From NCBI GenBank assembly GCA_903951425.1, contig CAJBBX010000015.1:1-41831 (forward strand): a stretch of DNA of 41,831 nt, written 5' to 3'. The stretch comes from an uncultured Chthonomonas sp. (GTDB lineage: Bacteria; Armatimonadota; Chthonomonadetes; Chthonomonadales; CAJBBX01). The notes under the pieces were generated by a model, which saw only the letters and a list, made by a program, of their open reading frames with translations, did not search any database and was not told the DNA's origin. This document shows, in pieces, positions 1-41,831 of the stretch. The first letter of the stretch is position 1. Each line of letters starts with the position of its first letter. Made by a program: the position numbers and the translations under genes.

Positions 1-36
1 GGCCGTGCGGGGCCCCGGACGCGGCGGGCGGCCTAC

Positions 37-149
37 GGGGGGTCCTTCGGCCCGTCGGCGGCCTCAGGATGACGGCAAAGGCAAAGGCCGTCCCGCCGCC
101 GCGCCGCCCTTGCCGTCGCCCTGACGCGAAGCGGAAGGACCCCCCGGCG
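37..149. repeat. Inverted pair of GAAGGACC dispersed-repeat arms
   Basis: The left arm (37-73) read on the minus strand begins GTCATCCTGA and ends GAAGGACCCCCC. The right arm (115-149) read on the plus strand begins GTCGCCCTGA and ends GAAGGACCCCCC. They face away from each other, the opposite polarity to the inverted pair at 4825-4948, and share the same core words, so I place them in one repeat family. Length and boundaries are judged by eye. Confidence 0.55.
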
Positions 150-210
150 TGAGCCACCGCACCCTCATACCCCGGCGCGAAGCGGAAGGACCCCCCGGCG
201 TGAGCCACCG
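126..210 (+). repeat. 34-bp perfect direct repeat, two copies
   Basis: The 34 bases at 126-159 recur without change at 177-210, a period of 51 bp. The unit contains the GAAGGACCCCCC word of the dispersed-repeat family and runs on into GGCGTGAGCCACCG. Only two copies exist and the gap is 17 bp, so this is a local duplication and not an array. Confidence 0.7.
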
Positions 211-300
211 GACATCCCTGTTCGGGCGGTATCCTGATGCTGTGGGCCGGCGTCCGGCCGGCTTACCGCTACACTGTAGCGGCGGGATTGGAGCGGCGCA

Positions 301-2226
301 ATGACCGAGCCTCGGGGGACGGCGGGGGGCATGGGAAGGGCGATCCTGCTCGCCTTGCCGCTGGCGGCCGTGGGATCCGCCATGGCCTCCTACTCGGACC
401 TCTACCCCTTCAAGAAGCTCGGGGCCTATCAGCTCGCGCCCGGCGCCATCGCGCTCTATGCGCTGGTCCTGGCCGCCAACGCCCTGGTGCGGCGGCTGTG
501 GCCCCGGCGCGCTCTATGCCGGGCCGAGCTACTGCTCGTCTTCGCCATGGTCTCCATCGGCGTACTCATCGGCGGGGCGGGCGGCGACAGCGCCTTCATG
601 CCGTCGCTGGCATATCCCTTCTACTTCGCCAACGAGAGCAACCGGCTGGCCGCGCTGGTCCATCCGCACACGCCGGGCTGGCTGGCGCCGCCGGGGCTCC
701 GCGAGAGCGCCCGCTGGTTCTTCGAGGGGCTTCGGCCCGGCATGGCGGTGCCGTGGGCCGCCTGGCTCAGCCCGGTGGCGGCGTGGAGCCTCCTGCTGGC
801 CGCCATGTACGGGGCCAGCGTGGCCGTCTCCCTGCTGGTCTACGACCGCTGGGCTCGGCAGGAGCGGCTCCGCTTCCCGCTCATGGAGATACCGCTGGCC
901 CTCACCGGCGGACAGCCGCGCGACGCCGCCATCCGCCTGAAGGCCGGGTTCCTGCTGGCCGCGGGCTTCGGCCTGCTGCAGGGGCTACCCTACTCGTTCC
1001 CCACGTTCCCGATCATCGCGTCGCGCTGGGTGCTGCCCGCGCCCCTGGCGGCGCCCTGGAGCGCCTGGGGCGACACCATCGTGAACCTCTCGCCGGCGGT
1101 GGTGGGGCTCAGCTACATCATCAGCTCCGACGTCTGCTTCTCGCTGGTGGGCTTCCACATGCTCTTCCGGCTGATGAACGTGGCCGCCCTGAGCGCGGGC
1201 CTGCCCATGGAGATGGAGCAGGACTACTGGGCCTGGAAGGAGTACCAGGCGCTCATCTGCTTCGGCGGCTATGTCGGCTTCGCCGCCACGGCGCTCTGGC
1301 CCATGCTCTCATCGTGGCTGGGCGGCAAGCGCACCCGCGAGGCGACGCTGAGCCCCATCGAGGCCCGCACTGTGCGGTCCGACCGCCGGGCGGGGCTGCT
1401 GCTGGCGTTCTCGCTGGGCTGCGTCTTCCTCTGGATGCGGGCGCTGGGGATGTCGGCCGTGGCTGCGGGCGCCGCCATCGCCATCTACCTCGTCTTCGCC
1501 GTGGTGCTGACCCGAGTGGTCTGCGAGATCGGCCTCTTCCTCATCCAGCCGCCCATCCTGCCGTCGGATGTGCTGGGCGGGTTCGGCATCGCGCGGCACG
1601 GAGCCGACGCGGCGCTCATCAGCTTCGTCATGCCCAGCGTGCTATTCGAGCTGCGGGGCTCCATCCTTCCGGCCATGCTGCAGGGCATGAAGCTGGCCGA
1701 CGAGGGCCGCGCTCCCACTCGGCGCGCGCTGGGGGCCATGCTGGCGGCGGTCCCGCTGGCCCTGGCGGCCGCCTACGTCGTACACCTGCTGGTCTTCTAC
1801 CGGTACGGAGCGCTGCAGTGCCTGGATGTCTGGTCGGCCAAGGCGCAGGCCGGAGTGGGGTTCGATAAACTGGCGCGGCGGGCCGGGTCTGTGGCCGGCG
1901 TCCAGTGGTCCCGCGTGGGCTGGATGGCCGGCGGGCTCTCGCTGCTGGTGGGCATGCAGCAGCTTCGCCGCGCCGTGCTATGGTTCCCGGTGAACCCCGT
2001 GGGCATGGTCATGGCCGTGAGCTACCCCTCGGTGACGCTCTGGGCCTCCATGACCGTGGGCGGCCTGCTGAAGGTGCTCATGCTCCGCTATGGCGGCAAG
2101 CGGTGGCACGATGCGGGCAAGGACGTGGCCATCGGCGTGGTGCTGGGCCACGTGGCCTTCACGCTCTTCTGGTACGCATTCGACTATCTGACGGGCACGT
2201 CGGCCCGGCCCCTGGGGCTGGAGTAG
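301..2226 (+). CDS. Multi-pass membrane protein, DUF6785/DUF6784-like
   Basis: A 641-residue integral membrane protein made almost entirely of hydrophobic helices (roughly 12-14 segments), starting with one at about residues 11-30. Short loops carry runs of aromatic and charged residues. The overall make-up and the phrase EMEQDYWAWKEYQALICFGGYVGF resemble the large uncharacterised DUF6785/DUF6784 family, which has a loose likeness to oligopeptide-transporter folds; the name is from memory of the family and not from a search. The ATG at 301 has GGAG seven bases upstream. The next gene, a secreted GH-like protein, starts 23 bases after the stop, so co-transcription is likely and a role in uptake or handling of a sugar polymer is possible. 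Substrate is unknown. Confidence 0.7.
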   Translation: MTEPRGTAGGMGRAILLALPLAAVGSAMASYSDLYPFKKLGAYQLAPGAIALYALVLAANALVRRLWPRRALCRAELLLVFAMVSIGVLIGGAGGDSAFMPSLAYPFYFANESNRLAALVHPHTPGWLAPPGLRESARWFFEGLRPGMAVPWAAWLSPVAAWSLLLAAMYGASVAVSLLVYDRWARQERLRFPLMEIPLALTGGQPRDAAIRLKAGFLLAAGFGLLQGLPYSFPTFPIIASRWVLPAPLAAPWSAWGDTIVNLSPAVVGLSYIISSDVCFSLVGFHMLFRLMNVAALSAGLPMEMEQDYWAWKEYQALICFGGYVGFAATALWPMLSSWLGGKRTREATLSPIEARTVRSDRRAGLLLAFSLGCVFLWMRALGMSAVAAGAAIAIYLVFAVVLTRVVCEIGLFLIQPPILPSDVLGGFGIARHGADAALISFVMPSVLFELRGSILPAMLQGMKLADEGRAPTRRALGAMLAAVPLALAAAYVVHLLVFYRYGALQCLDVWSAKAQAGVGFDKLARRAGSVAGVQWSRVGWMAGGLSLLVGMQQLRRAVLWFPVNPVGMVMAVSYPSVTLWASMTVGGLLKVLMLRYGGKRWHDAGKDVAIGVVLGHVAFTLFWYAFDYLTGTSARPLGLE

Positions 2227-2249
2227 GCGTCCCGATGGGAGATCATCCG

Positions 2250-4769
2250 ATGATGAAGCCGCTCCTCCTCGCCGCAACGCTGCTGGCGGCCCTCGTGGCC
2301 CCGGCGACGCTTGCCGCGCAGGGCTCGCGCACCGTGAAGGAGACGTTCGAAGCCTACGCAGACGGCACGGGCCTCGGCCGCAACTGGTCGTCCGTCGGGC
2401 CGGGCCTGACGCTGTCCGACGCCGCCAACCACACGCCGGGCGGGCGCAAGTCGGTACTGCTGCCCGCCGAGAAGGGCGCCAGGTCGCTGCGCCGCAACCT
2501 GACCGAGAACCCCACGCACGGCTCGCTCTCGGTCTGGTGCATGGATAACGGCGACCCCACCGAGGCCTGGTCGGTGACCTGCGGCGACGGCGTCAGCGGC
2601 AACACGGTGATCGTCTACACCGTACCCTGGAGCCCCAGCGGCGGCAAGCAGCTGAACTGGATGTACCAGGTCGACCGGGTGAACACCGAGGGCAAGCCCA
2701 GCGGCATCGGCCGCACTGAGGGCTGGGTGCAGATCACCTTCAACTGGGGCAAGGAGGGCTGCTCCGTGAGCCTGAACGGCGCGCAGGTCTGGAGCGCCGC
2801 CGAGCTGACCGAGGGCTTCAGCTTCATCGAGGTTGGACGTTTCTGGGGCGCGGACCAGCCCTATGAGGCCCACGCGACGATCGCCTTCGACGATATCGCC
2901 GCCACCATGGACCAGGCGCCCGCCGAGGGCGACGCCGACGCCCTGGTGGGCAAGGTCCAGCGCCCCGCGTACGCCTACGCCGCCATGCAGGCCGGTCCCC
3001 TGCGCCGGCGAGACCTCGAGGGCAAGCCCTTCTGGGCGATGAACTACTTCGGCGGCGATGCGGCCGGCGCCCGAAGCTCGACCACGGTCCTGGCGGCGGC
3101 CCGCGAGTACAAGCTGGGCGACTCCTGGTACTCCTGGGCCAACTTCGATGACGCCGACATGGGCTTCCTGCGGCGCTATGCATCGGATGCCGGCCCGCTG
3201 CTGGTCACAACCGACCCCGACGCCATGCAGCGCCTCACCTTCAAGCTGACCCCGGAGCGCGAGCGGAACGTGAAGGAGCTGGACGCCCTGCGTCCCGGCC
3301 GCCTGGTGGCCGCCCTGCATGGCGAGTGGGACAACGCGCTGGACTTCTACTTCGGCGGCCTACCCAAGGGCACGTCCACCCGCAAGCAGGCCTACGAAGC
3401 CTGGGAGAAGCACTACAAGACCGTCCGCGACAATCTGAGTGGGCGGCTCATCAGCGTCAACGGCTACGGGTTCTACCAGCACTACGGAGCGCGCTGGGGC
3501 AGCGACCGGCTCATCGGCGTGGAGGTCTGCGAGAACATCCCCGGGAGCCAGCCGCACTACTCCTTCACGCGCGGGGCGGGGCGGCAGTACGGCCTCGCCT
3601 GGTACGCCCAGATGTCGCCCTGGTACGCGGGCACCATCCTCTCGTATGACCGCTACTCGCCCTGGACGCCCGGCCCCGGCAGCGGCACCTGGGGGCCCGA
3701 CCACGGCCATTCGGTGAACCTGCTGGAGCGCCACTGGTACGCGGCCTGGCTGGGCGGCGCGGCGGTGGTCTGCGCCGAGGCCAACGGCTGGAACGCCTTC
3801 AACGACGACCGCGTCGAGGGCCTGCCCAAGCTCTCCAAGCTGGGCGAGGCGTGGCGCAAGTTCGTCGCCTTCACCTCGGCGCACCCCAAGCGGGGCGTGC
3901 CGGTGACGCCCTTCGCGGCCGTGATGGACCAGTACAACGGCTTCAACGGCGGCGACCAGCCCTGGCGAACCTTCAAGCGCACCCAGGGCGACGAGATGGC
4001 CACGGACCTCTTCCAGCAGTTCTACCCCGGCGCCTTCGACCGGGGCCTCATGGCGCGCGACCAGGGCTACCTGACCCACACGCCCTACGGCGACACGCTG
4101 GACGCGCTGCTGAGCGATGCCTCGGCCGACGCGCTGGCCTCCTACCCGGTGATCTTCTGCGTCGGCGACTTCGAGCCCGACGCGGCCTTCGCGCAGCGGC
4201 TGCTGCAGGCGGCGCAGCGAGGCTCCACCGTGGTGGTCCACCGCGCGCACGCCACGGGGCCGCTGGGGGGCCTCCTGCAGTCCGACGCGGCGTCCGAGCC
4301 GGTCCTGTCCGAGGGCATCGCGGCGGTGAAGGCGGGCAAGGGGTGGGTGATCCTCATCGACCGCCCGGCGCTCCGCGTCCCCCGAGCGCTGACCCGTGCG
4401 CTGGCGCAGGCCGTCCTGCCGGTATCGGTGGAGGGCCGCGTGCAGATGACCCTAGCGCGCACCGAGGCCGGGTGGGTCATCGGCCTCATCAACAACGAGG
4501 GCGTCCACAAGCCCTCGCCCACGTCAGCGCCGGTGATCGATCCCGCCGCCGCCGTGAAGGCGCGCGTCTTCCTGCCAGCGGCATGGCGCGGCCCCGTGAC
4601 CGACTGGCAGACCGGCGCCAGGGCAGCCACGCAGTCCGCTGGCGCGCAGGGAAGGCTGCTGGAGGTTGCACTGGGTCCCGGCGAGGTGAAGGTGGTCTCG
4701 GTCGACCTGGCCGGCCCGAGCCCCAAGGCGCCCGCCAAACGCCCGGCCGGCAAGCGGCGAGGCCGGTAG
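2250..4769 (+). CDS. Secreted glycoside-hydrolase-like protein with N-terminal jelly-roll
   Basis: This 839-residue protein starts at the ATG at 2250, about 8 bases after GGGAG, and opens with a clear signal peptide (MMKPLLLAATLLAALVAP, cleavage near TLAAQ). Residues about 30-220 look like a beta-sandwich of the laminin-G/concanavalin type (FDDIAAT at its end). The central part looks like a TIM-barrel glycosidase module with aromatic and acidic motifs (GEWDNALDFYF, VNGYGFYQHYGARW, DHGHSVNLLERHWYAAW). The end resembles the Rossmann-like and beta-sandwich tail found in GH42-like enzymes (SYPVIFCVGDFEPDAAFAQ, IIGLINNEGV-type strand). The central and C-terminal parts are clearly paralogous to the product at 8385-10139. 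An exact GH family cannot be assigned; the catalytic acids are not identified. Several ATGs upstream in frame lie within the preceding gene and are rejected. Confidence 0.72.
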   Translation: MMKPLLLAATLLAALVAPATLAAQGSRTVKETFEAYADGTGLGRNWSSVGPGLTLSDAANHTPGGRKSVLLPAEKGARSLRRNLTENPTHGSLSVWCMDNGDPTEAWSVTCGDGVSGNTVIVYTVPWSPSGGKQLNWMYQVDRVNTEGKPSGIGRTEGWVQITFNWGKEGCSVSLNGAQVWSAAELTEGFSFIEVGRFWGADQPYEAHATIAFDDIAATMDQAPAEGDADALVGKVQRPAYAYAAMQAGPLRRRDLEGKPFWAMNYFGGDAAGARSSTTVLAAAREYKLGDSWYSWANFDDADMGFLRRYASDAGPLLVTTDPDAMQRLTFKLTPERERNVKELDALRPGRLVAALHGEWDNALDFYFGGLPKGTSTRKQAYEAWEKHYKTVRDNLSGRLISVNGYGFYQHYGARWGSDRLIGVEVCENIPGSQPHYSFTRGAGRQYGLAWYAQMSPWYAGTILSYDRYSPWTPGPGSGTWGPDHGHSVNLLERHWYAAWLGGAAVVCAEANGWNAFNDDRVEGLPKLSKLGEAWRKFVAFTSAHPKRGVPVTPFAAVMDQYNGFNGGDQPWRTFKRTQGDEMATDLFQQFYPGAFDRGLMARDQGYLTHTPYGDTLDALLSDASADALASYPVIFCVGDFEPDAAFAQRLLQAAQRGSTVVVHRAHATGPLGGLLQSDAASEPVLSEGIAAVKAGKGWVILIDRPALRVPRALTRALAQAVLPVSVEGRVQMTLARTEAGWVIGLINNEGVHKPSPTSAPVIDPAAAVKARVFLPAAWRGPVTDWQTGARAATQSAGAQGRLLEVALGPGEVKVVSVDLAGPSPKAPAKRPAGKRRGR

Positions 4770-4770
4770 G

Positions 4771-4803
4771 GCGGCGCATGGGGCGACGGCCCCACCGCGC
4801 CGC
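4771..4803 (+). terminator. Hairpin after the GH-like gene
   Basis: A two-part stem directly follows the stop codon: GCGGCGC (4771-4777) pairs with GCGCCGC (4797-4803), and inside it TGGGGC pairs with GCCCCA around the loop GACG. There is no T-run, as is common in very GC-rich genomes, so intrinsic termination is only probable. Confidence 0.5.
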
Positions 4804-4824
4804 AGTCGCCCTTGCCCCTGCCGG

Positions 4825-4948
4825 GTCGTCCTGAACGGAGTGAAGGACCCCGACTCCGGCGCAATGGTGGCTTGCCCGGGACGCTGGGCCCGCCGGAGTA
4901 CGAAGGTGCGGTGCAGGAGTCGGGGCCCTTCGTTTCACTCAGGGCGAC
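4825..4948 (+). repeat. Long inverted repeat, copy 1 of dispersed element
   Basis: The 33-base arm at 4825-4857 (starts GTCGTCCTGA, ends CCCCGACTCC) is matched by the reverse complement of 4916-4948 at 26 of 33 positions, and every one of the seven differences is a transition. Positions 4825-4910 align without gaps to 5331-5416 with about 10 differences in 86. The 3' arm ends 12 bases beyond the stop codon of the GIY-YIG gene. The structure resembles paired REP-like units. Confidence 0.75.
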
Positions 4949-4960
4949 GTCAAGGGCGGC

Positions 4961-5251
4961 TCACAGGTCGTCTGCCAGGTCGCCAAGCAGCTCATTGCTC
5001 TCGCGGATCAGCGCGAGCTTGCGTTCGCGTGTCCATCCCTTCAGTTGCTTCTCGCGCGCAATAGCGTCCTGTGGCGTCGCATGGGCTTCCCAGAGGACCA
5101 ACCGCGTTGCGTTGAACCGAGCGGTGAACCCGTCGCCGGACCGCTGCTTGTGCTCGGCAACGCGACGCGCCAGATCACCCGTCATACCAACGTACAGCAC
5201 TGTAGCGCGCGGGTTGGTCATGATGTATGTGTACCAGCAGCGCTGCCTCAC
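4961..5251 (-). CDS. Small GIY-YIG nuclease-domain protein
   Basis: This 96-residue protein is a stand-alone GIY-YIG domain of the UPF0213-like type. The YTYIM start strand (GIY equivalent), the YVGMT strand (YIG equivalent), the arginine in LARRVAEH, and the lysine-rich KQLKGWTRERKLALI helix are all present. The GTG start at 5251 is chosen because GAGGAG lies just upstream and because the domain begins at once; a longer frame to 5572 only translates repeat DNA. The gene lies between two copies of a dispersed repeat (4825-4948 and 5331-5416), which invites the idea that nuclease and repeat travel together. The family is known as GIY-YIG endonucleases, but the function of these short versions is not established. 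A conserved glutamate for metal binding (WEAH) is visible. Confidence 0.85.
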   Translation of the reverse strand: MRQRCWYTYIMTNPRATVLYVGMTGDLARRVAEHKQRSGDGFTARFNATRLVLWEAHATPQDAIAREKQLKGWTRERKLALIRESNELLGDLADDL

Positions 5252-5330
5252 ACCGTCCTCCTCAGGCAACAATGGTACCGGTCTGGCGAGGCGGCGCACG
5301 ACCCGACCGGTACCGGGCGCACCCTCGCCG

Positions 5331-5416
5331 GTCGTCCTGAACGAAGTGAAGGACCCCGACTCCAGCGCTACGGTGGCTTGCCTGGGCCGTTGGGCGCGCC
5401 GGGGTACGCAGGTGCG
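5331..5416 (+). repeat. Dispersed element, copy 2 (half unit)
   Basis: These 86 bases match 4825-4910 at about 76 positions without gaps, in the same orientation. The matching 3' arm present in copy 1 is missing or strongly decayed here; the sequence after 5416 turns into the upstream region of the WD40 gene. The two copies bracket the GIY-YIG gene. Confidence 0.75.
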
Positions 5417-5514
5417 CGGCGGGTCCGAGCCAACGCTGCTACACTGCTGCAAGGGGGCTCGTTCCCCACGGCCTGTTCGCCGTCCGCATCGCCGTCCGCA
5501 CCAGGAGGTGTGAC

Positions 5515-8283
5515 ATGAGGTGGCCATCAACCCGCCCGCAGAACGAACGACTCCGGCGCGTCCCGCACGCATGGATGGGAGTCGCGTTCGCGCTATGCGC
5601 CCTGGCGTCCACGGCCATGGCGCAGAACCGGCCCGAGACGCTCTGGCTCAAGACCGGGTTCATCTCGTACGTCGAGTCCGTTGCTGTGTCGCCGGACGGG
5701 CAGACCCTCGCCGTAGCCGGGGACACTCGCATTGACCTCTACCGGCTCTCAGACGGCGTCTGTTTGCGAACGCTCACGGGTCGCGGGTCGGCGGTCCGCG
5801 TTGTGGCATGGTCGCCGGACGGGACCAAGCTCGTCGGCTGCGGCTACAACGGACAGGTCTGGCTCTACCGGGCTTCGGACGGGGCTCTGATCGCCCAGGC
5901 CATGACGAACACGCGCGGTGACGGGTGTACCTCGGTCGCGTTCTCGCCTGACGGGCAGAACATCGCGACCGCATCGCCCGGCAACGTCACTCTGGAGATT
6001 TGGCGGGCTTCGGACCTCGGCCTGGCTCGACGCCTCCCCCTGGTCGGGGCCTGGTGCGTCGCCTATTCGCCTGACGGCGCCACGCTGGCCGTAGGCTTCG
6101 CTGATAAGCGTGTGCGTGTCGTCAACGCGGCCACCGGCGACGTGATCAGGACCCTGGGCGGGCATACGAACCTGGTTCGCGACGTCGCCTTCTCGCCCGA
6201 CGGCGCCACGGTTGCGTCTGCCTCGGACGATAAGACAGCGCGGCTGTGGAACGCCGGCACCGGCGCGCTGATTGCCACGCTGAGTGGCCATACATGGACC
6301 ATCGATGAGGTGGCCTTCTCGTCCGACGGCACGCGGGTCGTTACGGCGAGCTGGGACGGTGACCTGCGCGTGTGGCAGGCAGACACGGGGACGCTCGTCA
6401 GGGCAGTACCCACCGGCGCGGCAGCCATGGCCGCCTGCTTCTCGGAGAACGGGTCCAAGCTATTTGGGTCCCTCAGAAACCAGCGCGTCGCGGAGTGGGA
6501 CGTGGCCGACGGCAGCCAGACGCGCGAGTTCACCATGGACCAATGGGGACTGAACTCGGTCGCGGTCAACCCGGCCGGCGACCGTGTGGCCGCGCTATCG
6601 GCCAGCAAGCTCTGCGTGTTTGGCTTGGCGGATGGCCAACTGCAGCATGTCCTCCCCACGTACGGGTGGCCGGTCGGCGGCGTCGCCTGGTCGCCGGACG
6701 GCGCGCTCGTGTACGGAATGGGCGGCGTCACCCTCATGTGGTGGGATACCGACACCGGCGCCTCTGTCGGCGGGTTCACGGTGGACGAGGCGTCCCTGAA
6801 CTGCTCCGCGATCTCGCGGAATGCCTCCCATGTGGCTGTGTGCGCCACGGACGGCACCGTTGCCGCCTACGACCTGACGACCTCGACGCGCCTATGGGGC
6901 GTCGCGAGCGCGGGCGCCGACCCTCCGTCCGCCATCACGTTCGCGCCCGATGCGACGCTCGTTGCAGATATCGCGGACCCCGGGGTGCTGGAGGTCTGGC
7001 GGGTCAGCGATGGCGCATCGGTGCTGTCGCTGGCGGTTCCGTCCGATGACGGCCGCCCGACCGCCGTGACGTTCGCGCCGGATGGGCTTGAGGTAGCGGT
7101 GGGCACGAACTGGGGCCGCCTGCTGTTTGTGGACGTGGCGACCGGCTCAATCACCCGTGCGTTCTCGACGCCCGGGACTGTGTACAGCGTGGCCTACACG
7201 CCGGATGGGTCGCGCCTGATCATCGGATTCGATAACCTGGCGATGATCGTCAGTCGCTCCGATGGGCGCGTCCTCGCGACCTATGCCGAGGAGATGCAGC
7301 GCGGCGCCGCCTGCACCGACTTCAACGCGGCCGGCACGATCTGGTGCTACGGCAGGGCAGATCAGTGTCTCGTCGCGGCCACTATGCCGACGTTGACGGA
7401 CCCGACATCGATCACGATGTCGGGCGCTGCCGGCATGGTCGGCTCCAGCGTCACGCTCTCGGCAGAGCTGACCTCCGGAGGCGCTCCCCTGGCGGGGCGT
7501 GAGGTCCACTTCTGGAGCGGCACCGCGTGGTGGGAGAGCGCCTACCTTGGGAGCGCGGTCACCGACGCGACGGGCGTCGCGAACCTCGCGTGGTCGATAG
7601 GACCTCCCGCCGAAGTGCAGCGGGTCTGCGTGGCATTTGGCGGCAGCGGCGCATACCAGTATTCCGATGCGATTGCGCTGGTGACGGCCGTGAAGCCGAG
7701 CACCAGGCTGTTCACGTTCGATAGACTCGGAGCCATCGACACAGCCATCGCAATGCGCGGGCATCTGTCGACAGGCAACTACACGCCGATCGTGAGACGA
7801 ACCCTGTCGTTCACGATCAGTGGAACGGTCGTCGGAACTGCTGAGACCGACATCGCCGGTCGGGCGACGCTCTGGTACGTGCTCCCCAACACGCTGGCCC
7901 CGGGGCAGTATCCCATCGGCGTCTCCTTCGCGGGCGACGCCACATTCCCGGCCGCGTCCGCCGCCGCGACCCTCACGGTGACCAAAGGCGAGGCCTACGT
8001 CTGGGTCATGCCCCGGAGCGTCCAGCGTGGGACGGCTGCCTACATGCGCGTCTGTGTTCGGAGCGCCCGCCTCCTCGTCGCGTTGCCGGGGCTGGAAATC
8101 ACGCACACACTCGACGGGACGCCGATCGGATCGGCCACGACCAACGCGGCTGGATGGACCGCCCTGCTGCATACGGTCCCCGCCTCGACCGCCCCCGGTG
8201 ATCAGCTGCTGACCTGCAGCTTCTCCGGCAACGGCGCCTACCTGCCTGCCGGCGGCTCGGCGACGATCACCGTGACGCCGTAG
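5515..8283 (+). CDS. Secreted double WD40 propeller with Ig-like tail
   Basis: A 922-residue exported protein. AGGAGGTG (5502-5509) sits just before the ATG, and a signal peptide ends at ASTAMAQ (about residue 40). Fourteen WD40-type units follow, marked by VAFSPDG-like strands (VAVSPDG, VAWSPDG, VAYSPDG, VAYTPDG and weaker ones) and by LWNAGTG/VWQADTG-type blade ends, filling about residues 45-625; 14 units would make two seven-bladed propellers. Three Ig-like beta-sandwich repeats fill the last 300 residues, each ending in a FAGDATF-type strand (VAFGGSG, VSFAGDA, CSFSGNG). The tail is of the same kind as those of the RCC1 proteins at 35891-41831, so head and tail seem to be exchangeable modules. 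Ligand unknown; probably at the cell surface or in the periplasm. Confidence 0.85.
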   Translation: MRWPSTRPQNERLRRVPHAWMGVAFALCALASTAMAQNRPETLWLKTGFISYVESVAVSPDGQTLAVAGDTRIDLYRLSDGVCLRTLTGRGSAVRVVAWSPDGTKLVGCGYNGQVWLYRASDGALIAQAMTNTRGDGCTSVAFSPDGQNIATASPGNVTLEIWRASDLGLARRLPLVGAWCVAYSPDGATLAVGFADKRVRVVNAATGDVIRTLGGHTNLVRDVAFSPDGATVASASDDKTARLWNAGTGALIATLSGHTWTIDEVAFSSDGTRVVTASWDGDLRVWQADTGTLVRAVPTGAAAMAACFSENGSKLFGSLRNQRVAEWDVADGSQTREFTMDQWGLNSVAVNPAGDRVAALSASKLCVFGLADGQLQHVLPTYGWPVGGVAWSPDGALVYGMGGVTLMWWDTDTGASVGGFTVDEASLNCSAISRNASHVAVCATDGTVAAYDLTTSTRLWGVASAGADPPSAITFAPDATLVADIADPGVLEVWRVSDGASVLSLAVPSDDGRPTAVTFAPDGLEVAVGTNWGRLLFVDVATGSITRAFSTPGTVYSVAYTPDGSRLIIGFDNLAMIVSRSDGRVLATYAEEMQRGAACTDFNAAGTIWCYGRADQCLVAATMPTLTDPTSITMSGAAGMVGSSVTLSAELTSGGAPLAGREVHFWSGTAWWESAYLGSAVTDATGVANLAWSIGPPAEVQRVCVAFGGSGAYQYSDAIALVTAVKPSTRLFTFDRLGAIDTAIAMRGHLSTGNYTPIVRRTLSFTISGTVVGTAETDIAGRATLWYVLPNTLAPGQYPIGVSFAGDATFPAASAAATLTVTKGEAYVWVMPRSVQRGTAAYMRVCVRSARLLVALPGLEITHTLDGTPIGSATTNAAGWTALLHTVPASTAPGDQLLTCSFSGNGAYLPAGGSATITVTP

Positions 8284-8306
8284 GGGCTGTGCCTGTGCCC
8301 GCACCA

Positions 8307-8341
8307 GGGCTCTCCGAGCGCGTACCGTGTCAGGAGAGCCC
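8307..8341 (+). terminator. Hairpin after the WD40 gene
   Basis: GGGCTCTCC (8307-8315) pairs perfectly with GGAGAGCCC (8333-8341) across a 17-base loop, shortly after the WD40 stop codon. No T-run follows. A TATACT hexamer at 8361-8366 lies between this hairpin and the next gene. Confidence 0.45.
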
Positions 8342-8384
8342 CGCGGCGCCGGTCCGACCGTATACTACGGGTGGAGGTGAGCCA

Positions 8385-10139
8385 GTGACACTTCGGAACT
8401 TGGCCGCGCTTGCGGGCGTGGCCCTGGCGTCGGCCTGCGCCGCGTCCGGTAGCCTGACCTCTCGGCCCCAGCCGACCTCCTACGCCGCGCTGGCCGCCGG
8501 GCCTGGGCGGGTGCGGGCGCTGCAGGGGCGGACCTTCCGCTTCACCCTGGGCGACGGCGACAGCGCGCCGAACCGCCTGCCGACCATCACGAAGCTCCAG
8601 ATGGCCGACCCGAGCCCCGTCTCCTATGCCATCGGCGAGTGGGGCTACTCCTTCCACCAGCTCAAGAACGGCCAGCTCGACGGCGCCGGGCAGCCCCACT
8701 ACGGCGGCTACCCCACGCCCCCGCGCACCCGCGCCGAGGCTATGGAGGTGGTGCGCCGCTACTACCTGCGCCTGCGCGAGATCGCCATGGCGAAGGCCAC
8801 ACCCGAGCAGCGCCGCTGCTTCATCGCCATCAACGGCCACTACTGCTACCTGCACTACGCCTGCGAGTGGGGATGCGACGTGGTGGGCAGCGAGGTGGGC
8901 GAGAACATCAACAGCATCCAGGCGCACATCGCCTTCACCCGCGGCGCGGCGCGGCAGTACGGCAAGCCGTGGCTCATCGACTTCTCGCCCTGGTATGGGC
9001 CCTCCATCTTCGACGAAGACCCGCGCATGACCTGGGGCGAGAACTCCGGCCCCACGCACGGGCACTCCATGAGCCTCATCCTCCGCACTTTCTACGCCGC
9101 CTACATGGCAGGAGCCAACATCGTCGTGGCCGAGGGCGGGGCCATTAACGCCTTCCGCAGCCAGACGCCCGGTCCCGACGGCCTGCTGCCGCTCTCCACG
9201 CTGGGCGTCGAGGCGGCGCGCTTTAACCGCTTCGCCCGCCGCCACCCCGACCGCGGCATCTCCTACGCGCCCGTGGCCCTGGTGCTGCCCGTCGATCACG
9301 GGATATTCCCCGGCTTCCTGCCCAAGACCACGTGGAACGCCTTCCCGTACCAGCCGGGCGACCAGTTTGTCCTCGACGCCCTAAACGCCTTCTTCCCCGG
9401 CAGCCTGGGCGACCCCGACCAGCCCGAGCGACCCGACCGCCAGCCGGGCGACCCGACCTGGAAGGACCCGAACTACATGCGCACGGAGGCCCTGCGGCTG
9501 GTGGCCTCGCCGCATGGCGACATCGTGGACGTGCTGCTGGCCAACGCGCCCGAGGCCGTCCTGCGCTCCTACCCGGTGGCGGTGCTGGCCGGCGAGTTCG
9601 TCCCGGACGCGGCGCTGGCGCGCAAGCTCGCAGGCTACGTGCGGCAGGGCGGCACGCTGGTCGTCGATCCCGTGGCCCGGCGGTCGGGCCTGCTCGCATC
9701 GGTGGCGGCTATCCGCGAGCCCGCCGCAGGCAAGCCCTACAGCCGATTGGCCCTGGGCAAGGGCGCGGTGATCTCCCTGGCCGCCTCGCGGCCTGACGAG
9801 CCCACCGCACAGCGGCCACTCTCCCGCGTGCTGGCGCAAATGCGGCGCGAGCTAGTGCCGGTCGAGGTGACGGGCCGGGTGGAGACGCTCCTTAGCCGCA
9901 CGCGCGACGGCTGGATCGTCACCATCATCAACAACGAGGGCGTCCGCAAGGAGTTCCGCAAGCCGGCCGAAGTCAACCCCGCCGCGGCCCAGACCGTGGC
10001 GCTGCGCTGGACCGGCCAGGGCCGGGTGTCGGCCGCGACCCTCTGGGGCCACGAGCGCGACATGCCGCTGGCCGTGGGCCGCCTGCGCGTCGCCGTGCCG
10101 CCGGGCGAGGTGCGGATCGTCCGCCTGACGGTGCGGTAG
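8385..10139 (+). CDS. Secreted GH-like protein, paralogue of 2250-4769
   Basis: A 584-residue exported protein. The GTG at 8385 is chosen because GGAGGTGA (8373-8380) precedes it and a signal sequence starts right there (TLRNLAALAGVALASAC); the cysteine could be a lipid-attachment site, though alanine at the lipobox -3 place is not ideal. It lacks the N-terminal jelly-roll of its paralogue, but shares the core: VGSEVGENINS versus IGVEVCENIPG, FTRGAARQYG versus FTRGAGRQYG, THGHSMSLILRTFYAAY versus DHGHSVNLLERHWYAAW, then VLAGEFVPDAALARKL and a last sandwich with IVTIINNEGVRKEF. The family looks like a TIM-barrel glycosidase with a GH42-like tail; the substrate and catalytic acids are unknown. 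TATACT at 8361-8366 may be its own -10 element. Confidence 0.72.
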   Translation: MTLRNLAALAGVALASACAASGSLTSRPQPTSYAALAAGPGRVRALQGRTFRFTLGDGDSAPNRLPTITKLQMADPSPVSYAIGEWGYSFHQLKNGQLDGAGQPHYGGYPTPPRTRAEAMEVVRRYYLRLREIAMAKATPEQRRCFIAINGHYCYLHYACEWGCDVVGSEVGENINSIQAHIAFTRGAARQYGKPWLIDFSPWYGPSIFDEDPRMTWGENSGPTHGHSMSLILRTFYAAYMAGANIVVAEGGAINAFRSQTPGPDGLLPLSTLGVEAARFNRFARRHPDRGISYAPVALVLPVDHGIFPGFLPKTTWNAFPYQPGDQFVLDALNAFFPGSLGDPDQPERPDRQPGDPTWKDPNYMRTEALRLVASPHGDIVDVLLANAPEAVLRSYPVAVLAGEFVPDAALARKLAGYVRQGGTLVVDPVARRSGLLASVAAIREPAAGKPYSRLALGKGAVISLAASRPDEPTAQRPLSRVLAQMRRELVPVEVTGRVETLLSRTRDGWIVTIINNEGVRKEFRKPAEVNPAAAQTVALRWTGQGRVSAATLWGHERDMPLAVGRLRVAVPPGEVRIVRLTVR

Positions 10140-10201
10140 ACCGTGCGGCCTGGGCGGCGTATACTCACACCGGCGGCTCACCCGCCCACGGAGGATGAAC
10201 C

Positions 10202-11206
10202 ATGCGCGCTGATGCTCTGATCTGCTCCGAGGAGCAGGCCTTCTCGCTGCAAGCCGTCGAGCTGGACGATCCGGGCCTCGGCGACCTGCTGGTGCGGACG
10301 ATCGCCACCGGCGTCTCCATTGGGACCGAGTTCGCCCTGGTGCGCAACAAGATATCCTGGGGCCCCTATCCGATCTGCACCGGCTATCAGGGCGTGGGCG
10401 TCGTGGAGCAGGCCGGGGCCGACGTGCAGGGCTTCTCGGTGGGTGATACGGTCTACTACCGCGACAACCGCGCCATGCGGCTGGCCGGCGGCGAGCGCGT
10501 CTCGTGCGTCTCCGGCACGCACTGCAGCCACGCGGTGATCGACCCGGTGCGCACCCACGGCGTGGCCCTTCTCCCGCCCGGGGTGGACGTGGATGCGGCC
10601 TCCCTCTTCGTCCTTCCCGCCGTGGGGCTCTACGGCGTCGACATGGCCAACCCGCGCATGGGGCAGTCCGTGGTGGTCTACGGGGTGGGCATGGTCGGCC
10701 TGGGAGTGGTTGCGGCCTGCGCGCACCGGGGTTGCGTGGTGATCGCCGTCGACACCGATGCCGCGCGGCTGGAGGTGGCCCGCAAGATGGGCGCCGACCA
10801 CCTGATCGACGCCTCGACGCAGGATGTGCCGCAGGCAGTCTTCGCGCTCTGCCCCGGCGGCGCCGACGTCGTCTTCGAGAGCACGGGCATCCCGGCGCTG
10901 CTGGACCGGGCCATCGAGCTATGCCGCGCCTTCGGCTCGTTCGTCTGGCAGGGGAACTACGGCGAGGCGCCGGTGAGCCTCCGCTTCCTGCCGCCCCACG
11001 GCCGCAAGCTGACGATGCACTTCCCCTGCGATGACGGCCAGGCCCCGTGCCGGCGCGCCGTCCTCAAGAACATGGCCATGGGCACGTTGCCCTGGGAGCG
11101 CGTCATCAGCCACCGCACGCCCGCCGCCGAGGCCCCCGCCCTCTTCGACCGCATCAACCGCGGAGCCGCCCCGGACGTGCTGGGCGCGCTGGTCCGCTGG
11201 TCCTGA
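10202..11206 (+). CDS. MDR-family dehydrogenase lacking the usual zinc ligands
   Basis: This 334-residue protein has the medium-chain dehydrogenase/reductase layout: a GroES-like N-terminal part (GYQGVGVVEQAG, FSVGDTVYY) and a Rossmann NAD(P) domain from about residue 155 (VYGVGMVGLGVVAACAHRGC, then IAVDTDAARLEVARKMGADH). The catalytic-zinc signature is missing: the usual GxCxxD is GVSIGTE, and GHE is GYQ. It therefore resembles the zinc-less subgroup that includes bacteriochlorophyllide dehydrogenase-like proteins (BchC relatives). Substrate is probably a sugar or polyol, but this is inference. AGGA sits 7-8 bases before the ATG. TATACT at 10160-10165 may be a -10 element; no good -35 is seen. 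Confidence 0.8.
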   Translation: MRADALICSEEQAFSLQAVELDDPGLGDLLVRTIATGVSIGTEFALVRNKISWGPYPICTGYQGVGVVEQAGADVQGFSVGDTVYYRDNRAMRLAGGERVSCVSGTHCSHAVIDPVRTHGVALLPPGVDVDAASLFVLPAVGLYGVDMANPRMGQSVVVYGVGMVGLGVVAACAHRGCVVIAVDTDAARLEVARKMGADHLIDASTQDVPQAVFALCPGGADVVFESTGIPALLDRAIELCRAFGSFVWQGNYGEAPVSLRFLPPHGRKLTMHFPCDDGQAPCRRAVLKNMAMGTLPWERVISHRTPAAEAPALFDRINRGAAPDVLGALVRWS

Positions 11207-11319
11207 CCCCGACGCCTCAGGCGCCCCCGTCCCCGCGAATCCCTGAACCCAGGGGGTCTGCGGGGCCCGAGGCTACTTGGCTACATGGTAAACTACGCAC
11301 ATAGTCAAGGGGGCAGTGC

Positions 11320-11634
11320 ATGAGTATGGACCGGTACCAGGTGCGGGCGGACATCATCAAGGCCATGGCGCATCCGAGCCGCCTGATGATCATCGATGCC
11401 CTCGCCTCAGGCGAGCGGTGCGTCTGCGACCTGCAGCAACTGGTCGGCGCCGATATGTCGACCGTCTCCAAGCACCTCACCGTGCTGCGCCACGCAGGCA
11501 TCGTCGAGTCGCGTAAGGAGGGCCTCTGGGTCCACTACCGGCTTCGGGTGCCCTGCATCACGCAGTTCTTCGGTTGCGTGGAGGCGGTGCTGGCCGCCCG
11601 CGCCGACGGGGTCGCAGAGGCCTGCGCACGATGA
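11320..11634 (+). CDS. arsR: ArsR-family metalloregulator
   Basis: A 104-residue winged-helix repressor. The metal-site sequence ERCVCDL (Cys34, Cys36) sits at the start of the recognition region, as in ArsR proteins that sense As(III)/Sb(III) through an alpha-3 CVC site; the recognition helix DMSTVSKHLTVLRHAG follows. It heads an operon: its TGA overlaps the ATG of the permease (ATGA at 11631). AAGGGGG lies upstream of the start. The spacer before it (11207-11319) has no convincing sigma-70 promoter; TAAACT at 11289-11294 is a possible -10, and ACTA...TAGT at 11292-11305 a weak operator. As(III) release is expected to switch on the operon. Confidence 0.9.
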   Translation: MSMDRYQVRADIIKAMAHPSRLMIIDALASGERCVCDLQQLVGADMSTVSKHLTVLRHAGIVESRKEGLWVHYRLRVPCITQFFGCVEAVLAARADGVAEACAR

Positions 11635-12710
11635 GCGTCCCCGACGAGGTGGCGGTCCCGGCGCCGGAGTGCTCACCGGCCTCCGGCCTGCGCCTCTGGC
11701 AGGCGGCCGTCCTGGCGCTACTCGCCGGCGTTGCCTGGTGGGCCGTCTACGCCAACCTGGCCCCCGCCGCGCGGTGGCTCACCTACGGGGCGCTGCATCT
11801 ACCGAAGGGCGCCCACCTCTCGTCGGCCCTGGAGTTCTTCCTCTTCGAAGTGCCCAAGGTCCTGATGCTCCTGGTGGTGGTCGTCTTCGGCGTCGGGATC
11901 GTGCGGACCTTCTTCACCCCTGAGCGCACCCGGGCGATCCTGGCGGGCAAGCGCGAGTCGGTGGGCAATGTGCTGGCCGCCATGCTGGGGATCGTCACGC
12001 CCTTCTGCTCCTGTTCGGCGGTGCCGCTCTTCCTGGGCTTCGTGCAGAGCGGAGTGCCCCTGGGCGTCACCTTCTCGTTCCTCATCGCCGCGCCCATGAT
12101 CAACGAGATCGCGCTGGTCCTCCTCTTCGGCCTGTTCGGGCTGAAGGTGGCCGCGATCTATGTGGTCACGGGCCTCAGCGTCGCCATCCTGGCGGGCTGG
12201 ACCATCGGCCGGCTGCGCATGGAGCAGCACCTTGAGCCGTGGGTCCTGGAGCTGCGCGGCGGCGGCGAAGCCACGCTCGACGAAGACCGGCTGGACTGGG
12301 GCGCCCGTGTGCAGGCGGGCCTGACGGCGGTGCGCGAGATCGTGGGCAAGGTCTGGATCTACGTGGTGCTGGGCATCGCCGTGGGCGCCGGCATCCATGG
12401 CTACGTGCCTACGAACGCCCTGGCCGGCCTCATGGGGAAGCAGGCATGGTGGTCGGTGCCGCTGGCGGTGGTGCTGGGTGTGCCGATGTACTCCAATGCG
12501 GCCGGGATCGTACCGGTGGTGCAGGCGCTGCTGGGCAAGGGCGCCGCCCTGGGCACCTCGCTGGCGTTCATGATGGCCGTCATCGGCCTCTCGCTACCCG
12601 AGACCATCATCCTGCGCAAGGTCCTCCGCCCGCGCCTCATCGCCGTTTTCGTGGGCGTCGTGGCCACGGGCATCACCATGGTGGGATATCTCTTCAACGC
12701 CCTGTTCTAG
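11631..12710 (+). CDS. arsP: ArsP/UPF0718-type permease
   Basis: A 359-residue membrane protein of the DUF318/UPF0718 permease family, to which ArsP belongs. The family mark TPFCSCSAVPLF (Cys126 and Cys128) lies in a membrane helix, followed by a partner GFVQSGVPLGVTFSFLIAAP; a second half repeats the layout (VPMYSNAAGIVPVVQALLGKG). About 8-10 helices are seen. Characterised ArsP proteins export trivalent organoarsenicals such as methylarsenite. The start overlaps the ArsR stop. Since ArsM is encoded 4.5 kb downstream, the same cell probably makes methylated arsenic, which fits this role; broader metal or thiol transport by UPF0718 members cannot be excluded. Confidence 0.82.
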   Translation: MSVPDEVAVPAPECSPASGLRLWQAAVLALLAGVAWWAVYANLAPAARWLTYGALHLPKGAHLSSALEFFLFEVPKVLMLLVVVVFGVGIVRTFFTPERTRAILAGKRESVGNVLAAMLGIVTPFCSCSAVPLFLGFVQSGVPLGVTFSFLIAAPMINEIALVLLFGLFGLKVAAIYVVTGLSVAILAGWTIGRLRMEQHLEPWVLELRGGGEATLDEDRLDWGARVQAGLTAVREIVGKVWIYVVLGIAVGAGIHGYVPTNALAGLMGKQAWWSVPLAVVLGVPMYSNAAGIVPVVQALLGKGAALGTSLAFMMAVIGLSLPETIILRKVLRPRLIAVFVGVVATGITMVGYLFNALF

Positions 12711-12722
12711 AAAGGAGACGCT

Positions 12723-12953
12723 ATGGACATCCAAATTCTGGGAACCGGCTGCGCCAAGTGCAAGACGCTCTACGCCAACGCCGAAGCCGCCGTGAAGGAA
12801 CTGGGGCTCGACGCCACGCTGACCAAGGTCGAGGACCTGCGGGAGATCATCAAGCTCGGGGTCATGACCACCCCTGCGCTGGCGGTTAACGGCAAGGTAA
12901 AGGTGGCCGGCAAGGTCGCCACGGTGGCCGACATAAAGAAGCTGCTGGCCTGA
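12723..12953 (+). CDS. Small thioredoxin-fold redox protein (TM0996/MTH895 type)
   Basis: This 76-residue cytoplasmic protein has the CAKC motif (Cys10, Cys13) after the first strand, a cis-proline site TTPALAVNG, and the VKVAGKV strand typical of the redox-active disulfide protein 2 family. AAAGGAG ends 5-6 bases before the ATG. It follows the ArsP-like permease by 12 bases; this permease-plus-mini-thioredoxin pair recurs in many genomes. It probably reduces the permease cysteines or an arsenical cargo, but the partner is inferred. Confidence 0.88.
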   Translation: MDIQILGTGCAKCKTLYANAEAAVKELGLDATLTKVEDLREIIKLGVMTTPALAVNGKVKVAGKVATVADIKKLLA

Positions 12954-12982
12954 CGCCGGCGCAAGTACGCTAGGAGACCGAC

Positions 12983-13381
12983 ATGGCCGATTGCTGCGCA
13001 TCGAACGACAACATCCTGCTCTTCTCCTGCTCCGGCGGCTCCAACGTCGCCCAGATCGCCAACGACGCCGCGAAGGCGCTGGACCAGCTCGGCCAGGGCC
13101 GCATGTACTGCGCGGTCGGCGTGGCAAGCCGCTTGCCGAGCTTCATCGAGACGGCTAACGCCGCCGGTAAGCGCGTCGCCATCGACGGCTGCGAGGTGCA
13201 CTGCCTGAAGAAGGGCTTCGAAGCCGCAGGCGTGCCTGTGGATGTCCACGTGGTGGTGACCGACCTGGGGATTGCCAAGGGCCACCACTTCAACTATCGA
13301 CCGGACGACGTTGCGCTCGTGGCCGGTGCTGTGGGCGACAAGCTGGGCGCCCGTCCATGCTGCTCGGGCGGCGGCCAGTGA
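12983..13381 (+). CDS. DGC-domain cysteine-rich protein
   Basis: This 132-residue protein matches the DGC family (putative zinc-binding, PF08859-like): an N-terminal CC pair (4-5), FSCSGGSN (Cys16), Cys43, the eponymous AIDGCEVHC (Asp68-Gly69-Cys70, Cys74) and a CC pair at 126-127. Such a cysteine set suits binding of a soft metal or metalloid; in this neighbourhood As(III) is a fair guess, not shown. AGGAGA lies upstream of the ATG. Its last codons overlap the next gene. Confidence 0.85.
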   Translation: MADCCASNDNILLFSCSGGSNVAQIANDAAKALDQLGQGRMYCAVGVASRLPSFIETANAAGKRVAIDGCEVHCLKKGFEAAGVPVDVHVVVTDLGIAKGHHFNYRPDDVALVAGAVGDKLGARPCCSGGGQ

Positions 13382-13716
13382 GCGCCGTCGAGACCACGAT
13401 TGACGCAGGGGTCTGCGGCTTCGTGACGCGCGTTCGGGCCACGGCCGACTCCGACGCCATGGTCCGCTTCGAGATCGACAGCCCCTGCGCCAACATCCAG
13501 GGGCTTGCCGTGCGCCTACCGGCCGTGGACGCTTACGCCGAGATCGGCGCCGGCTTCGAGGGAGAGGTCTTGCGCACGGCGCGCACGTCGCTCAAGGCCT
13601 GCTGCAGCGGCTGTGTGGTACCCAACGGCATCTTCAAGGGCATGCAGATCGCCGCCGGGCTGGCCCTTCCCCGCGACATCAGCATGGGCTTCGAACGGGT
13701 GGAGGAGAAGACATGA
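13378..13716 (+). CDS. DUF6951-like small protein
   Basis: A 112-residue protein starting at GTG 13378, which overlaps the previous stop codon (GTGA); an ATG at 13357 further upstream is possible but would force a longer overlap. Recognisable phrases are IDAGVCGFVTRVRA, FEIDSPCANIQGLA, KACCSGCVVPNGIFKGM and a last GLALPRDISMGFE. These resemble a family seen next to DGC proteins in archaea and bacteria (DUF6951, name from memory). Cysteines at the start and in the CCSGC cluster suggest metal or metalloid binding. Function is not known. Confidence 0.72.
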   Translation: MSAVETTIDAGVCGFVTRVRATADSDAMVRFEIDSPCANIQGLAVRLPAVDAYAEIGAGFEGEVLRTARTSLKACCSGCVVPNGIFKGMQIAAGLALPRDISMGFERVEEKT

Positions 13717-14114
13717 CTTCAACGGCCCTCGGCAAGGTGGTGGTCGTGTTGGTCCTGCTGGCCGCAATCATCGGCGTGACGCAGCTCAAGCGGCCGCCGG
13801 GGCCCCGCCCTGCCGATGCACCGGCGGCCGCGAAGGCTCTGCCGCGCCTGCTTGAGCTCGGTTCCACCACCTGCATCCCCTGCAAGATGATGGCCCCGAT
13901 CCTGGATGAGGTGCGCCGAACCTACGCGGGCAAGCTCACGGTGGAGGCCATCGACGTCCGCAAGGAGCCGGGCATGGCCGAGAAGTACGGCATCGAGTCC
14001 ATTCCCACGCAGGTCATCCTTGGTCCTGGCGGCAACGAGCTGTTCCGCCACGTCGGCTTCTTTGCCAAGGAGGACCTGGTGGCCAAGCTGACGGAGCTCG
14101 GCATCGCGCCGTAG
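13713..14114 (+). CDS. Membrane-anchored thioredoxin
   Basis: A 133-residue thioredoxin with an N-terminal hydrophobic segment (residues 8-25, VVVVLVLLAAII) that would anchor or export it. The active site is CIPC (Cys54, Cys57) within LELGSTTCIPCKMMAP; the cis-proline loop is GIESIPTQVIL. The start ATG overlaps the previous stop (ATGA). Together with the next two genes it would form an extracytoplasmic thiol-reducing chain: CcdA moves electrons across the membrane and these thioredoxins take them up. The sequence is closely similar to the C-terminal half of the next gene product, so the two arose by duplication. Confidence 0.88.
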   Translation: MTSTALGKVVVVLVLLAAIIGVTQLKRPPGPRPADAPAAAKALPRLLELGSTTCIPCKMMAPILDEVRRTYAGKLTVEAIDVRKEPGMAEKYGIESIPTQVILGPGGNELFRHVGFFAKEDLVAKLTELGIAP

Positions 14115-14125
14115 GGAGGAAACCC

Positions 14126-15031
14126 ATGCGACACCTCAGTCCAGGGCTGGTGACCCTCGTACTGCTTCACGGCATGGCTGCTGCCGGACAGACGGTGGAG
14201 AGTACCCACAAGGGCCTGAGTTCAGGCCCCTTGCGGCATGCGCGACTGGCTAGCCTGAGCGACGGAACGGTCGTACGCGCAGGCGCCCTCCGGGTGACCA
14301 ACGCGCAACTCGCCGCGGAGATCAGCAAGGCGGCGGCCAAACTGCAGCCGCAGCTCCGGAGGAATGCATTCCTCCTGGCGGAGCAGCGCGTTACGCGACT
14401 CCTACTGGCCGCAGAGGCTACCGACTGGGCGGCCCGGACAAAGCGGGTTGCCGCAGCGGCCGACGATGCCGCGCGCACCGGCGCATACCTGCAGGACATC
14501 GCAGGCAAGGCCGTCGTGAGTGACGCCGAGGCCCGGGAGTTCTATGAGTCCAACAGGGATACAGTCGGCGGCGCAGCCTACGATGCCGTCGCCTCAGACC
14601 TGAAGCAGTATCTGCTCCAGCAAAAGCGGCAGGCGGTGCTAGACGAGCACATCAATGGGCTGAGCAATCGGAAGCCCATCGAAGTGGACGCAGCCTGGTG
14701 CAAGGTCCAGGCGGAGACAGCACTTGACAACCCGGTTGACCGGGCGCGCCGATCCGGTAAGCCGGCTCTGGTGGACTTCGGCTCCAAGGGCTGTCGCCCC
14801 TGCGACATGCTTGCCCCCATCCTAGATGAACTCCGAAAGGCGTACGCGGGCAAGTGCGCGGTGCTGTTCGTGCAGGTTACGGAGAACCAGATGCTTGCCG
14901 CGCGCTATGGTGTCAGCAGCATCCCGGTCCAGATCTTCTTCGACAAGGACGGCAGCGAAGTCTCCCGGCATGTGGGGTTCATCCCCAAGGACCTGATCAT
15001 CAAGCAACTGGCAGGCATCGGAGTGAAGTAG
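14126..15031 (+). CDS. SurA_N-like/thioredoxin fusion protein
   Basis: A 301-residue exported protein: a weak signal sequence (residues 1-21, LVTLVLLHGMAAAG), then helices of the SurA/PpiC chaperone N-terminal type (LRVTNAQLAAEISKAA; VVSDAEAREFYESNRDT; LKQYLLQQKRQAVLDEHING), with no peptidyl-prolyl isomerase domain, then a thioredoxin domain from about residue 205 with CRPC (Cys223, Cys226) and SSIPVQIFF. The C-terminal part resembles the preceding gene product strongly. GGAGG precedes the ATG. The fusion suggests delivery of reducing power to an unfolded or metal-damaged client outside the cytoplasm; this is inference. A free cysteine lies at 192. Confidence 0.82.
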   Translation: MRHLSPGLVTLVLLHGMAAAGQTVESTHKGLSSGPLRHARLASLSDGTVVRAGALRVTNAQLAAEISKAAAKLQPQLRRNAFLLAEQRVTRLLLAAEATDWAARTKRVAAAADDAARTGAYLQDIAGKAVVSDAEAREFYESNRDTVGGAAYDAVASDLKQYLLQQKRQAVLDEHINGLSNRKPIEVDAAWCKVQAETALDNPVDRARRSGKPALVDFGSKGCRPCDMLAPILDELRKAYAGKCAVLFVQVTENQMLAARYGVSSIPVQIFFDKDGSEVSRHVGFIPKDLIIKQLAGIGVK

Positions 15032-15034
15032 CCC

Positions 15035-15730
15035 ATGCAGTCCCTGTTCGCATCGCTGACCCACGCCGTCGAGGGCGCCCCCGGCGTCGCGCTGGCGGCC
15101 GCCCTCGCCTGGGGCGTGCTCAGCGTCCTGCTGAGCCCGTGCCACCTGGCAGGCATCCCCCTGATCGTGGGCTTTATCGCAGGCCAGGGCGAGATGACCA
15201 CCAGGCGCGCCTTCTGGACTGCCTCAAGCTTCGCGTTCGGGATCCTCGTGACCATCGCCGCCATCGGCGCGCTCACTGCCGCGCTCGGCCGCATGGCGGG
15301 CGACCTGGGCGGCTGGGTCAACTACGCGGTGGCGGCGATCTTCTTCCTGGTGGGCCTGCACCTGGTCGGCGTGATCCCGCTGAGCTTTGCGGGCGCCGGG
15401 CAGGTGAACATGCGGCGGCGCGGCCTGCTCGCGGCGCTCATCCTGGGCCTGGTCTTCGGCATCGCCCTCGGGCCGTGTACCTTCGCCTACATGGCCCCGG
15501 TGCTGGCTGCGGCCTTCAGAGTGGCGCCGGCCTCGCCGATCACCGCCGCCGGCCTCCTGCTGGCCTACGGCATCGGCCACTGCGCGGTCATCGTCGCCGC
15601 GGGCACATCGGCGGAAGCCGTGCAGCGCTACCTCAAGTGGAACGAGGGTTCCAGGGGCATGGCCGCGCTCAAGGCCGCCTGCGGCGTGCTGGTGATGCTG
15701 GGCGGCCTCTACATGCTCTACACGGCATAG
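15035..15730 (+). CDS. ccdA: CcdA/DsbD-like thiol:disulfide electron carrier
   Basis: A 231-residue protein with six hydrophobic segments. The two conserved membrane cysteines of the CcdA family are visible, in LLSPCHLAGIPLI (Cys36) and ALGPCTFAYMAP (about residue 148). CcdA proteins carry electrons from cytoplasmic thioredoxin to extracytoplasmic thioredoxins. The gene starts three bases after the stop of the SurA-thioredoxin fusion and ends the first arsenic operon, so the two exported thioredoxins upstream are its likely acceptors. Cytochrome c maturation is the other classic role, but no such genes are near. Confidence 0.88.
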   Translation: MQSLFASLTHAVEGAPGVALAAALAWGVLSVLLSPCHLAGIPLIVGFIAGQGEMTTRRAFWTASSFAFGILVTIAAIGALTAALGRMAGDLGGWVNYAVAAIFFLVGLHLVGVIPLSFAGAGQVNMRRRGLLAALILGLVFGIALGPCTFAYMAPVLAAAFRVAPASPITAAGLLLAYGIGHCAVIVAAGTSAEAVQRYLKWNEGSRGMAALKAACGVLVMLGGLYMLYTA

Positions 15731-15743
15731 CGCCCCAGGGGGA

Positions 15744-15773
15744 TTGACAACGGGCCCGGCGTACGCCTACAAT
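15744..15773 (+). promoter_or_regulatory. Sigma-70-type promoter of the second ars operon
   Basis: TTGACA at 15744-15749 and TACAAT at 15768-15773 are separated by 18 bases. The match to the -35 box is perfect, and the position upstream of arsR2, with the operator right after it, makes this the best promoter in the window together with the one at 25494-25522. Confidence 0.8.
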
Positions 15774-15793
15774 AGTTCGACACTTCTCGAACT
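15774..15793 (+). promoter_or_regulatory. ArsR-type operator, perfect inverted repeat
   Basis: AGTTCGA (15774-15780) and TCGAACT (15787-15793) form a perfect 7-bp inverted repeat with a CACTTC spacer. It begins immediately after the -10 box and would cover the transcription start. A bound ArsR dimer here would block transcription initiation; TTCGA half sites are typical of several ArsR-family operators. Confidence 0.78.
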
Positions 15794-15804
15794 CTGGAGG
15801 CATG

Positions 15805-16164
15805 ATGACGGAGACATCCGACCGCGAGTGCCGCATCGCCGCCATGTTCCGCGCGCTGGGCGACCCCACGCGGCTGCGCATCTTCTCCTTCCTCCGCTCC
15901 TGCTGCTGCCCCGTGACCGTGGACGAGAGCGGCGACGTGCGCACCGTGCAGGGCCCCACGGCGGGCGAGGTCTGCTGCAGCATCACGGGCTCCGACAAGG
16001 TGAGCTCCACCCTCTCATTCCACCTGAAGGAGCTGCGCGTGGCGGGGCTCATCACCATGGAGCGGCGCGGCAAGACCCGGGTCTGCGGCATCAACACCGA
16101 GGCGGCCGACGAACTGGCCGCATTCCTGTCCGGGGGCGCGACGCCGCCCGGCTGTGACGATTGA
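15805..16164 (+). CDS. arsR: Cysteine-rich ArsR-family regulator
   Basis: A 119-residue winged-helix protein (DPTRLRIFSFLRSC; VSSTLSFHLKELRVAGLI). Between helices it has an insertion rich in cysteines: CCC (33-35) and CC (57-58), with GDVRTVQGPTAGEVCC between them. This is the arsR subtype often found with arsM. The ATG at 15805 is preferred to the one at 15802 since GGAGG (15796-15800) is only one base from the latter. The perfect inverted repeat over its start site indicates autoregulation. Sensing of As(III) or methylarsenite is likely; the ligand cannot be read from sequence alone. Confidence 0.9.
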   Translation: MTETSDRECRIAAMFRALGDPTRLRIFSFLRSCCCPVTVDESGDVRTVQGPTAGEVCCSITGSDKVSSTLSFHLKELRVAGLITMERRGKTRVCGINTEAADELAAFLSGGATPPGCDD

Positions 16165-16176
16165 GGAGGACAAACC

Positions 16177-17052
16177 ATGCCCGATAGCCCACTCACATCG
16201 CGCGAGGACGTGCGCGAGATCGTGCGGCAGAAGTACGGCGAGGCTGCGCTGACAGTGCTGAGCGGCGCCGGTGAGGCCTGCTGCAGCACCGGCAACACGG
16301 CGAAAGCTGACGAGAGATGCTGCAGCAGCCTGAGCAAGGACGCTATCACCGGTAGCCTCTACTCCGACGCCGAGGCCGCCGAGATCCCTGAGGACGCCTT
16401 GCTGGCATCGCTGGGTTGCGGCAACCCCACGGCCCTGGCGGAGCTCCATCCCGGCGAGGTGGTGCTCGACCTGGGCAGCGGCGGGGGCATCGACGTCCTC
16501 CTCTCGGCCCGGCGCGTGGGCCCCACGGGCTTCGCCTATGGGCTGGATATGACCGACGAGATGCTTGCCCTGGCCGAGCGCAACCGGGCACAGGCCGGCG
16601 CCGAGAACGTCCGCTTCCTGAAGGGGCATATTGAGGCGGTGCCGTTGCCCGACGCGACCGTCGACGTGCTCATCTCCAACTGCGTCATCAACCTCTCGGC
16701 CGACAAGGACGCCGTCCTGCGCGAGGCCTACCGGGTTCTGAAGCCGGGCGGGCGCTTCGCCGTGTCGGACGTAGTGGTCGACGGCCGCCTGCCCGAGGCC
16801 ATCCGCCGCGATATGGAGGCCTACGTGGGCTGCGTGGCCGGCGCCATGGAGCGGCAGGAGTACCTGGACCGCCTCGCCGCCGCCGGGTTCGTGGGGGCGA
16901 CCATCGAGCCCACGCGCCGCTACACCTTCGCCGACCTCGAGGCGTCGGCCTGTTGCGCCAGGGAGGTGGCCCTCCTGGATCCGGAGGAGCGCCTAGCCCT
17001 CGACGGCATGGTGATGGGCGCATTCATCCGGGCAAGGAAGCCCGAGGCATGA
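16177..17052 (+). CDS. arsM: Arsenite S-adenosylmethionine methyltransferase
   Basis: A 291-residue class I methyltransferase. The SAM-binding loop is [10 protein letters not shown] (97-106) and the acidic strand end is YGLDM. The As(III)-binding cysteines typical of ArsM are present at Cys81 (LGCGNP), Cys169 (SNCVINL) and Cys219 (VGCVAGA). Extra CC pairs occur at 35-36 and 48-49 and near the C terminus (SACC). The enzyme converts As(III) to methylated arsenicals. AGGAGG lies before the ATG, 12 bases after the arsR stop. With ArsP upstream, an export path for trivalent methylarsenicals is present in the island. The overall length is usual for bacterial ArsM. Confidence 0.95.
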
Positions 17053-17489
17053 CGCACATCCTCTACGTCTGCGTCCACAACGCCGGTCGGAGCCAGATGG
17101 CCGAGGCGCTGACCAACCATCTGGCCGCCGAGCGCGGGCTGGCCGTCCGCGCCGAGTCGGCCGGCACCGTGGCGGGCGAGCGGATCAACCCCGTAGCGGC
17201 TGATGTAATGGCCGAGATCGGCGTGCCCATAGATGGCCACCATCCTAAGCAGATCACGCAGGAGATGGTCGCCCGCGCCGCCCGCATCATCACCATGGGC
17301 TGCGGCGTCGATGCCGAAGCCTGCCCGGCACGGTTCCTAGTCACAGAGGATTGGGGCCTGGACGACCCTGCCGGGCGGCCCGCGGACGAGGTACGCGCCA
17401 TCCGCGACCAGATCGCCCGGCGCGTAGACGAGATGCTGGACCAGATAGAGGCGTCCGGCCGCGCCGGCGCACAGGAGAACCTCCCATGA
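17049..17489 (+). CDS. arsC: Thioredoxin-coupled arsenate reductase (LMW-PTPase fold)
   Basis: A 146-residue enzyme that reduces As(V) to As(III). The P-loop is CVHNAGRS (Cys8 to Arg14), the relay cysteines are Cys85 and Cys92 (GCGVDAEAC) and the general-acid loop is LDDP (Asp105). This three-cysteine pattern marks the thioredoxin-dependent type of ArsC rather than the glutaredoxin type. The ATG at 17049 overlaps the arsM stop (ATGA), and the stop overlaps the start of acr3. The product As(III) is the substrate of both ArsM and Acr3. Confidence 0.95.
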
Positions 17490-18562
17490 CCACCAGCGGC
17501 ACAGCGTGCGCGGCCCAAGAGCCGCGGCTCTCGTTCCTCGACCGGTTCCTCACCCTCTGGATCTTCCTCGCCATGCTGGTGGGCGTGGGTCTCGGGGCCT
17601 TCGCGCCGTCGGTGGTGAAGGGCATCACCGGCCTCTCGGTGGGGACCACGTCGATCCCCATCGCCGTGGGCCTCATCATCATGATGTATCCGCCGCTAGC
17701 CAAGGTGAAGTACGAGGAGCTGGGCGAGGTCTTCCGCAACACGCGGGTGCTGCTCCTCTCGCTGGTGCAAAACTGGGTGGTCGGGCCCATCCTCATGTTC
17801 GCGCTGGCCCTGGCCTTCCTCGGCGACAAGCCGGAGTACGCCATCGGGCTCATCATGATCGGCCTGGCGCGCTGCATCGCCATGGTGATCGTTTGGAACG
17901 ACCTGGCCAAGGGTGACACCGAGTACGCGGCTGGCCTGGTGGCCTTCAATTCGGTCTTCCAAGTGCTCTTCTACTCGGTCTACGCATGGCTCTTCGTCAA
18001 GGTCCTGCCGCCGATGCTGGGCGTGAGCTTCGGCGACGTCGACCTCTCAAAGATCACCATGGCCGCCATCGCCCAGAGCGTCTTCATCTACCTGGGCATC
18101 CCCTTCATCGCGGGGATGCTGACACGGTTCACGCTGGTGCGGGCCCGGGGCCGCGAGTGGTATGAGACGCGTTTCATCCCGCGCATCAGCCCCCTGACGC
18201 TGGTGGCGCTCCTCTTCACCATCGTGGTGATGTTCTCGCTCAAGGGCGAGACGATCGTCCGCATCCCCATGGACGTGCTGCGCATCGCCGTCCCGCTGCT
18301 GTTCTACTTCGTGGCCATGTTCCTCGTCTCGTTCGCCATGGGCCGCAAGCTGGGCGCCGACTACTCCAAGACGGCGACGCTCTCATTCACGGCGGCCAGC
18401 AACAACTTCGAGCTGGCCATCGCGGTGGCGGTAGCGGTCTTTGGCATCCACTCCGGCGCGGCCTTCGCGGCCGTCATCGGCCCGCTGGTGGAGGTCCCTG
18501 CCCTCATAGGCCTTGTGAACGTGGCGCTCTTCTTCCGGCGGAGGGTCTTTGGCGAAGCGTAG
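17486..18562 (+). CDS. acr3: Arsenite efflux permease Acr3
   Basis: A 358-residue protein with about ten membrane helices, of the bile acid/arsenite permease superfamily. The essential cysteine of Acr3 is seen in [13 protein letters not shown] (Cys130), and the conserved glutamate in [15 protein letters not shown]. The family exports As(OH)3 as arsenite using the proton gradient. The start overlaps the arsC stop; this is the last gene of the operon, which converges on the gene at 18663. No clear hairpin terminator was found in the 100 bases between them. Confidence 0.95.
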
Positions 18563-18662
18563 CCCGGCGGCGGAGCATCGTCAGCACGGTCAGCGCGGTC
18601 AGTAGGGCCAGGCTTTTGACCTCGCCGTTGTCGTGACGGGCCCGCCCCGCCCCTACGCCCCC

Positions 18663-19709
18663 TCAGCCGTAGGCGAGCCCCGCCTCGCGCAGGGCCAGGA
18701 TGTTCGCCAGCGGGATGCCGTCGTGCAGGGAGTGGTCGGAGGCGAGGACGTAGCCGCCGCCGGGGGTCGCCACGCGCAGGGCCTCGCGGACCTCGGCCTC
18801 GACCTCGGCCGGCGTGCCGTAGGGAAGTGTGCGCGAGGAGTCGATGTTGCCGATCAGGCAGAAGCGGCTGCCGTAGTTCGCCTTCATCCATGCAAGGTCC
18901 ATGCCGGCCGTGCGCTGCATGGGGTGGATGGCCGAGATGCGCGTGTCGGCCAGGTCGGGCAGGTAGTCGGTGATGCGCCCGCAGCTGTGCAGGAGCATAG
19001 GAATGCCCAGGGCGTCGACGGCGTCGGTCAACTCCACGAGGTAGGGCAGGTAGAGCTTGCGGAACGTGTCGAGCCGCAGGAAGCCGTGGGTGCTGTCGCC
19101 CAGGTCCTCCGAGACCCAGATGGCGTCACAACCTGCGGCGGCGCACTGGCGGGCCGCCTCGATGTTGTACTCGTTGCACATGCGGAACACGTCGGTGAGC
19201 AGGTCGGGCTCATCGTAGATGGCGTAGCAGATGCGCTCGTAGCCCATCAGCATCCAGCAGGCGGTGAAGGGCCCCGCCACGCCACCGGTGATCGCCAACC
19301 CGTCGGTCTCCAGCCCGGCGGCAGCCTCGATCTCGGCGGCGCGGCCCGGTAGCGCGGGGTCGGGCGCACGGTAGGCGTCCAGGTCGGCCCGCGAGCCGAT
19401 GGGGTAGGCCACCGGCGCGTCGATGGGCCACGAACTGGCGTTGGTGCGAAAGGTCGTGCCCCACTCGTCGACGTAGGTGTCGGCATCGAGGTACTCGGGC
19501 TGGAAGCCGCTGAAGCCGCCATAGGGTAGCCAGACGGCGTCATGCTCCAGCGCCAGGGCCAGCTCCACGGCGTCGCGGGCGTTGTAGGCCGCCGGCGTCC
19601 GGCCGGTCAGCGCCTCGTACATGGGGCGCTGGAACAGGAAGTCGAACAGCGGCACTCGGTCCGGGATGCCGCCGCGCACGGCGGTCAGGAAGCGCTCTCG
19701 TCGCGTCAT
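18663..19709 (-). CDS. URO-D/methyltransferase-family protein
   Basis: This 348-residue protein belongs to the uroporphyrinogen decarboxylase superfamily (TRRERFLTAVRGGIPDRVPL at the start, of the MtaA/CmuA-like branch). It has LLHSCGRITDYLPDL near residue 240, whose His and Cys correspond to the zinc site of the cobamide-dependent methyltransferase members. It lacks the N-terminal arginines typical of true heme-pathway HemE. The likely role is methyl transfer or demethylation with a corrinoid partner, but no corrinoid protein is encoded nearby. GAGAGGTGAG precedes the ATG at 19709. It is divergent from the SbcD-like gene. Confidence 0.85.
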   Translation of the reverse strand: MTRRERFLTAVRGGIPDRVPLFDFLFQRPMYEALTGRTPAAYNARDAVELALALEHDAVWLPYGGFSGFQPEYLDADTYVDEWGTTFRTNASSWPIDAPVAYPIGSRADLDAYRAPDPALPGRAAEIEAAAGLETDGLAITGGVAGPFTACWMLMGYERICYAIYDEPDLLTDVFRMCNEYNIEAARQCAAAGCDAIWVSEDLGDSTHGFLRLDTFRKLYLPYLVELTDAVDALGIPMLLHSCGRITDYLPDLADTRISAIHPMQRTAGMDLAWMKANYGSRFCLIGNIDSSRTLPYGTPAEVEAEVREALRVATPGGGYVLASDHSLHDGIPLANILALREAGLAYG

Positions 19710-19840
19710 GGGCCCTCACCTCTCGGTCCGGCGATTCTTTGGGATTCCGTCGCGCCGGCTTTCCGGTATCCGACGCCTCGCGCGAGTACCATCTAAAGCG
19801 ACGGCGCTTGTTCCGGCCACGCCGCGAGGAGGAGAACCCC

Positions 19841-21124
19841 TTGTTCCGCTTTGTACATGCAGCCGACCTGCACCTCGGCGCCGCCTTCCGCGGTATCCGC
19901 ACAGGCTCCGATGAGATGGCCGACCGTCTCTCCATGGCAACGTACCGCGCACTGGGCCGGATCGTCAAGCTCGCGCTGGACGAGAAGGCCGCGTTCGTCG
20001 TCTTCTCCGGCGACCTGCTGAACGCCGCCGACGGCAACCTGCGCGCCTGGATGGAGCTGCGCCGTGCCTCCGAGCGTCTGGCTGATGCGGAGATCCCCAC
20101 CTTCTTTATCCGGGGCAACCATGACCACCTGGGCGGCCGATTGCCGCCGCTCACATGGCCCGGAGCCTGCACCTGGTTCGGCGCCGACGAAGGCGAGCCG
20201 CGTAGGCTGGAGGCCGGCGGCGGAACGGTGCAGGTCGCCGGTCGGAGCCACTCCCGGCAGGCCGTCGCCGAGAACCTGGCTCTGGGCTACCCTCGCCCGG
20301 ACCCGGCCCTGTTCTCGGTTGCATTGCATCACACGAATTGCGGCTCCAACGCGGAGCACGCCTCCTACGCGCCCTGCTCGTTGCCCGACCTTCGCGCGAT
20401 AGGCTACCGGTACTGGGCGCTTGGACACATCCACAAGCGGGCCATCCTGCAGGAGGCGGACCCGCTCGTCGCCTACGCGGGCTGCCCGCAGGGCTTGAAC
20501 CCCAAGGAGACCGGTCCGCGCGGCTGCCTGCTCGTGACCGTCCACGACGACCTGAGCGCCGCCGCCGAGTTCCGCGAGACCGACGAGGTCCGTTGGCACA
20601 TGGAGAGCCTCGACATTGCCGGCATGGCGGCAGTGGATGACCTCGAGGCTGCCGTCGCCGGGCTGGCGGAGCGCCTGCGTCCGGAGGACGCCGACCGCTC
20701 GGCCATCGTCCGTATTCGGCTAACCGGGCGCGGCTGCCTCGATCCGGTGCTCCGCCGGCCCGGCGCAGTGCCGGCCCTGTTGGAAGCCACCCGCATGGGT
20801 AGCTCCGCCGCCGGGCAGGTCTGGGCCGAATCCATCGAGGTAGCCACCGGTCCCGAGGTGGACCTGGAGGCGATGGCTACCGGAGACAGCTTCGCCGGCG
20901 ACTTCCTCCGCCGCGCCGCCGCGCTACCCAACGATCCTGCGGCGCTGGCAGACCTGCAGGGAGCTCTGGAGCCGTTGCTCGCCCACAAGGCCTTCGGAGA
21001 CGCTATGAGGGCATCCGGCGATGCGCCCGACGCGCTCTGGTCCGATGCGCACCTGGCGGAGCTGTTGCAGCAGGCCGTGGCCATGGGGATCGATCACCTG
21101 GCGGCCAAGGAGGGTGCGGTATGA
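19841..21124 (+). CDS. SbcD/YhaO-like metallophosphoesterase
   Basis: A 427-residue calcineurin-like nuclease subunit with all the metal motifs: DLHLG (Asp9, His11), SGDLL (Asp58), RGNHDH (Asn93-His94), ALHH (163-164) and GHIH (195-198). The start is TTG at 19841: GAGGAGGAGA is placed ideally before it and the family starts with this FRFVHAADLHLG strand, while an ATG at 19739 would add an unrelated leader. The stop overlaps the next start (ATGA). Partner of the ATPase that follows; the pair would act on DNA ends or hairpins as in SbcCD, or as in the Bacillus YhaO/YhaN pair. Confidence 0.92.
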   Translation: MFRFVHAADLHLGAAFRGIRTGSDEMADRLSMATYRALGRIVKLALDEKAAFVVFSGDLLNAADGNLRAWMELRRASERLADAEIPTFFIRGNHDHLGGRLPPLTWPGACTWFGADEGEPRRLEAGGGTVQVAGRSHSRQAVAENLALGYPRPDPALFSVALHHTNCGSNAEHASYAPCSLPDLRAIGYRYWALGHIHKRAILQEADPLVAYAGCPQGLNPKETGPRGCLLVTVHDDLSAAAEFRETDEVRWHMESLDIAGMAAVDDLEAAVAGLAERLRPEDADRSAIVRIRLTGRGCLDPVLRRPGAVPALLEATRMGSSAAGQVWAESIEVATGPEVDLEAMATGDSFAGDFLRRAAALPNDPAALADLQGALEPLLAHKAFGDAMRASGDAPDALWSDAHLAELLQQAVAMGIDHLAAKEGAV

Positions 21125-24100
21125 GGATCGAGCGGCTGACCGTGAACGGTTTCGGTGTCCTCAGCGACATGCAGTCGCCGGCCTTCGGGCCGGGCCTCAA
21201 CGTGGTCTATGGCGAGAACGGCGCCGGCAAGAGCACGCTGCTGGAGTTTGTGCGGGCCATCCTTTTCGGCTTCCGAGGAGCAGGCGGGCTGCAGTACAAG
21301 CCGATCTTCAGCGGCCGCCACGGGGGCGAGATCCATGTCGCCATGGCTGACGGGCGGCGCATCTGCATCGGCCGGGAGCCGGCCAACCTCGTGGCGGGCA
21401 AAGCGACCGCCACGCTGGACGGCGCGGCGCTCAGCCTCGAGGCGCTGCTGGGCGGCGCCACGCGCGACCTGTTCGAACACGTCTTCGCGTTCAGCCTCGC
21501 CGACATCGATGAAGCCGGGGCGCTGAACGAGGGCGACCTTCAGAACCGCATCTACGCCGCGGCCGCAGGCACGGGAGCGGCAGGCGCCCCGGTCATCGTC
21601 GCCCGGCTGAACCGCGAGATCGAGGAGATCTTCAAGCCCAACGCCTCGAACCCTAGGATCAATAGCATGCTGGCGACCTATCGCCGCCTGGCGGAGGAGC
21701 GCAAGCGGCTGGCGGGCGGGGCCGACCGTTACGCCGAGGCGGTCGAGGCGTTACGCCAGGCCTTGGAGCGCCTACGCCTGGCGAGGGATGCCGAGCGCAC
21801 CGCTGCCGCATGGGTCGATCAGGTGGACCTGCTGAGCCAGGCCCACGCGATCTGGCTCGCCGCCCAGGCGCTGTCCATCCGCATCGAGGGCCACGAGGGC
21901 CCCGCCGCCTTGCCGCAGGGCGCCAGCGAGCAACTGCGCGACGGGCAGGCCGAGACCGAGCGGCTCCAGAAGGCGATCGGAGAGGCCGAGCAGGAGGTGG
22001 ACGGACTGCAGGGCAAGCTGGCCGGCGTACAGGTGGATGAGGTCCTGCTGGAGCGGCGCGCCGCCGTGGCCGACCTGACCGGTAGCCGCAGCGAGCTCGA
22101 GCAGGCACTGCAGAGGCTCCCCGAGCTGGCGGCCAAGCTGGAGGCGGAGGAGGGACGCGTCGTCCGGCATGTTGCCGAGTTGGGCGCGGGCTGGACGCTC
22201 GACCGCGTGGCGGCCCATGCGGCGACCGTGGAGCTTACCGAAGGCGTCGCCGAGCGGGCGAAGGACATCGAAACCGCCGAGCGGACCGTCGCCACGGCGC
22301 GGGAGATGGCCGACCGCCTCTCCGCCGCGGCAGCACAGGCCGAGGGCGAGGCCGATGCCGCGCGCGACGGTTTCGGGCAGACCTGGCCCGGCGAGCCCAC
22401 GGACGAGGCCGCCGTGGGCCACCAGAGGAGCGACGTCGCGGCCACGCGCGAGGACCTGCACGGCCGCAAGGCGGTGGAACTGCAGATCGTGCCTGCCGAG
22501 GCCAGGGTGCGCGAACTGGAGCAGCGCACCGCAGGCGTGCCGAACCCCGCGCAGGCGGCCGACCGCACCGCGCTGTGGCTCATCCCGGCGCAGGCGGTTG
22601 CGGTCATCCTGTGCGTACTGGCGCTGGGGGCCACGCTCGTAGCCGGCGTCGTGGCCGCCGCCGCTGTAGCGGCCCTGGGCATCGGCGCCCACCTGATGCA
22701 GCGCGGCAGGGCGGCCCAAGCGGGCCAGGTCGCCGCGGCCGCCGCTCGGGCCGACGGCGACACGGTCACGGCCCGGGCTGAGCTGGAGCGGCTACGCTCC
22801 GCGCTGAAGCAGCTCGACGACCGTATCGCCCTCCGCGCCAACCGGCTCGGACTGCCGCCCTTGCCCTCGCCGGCCGATCTCGACCAGAAGGAACGGGTCC
22901 TCGACGGCGTGGCCAACGCGGCGGCCGCTCGAAGCAACGCGCAGGCCGAGGTGCTGACCAAGGCCGCCGCGGCCAGGACCGCACGGGCTGCCTCCGACGA
23001 GCAGGCCCAGCGGCTGGCGGGCACCTTGATCGGGCTGGCGGACCTTGCCGCCGCCTGGCGGGCATGGGCTACGCAGCATGAGCTCGACCCGGCGCTTTCG
23101 CCTGCGGGAGCCAGGGCCCTGTTGCAGGCCGCCGGTAGCACCAAGCAGATGGCGCTCGCGGCCGATGAACTCCGCAAGCAGCGCAACGCCGCCGCAACGG
23201 CGATCGCCCGCATCATGGCCGAAGCAGGCGCCCTGGCGGCGGCGCTCGGCGAGGAGCCGCCGACGGAGGGCGGTTGCAGCGCGGCGATCAGCGCGTGGCA
23301 CACCCGAACGCAGGCCGCCGATCGGGCAGCGGCGGAGCGCGCCGGTCTCCGCGGCCAGGTCAAGGCCCGGCAGGCGTCCATCGCGGAGCTGCAAGCCAGG
23401 CTCACCGATATCCGTGATGCCCTCGCGGCGCTGCTTCGGGAGGCCGGGTGTCGGACGATTGACGAGATGGCGCGGCAGGTGGAGCTCTACAACGAGAAGG
23501 TGCGGCTGCAGTCCGAGCTACGGCAGCGCCGGACTGAGCTACTGGTGGTCTACCGGACCGAGGATGCGCTGGCGGCCGCCCGAGGAGCCCTGGAGGCGGC
23601 CCGGGCCGAGGACCTGCCCCGGCAGTTGGAGGAGGCGCAATCCGAGCTGGGTAGCCTCCGCGCCGATCTCGCGGCCGCCCAGACCGACGTGGGCGCCAAG
23701 CAGAAGAGCGTTCATGACCTGGAGACCGCCGTCGACCTCGAGCGCGCAGGCACGGCCTTGGCCGACACGCAGCGGCAGATGCAGGAGGCGGCCGACCGGT
23801 GGATCGTGTTGCGGACCTGCAAGTGGCTTATGGAGCAGGCAATCAAGGTCCACGAGACCACGCGGCAGCCCGAGGTGCTCCGGCTTGCAGGCGATCACCT
23901 GAAGGCCATCACCGCCGGCAGCTACCAGCGCATGTTCACGCCCGTGGGCCAGAAGGACGTGGTCCTGCTGACCGATGGCGGACAGCAGAGGGCCTCCGCC
24001 GCCTGGAACCGCGGTCTCAAGGAGCAGGCCTATCTATCGCTCCGCCTGGGGTTCATCGAGAACTACTGCGCGGCGACGGAGCCGTTGCCCATCGTCATTG

Positions 24101-24297
24101 ACGACGTGCTTGCGAACTCGGACCCGGACCATGGCCGCAGGGCTGCAGAGAGGCTGTGCGAGATGGCCCAGGCGCTGCAGATCATCTACCTCACCTGCCA
24201 CCCGGAGACGGTCGATGGCCTCCGCTCGATCGCGGGGAACGCGGCAACCTACATGAAGTTAGGCGACCGGAAGCTACGAGAGCTTCCGGTCGCCTGA
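21121..24297 (+). CDS. SbcC/YhaN-like SMC-type ATPase
   Basis: A 1058-residue ABC/SMC-type ATPase. The Walker A motif GENGAGKST (31-39) is at the N terminus and Walker B LPIVIDDVLANSD at about 989-1001; long charged, alanine-rich coiled coils fill the middle. Hydrophobic residues at about 485-526 (PAQAVAVILCVLALGATLVAGVV) interrupt the coils at the apex; this is the mark of the YhaN subtype, in contrast to the zinc hook of SbcC/Rad50, for which no CxxC is seen. The coil apex may therefore sit in the membrane. DNA-end processing with the preceding nuclease is the inferred role. The last codons form a perfect hairpin. Confidence 0.92.
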   Translation: MRIERLTVNGFGVLSDMQSPAFGPGLNVVYGENGAGKSTLLEFVRAILFGFRGAGGLQYKPIFSGRHGGEIHVAMADGRRICIGREPANLVAGKATATLDGAALSLEALLGGATRDLFEHVFAFSLADIDEAGALNEGDLQNRIYAAAAGTGAAGAPVIVARLNREIEEIFKPNASNPRINSMLATYRRLAEERKRLAGGADRYAEAVEALRQALERLRLARDAERTAAAWVDQVDLLSQAHAIWLAAQALSIRIEGHEGPAALPQGASEQLRDGQAETERLQKAIGEAEQEVDGLQGKLAGVQVDEVLLERRAAVADLTGSRSELEQALQRLPELAAKLEAEEGRVVRHVAELGAGWTLDRVAAHAATVELTEGVAERAKDIETAERTVATAREMADRLSAAAAQAEGEADAARDGFGQTWPGEPTDEAAVGHQRSDVAATREDLHGRKAVELQIVPAEARVRELEQRTAGVPNPAQAADRTALWLIPAQAVAVILCVLALGATLVAGVVAAAAVAALGIGAHLMQRGRAAQAGQVAAAAARADGDTVTARAELERLRSALKQLDDRIALRANRLGLPPLPSPADLDQKERVLDGVANAAAARSNAQAEVLTKAAAARTARAASDEQAQRLAGTLIGLADLAAAWRAWATQHELDPALSPAGARALLQAAGSTKQMALAADELRKQRNAAATAIARIMAEAGALAAALGEEPPTEGGCSAAISAWHTRTQAADRAAAERAGLRGQVKARQASIAELQARLTDIRDALAALLREAGCRTIDEMARQVELYNEKVRLQSELRQRRTELLVVYRTEDALAAARGALEAARAEDLPRQLEEAQSELGSLRADLAAAQTDVGAKQKSVHDLETAVDLERAGTALADTQRQMQEAADRWIVLRTCKWLMEQAIKVHETTRQPEVLRLAGDHLKAITAGSYQRMFTPVGQKDVVLLTDGGQQRASAAWNRGLKEQAYLSLRLGFIENYCAATEPLPIVIDDVLANSDPDHGRRAAERLCEMAQALQIIYLTCHPETVDGLRSIAGNAATYMKLGDRKLRELPVA
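24261..24295 (+). terminator. Perfect hairpin spanning the last codons of the SbcC-like gene
   Basis: AGGCGACCGGAAGCT (24261-24275) pairs at all 15 positions with AGCTTCCGGTCGCCT (24281-24295) around the loop ACGAG. The stem codes for the last residues and ends on the first base of the stop codon. There is no T-run. It may stop transcription in both directions, since the gene at 24327 converges on it. Confidence 0.6.
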
Positions 24298-24326
24298 GCC
24301 GTTCCGGCTACGGGAGCAGTCGAGCG

Positions 24327-24539
24327 CTAGCGGCGGCCGAAACCGCCCGTGCGCAACTGCTCCCGCATCTTCTCGACATCCACCTTGACCCTGCCGCTGG
24401 CCGGCCGCGTGATCGCGGCCCGCCGGGCGCTTACGGCGCCCCAGATGATCAGGGCCAGCAGAACGGCCGCCGCCGCCCCGATGACAACGGGCGACTTGAT
24501 CAGCGACTCCCACGGTGACTGCTTCTTGCTGTGTCGCAC
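24327..24539 (-). CDS. Small single-pass membrane protein after the prepilin
   Basis: A 70-residue protein with one membrane helix (residues about 18-36, SPVVIGAAAAVLLALIIWG) followed by a basic tail (MREQLRTGGFGRR). The only start seen is GTG at 24539, without a good ribosome binding site. It lies in the same frame as the prepilin above it, separated by the TAG stop, one CCC codon and the GTG, so translational coupling or stop readthrough is possible. Small one-helix proteins beside such prepilins are a habit in this group of bacteria (recollection, not a search). Role unknown; maybe assembly of the pilin-like product. Confidence 0.6.
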   Translation of the reverse strand: MRHSKKQSPWESLIKSPVVIGAAAAVLLALIIWGAVSARRAAITRPASGRVKVDVEKMREQLRTGGFGRR

Positions 24540-24542
24540 GGG

Positions 24543-25376
<834 letters not shown>

Positions 25377-25493
25377 CTTGTGCTTCTCCTTCAGAAGTTG
25401 GCCCGCTCCCAGGCGCCGCGGCACCCGGCCACGTCCGGGTCTAGACATGATGCTGTACGTAGAAACCCCGCAACTACCTCCAAGGGCGCCTTC

Positions 25494-25522
25494 ATCATAC
25501 GACAGTTGAGGCCGGCTGTCAA
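25494..25522 (-). promoter_or_regulatory. Near-consensus sigma-70 promoter of the prepilin gene
   Basis: On the minus strand TTGACA (25517-25522) and TATGAT (25494-25499) are separated by exactly 17 bases. The transcript would start near 25487 and carry a 110-base 5' leader that includes a short CCCGG/CCGGG stem. It lies between the end of the sugar operon and the prepilin gene. This is the best match to consensus in the window and suggests high constitutive expression. Confidence 0.8.
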
Positions 25523-25538
25523 TGCCTGCCGCCTGCCG

Positions 25539-26153
25539 TTACCTGCCCTGCAGCGCCTCGGCGGCTTCGATGGCGGCCTTCTGGGCCAGGATGTGGCAGC
25601 TCTGGTCCATGCCCTCCAGCGCCTCGACCCCCTGGAAGAGGTCGGCGCAGGCGATTACGACGCCGTGGCGGGGGATGAGCGTGGCCGCGACGAGGTCCGG
25701 TAGGCCGCCGATGCCGGGGCGCAGGCCCTCGACCACTGCCAGAGCAAGCTCCGGCGTATGCGAGGCGTACTCGCCGCATAGTTCTACGGTGCCCCAGCGG
25801 TCGGTCTGCTCGCTGGTGGGCGGGATGGGTCGACGCATGTGCGCGAAGGTCATGATGTTCTCGGCGTGGGCGTGGACGACCGCCGATACCTGTGGGAAGG
25901 CCTGGTAGACGGCCAGGTGCATGGCCCACTCGCGCGACATCTCGCCGTTGCCGCCCAGCAGCGCGCCCTGCTCGTCGGTGACCATGACCTGGTCGGGCTG
26001 CAGCCGCCACCAGTGACGCGACCCGGCGTACTTGGGCGTGCAGTAGATGCGCCCCTCGTGCCGCACGCTGAAGTTGCCGCCGGCCGCGTCGGTCATCCGC
26101 CGCTCGTAGACGTGGAACGCCGTGTCGCACAGGGCCTGCTTGGGATCGAACAT
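25539..26153 (-). CDS. Class II aldolase/adducin-family protein (FucA/AraD type)
   Basis: A 204-residue zinc aldolase or epimerase of the L-fuculose-1-phosphate aldolase/L-ribulose-5-phosphate 4-epimerase family. Zinc ligands are visible in VVHAHAE (His94, His96) and PRHGVV (His163), the catalytic glutamate is likely Glu75 (SREWAMH), and GGNFSVR and phosphate-binding GNGEMSR loops are present. The start at 26153 has GAGGAG, which overlaps the E2 stop. It is the last gene of the seven-gene operon. It probably splits a phosphorylated sugar made by the PfkB kinase; alternatively it acts on a non-phosphorylated one. Confidence 0.9.
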   Translation of the reverse strand: MFDPKQALCDTAFHVYERRMTDAAGGNFSVRHEGRIYCTPKYAGSRHWWRLQPDQVMVTDEQGALLGGNGEMSREWAMHLAVYQAFPQVSAVVHAHAENIMTFAHMRRPIPPTSEQTDRWGTVELCGEYASHTPELALAVVEGLRPGIGGLPDLVAATLIPRHGVVIACADLFQGVEALEGMDQSCHILAQKAAIEAAEALQGR

Positions 26154-26155
26154 CG

Positions 26156-27511
26156 CTACTCCTCGTCTTCTGCGCCGGGCGCCTCGATGCCCCTCACCAC
26201 GCTCTGGAGGAAGCGGGCCGCGGGGCCGCCGTCTACCAACCGGTGGTCGAAGGTGAGGCTGAGCCAGAGCGCCTGGCGTATCCCGATGCAGTCGCCTACG
26301 ACCCAGGGCGTCGGCTTGATGCGCCCAACGCCCAGGATGGCGCACTCGGGATGGTTGATGATGGGCGTGAAGGCGTCGATGCCGAACATGCCCAGGTTGG
26401 TGAGCGTGAACGTGCCGCCCTTCAGTTCGTCGGGTCCGGCCTGGCCCGAGCGCGCACGGGAGATGAGCGCCGCCGAGCCCTCGGCCACCTGCGCCAGGGT
26501 CATCCGCTCGGCGCCGCGCAGCACCGGAGCCAGCAGGCCCCGGTCCGTGTCGACCGCCAGCGCGATGTCCACGCTCCGGCGCACCTCGGCGCGGTCGCCC
26601 TGGAAGACGGCGTTCATGCGCGGCTGCTCGCCCAGCGCCCGGGCCAGGATGCAGACGAGCAGATCGTTAAAGCTCACCTTCAGCCCGGCCGCCTGGAGGG
26701 CCTTTCGGCGCGCCACGAGGGCCGTGGCGTCGACCTCGGCGGTGAGGGTAACGGGCGCCGTCGCATGCGAACCGCGCATCATTCGCTCGGCAATCTTGCC
26801 GCGCACGCCGGTAAGCGCAAAGGTCTCGACAATATCGTTAGTGGCCCCACCTGCGCCCGCCCCTGAGGCACCCGTCCTGGTGGCACTGGCCTCCCTGCCC
26901 GTGTCCGCCGCTCGCAGCACATCCTCCCGCGTGATCCTGCCCGCCGCGCCGGTGCCCTCCACGCCGGCGAGGGCGATCCCCTGCTCACGGGCGATGCGCG
27001 CGGCCAGCGGCGTCGGCGCGGGACGGCGACCGGCCAGCGCGGCGGCCTCAACGTCGCGGCCGACGACGGCGCCCTGCGGACCGGTGCCCTGCAGGAGGGT
27101 CCAGTCGATGCCCCTCTCGGCGGCCAGCGTTTGCGCCCAGGGGGAGGCCCTCGGGGTGAGGGAGGGAAGGGGAGACGGGGGGAAGGGGAGAAGGGGAGTA
27201 CGGGCGTCCGTGGGCGTCCGTGTGGGTCCGTGGGCGTCCGTGTTGGTCCGTGCCTCGGCGGGAAGGGCCTCGCCTTCGGCGGTGATCCAGGCGATGGTGG
27301 AGAGGGACGCCACGTCTTCGCCGGCGGCGGCCGATACGCCACGCAGGACCCCGGCGGCGGGGGCTTCGACGTCCAGCGTGGCCTTGTCGGTCTCCACGGC
27401 GAAGAGGGGCTCGCCGGCGGCCACGGCGTCGCCCTCGGCCTTATACCAGTTAACCAGGGTCACCGTGTCGACGTTGGTGCCCAGCGGCGGGACGAGTACC
27501 TGGGTAGCCAT
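26156..27511 (-). CDS. 2-oxo acid dehydrogenase E2 acyltransferase
   Basis: A 451-residue dihydrolipoyl acyltransferase. Residues 1-80 form the lipoyl domain with the modified lysine in ETDKA (Lys43); then a Pro/Thr-rich linker (87-121), two peripheral subunit-binding domains (about 123-157 and 167-202), and the catalytic domain ending with DHRLVDGG (422-428). Carrying two subunit-binding domains is unusual. The linker is coded by a tandem repeat of 10-bp units and a pyrimidine-rich stretch. The gene starts two bases after E1 beta. No E3 is encoded in the window, so the common cellular dihydrolipoamide dehydrogenase must serve. Substrate may be pyruvate, acetoin or another 2-oxo acid. Confidence 0.93.
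   Translation of the reverse strand: MATQVLVPPLGTNVDTVTLVNWYKAEGDAVAAGEPLFAVETDKATLDVEAPAAGVLRGVSAAAGEDVASLSTIAWITAEGEALPAEARTNTDAHGPTRTPTDARTPLLPFPPSPLPSLTPRASPWAQTLAAERGIDWTLLQGTGPQGAVVGRDVEAAALAGRRPAPTPLAARIAREQGIALAGVEGTGAAGRITREDVLRAADTGREASATRTGASGAGAGGATNDIVETFALTGVRGKIAERMMRGSHATAPVTLTAEVDATALVARRKALQAAGLKVSFNDLLVCILARALGEQPRMNAVFQGDRAEVRRSVDIALAVDTDRGLLAPVLRGAERMTLAQVAEGSAALISRARSGQAGPDELKGGTFTLTNLGMFGIDAFTPIINHPECAILGVGRIKPTPWVVGDCIGIRQALWLSLTFDHRLVDGGPAARFLQSVVRGIEAPGAEDEE
27153..27200 (+). repeat. G-rich purine tract inside the E2 gene
   Basis: About 46 bases are nearly all purines with repeated runs of three to six G (GGGG, GAGGGAGGG, AAGGGG, ACGGGGGG). Such a tract could form a G-quadruplex or a triplex on the non-template side. 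It codes for the Pro/Ser/Leu part of the linker of E2. Confidence 0.7.
27202..27251 (+). repeat. Five tandem 10-bp units inside the E2 gene
   Basis: Read on the plus strand, five units of ten bases follow each other: GGGCGTCCGT, GGGCGTCCGT, GTGGGTCCGT, GGGCGTCCGT, GTTGGTCCGT. They code for the Thr/Asp/Pro linker of E2. Since 10 is not a multiple of 3, gain or loss of one unit would shift the reading frame. A G-rich purine tract (27153-27200) lies directly next to it. Confidence 0.85.
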
Positions 27512-27513
27512 GC

Positions 27514-28527
27514 CTAGAAGAGGCCCTTGACCGCCGCCACGACGCGGTCGATGCTCGGAACGTAGAGCTCCTCAAGCCCCGGCGCGAAGGGGGGCGGGAT
27601 GTCCGGAGCGGAGACGCGGACCGGCGGCGCGTCGAGGTACCAGAAGGCCTCCTCGGCCACCATAGCAGCGATTTCGGCGCCCCAGCCGTGGGTGCGGTTG
27701 TCCTCTTCCACCACCACGAACCGGTGCGTCTTGCGCACTGACTCGAGTATCAGCTCCTTGTCCAGCGGCACCAGGGTGCGGGGGTCGATCACCTCGGCGT
27801 CGATGCCCTGCTCGGCCAACTGATCGGCGGCGCCCAGGGCGCGATAGACCGTGAGAAGCTTGCCGACGATGGTGACATCCTTGCCCGGGCGGCGGATGGC
27901 GCCCTTGCCGATGGGCACGATGTAGTCCTCGTCCGGCACCTCGCCGATGGGGCTCACGGCGCCCTTCTCGGCCCGGTTGCCCTTGCTCCCGTAGAGCAGC
28001 TTGTGCTCGAACATAAGGACCGGGTTGTCGTCGCGCACGGCGGCCTTGAGCAGGCCCTTGGCGTCGTAGGCCGTGCTGGGGGCCACGACCTTGAGGCCCG
28101 GCACATGGGTGAAGAAGACCTCCAGCGTCTGGGCGTGCTGGGCGCCGCGCCGCGTGGAGCCCACCGGAGCCCGCATGACGAGCGGGACCTTCACGGCGCC
28201 GCCGGCCATGTAGGTCATTTTGGCGGCCTGGTTAACCAGCTGGTCCATCATGCAGAAGAGGAAGTCGCCGTACTGCACGTCCGCGATGGGCCGCATGCCG
28301 GTCATGGCCGCGCCGACCGCGATCCCCGCGAAGCCCGACTCGGATATGGGCGTGTCGATGATTCGCTCCGGCCCGAACTCCTCCGAGAGGCCCAGCGTCA
28401 CGGTGAAGGCGCCGCCCCAGCCGCCGGGGACGCCGATATCCTCGCCGATGCAGAAGACGGTGGGGTCCCGCCGCATCTCCTCCCGAATGCCCTCGCGGAG
28501 GGCCTCCGCAATGCCCATCACCGCCAT
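27514..28527 (-). CDS. 2-oxo acid dehydrogenase E1 beta subunit
   Basis: A 337-residue transketolase-like E1 beta protein of the PdhB/AcoB type: TVFCIGEDIGVPGGWGGAF near the start, YGDFLFCMMDQLVNQAAKM, the MRAPVGSTRRGAQHAQTLE loop and DPRTLVPLDKELILESVRKT at the C-terminal domain. It pairs with E1 alpha to bind thiamine diphosphate and decarboxylate a 2-oxo acid. The ATG at 28527 lies one base past the E1 alpha stop; longer in-frame starts fall inside E1 alpha. Confidence 0.93.
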   Translation of the reverse strand: MAVMGIAEALREGIREEMRRDPTVFCIGEDIGVPGGWGGAFTVTLGLSEEFGPERIIDTPISESGFAGIAVGAAMTGMRPIADVQYGDFLFCMMDQLVNQAAKMTYMAGGAVKVPLVMRAPVGSTRRGAQHAQTLEVFFTHVPGLKVVAPSTAYDAKGLLKAAVRDDNPVLMFEHKLLYGSKGNRAEKGAVSPIGEVPDEDYIVPIGKGAIRRPGKDVTIVGKLLTVYRALGAADQLAEQGIDAEVIDPRTLVPLDKELILESVRKTHRFVVVEEDNRTHGWGAEIAAMVAEEAFWYLDAPPVRVSAPDIPPPFAPGLEELYVPSIDRVVAAVKGLF

Positions 28528-28528
28528 G

Positions 28529-29506
28529 TCAGTCGCCCTCCCAGTAGACGTAGCGCTCCAGTTCGTCCGGCGAGGGCGCCGGGCTCGCATCGGCGAACGC
28601 GATGGCGTCGTCGATCTCCGTAGCCACGGAGGCCTCGGCCTCGTCCAGCGCAGACTGAGGCAGCGAGTGGGGCTCGGCCAGCAGCCGCGCGCCGGTGACG
28701 GTGAGCGGGTCGCGGGACTTCCACTCGGTCTCTTCGTCGTCCGGGCGGTAGTCGCAGGCGTCGCTGCGGGAGTGGCCGCACTGGCGGTAGGTCAGCGTCT
28801 CGAGGAGGGTGGGGCCTTCGCCGGCGCGGGCGCGGGCCACGGCCGTGATGGCGGCGTCGCGGACGGCCTCCACATCGTTGCCGTCCACCGTGACGCCGGG
28901 CATCCCGTAAGCCACGGCGCGGTCGGCGACGTGGGCCACGCGGAACACCTTGTCGAAGTGGGTCGAGGCGCCGTAGAGGTTGTTCTCGCAGACGTAGATG
29001 ACAGGCAGCTTCCAGATGGCGGCCATGTTGAGGGCCTCGTGCCAATCGCCCTCGTTGGCGGCGCCCTCGCCGTGGAAGGCCACGGCCACCTGGTCGGTGC
29101 CCCGCATCCTGGCCGAGAGGCCCACGCCGGCGGCGATGGGGCAGCCCGCACCTACGATTGCTACCGCCGGGAAGACGCCTTGACGCACGTCGCCCACGTG
29201 CATGGATCCGCCCTTGCCGCGGCAGCAGCCGGTGGCCTTGGCCATGAGCTCGGCCATGATGATGCGCGGGCTCACGTCCTTGGCCAGCGCATGGCCGTGG
29301 GGACGGTGGGTGCCCAGCACGAAGTCGTCCTGCCGCAGGGCGGCGCAGACGCCGGTGGCCGAGGCCTCCTGCCCGATGTAGAGGTGTAGCGTGGAGGGGA
29401 TGCGCCCCTGCAGGAAGAGCGCGTTGCACCGCTCCTCGAACCGGCGAATGAGGAGCATCTTGCGGTAGAGCGCCAGTAGCCGGTCGGCGCCGAGGGGTTC
29501 TGGCAT
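28529..29506 (-). CDS. 2-oxo acid dehydrogenase E1 alpha subunit
   Basis: A 325-residue thiamine-diphosphate protein of the PdhA/AcoA type. The metal and ThDP motif is GEGAANEG (146-153) through ENN (174-176), the helix YIGQEASATGVCAALR and the loop HRPHGHALAK are present, and the serine-rich regulatory-type loop is YRQCGHSRSDACDYR. It overlaps the aldolase stop by one base (TGATG). The family includes pyruvate and acetoin dehydrogenases; the sugar genes around it suggest that the substrate comes from sugar breakdown. Confidence 0.93.
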   Translation of the reverse strand: MPEPLGADRLLALYRKMLLIRRFEERCNALFLQGRIPSTLHLYIGQEASATGVCAALRQDDFVLGTHRPHGHALAKDVSPRIIMAELMAKATGCCRGKGGSMHVGDVRQGVFPAVAIVGAGCPIAAGVGLSARMRGTDQVAVAFHGEGAANEGDWHEALNMAAIWKLPVIYVCENNLYGASTHFDKVFRVAHVADRAVAYGMPGVTVDGNDVEAVRDAAITAVARARAGEGPTLLETLTYRQCGHSRSDACDYRPDDEETEWKSRDPLTVTGARLLAEPHSLPQSALDEAEASVATEIDDAIAFADASPAPSPDELERYVYWEGD

Positions 29507-30396
29507 CAGGCCGCCTTTCCCGAGCTGCCGTAGAGCCGCATCAGCTCGCGCACCTTGGCCTGCAGTGCGGCTCGCGCTGCGGCGGTGAGGTCGCCGGACT
29601 TGCGCGAGCCGAGCAGTTCGTGTACGTCGGCGGCGGGGTCCACCGAGGCGGCCGAGGCCTTCAGCGCCTGCGCGAAGACCCGCTTGAGGATGGTGCCCAC
29701 GTTGAACTTCGCCACGCCGTTGGCCACCGCGTGGGGCACGCCGTCGGGCGGGAAGCTGGTGCCGCCATGCACCGCGAAGGGGATGCCCACGGCGGCGCGC
29801 AGGGCCTCCAGGCGTTCGCGGTCAATGGCCGCCCAGCCGTCGGTCTTTACATGTACATTGCCGATGGAGACGGCCAGGCAGTCGATGCCCGTGGCGGCCA
29901 CGAAGGCGGCGGCCTCGGCGGGGTCGGTCATCTCGCCCCCCTGCTCCGCGCCGCCGGCCGCGTCGGGCAGGTGGCCCAGCTCGGCCTCCAGCGTCACGCC
30001 GGCGGCATGGGCCCGGGCGGCCAGGTCGGCGGTCACGGCCAGCGCCTCGGCGGGCGCAAGGTCGTCGGTGGAGAGCAGGAGGCAGTTGAAGCCGCTCTCC
30101 AGCGCAATATGGGCCTGCGCCAGGGTCTGGGCCTCGTTGAACATGACGGCCACGGGCACGCCGGCGCGCTCGGCGGCGGCGCGGGCGGCCGGGCCCAGCA
30201 TGGCGACGCCGCGACGCTCCAGCCACGCGGCATCGACCATCATGCCGCCGAACCCGACGATGACCGGAGAGCGCTCGGCCTCGGCCGCGTCCAGCACGGC
30301 CTCCAGCGAATCGAGGTCCCACGACTCGAAGTAGCCGATGCCGTGGCCGCCCGCCAGGGCGGCCCGCAGCAGGTCGGGCATGGTGGCGAGGGCCAT
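29506..30396 (-). CDS. Class II FBA-like aldolase with altered active site
   Basis: A 296-residue TIM-barrel protein of the class II fructose-bisphosphate/tagatose-bisphosphate aldolase family (DLLRAALAGGHGIGYFESWD; VTLEAELGHL; LAVSIGNVH; FAVHGGTSFPPDGV; AKFNVGT). The zinc histidines of the later strands are kept (His182, His210). However the LDH signature (catalytic Asp, first zinc His) is replaced by FNEAQ: Asn87 and Glu88. Either glutamate takes over the zinc and another residue the proton transfer, or the reaction differs. The overlap with the kinase stop and E1 alpha start (TGATG at both ends) shows strong coupling. I keep the aldolase name only for the fold. Confidence 0.85.
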   Translation of the reverse strand: MALATMPDLLRAALAGGHGIGYFESWDLDSLEAVLDAAEAERSPVIVGFGGMMVDAAWLERRGVAMLGPAARAAAERAGVPVAVMFNEAQTLAQAHIALESGFNCLLLSTDDLAPAEALAVTADLAARAHAAGVTLEAELGHLPDAAGGAEQGGEMTDPAEAAAFVAATGIDCLAVSIGNVHVKTDGWAAIDRERLEALRAAVGIPFAVHGGTSFPPDGVPHAVANGVAKFNVGTILKRVFAQALKASAASVDPAADVHELLGSRKSGDLTAAARAALQAKVRELMRLYGSSGKAA

Positions 30397-31379
30397 CAGG
30401 CGGTCCCTTCCGTGCAGCCGACGGCCAGGTCGTGCGAGGCCATGAGGGCCTCAACGGCGGCCGTGCCGGTGACGCCGGCGGTGCATCCCAGCTTGGTGCA
30501 GGCCAGGGCGCCCACGGCGCTGGCGTAGCGGAGGCGCTGCGGCGTGTCCCAGCCCTGCAGCATGCCGTAGATGTAGCCCGCGCAGAAGGCGTCGCCGGAG
30601 CCGGAGCCGTCCACGAAGGTGATCGGGTAGACGCCCGCGGTCCAGCGCCTGCCGCCCTCGGCGATGAGCGTGCCGCGGCTCCCCTGAGTGATGACCACGG
30701 ATCTGCAGCCCAGGCTGAGGAACTTGGCGGCCTGCGCCTCGGGGTCCGTGAGGCCGGTGAGCGCCTCGGCCTCCTCGTCGTTGGGCGTGAAGACGTCGAC
30801 GTGGGGCAGCACCGGCGCCAGGAGGCTCAGGTCCGGCGCGCCGCCCGAGGGCACCACCACATCGAGCATCACCTGCGTGCCGCGTGCGCGGGCCTCGGCG
30901 AAGACCTGCGCGGTGGCCTCCGGGTCCAGCGCGGGCAGCACGACGTAGCCACCCACGTAGAGCACAGCGGCGCCGGCCAGGGCCGGGTGGCGTAGGTCGT
31001 CGGCCACGAAGCGCGTGTTGGCGCCGAAGGTATGGAGGAAGCGGCGGTCCTCGCCGGCCACGGTGAGCACCACGGTCTTGGAGGTGCCGCCCTCGCCGGT
31101 GCGTATGGCGCCGGTGTTGAGGCCGCGCTCGGCGAGCTTGTTCATGAGGAACTCGGCGAACACATCCTCGCCCACCACGCCGCAGACCGTTACGTCGGCT
31201 CCCAGCCGCGCCAGGTCGGTGCCGGTATTGGCCGCGCACCCGCCGGTTTCCAGTAGGAAGTCCTCCGTGGCCAGTAGCGCGCCGGCGGCCGGCAGCTTCG
31301 GTAGCGGCGGCACGAAGATGTCGGCCACCAGGATTCCCGCGCAGGCGACCTTGCCGGTCGCGCCAGTCACATTAGCCAC
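30396..31379 (-). CDS. PfkB-family carbohydrate kinase
   Basis: A 327-residue ribokinase-like sugar kinase. Both family signatures are seen: GGCAANTGTDLARLG near residue 46 and VDGSGSGDAFCAGY (258-268) with the catalytic base Asp263. It overlaps the end of the SorC regulator by eight bases and the aldolase start by one. It would phosphorylate a ketose or similar sugar, which the aldolases then split. The exact sugar cannot be told; the PfkB family covers ribose, fructose, fructose 1-phosphate, tagatose 6-phosphate and nucleosides. Confidence 0.92.
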   Translation of the reverse strand: MANVTGATGKVACAGILVADIFVPPLPKLPAAGALLATEDFLLETGGCAANTGTDLARLGADVTVCGVVGEDVFAEFLMNKLAERGLNTGAIRTGEGGTSKTVVLTVAGEDRRFLHTFGANTRFVADDLRHPALAGAAVLYVGGYVVLPALDPEATAQVFAEARARGTQVMLDVVVPSGGAPDLSLLAPVLPHVDVFTPNDEEAEALTGLTDPEAQAAKFLSLGCRSVVITQGSRGTLIAEGGRRWTAGVYPITFVDGSGSGDAFCAGYIYGMLQGWDTPQRLRYASAVGALACTKLGCTAGVTGTAAVEALMASHDLAVGCTEGTA

Positions 31380-32343
31380 GGTTCGCTCCTTCGCGTTCGT
31401 CGTCGAGCCTCAGCGCTTCGCGCGCGTTGGCCACGCTTGTTGCCAGTACGTTCAACACTCCGCTACGCAGGGCGCCCAGGATGGCGGGCGCCTTGTTGGG
31501 GTCTGCGGCCACCCCGATCACACAGGGGATGCGGCGCAGGTCTTCGGCGCCGATGGCGACCACGCGGTCGCCCATGCCGGCGGCCACCGGACGGCCCTGC
31601 TGGTCGAAGAACGAGCCCAGGATGTCGCCCACGGCCCCGGCCTGGCGCATCCGGATCATGTCCGTCTGCGAGAAGCATCCCATGCGGACCACGGCGCTGT
31701 CGTTCTCGGCGTCGCCGATGCCCACCACGGCGACCTGCGCGTCGGCCGCTCGGGCCAGGGTGCCGCGCACGTCGTCGTGGCCCAGGAAGGCCTGGCGTAC
31801 GGCGGGCGTCTCGGCATAGGCCGGCGCGAAGAGGCCCACGGCGGCTCCGCCGAAGCGCTCGGCCATGTCGCGGCTGATGTCGCCGGCATCCACCCCGCGC
31901 GATACGGCCGGCGAGCCGCCGATGGCCGGCACGAAGGTGCAACCCCGGGCGGGAGCCTGCCGGATCGAGGCCGCCACGGCCGCCACGTTGCGCCCCATTC
32001 CCACGGCCACCGTCATGCCCGCATGGAGGTGGCGGAGCAGGTACTCGCCCACGCGCTGGACCACAAGCTCGCGCTGGAGCGCCTCATCCGAGTGGTCGGC
32101 GCCGAGCAGCACATGCTTCACGCCGAAGCGCACGCAGATTTCGGTCTCCAATCGCTCCGTAAGGACCGCCGGCGCGTGGACGGTGATCTCCACGATCCCG
32201 GTCTCGCGGGCACGCTTCAGCAGCCGGCCGACCTTCACGCGCGAGAGCCCGAGGCGCTCGGCCACGTCGGCTTGCGTCACATCCTCGAGGTAGTAGAGCG
32301 CGGCCGCCCGCGCCATGAGTTCCAGTTGCGTGTCGGTTTCCAT
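31372..32343 (-). CDS. SorC/DeoR-type sugar-binding transcriptional regulator
   Basis: A 323-residue SorC-family protein: an N-terminal helix-turn-helix (VTQADVAERLGLSRVKVGRLLKRA, about 20-45; shown in parts VTQADVAERLGL and SRVKVGRLLK) followed by the sugar-phosphate-binding NagB-like domain (AVGMGRNVAAVAASIR; AVVGIGDAEND; ADPNKAPAILGALRSG). Family members bind a phosphorylated sugar and regulate the operon they sit in. The ATG at 32343 is preferred to 32385, which would run through the operator. First gene of the seven-gene operon; two TGCGCA-containing sites lie just before its start. Confidence 0.9.
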   Translation of the reverse strand: METDTQLELMARAAALYYLEDVTQADVAERLGLSRVKVGRLLKRARETGIVEITVHAPAVLTERLETEICVRFGVKHVLLGADHSDEALQRELVVQRVGEYLLRHLHAGMTVAVGMGRNVAAVAASIRQAPARGCTFVPAIGGSPAVSRGVDAGDISRDMAERFGGAAVGLFAPAYAETPAVRQAFLGHDDVRGTLARAADAQVAVVGIGDAENDSAVVRMGCFSQTDMIRMRQAGAVGDILGSFFDQQGRPVAAGMGDRVVAIGAEDLRRIPCVIGVAADPNKAPAILGALRSGVLNVLATSVANAREALRLDDEREGANRG

Positions 32344-32351
32344 GCCCTGCC

Positions 32352-32384
32352 TGCGCAAATGTTCAGCGCCTGCGCATTTGCTCA
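32352..32384 (-). promoter_or_regulatory. Putative SorC operator: two TGCGCA-containing sites
   Basis: On the minus strand two 14-base sites, TGAGCAAATGCGCA (32371-32384) and TGAACATTTGCGCA (32352-32365), agree at 11 of 14 positions and lie 19 bases apart. Together they also give the inverted repeat GCAAATG-N13-CATTTGC (plus strand 32355-32381). They sit between the promoter and the start of the regulator gene, where a bound SorC protein would block transcription. Confidence 0.6.
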
Positions 32385-32390
32385 CGGCCC

Positions 32391-32420
32391 ATTATGGGCG
32401 ATGCAGGGCAAGGGGGTCAA
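32391..32420 (-). promoter_or_regulatory. Sigma-70-like promoter of the sugar operon
   Basis: On the minus strand TTGACC (32415-32420) is followed after 18 bases by CATAAT (32391-32396). The -10 box lies inside a short palindrome GCCCATTATGGGC (32388-32400). The expected transcription start falls near 32384, at the edge of the operator pair. Confidence 0.65.
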
Positions 32421-32438
32421 GGGGTCGGCGGGGGCGCG

Positions 32439-32642
32439 CTATCCGGGGTTCTGGTGACGCCAGAACTCCTGGCGGGCCTTTTCGTCCTCGATCGCGGCGT
32501 TGATCTCACCGAGGACGGCCGACGACTCATGGCCCGCACGCTTGAGCCGCTCCATCAGCCTCTGTTCGCGCTGCCGCTGGTACATGACATAGGAGACAAT
32601 CAGCAGCGCGATGCCTCCGACGAGCAGCAGAAGGTCAGCCAT
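32439..32642 (-). CDS. Small N-terminally anchored membrane protein
   Basis: A 67-residue protein with one N-terminal membrane helix (residues 2-19, ADLLLLVGGIALLIVSYVM) followed by a charged, probably helical tail (QRQREQRLMERLKRAG; INAAIEDEKARQEFW). AGGAG lies nine bases before the ATG at 32642; a GTG six bases upstream is the alternative. It is not part of the sugar operon in any obvious way (different promoter upstream). I do not recognise the family. Confidence 0.65.
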   Translation of the reverse strand: MADLLLLVGGIALLIVSYVMYQRQREQRLMERLKRAGHESSAVLGEINAAIEDEKARQEFWRHQNPG

Positions 32643-32861
32643 GGACACACACTCCTATCGAATCCGCGGGCGGGGAGTAGCCACGTCGCGCGGAACGAGG
32701 CCATAGAGCGCCTGCGGGTCCGCTGCACTTTGGGTTCTGTCCGACGGGTCAGACTCGTCCGGCTTGTCCGAAGCCTCCTCGGCCCAAGTGTTTCCGGCGC
32801 CGGCGCGCATCTATACACATATGATACGCGGCGCGGGCCGCGGTTTGGGGGGATACGTGAC

Positions 32862-33983
32862 ATGAGAAGGACGAGCGTTGTAGCGGCCGCCCTGCCGGCC
32901 GTGGTCTGTTTGGGATCGATGATCGGGTGCCGCGCCACGTCGGCCGAGGAGGTGCGGCTGGACGCCAACCGGACGCTGGGCGCGGCGGTGACCTTCCGCA
33001 ACCTCTCGGTGATGCCGGTCTACGACAGCCGCGCGGCTACCGTGGACACCTACACCACGCTGGACGAAGGCCTCAAGGCCAGGACCGTCACCGTGAAGGA
33101 GAGCCCGCAGGGCGGCGACGTCAACAAGCTCTATGTCAGCAACCTGGGGAAGAAGCCGGTCTATATCATCGGCGGCGAGGTGATCCTGGGCGGGCAGCAG
33201 GACCGCTGCATCGGTAAGGACCTGCTGCTCAAGCCCGGCGCGAAGGCCGTGCCGATCACGGTCTTCTGCGTCGAGCATGGCCGCTGGTCGGGCGCCGCCT
33301 CGTTCACGGGCAGCGCGAAGACGCTTGCATCCCAGACGATCCGCCTGAGCGCGCAGGATGGCGCCGTGGTGGCCGCCATGCCGGAGTCGACCCGGACGCG
33401 GCCCGGCGGGCTGATCAACCGGAACCAGGTAGCGGGCGAGGCGGCGGGCTCGAACGAGCGGATCAGCCGGAGGCAGACCGACGTCTGGGCCGCGGTGGCG
33501 CAGAAGAACGCCCGGTTCAACGCCGCACCGGCGTCCGGCACCTATCGCGAAGTGCTGCAGGGTACGGGCGGGAACTCGGGCGCCAGCATCGACCCCTATG
33601 TCAAGGCGCTCTCCGGCGCCATCCCGGCGGACAAGCGGCTGGTCGGCGTGGTGACGGCGGTGGACGGCAAGGTGGTCGCAGCCGATGTCTTCGGCGAGCC
33701 GGCGCTCTTCCGCAAGCTCTGGCCCAAGCTGCTGCGGAGCTACGCCTCCGACGCGGCCGAGGCGTCGAACGGCAAGCCCGTGCCCGCCCGCCCGGTCACT
33801 CCGGCCTCTGCCCGTGCGTTCCTGGCTGAGGCCGCGACCGGCGCCAGCAAGGCGGTGGACCGCGCGGCCGACACCACCATCACGCGGCTCGAGGGCCGCA
33901 ATGCCGTGCTGTACCGCTCCAGCGCGACGGCCGGAGGAGCCATGGCGGGCAAGGCCGTCCACGAGAACTACCTGGCCAAGTAG
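32862..33983 (+). CDS. ARPP-1-like domain lipoprotein
   Basis: A 373-residue exported protein. GGGGGGA lies before the ATG; the N terminus is a signal peptide ending in SMIGCRAT, a fair lipobox with cysteine at about residue 23. The body begins TFRNLSVMPVYDS, YTTLDEGLK, TVKESPQGGDVNKLYVSN, KPVYIIGGEVILGGQQDRC, VFCVEHGRWSG, which match what I recall of the ARPP-1 domain (a protein domain named for its association with ADP-ribosylglycohydrolases and rhodanese-phosphatases). The C-terminal third is alanine-rich. No enzyme partner is adjacent. Its role is unknown; binding of a ligand at the cell surface is possible. Confidence 0.7.
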   Translation: MRRTSVVAAALPAVVCLGSMIGCRATSAEEVRLDANRTLGAAVTFRNLSVMPVYDSRAATVDTYTTLDEGLKARTVTVKESPQGGDVNKLYVSNLGKKPVYIIGGEVILGGQQDRCIGKDLLLKPGAKAVPITVFCVEHGRWSGAASFTGSAKTLASQTIRLSAQDGAVVAAMPESTRTRPGGLINRNQVAGEAAGSNERISRRQTDVWAAVAQKNARFNAAPASGTYREVLQGTGGNSGASIDPYVKALSGAIPADKRLVGVVTAVDGKVVAADVFGEPALFRKLWPKLLRSYASDAAEASNGKPVPARPVTPASARAFLAEAATGASKAVDRAADTTITRLEGRNAVLYRSSATAGGAMAGKAVHENYLAK

Positions 33984-34080
33984 CGGATGGGTGGCGGCGT
34001 AGCCCGACGAGGCGACCGTTGGTACAATAGGGCATCGTTGCTCTGCATTCCCACGGATCATGCGTTCCGGAGCGGACTGG

Positions 34081-34782
34081 ATGGCCTACATCAAGCGGAT
34101 ACTCTGCCTGGCCAGTTCGCGCCGGCCGCCGGCCGGACGCTGCATCGCCGGCTTGGAGTGTGATGACGACGGTCTGGGCGCCTGGGTGCGGCCGGTGAGC
34201 CCCCGGCGCTCGCGCGAGGTCTCTGAGGAGGAGCGGGCCTACCGCGACGGGTCGGAGCCCCGGGTGTTCGACCTGATCGATGTCCCGCTCCTCTCCCGTG
34301 CGCCGTCCGGCCACCAGACCGAGAACCACGTCCTCGACCCTTCGCGCTACTGGGAGCGCGTGGGGCGCGCGCCATGGGAGCGGGCCCTGGCGGCCGTGGC
34401 TCCGGTCGACGCGCCGCTCTGGGCGTCCGGAGGGTCCACAGTGGGCGGGCTCAACGACCGCGTGCCCGACGAGGCCGCCGCCGTCGAGGGCCGATCGCTG
34501 ATGCTGGTTCGGCCGGCGCACCTGACGTTGGAGGCGACCGAGGAGGCTGGTGCGCCGGGCACGGTGCGGCGCCGGGTGCGTGCCGCCTTCGAATGGGCCG
34601 AGATCACGTACCGGATCACCGTCACCGACCCGGTGGCGGAGGAGCGCTGTCTGGCGGAGCCTGGAGGCATCCTCGTGCTGCCCGACGCCCTCGTCTGCGT
34701 TTCGCTCAGCGAGGGCTACAAGGGCTTCGCCTACAAGCTGGCGGCCTCGGTGCTGACGCCGGGGCGGGCGGGAGGGGCATGA
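34081..34782 (+). CDS. Dual-OB-domain-like protein of the DUF488 cassette
   Basis: A 233-residue protein of the family usually found beside DUF488 genes and annotated as a dual OB domain protein (name from memory). Marks are YIKRILCLASSRRPPAGRC, GAWVRPVSPRRSREVSEEE, FDLIDVPLL, GHQTENHVLDPSRYWERVG, SLMLVRPAHLTLE, FEWAEITYRITVTDP and SEGYKGFAYKLAASVL. It has no signal peptide or membrane segment. The ATG at 34081 is preferred to 34060 because of GGAGCGGA at the right distance. TACAAT at 34023-34028 may be the -10 element. The stop overlaps the next start (ATGA). OB folds suggest nucleic-acid binding, but the role is not established. Confidence 0.75.
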   Translation: MAYIKRILCLASSRRPPAGRCIAGLECDDDGLGAWVRPVSPRRSREVSEEERAYRDGSEPRVFDLIDVPLLSRAPSGHQTENHVLDPSRYWERVGRAPWERALAAVAPVDAPLWASGGSTVGGLNDRVPDEAAAVEGRSLMLVRPAHLTLEATEEAGAPGTVRRRVRAAFEWAEITYRITVTDPVAEERCLAEPGGILVLPDALVCVSLSEGYKGFAYKLAASVLTPGRAGGA

Positions 34783-35393
34783 GCGGCACACTCTACACCA
34801 TCGGCCACTCCAACCATTCGAGTGAGGCCCTGCTGGAACTGCTTCGTCGCCACGGCGTGAATGCGGTGGCCGACGTCCGCTCGCATCCCTACAGCCGCCT
34901 CTACCCCCAGTTCGGCAGGGAGCTGCTGGCGGCGCGGCTGACCGAGGCCGGCATCGCCTATGCCTATCTCGGCAAGGAACTGGGCGCCCGGCCCGACGAC
35001 CCCGGATGCTACGTGGGCGGCAAGGTCGACTTCAGCCTGCTGGCCGCCACTCCGGCCTTCCAGCGCGGGCTCGACGGCGTGGAGGCGGGCATGCGCACGC
35101 GGACGGTGGCCCTGCTCTGCGCCGAGAAGGACCCGTTGACATGCCACCGGACCCTCCTTGTGGCCCGGCATCTGCGCGAACGGGGCGTCGCCGTGAGCCA
35201 TATCCTGGCCGACGGCACGTTGGAGACGCACGAGGCGGCGCTGGTCCGGCTCCTTCGTGAGTACAAGCTGGCCGAGCGCGACCTGTTCCATGAGCCGGAG
35301 GAGGTCATCGCCGAGGCCTACGCCCTGCGCGGCGCCAAGATCGCCTACGAAGAGCGGCCGGCCGCCGGAGCCGACCGGGGAGAGATCGAGTGA
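34779..35393 (+). CDS. DUF488 protein, long type
   Basis: A 204-residue protein with the DUF488 marks: LYTIGHSNHSSEALLELL, VADVRSHPYSRLYPQF, YLGKELGARPDD and the C-terminal signature LLCAEKDPLTCHRTLLVARHL. The CAE...CHR cysteine-histidine set is the most conserved part of the family and could be catalytic or metal-binding. GGAGG stands before the ATG, which overlaps the upstream stop; the last codons overlap the second DUF488 gene (GTGA). Function unknown; the strict three-gene order indicates a complex or a shared pathway. Confidence 0.9.
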   Translation: MSGTLYTIGHSNHSSEALLELLRRHGVNAVADVRSHPYSRLYPQFGRELLAARLTEAGIAYAYLGKELGARPDDPGCYVGGKVDFSLLAATPAFQRGLDGVEAGMRTRTVALLCAEKDPLTCHRTLLVARHLRERGVAVSHILADGTLETHEAALVRLLREYKLAERDLFHEPEEVIAEAYALRGAKIAYEERPAAGADRGEIE

Positions 35394-35824
35394 CCCTCTA
35401 CACGATCGGTTTCACGGAGACCACGGCGGAATCGTTCTTCGCACGGCTCGCGGCTGCCGGCGTCACGAAGGTCATCGATGTACGCCTGAACAACGTGTCG
35501 CAACTGGCCGGCTTCGCCAAGAGGCAGGACCTGCCCTACTTCCTCAGGGCGCTGGCAGGCATCGGTTACGAGCATCGCCCGGAGTTCGCGCCGACGCAGG
35601 AGATACTGGACGCCTTCAAGAAGCAGCGCGGCGACTGGTCGGAGTACGAGGACGCGTTCTCGGCGCTCCTCCACGACCGCTGCGCCGGATCCGTTGTTAC
35701 GCCCTCCGACCTGGACGGGGCCTGTCTGCTCTGCAGCGAACGGGAGCCCATCCACTGCCACCGACGGCTGGTCGCCGAGCATTTGGCGGAGATGCTACCG
35801 GGCCTATCGGTCGTGCATCTGTAG
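35390..35824 (+). CDS. DUF488 protein, short type
   Basis: A 144-residue DUF488 protein, only distantly like the preceding one: LYTIGFTETTAESFFARL, VIDVRLNNVSQLAGFAKR, LPYFLRALAGIGYEHRPEF, YEDAFSALL and the signature LLCSEREPIHCHRRLVAEHL. The start is GTG at 35390, overlapping the upstream stop. The short and long forms together suggest a hetero-oligomer or two steps on related substrates. It ends just before a strong hairpin. Confidence 0.9.
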   Translation: MTLYTIGFTETTAESFFARLAAAGVTKVIDVRLNNVSQLAGFAKRQDLPYFLRALAGIGYEHRPEFAPTQEILDAFKKQRGDWSEYEDAFSALLHDRCAGSVVTPSDLDGACLLCSEREPIHCHRRLVAEHLAEMLPGLSVVHL

Positions 35825-35844
35825 GGGCCAGAGACTGGCATGAC

Positions 35845-35886
35845 ACATGGCCATCCGACCTGATCAGACAGGTCGGATGGCCATGT
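35845..35886. terminator. Perfect 18-bp hairpin between convergent genes
   Basis: ACATGGCCATCCGACCTG (35845-35862) pairs at all 18 positions with CAGGTCGGATGGCCATGT (35869-35886), with a six-base loop. It lies between the end of the DUF488 cassette and the end of the RCC1 gene on the other strand, where a two-way terminator is expected. No T-run is present on either side. Confidence 0.75.
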
Positions 35887-35890
35887 TGCC

Positions 35891-37906
35891 CTACGGCACC
35901 ACGTTGAACGCGGTGTTCGCCGTCACCGGGAGGTACCAGGCGTCTCCCGCAAACTCGGCCGAGGCGGCGTGCGCGCCGGCGGGTTCGCCGGCGGGGATGG
36001 CCCAGGCTGCGGTGGCCCAGCCGTTGGCGGCCGTTGCGGCGGCGCCGATGGGGGTGCCGTTAACGCTGAAGGTGATTGACTTGCCGGGTTGGATCAGGTA
36101 GTCCGGCAGGCTGCGGACGTAGGCCTGGAGCGGGTGGCTTGTGCCTCGCTTGCCGCTGCGGACGTAGGGCCAGACGTAGAGGTCGCCGGCCGTCACGGTC
36201 AGCTTGCCGGTGTTGGCCGAGGCCATGAACCCGCCGTCGCCCGCCCACTCGCCGCGGATCACTCGCGTCCCGGCGCCGGCGCCTTCGGGTACGGTGTAGC
36301 CGATCGGGAGGCAGCCTGTGGCGTTGGTGTTGCCGGAACCCAGGGCTGTACCGTCGAGCCTGATGGTCATCAGCTTGCCCGAGGGCGCCAGCGTGTTGTT
36401 GGTGAGGAACAGGTAGGCCTTAAGGACTGTGTAGCCCTTGACCTGTGCGGTGCGGTCCACCACGTAGACCTTGGTCGCCACGGTCTGCGCCGTGAGTGTG
36501 GCGGTCGTCGATGAAGCAAGGTATCCGGCATCCCCGGCGAACTCCACCGTAATGGTCCTGACCGCGGAACCGGGCCCGATGACCCAATCGTGGGCGGCCT
36601 GCCCGTTCGCGTCGGTTGCCGCTGTGCCGATGGCTACGCCGTCAACCAGGAAGTCCAGGGCTCGGCCCACAAGCCATGCATTGTCGCTGAGGCGCTTGAG
36701 GTAGCCCTTCAGCGTTGCGGTAGTGGTGATGATCCCAGAGCGGTCCGGCGCGTATATGGACGTGCTGGTCCGCGGGGGTAACAGCGCGATGCCGTGGTTG
36801 GATCCGGCCCTGATCGCCACCACGCCGGCCAGGCCGAAGACCTTAACCGGTATGCTGCTGTTCGCTCCCGTGTTGTCGCCCAGCTCTCCCTGTTCGTTCA
36901 GTCCCCACGACCACGCGGTTCCGTCGGATCTCAGCGCAAGGCTGTATGGCCCACCGGCGGCGACAGAAACGCACCCGGTCAGGCTGGAGACCTGGACCGG
37001 TGTGAGGCTATCCGTCGTCGAGCCGTCGCCGAGTTGCCCGCCGTAGTTCGCTCCCCACGCCCAGGCGGTGCCGTCGGACTTGCCCGCAAGACTGTGCGCC
37101 GCACCTCCCGCGATGCTGGTCACGTCCGTCAGGCCGGAGACCTGAACCGGGCTCAGGCTGGTCGTAGTGGTACCGTCTCCGATCTGGCCGGAGCCGTTCT
37201 CACCCCATGCCCATACCGTGCCGTCGGACTTCAGGGCCAGGCTGTGCACGCCCCCTCCGGCGATGGCCATGATGCCGGTGATGCCGGGGACCTGAACAGG
37301 GACCAACCGTGCCGTCGTGGCGCCGTCGCCGACCTGGCCGGACCAGTTCGCTCCCCATGCCCATACCGTGCCGTCGGACCTGAGCGCCAGGCTGTGGTAG
37401 CCCCCGCCCGAAATCGCGATGACGCTTGTGAGGCCAGAGACTGGTACCGATGTCCATCGGTTCGTGGTCGTGCCGTCGCCGACGGATCCGTTGCCGTTGG
37501 CGCCCCAGGCACGGATCGTGCCGTCTGCAAGCAGCGCCAGGTTGTGCAGTGCGCCGGCCGCGACCGCAGTGGAGCCTGAGATGCCGGAAACCTGCACCGG
37601 CGCGGAGCGCGTCGTGGTGGTCCCGTCGCCGACGGTGCCCCATGTGTTCTCGCCCCAGGCCCAAACCGTGCCGTCAGACTTGAGCAACATCGAGTGGTAC
37701 TGCCCGCCCGCCGCACCAACGACGGCTGCCACACCGGCGATCCGCACCGGAGCGTAGCGGTTGAACGTGGTGCCGTCGCCTAGTTGGCGATGGCTGTTGG
37801 CGCCCCAATCCCAGGCGTTGTCGTCAGCGGACGCCTGCCCGCCCACCATCCCCGTGCCCGAGCACAGTATCGCAAAGAGGCCGACCCGCCACATCGAGGT
37901 CTGCAA
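35891..37906 (-). CDS. Secreted seven-repeat RCC1 propeller with Ig-like tail
   Basis: A 671-residue exported protein. The start is TTG at 37906, since AAGGAG stands seven bases before it; a signal peptide follows (VGLFAILCSGTGMVGG, cleavage near ASADD). Seven RCC1-type units, each with a WGAN/WGEN strand, LGDGTTT loop and HSLALKSDGTVWAWG-type end, make one complete seven-bladed propeller (about residues 30-390). Three Ig-like domains follow, marked by VEFAGDAGY, GEWAGDGGF and AEFAGDAWYL. The last two closely resemble those of the next gene product (VYVVDRTAQVKGYTVLKAYL; GDLYVWPYVRSGKRGTSH). The ligand is unknown. Confidence 0.88.
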   Translation of the reverse strand: MQTSMWRVGLFAILCSGTGMVGGQASADDNAWDWGANSHRQLGDGTTFNRYAPVRIAGVAAVVGAAGGQYHSMLLKSDGTVWAWGENTWGTVGDGTTTTRSAPVQVSGISGSTAVAAGALHNLALLADGTIRAWGANGNGSVGDGTTTNRWTSVPVSGLTSVIAISGGGYHSLALRSDGTVWAWGANWSGQVGDGATTARLVPVQVPGITGIMAIAGGGVHSLALKSDGTVWAWGENGSGQIGDGTTTTSLSPVQVSGLTDVTSIAGGAAHSLAGKSDGTAWAWGANYGGQLGDGSTTDSLTPVQVSSLTGCVSVAAGGPYSLALRSDGTAWSWGLNEQGELGDNTGANSSIPVKVFGLAGVVAIRAGSNHGIALLPPRTSTSIYAPDRSGIITTTATLKGYLKRLSDNAWLVGRALDFLVDGVAIGTAATDANGQAAHDWVIGPGSAVRTITVEFAGDAGYLASSTTATLTAQTVATKVYVVDRTAQVKGYTVLKAYLFLTNNTLAPSGKLMTIRLDGTALGSGNTNATGCLPIGYTVPEGAGAGTRVIRGEWAGDGGFMASANTGKLTVTAGDLYVWPYVRSGKRGTSHPLQAYVRSLPDYLIQPGKSITFSVNGTPIGAAATAANGWATAAWAIPAGEPAGAHAASAEFAGDAWYLPVTANTAFNVVP

Positions 37907-38006
37907 TGGAAGACTCCTTCATTCCTGTCAATAGAACTCTACGAACTAGGGGGACGGAAGTCTCCATCACAAGCGTGATGCGTCGGGCCGGCGTCACTCT
38001 GCCCCG

Positions 38007-41000
38007 TTACGGCACCACGTTGAATGGTGCGTTTGCCGTTACGGCCTTGTACCAGGCGTCGCCGGCGAACTCGGCCGCGGCCGTATGGGCGCCGGTGGGT
38101 TCGCCGGCGGGGATCGCCCAGGTGGCTGAGGCCCAGCCGTCCGATCCGACCGCACCCGTCCCGACCTCGGAGCCGTTCACCTTGAAGGCGATGGCCTTCC
38201 CGGGCTGAATCACGTAGTCCGGCAGGCTTCGCACGTAGGCCTTCAGCAGGTGGTTCGTGCCCTTCTTGCCGGTCCGCACGTAGGGCCAGATGTAGAGGTC
38301 GCCCGCGGTGACGGTCAGCTTGCCGGTGTTGGCCGAGGCCATGTAGCCGCCGTCACCGGGGAACTCGCCGCGGATGGTGCGGACGCCGACGCCCGCGCCT
38401 TCGGCCACGGTGTAGCCCACCTGCAGATAGCCGGAGGTGTTGGTGTTGCCGGAGGCCAGTATCGTGCCGTCCAGCTTGATCACCATCGGCTTACCGGGGA
38501 TGATGGCGTTGGTCGGGGTGTAGAGGTAGGACTTTAGCACGGTGTATGTCTTCACCTTCGCGGTGCGGTCGACCACGTAGACCTTGGTGTTCGTCGTGGT
38601 GGCCGTCAGCGTCCCGGAACCCGTCGATGGCTTGTGGTCCGCGTCGCCCGCATAGGACGCGCCGATGGTGTGCGACCCCGCCGGGGTTGCGATGACGTAG
38701 GTCAGCACCGCCTCGCCGGCCGCGCTGGTCGTCGCCGAGCCGACGCCCGTGCCCGCAACGCTGAACTCGACGCTCCGGCCTCCGAGCCAGGCGCTATCGC
38801 TCGTACGTTTCAGATAAGCCTTCAACGCCACCGGAGTGGTCACCAGACCCGAGCGGTTCACCGTGTAGAGGCTCGTCGTGCCCAGCGTGACTGCGAGAGT
38901 TCCGGAACCCGTGCTGCCCTGGTAGTTCTCGTCGCCCGTGAACGTGGCGCCCAGGGAATGGCTGCCCACGGTGAGGGCGTCTGCCACGGTGTATGGCAAT
39001 CCAGCGATGCCCGTACCGTCGGTCGAAGCCGAACCCACAGCCGACCCATCCACTGTGAAGATCACGGTTCTGCCCGGGACCGGTTCCGTGCTCGCCAGAA
39101 GCACCGCGCCGAGCGTAATGCCTGCGCCATGCTCGCCGGCCTTGTCGGGAACAGACAGAGCAGTCTGCCGTTGCTCGGACAGCGCAGCGGACGCGGTATC
39201 ACCGACGGTAATGCTGGTAACCAGGCTCAGCCCCGGCACCGCTACGGGAGTCAGGCGACCTGTAGTGGTCCCATCACCTATCTGGCCCTGGCCGTTGTAA
39301 CCCCACGCCCGGACGGTTCCGTCAGACAGAAGCGCCATGGAGGTTCCGGTTCCGGCCGCAATCGCCGTCACGCCGGAAAGCCCCGTGACCGGCACCGGGG
39401 TCGGGCTGTGTGTCGTGGATCCGTCGCCAAGCTGCCCATATCCGTTCCAGCCCCACGCCCGCACGGTGCCGTCAGCCAGTACAGCCAGGCTGTGGGTCCC
39501 ACCTACCGCGATGGCCACCACGTCTGTGAGGCCCGCGACCTGCGTAGGTACGTTGGAGTTCGTATAGGTGCCGTCCCCGAGCTGGCCCCAGGCGTTGTAG
39601 CCCCATGCACGCACGGTGCCGTCGCTCAACAGGGCCATCGCGTGCGACCCGCCCGCAGCGATTGCCCGCACACCGGCCAGACCCGATACCGCCACCGGCG
39701 TCGGGCTGTTCGCCGCTGCTGATCCGTTTCCCAGTTCTCCGGAGCTGTTGAGGCCCCATGAGAGGACAGACCCGTCGGCCAAGAGGGCATAGCTGGTCTG
39801 GCGACCGGTGGCCACCTCGGTAGCGGCGGAAACACCGGTAACGACGACCGGAACGCCGCTGTCTACCGTCAGTCCGTTGCCCAGCTGCCCGTTGCCGCCG
39901 GACCCGAAGGCTCTGATGGTGCCGTCTGAGCACAGCGTCACGGAGTGGAGCTCACCTGCGGCGATGCCGGCAATGGGCGGGAGACCCTCGATCTTGCGGG
40001 GTGCGTACGCCGAGTCCAGCGACCCGTCGCCCAGCGCACCGTAGCCGTTGTAGCCCCACGCGAACAGGGCTCCATCTCTGCGGATGGCCAGAGCATGGTA
40101 GTACCCGAAGGCCACGTCGGTGGCCGAGTCCAGGGCGGAGATGAGAGTCGGCGATACCCGCGCCTGGCTGTTGCTGCTATCGCCAAGGCGGTGCGCGTTG
40201 GCGAGGCCCCATCCGTACACATCGCCTTCGGAGGTGAGCGCGTGGCACTGCCACTCATGGGAGGTGAGGGCCGCGATGCCGGTGAGGCCCGGCAGCACAG
40301 CAGGCGTCAGCGTCGCGCCGGCTGAGCCATTCCCCAACGCGCCGTTGGTGTCACTACCCCAGGTGGCTACGGCGCCGCCGGTGAGTCGCGCGGCGCTGTG
40401 GGCGTACCCGGCGGCAACCGACAAAACCGACGACAAACCGACTGCCGCCACAGGCGAGGCTCGCTCGGTCTTCGTTCCGTCGCCAAGCTGGCCGTCGCTG
40501 TTCATGCCACAGGCGACGACCGTGCCGTTCGACAGGGCAATCACGCTGTGGAAGGAGCCGGCGGCGACGTCCACCGCTGGTGCAATCCCTCCGACGGGCG
40601 CCGGTGTGTTGGCCCCGAGGTGAGTCCCAATACCCAGCTGGCCGTAGCCGTTGAAGCCCCAGGAGAAGACGGAGCCGTCCGTCAGCACAGCAAGGGAGTG
40701 ATAGGCGCCGGCGGCCACGGTCGCTACGTTCGTCAGACCCGACACCAGGGTGGGCGTCAAGCAGTGTGACCATGTGCCGACACCGGCCTGGCCTTCGCTG
40801 TTGCGGCCCCATCCCATCGCCCTGCCGTTTCCGAGGACCGCAAGCGAGTGGTTGAACGCGGCGGCGACGTCAACGGCGTTGGTGATGCCGGAGGCAGTGA
40901 TCGGCGCATGGCGGTCCTCGGTGGTCCCGTCGCCAAGCTGGCCATTGCCATTGTAGCCCCACGCTCTGACGGTCCCGTCCGCCAACACTGCAAGGCTGTG

Positions 41001-41357
41001 GTGGGTGCCGGCGGCCACCGCGACGGCAGTCGTGATGCCCGGAACCGGTTCCGGGGTCGGGCTTGGCGATGTTGATGCGGGGCCGTTGCCCAGCTCGCCA
41101 TAGGTGTCATCGCCGGCGGCCAACACCCGCCCATCCGTAGTCAGGAAGAGCACATGGACGCCACCAGTGGCAACGGCAGCGATTGGGGGCAACCTCAGCG
41201 TGGGCGCGGCGGTCAGGCGATCGGTCAGGAGCCCCGAACCCAGTTGGCCGTTGTCGCCGCGGCCCCACGTCATCGGTCGCCCGGGCGCTTGCGCCATGGC
41301 CGCGCAGGCCACGAGCGCCAGCCAAACGCCCAGAATCACACTCTTGCTCCTCGTCAC
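38007..41357 (-). CDS. Secreted fourteen-repeat RCC1 protein with Ig-like tail
   Basis: A 1116-residue exported protein. The start is GTG at 41357, with AGGAG eight bases before it; the signal peptide is SKSVILGVWLALVACAAMAQ. Fourteen RCC1 units can be counted by their WG-N-GQLG strands (from MTWGRGDNGQLGSG to VRAWGYNGQGQIGDG), enough for two seven-bladed propellers. Four Ig-like domains follow, with strands ATFTGDENY, ASYAGDADH, GEFPGDGGY and AEFAGDAWYK. The last Ig domain is nearly identical in DNA to the one at 41521-41831. Surface or periplasmic; function unknown. Confidence 0.9.
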   Translation of the reverse strand: MTRSKSVILGVWLALVACAAMAQAPGRPMTWGRGDNGQLGSGLLTDRLTAAPTLRLPPIAAVATGGVHVLFLTTDGRVLAAGDDTYGELGNGPASTSPSPTPEPVPGITTAVAVAAGTHHSLAVLADGTVRAWGYNGNGQLGDGTTEDRHAPITASGITNAVDVAAAFNHSLAVLGNGRAMGWGRNSEGQAGVGTWSHCLTPTLVSGLTNVATVAAGAYHSLAVLTDGSVFSWGFNGYGQLGIGTHLGANTPAPVGGIAPAVDVAAGSFHSVIALSNGTVVACGMNSDGQLGDGTKTERASPVAAVGLSSVLSVAAGYAHSAARLTGGAVATWGSDTNGALGNGSAGATLTPAVLPGLTGIAALTSHEWQCHALTSEGDVYGWGLANAHRLGDSSNSQARVSPTLISALDSATDVAFGYYHALAIRRDGALFAWGYNGYGALGDGSLDSAYAPRKIEGLPPIAGIAAGELHSVTLCSDGTIRAFGSGGNGQLGNGLTVDSGVPVVVTGVSAATEVATGRQTSYALLADGSVLSWGLNSSGELGNGSAAANSPTPVAVSGLAGVRAIAAGGSHAMALLSDGTVRAWGYNAWGQLGDGTYTNSNVPTQVAGLTDVVAIAVGGTHSLAVLADGTVRAWGWNGYGQLGDGSTTHSPTPVPVTGLSGVTAIAAGTGTSMALLSDGTVRAWGYNGQGQIGDGTTTGRLTPVAVPGLSLVTSITVGDTASAALSEQRQTALSVPDKAGEHGAGITLGAVLLASTEPVPGRTVIFTVDGSAVGSASTDGTGIAGLPYTVADALTVGSHSLGATFTGDENYQGSTGSGTLAVTLGTTSLYTVNRSGLVTTPVALKAYLKRTSDSAWLGGRSVEFSVAGTGVGSATTSAAGEAVLTYVIATPAGSHTIGASYAGDADHKPSTGSGTLTATTTNTKVYVVDRTAKVKTYTVLKSYLYTPTNAIIPGKPMVIKLDGTILASGNTNTSGYLQVGYTVAEGAGVGVRTIRGEFPGDGGYMASANTGKLTVTAGDLYIWPYVRTGKKGTNHLLKAYVRSLPDYVIQPGKAIAFKVNGSEVGTGAVGSDGWASATWAIPAGEPTGAHTAAAEFAGDAWYKAVTANAPFNVVP

Positions 41358-41384
41358 TGGCAATACTCCTGTATGACAGTAGTT

Positions 41385-41400
41385 CCAATATGCATATTGG
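41385..41400. promoter_or_regulatory. Perfect 16-bp AT-rich palindrome before the RCC1 gene
   Basis: CCAATATGCATATTGG is its own reverse complement. It lies 28-43 bases upstream of the GTG start of the fourteen-repeat RCC1 gene, inside the most AT-rich patch of the region, so it is a good candidate for an operator or part of the promoter. No clear -35/-10 pair could be fixed. Confidence 0.5.
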
Positions 41401-41473
41401 CTTTTGTGATAACACCGCACGCGTGAAAGCTACGGGTGATAGACCTCCACGCTGGGCGCCGGCGGGCTGAGGG

Positions 41474-41507
41474 GGGAGCCGCAAGCGGACGGCGGCTTGC
41501 GGCTCCC
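41474..41507 (-). terminator. Hairpin after the edge-truncated Ig-tail gene
   Basis: GGGAGCCGCAAGC (41474-41486) pairs perfectly with GCTTGCGGCTCCC (41495-41507) over an eight-base loop. On the minus strand it follows the stop codon at 41521 by 13 bases. There is no T-run. Confidence 0.6.
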
Positions 41508-41520
41508 GTGGGCAGTACGG

Positions 41521-41831
41521 CTACAGCACCACGTTGAACGGTGTGTTTGCCGTTACGGCCTTGTACCATGCGTCGCCGGCGAACTCGGCCGCTGCGGTAT
41601 GGGCGCCGGTGGGTTCGTCGGCGGGGATCGCCCAGGTGGCTGAGGCCCAGCCGTCCGATCCGACCGCGCTCGTCCCGATCTCGGAGCCGTTCACCTTGAA
41701 GGTGATCGACTTCCCGGGCTGGATCACGTAGTCCGGCAGGCTTCGTACGTAGGCCTTCAGCAGGTGGTTCGTGCCCCTCTTGCCGCTCCGCACGTAGGGC
41801 CAGATGTAGAGGTCGCCCGCGGTGACGGTCA
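41521..41831 (-). CDS. C-terminal Ig-like part of a third propeller-type protein (partial)
   Basis: The frame is open to the window edge, so only the last 102 residues or so are seen. They read GDLYIWPYVRSGKRGTNH, VRSLPDYVIQPGKSITFKV, AEFAGDAWYKAVTANTP and match the end of the fourteen-repeat RCC1 protein at almost every residue. The DNA differs at about 18 of 310 positions. By analogy the missing N terminus should be an RCC1 or WD40 propeller, but this is not visible. A short start inside the window (41793) is only an internal GTG. Confidence 0.85.
   Translation of the reverse strand, partial: TVTAGDLYIWPYVRSGKRGTNHLLKAYVRSLPDYVIQPGKSITFKVNGSEIGTSAVGSDGWASATWAIPADEPTGAHTAAAEFAGDAWYKAVTANTPFNVVL

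Follow-up and report, generated by a model that had tools for sequence, protein, structure and literature searches.

The 41,831-nucleotide stretch of DNA analysed here, from an uncultured Chthonomonas sp. (contig CAJBBX010000015.1; hereafter the window), most probably carries a REPtron-like cassette, in which a small GIY-YIG nuclease gene is flanked by a hairpin repeat that its product recognises and of which more copies are dispersed in the genome. Co-location of gene and repeat, a hairpin fold with covariation, the pairing of hairpins in inverted orientation, and a near-perfect match of residues 77 and 73 of the nuclease with the class of the adjacent hairpin are all apparent at the level of sequence.

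The original prediction had placed two ungapped 86-bp copies of the repeat, about 88% identical, at 4825–4910 and 5331–5416. These coordinates are right, with 76 of 86 positions identical, and in a repeat search of the window the pair is longer, 102 nt with 84% identity (4816–4917 and 5322–5423). Likewise, the claim of a 33-base stem in copy 1 whose seven mismatches are all transitions was borne out by comparing the arms in register: 4825–4860 and 4913–4948 are 78% complementary and differ by transitions at positions 5, 11, 12, 14, 16, 17 and 23, and the one transversion, at position 34, lies beyond those 33 bases. The all-transition pattern arises because six of the seven changes form three compensatory base-pair swaps (5/23, TA to CG; 11/17, AT to GC; 12/16, CG to TA), and the seventh, at position 14, is the free N of a GNA loop. 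What had been missed is that copy 2 is only a half unit, and that the true core of the unit is a 27-nt hairpin consisting of an unpaired GTC, a 5-bp stem, GA opposite GA (tandem G·A), 2 bp, a GNA triloop and CCC (Table 1). Outer ends GCCCTTG and CAAGGGC lengthen copy 1 to about 4808–4957, and the complete unit of copy 1, folded as single-stranded DNA, has a z value of -3.6. Rfam gave no match within the window. The source genome (G000, 6.08 Mb) contains at least 37 G·A hairpins, three of which lie no more than about 120 bp from the nuclease gene; with 37 copies, such a cluster beside one gene has a probability of about 5e-10, rising to 8e-8 if 200 copies are assumed, and chance placement is therefore excluded.

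Table 1. Features of the nuclease locus and related repeat copies in the window
Feature	Position	Strand	Remarks
Element copy 1, complete	4825..4948	+	two GTC-tagged hairpins, inverted, around a spacer
Hairpin 1	4825..4851	+	GTC GTCCT GA AC GGA GT GA AGGAC CCC
Hairpin 2	4922..4948	-	GTC GCCCT GA GT GAA AC GA AGGGC CCC; fold of hairpin 1 kept with compensatory changes
GIY-YIG nuclease gene	4961..5251	-	96 aa, Ssn-like subfamily, R77/W73; Pfam PF01541, E = 3.7e-15
Ribosome binding site	5257..5263	-	GAGGAGG, ends 5 nt upstream of the GTG start of the nuclease gene
Element copy 2, half unit	5331..5416	+	single hairpin and spacer; complete unit here in a sister species
Hairpin 3	5331..5357	+	GTC GTCCT GA AC GAA GT GA AGGAC CCC
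Additional half-unit fragment	103..177	-	more diverged, 77% DNA match

Conservation of the fold is evident from two data sets. Across 35 distinct hairpins, double-sided changes occur at all seven stem pairs (76 such cells, versus 22.6 in shuffled data); these hairpins had been picked for near-complete pairing, and their paired fraction is partly by construction. A search that demanded only the skeleton GTC, GA, GNA, GA, with no requirement for pairing, returned 71 sites no further than 600 bp from a nuclease gene, at which a mean of 5.4 of the 7 pairs is formed, compared to about 1.75 expected for random letters. As a G·A mismatch on one strand is C·T on the other, the hairpin motif is strand-asymmetric. 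Folding energies did not separate the two hairpin strands, and G·A pairs may go unrewarded in the energy model. The combination of G·A pairs and a GNA loop is reminiscent of GCGAAGC-type DNA mini-hairpins, which are extraordinarily stable. Extraordinarily stable mini-hairpins as a class have been described previously (PMC10527192). A terminator reading of the hairpins was dropped; the T run is absent.

The 96-residue GIY-YIG gene predicted on the other strand, with a ribosome binding site of its own, is intact. A near-identical gene of a sister species has an ATG start at the codon where the window has GTG. The catalytic residues Y9, Y20, R30, H34 and E67 are all present; Y9, Y20, H34 and E67, together with K71 and R75, are invariant across 32 relatives, and R30 occurs in at least 90% of them. 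NCBIfam and PHROGs provided no confident family for the nuclease. AlphaFold2 yielded a confident, compact model (pLDDT 89.8), the closest solved folds being 1zg2 (UPF0213), followed by Slx1 and UvrC-N. The small UPF0213/YhbQ-like GIY-YIG proteins (1zg2, 1ywl), which as the best solved-structure matches have the same fold and size, share only about 25% identity with the window nuclease. Residues 73–77 fall in the model between the helix of the catalytic Glu67 (60–72) and the next helix (75–85), which makes them a plausible DNA-reading position. A group I intron homing endonuclease was also considered and dropped, there being no intron and no interrupted reading frame. Three members of a more distant YhbQ-like subfamily (L042 in G007, L043 in G006 and L045 in G010) have another repeat, CTGAGCTTGTCGAAG, in their flanks, which looks like a parallel pairing of nuclease and repeat. 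Elsewhere in the window, the large proteins encoded at 1905–4769 and 8289–10139 are related to each other; at the DNA level, short stretches of the second match the first at about 70–75%.

One scan of bacterial and archaeal genomes produced 80 relatives of the nuclease, which span many phyla and include one from Neisseria gonorrhoeae; viral contigs and plasmids completed the broad sample. When the motif GTC-RYNNN...N'N'N'RY was counted around these 80 genes, using no prior knowledge of the relatives' repeats, the density of GTC-tagged hairpins was 1.91 per kb within 600 bp of the nuclease versus 0.19 per kb beyond 2 kb (10-fold); eight control three-letter prefixes gave near/far density ratios of 0.6–1.7. 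With a stricter classifier, a hairpin was found within 600 bp at 51 of the 80 nuclease loci, on both sides at 31, representing at least 18 named phyla, and no classed hairpin lies within 600 bp at 29 of the 80. Classed hairpins occur at 1.63 per kb at nuclease genes but at 0.025 per kb (about 65-fold less) at 25 UvrC loci, nearly all of which were taken from hairpin-rich genomes. Excess co-location had been named as a check in the original prediction; it is strong and, with these controls, recurs across phyla. On a plasmid of Planktothrix agardhii (L341), a nuclease of the family with three G·A hairpins is located between an MmeI-type restriction gene and the DISARM gene drmA.

The source genome encodes one nuclease of this kind, the sole other PF01541 gene having the length of UvrC. 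In G001, a sister species, the nuclease gene occupies the same place, but one flank holds three units where the window has one, and the other holds a complete unit in place of the half. G001 and G002 lack a unit fragment that G000 has at C118, which makes G000:C118 a presence/absence site, and at site C171 a half unit in G000 is fuller in G001. These differences in copy number and presence between sister species point to local turnover of the units. Joining flanks revealed no clean empty site with a target duplication; G000:C118 and C171 carry deletions, and no duplication was readable. Spread of the element by the nuclease is hence a conjecture: copy number and presence change between sister species, but neither a clean empty site nor a target duplication accompanies the change. 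Some units in G000 and G001 (L210, L226) lie next to a further dispersed repeat, AAGTGAGTCCCTTGAACCCTT.

The gonococcal protein of our sample (L121) is presumably Ssn. Neisseria Ssn (Chenal et al. 2025) is reportedly a site-specific GIY-YIG nuclease for single-stranded DNA that cuts NTS repeats and has many homologues with targets of their own, and Ssn and NTS are said to act in transformation, in the control of ssDNA uptake or recombination. Like Ssn, the window nuclease is a small single-domain protein (about 90–100 aa) with intact catalytic residues, 45% identical to L121, and its hairpin repeat, likewise a trait of the Ssn type, is found both beside the gene and scattered through the genome. 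A host function, whereby the nuclease acts on the hairpins to control ssDNA uptake or recombination at marked sites and not to spread them, is a serious if somewhat doubtful possibility. The homologous gene of N. gonorrhoeae has at least 11 GTC-tagged hairpins in its flanks, mostly of the GTCATTCCC type, and dispersed copies together with a single enzyme gene would fit such a role, but the turnover between sister species and the patchy presence of the nuclease look more selfish or semi-selfish. This explanation and the cassette proposed here share the recognition step and differ only in purpose. The original prediction had moreover presented a GIY-YIG enzyme at a REP-like element as a solution different from the Y1 transposases; a GIY-YIG and not a Y1 enzyme does indeed lie by these REP-like hairpins, but Ssn and NTS of Neisseria would be a precedent.

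Hairpins by the nuclease genes fall into three classes, namely a fully paired class, with loops mostly of 4 or 5 nt and including the Neisseria GTCATTCCCGC type, the tandem-G·A class of the window, and an asymmetric G·A/GAA class. On the nuclease tree (n = 60), the distinction of paired versus G·A class requires 3 changes, compared to 19.4 with shuffled labels, and residue 77 ranks first by far among the alignment columns by mutual information with hairpin class. All 60 discovery loci conform: Trp77 is present in 25 of 25 beside paired hairpins, and Lys or Arg77 in 35 of 35 beside G·A hairpins. All 10 discovery loci of the asymmetric class have Gly73, and none of the other discovery loci does. 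At held-out loci, which had not been used in finding the rule, residue 77 agreed with the hairpin in 48 of 48 cases (phylum search, 16/16; viral contigs, 22/22; plasmids and other replicons, 10/10), many of the viral Trp loci being close relatives; one viral-contig locus has His77 beside a G·A hairpin. The gonococcal gene, with Trp77, has fully paired hairpins (GTCATTCCCGC...GCGGGAATC), whereas the window gene has Arg77 and tandem-G·A hairpins. Since two positions of the nuclease predict the shape of the adjacent hairpin, the enzyme very probably recognises the hairpin beside its gene.

Shared ancestry could also underlie the match, if clades had inherited both nuclease and hairpin class and residue 77 had no role in recognition, because only two independent class switches are well supported (3–5 on the best tree; sign test p 0.5). 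We consider this unlikely. The match holds across all 108 classed loci, and the second match, of Gly73 with GAA, involves 5 changes on the nuclease tree. In the clearest switch, L067 (Arg77, Gly73, G·A hairpin) has L091 (Trp77, paired hairpin) as its sister, with support of 100/88.

A covariance model of the G·A hairpin and a profile of the nuclease were both run on 201 genomes from the phylum of the window. The hairpin was detected in 27 of the 38 genomes with the nuclease subfamily versus 28 of the 163 without it (odds ratio 12, Fisher p 3e-10, phylogeny not corrected), and more distant YhbQ-like relatives showed no association with the hairpin in these 201 genomes. Of the 11 nuclease-positive, hairpin-negative genomes, at least two (G012, G153) have the paired hairpin class, to which the model, covering the G·A hairpin only, is blind. 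Three genomes with orphan hairpins (G071, G103, G124) are 97–100% complete and contain at least 17 hairpins each, with a UvrC-type gene as sole GIY-YIG gene; most simply, these genomes would have lost the nuclease while the repeats persisted. The units of G124 are grouped near a CRISPR-like array and genes of phage-like character (L191, 3262–15221), and a search of the 18.5-kb cluster for a second partner gene of its orphan hairpins revealed only these genes and the array. The original prediction had regarded a repeat widespread in genomes lacking the nuclease as evidence against the idea. Such genomes do exist, near-complete ones included, so that this objection applies in part, the association being otherwise strong. 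They also lend something to the view of the hairpins as ordinary repeats between genes, such as RNA elements, transcription elements or terminators, with the nuclease gene nearby by chance or through a common neighbourhood, as does the observation that REPs are mostly intergenic and that many may act as RNA (PMC3733652). That view is nevertheless very unlikely to be correct, given that the enrichment is specific to the nuclease gene, in comparison to UvrC in hairpin-rich genomes, and that the match of residue and class would be unexplained without interaction.

CGTC-tagged REPs, of which families CGTC-1 to CGTC-4 have been defined with dRS3 of Neisseria as CGTC-1, were described in 2013 without a dedicated enzyme and with tag variants allowed (Di Nocera et al. 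2013, PMC3733652). The window repeat shares with them an unpaired GTC tag at one end, a short hairpin, intergenic location and high copy number. The tag preceding each window hairpin is GGTC or CGTC, consistent with the CGTC tag and its variants; complete units are inverted pairs, corresponding to the head-to-head dimers that predominate among CGTC REPs; and the Y1_Tnp locus of the source genome is free of units, in agreement with the lack of transposase association in CGTC REPs. However, CGTC-REP stems are fully paired over 8–9 bp, with a loop of 4–5 nt and a CCA tail (PMC3733652), whereas the window hairpin has 5 bp, GA/GA and 2 bp, a 3-nt GNA loop and a CCC tail; the G·A hairpin class is outside the four CGTC families. 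The REP/REPIN systems with RAYT (TnpA-REP, Y1 HUH) resemble the window locus in that the enzyme gene is flanked by its own hairpins (a REPtron), in their inverted pairs, and in the imperfect hairpin with a short unpaired 5' tag, but the tag here is GTC and not GTAG, and the flanked gene codes for a GIY-YIG hydrolase and not a Y1 transposase. Least probable of all, although the source genome does have one Y1_Tnp gene and repeats enclose the nuclease gene in the style of a compound element, is that a RAYT/Y1 or other transposase moves the repeats with the nuclease as cargo of a two-repeat composite: GTC hairpins of the window kind do not adjoin the genome's sole Y1 (RAYT-like) transposase gene (L132, G000:C39:39145–39381), CGTC repeats are not found beside RAYT or other transposase genes except fortuitously (Di Nocera et al., PMC3733652), and a cargo gene would not track hairpin class at individual residues.

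The partnership at the heart of the original prediction, a GIY-YIG enzyme serving a REP-like element, is thus upheld by the co-location, the odds ratio, the tracking of hairpin class with nuclease clade and two residues, and the hairpin-free Y1 locus. In the REPtron-like cassette that we favour, the nuclease would bind the hairpin of the GTC-tagged strand in single-stranded DNA, as arises on the lagging strand or in transformation or conjugation, where G·A pairs can form; the predicted target is ssDNA carrying GTCGTCCTGAACGAAGTGAAGGACCCC. Residues around 71–78, where the catalytic helix meets the one that follows, would read the stem, Trp77 being suited to paired stems and Lys or Arg77 to tandem G·A. 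To judge from what is known of the family, the enzyme would then cut at or beside the hairpin as an Ssn-type ssDNA endonuclease. In the least certain step, repair or recombination after the cut would spread, duplicate or remove units, and the repeats would persist as a nuclease-dependent population. The cut may serve the spread of the units, in the manner of a selfish REP-like element, or it may serve the host in the control of uptake and recombination, and the two roles may coexist.

CGTC REPs and the uncatalogued G·A class are now linked to one GIY-YIG family in at least 18 phyla. It is quite conceivable, though we put it forward tentatively, that all bacterial GTC-hairpin repeats form one superfamily served by a single GIY-YIG family with a recognition code (Trp or Lys/Arg at position 77, Gly or another residue at 73, specifying paired, tandem-G·A or asymmetric-G·A hairpins), and that the nuclease also drives their spread and persistence. 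CGTC REPs, described as having no dedicated enzyme, would then have one. The two-residue rule is testable by a single amino-acid swap and a few oligonucleotides; if it holds, the hairpin specificity of small ssDNA nucleases would become predictable from sequence, and the persistence of very common bacterial repeats would become a testable question.
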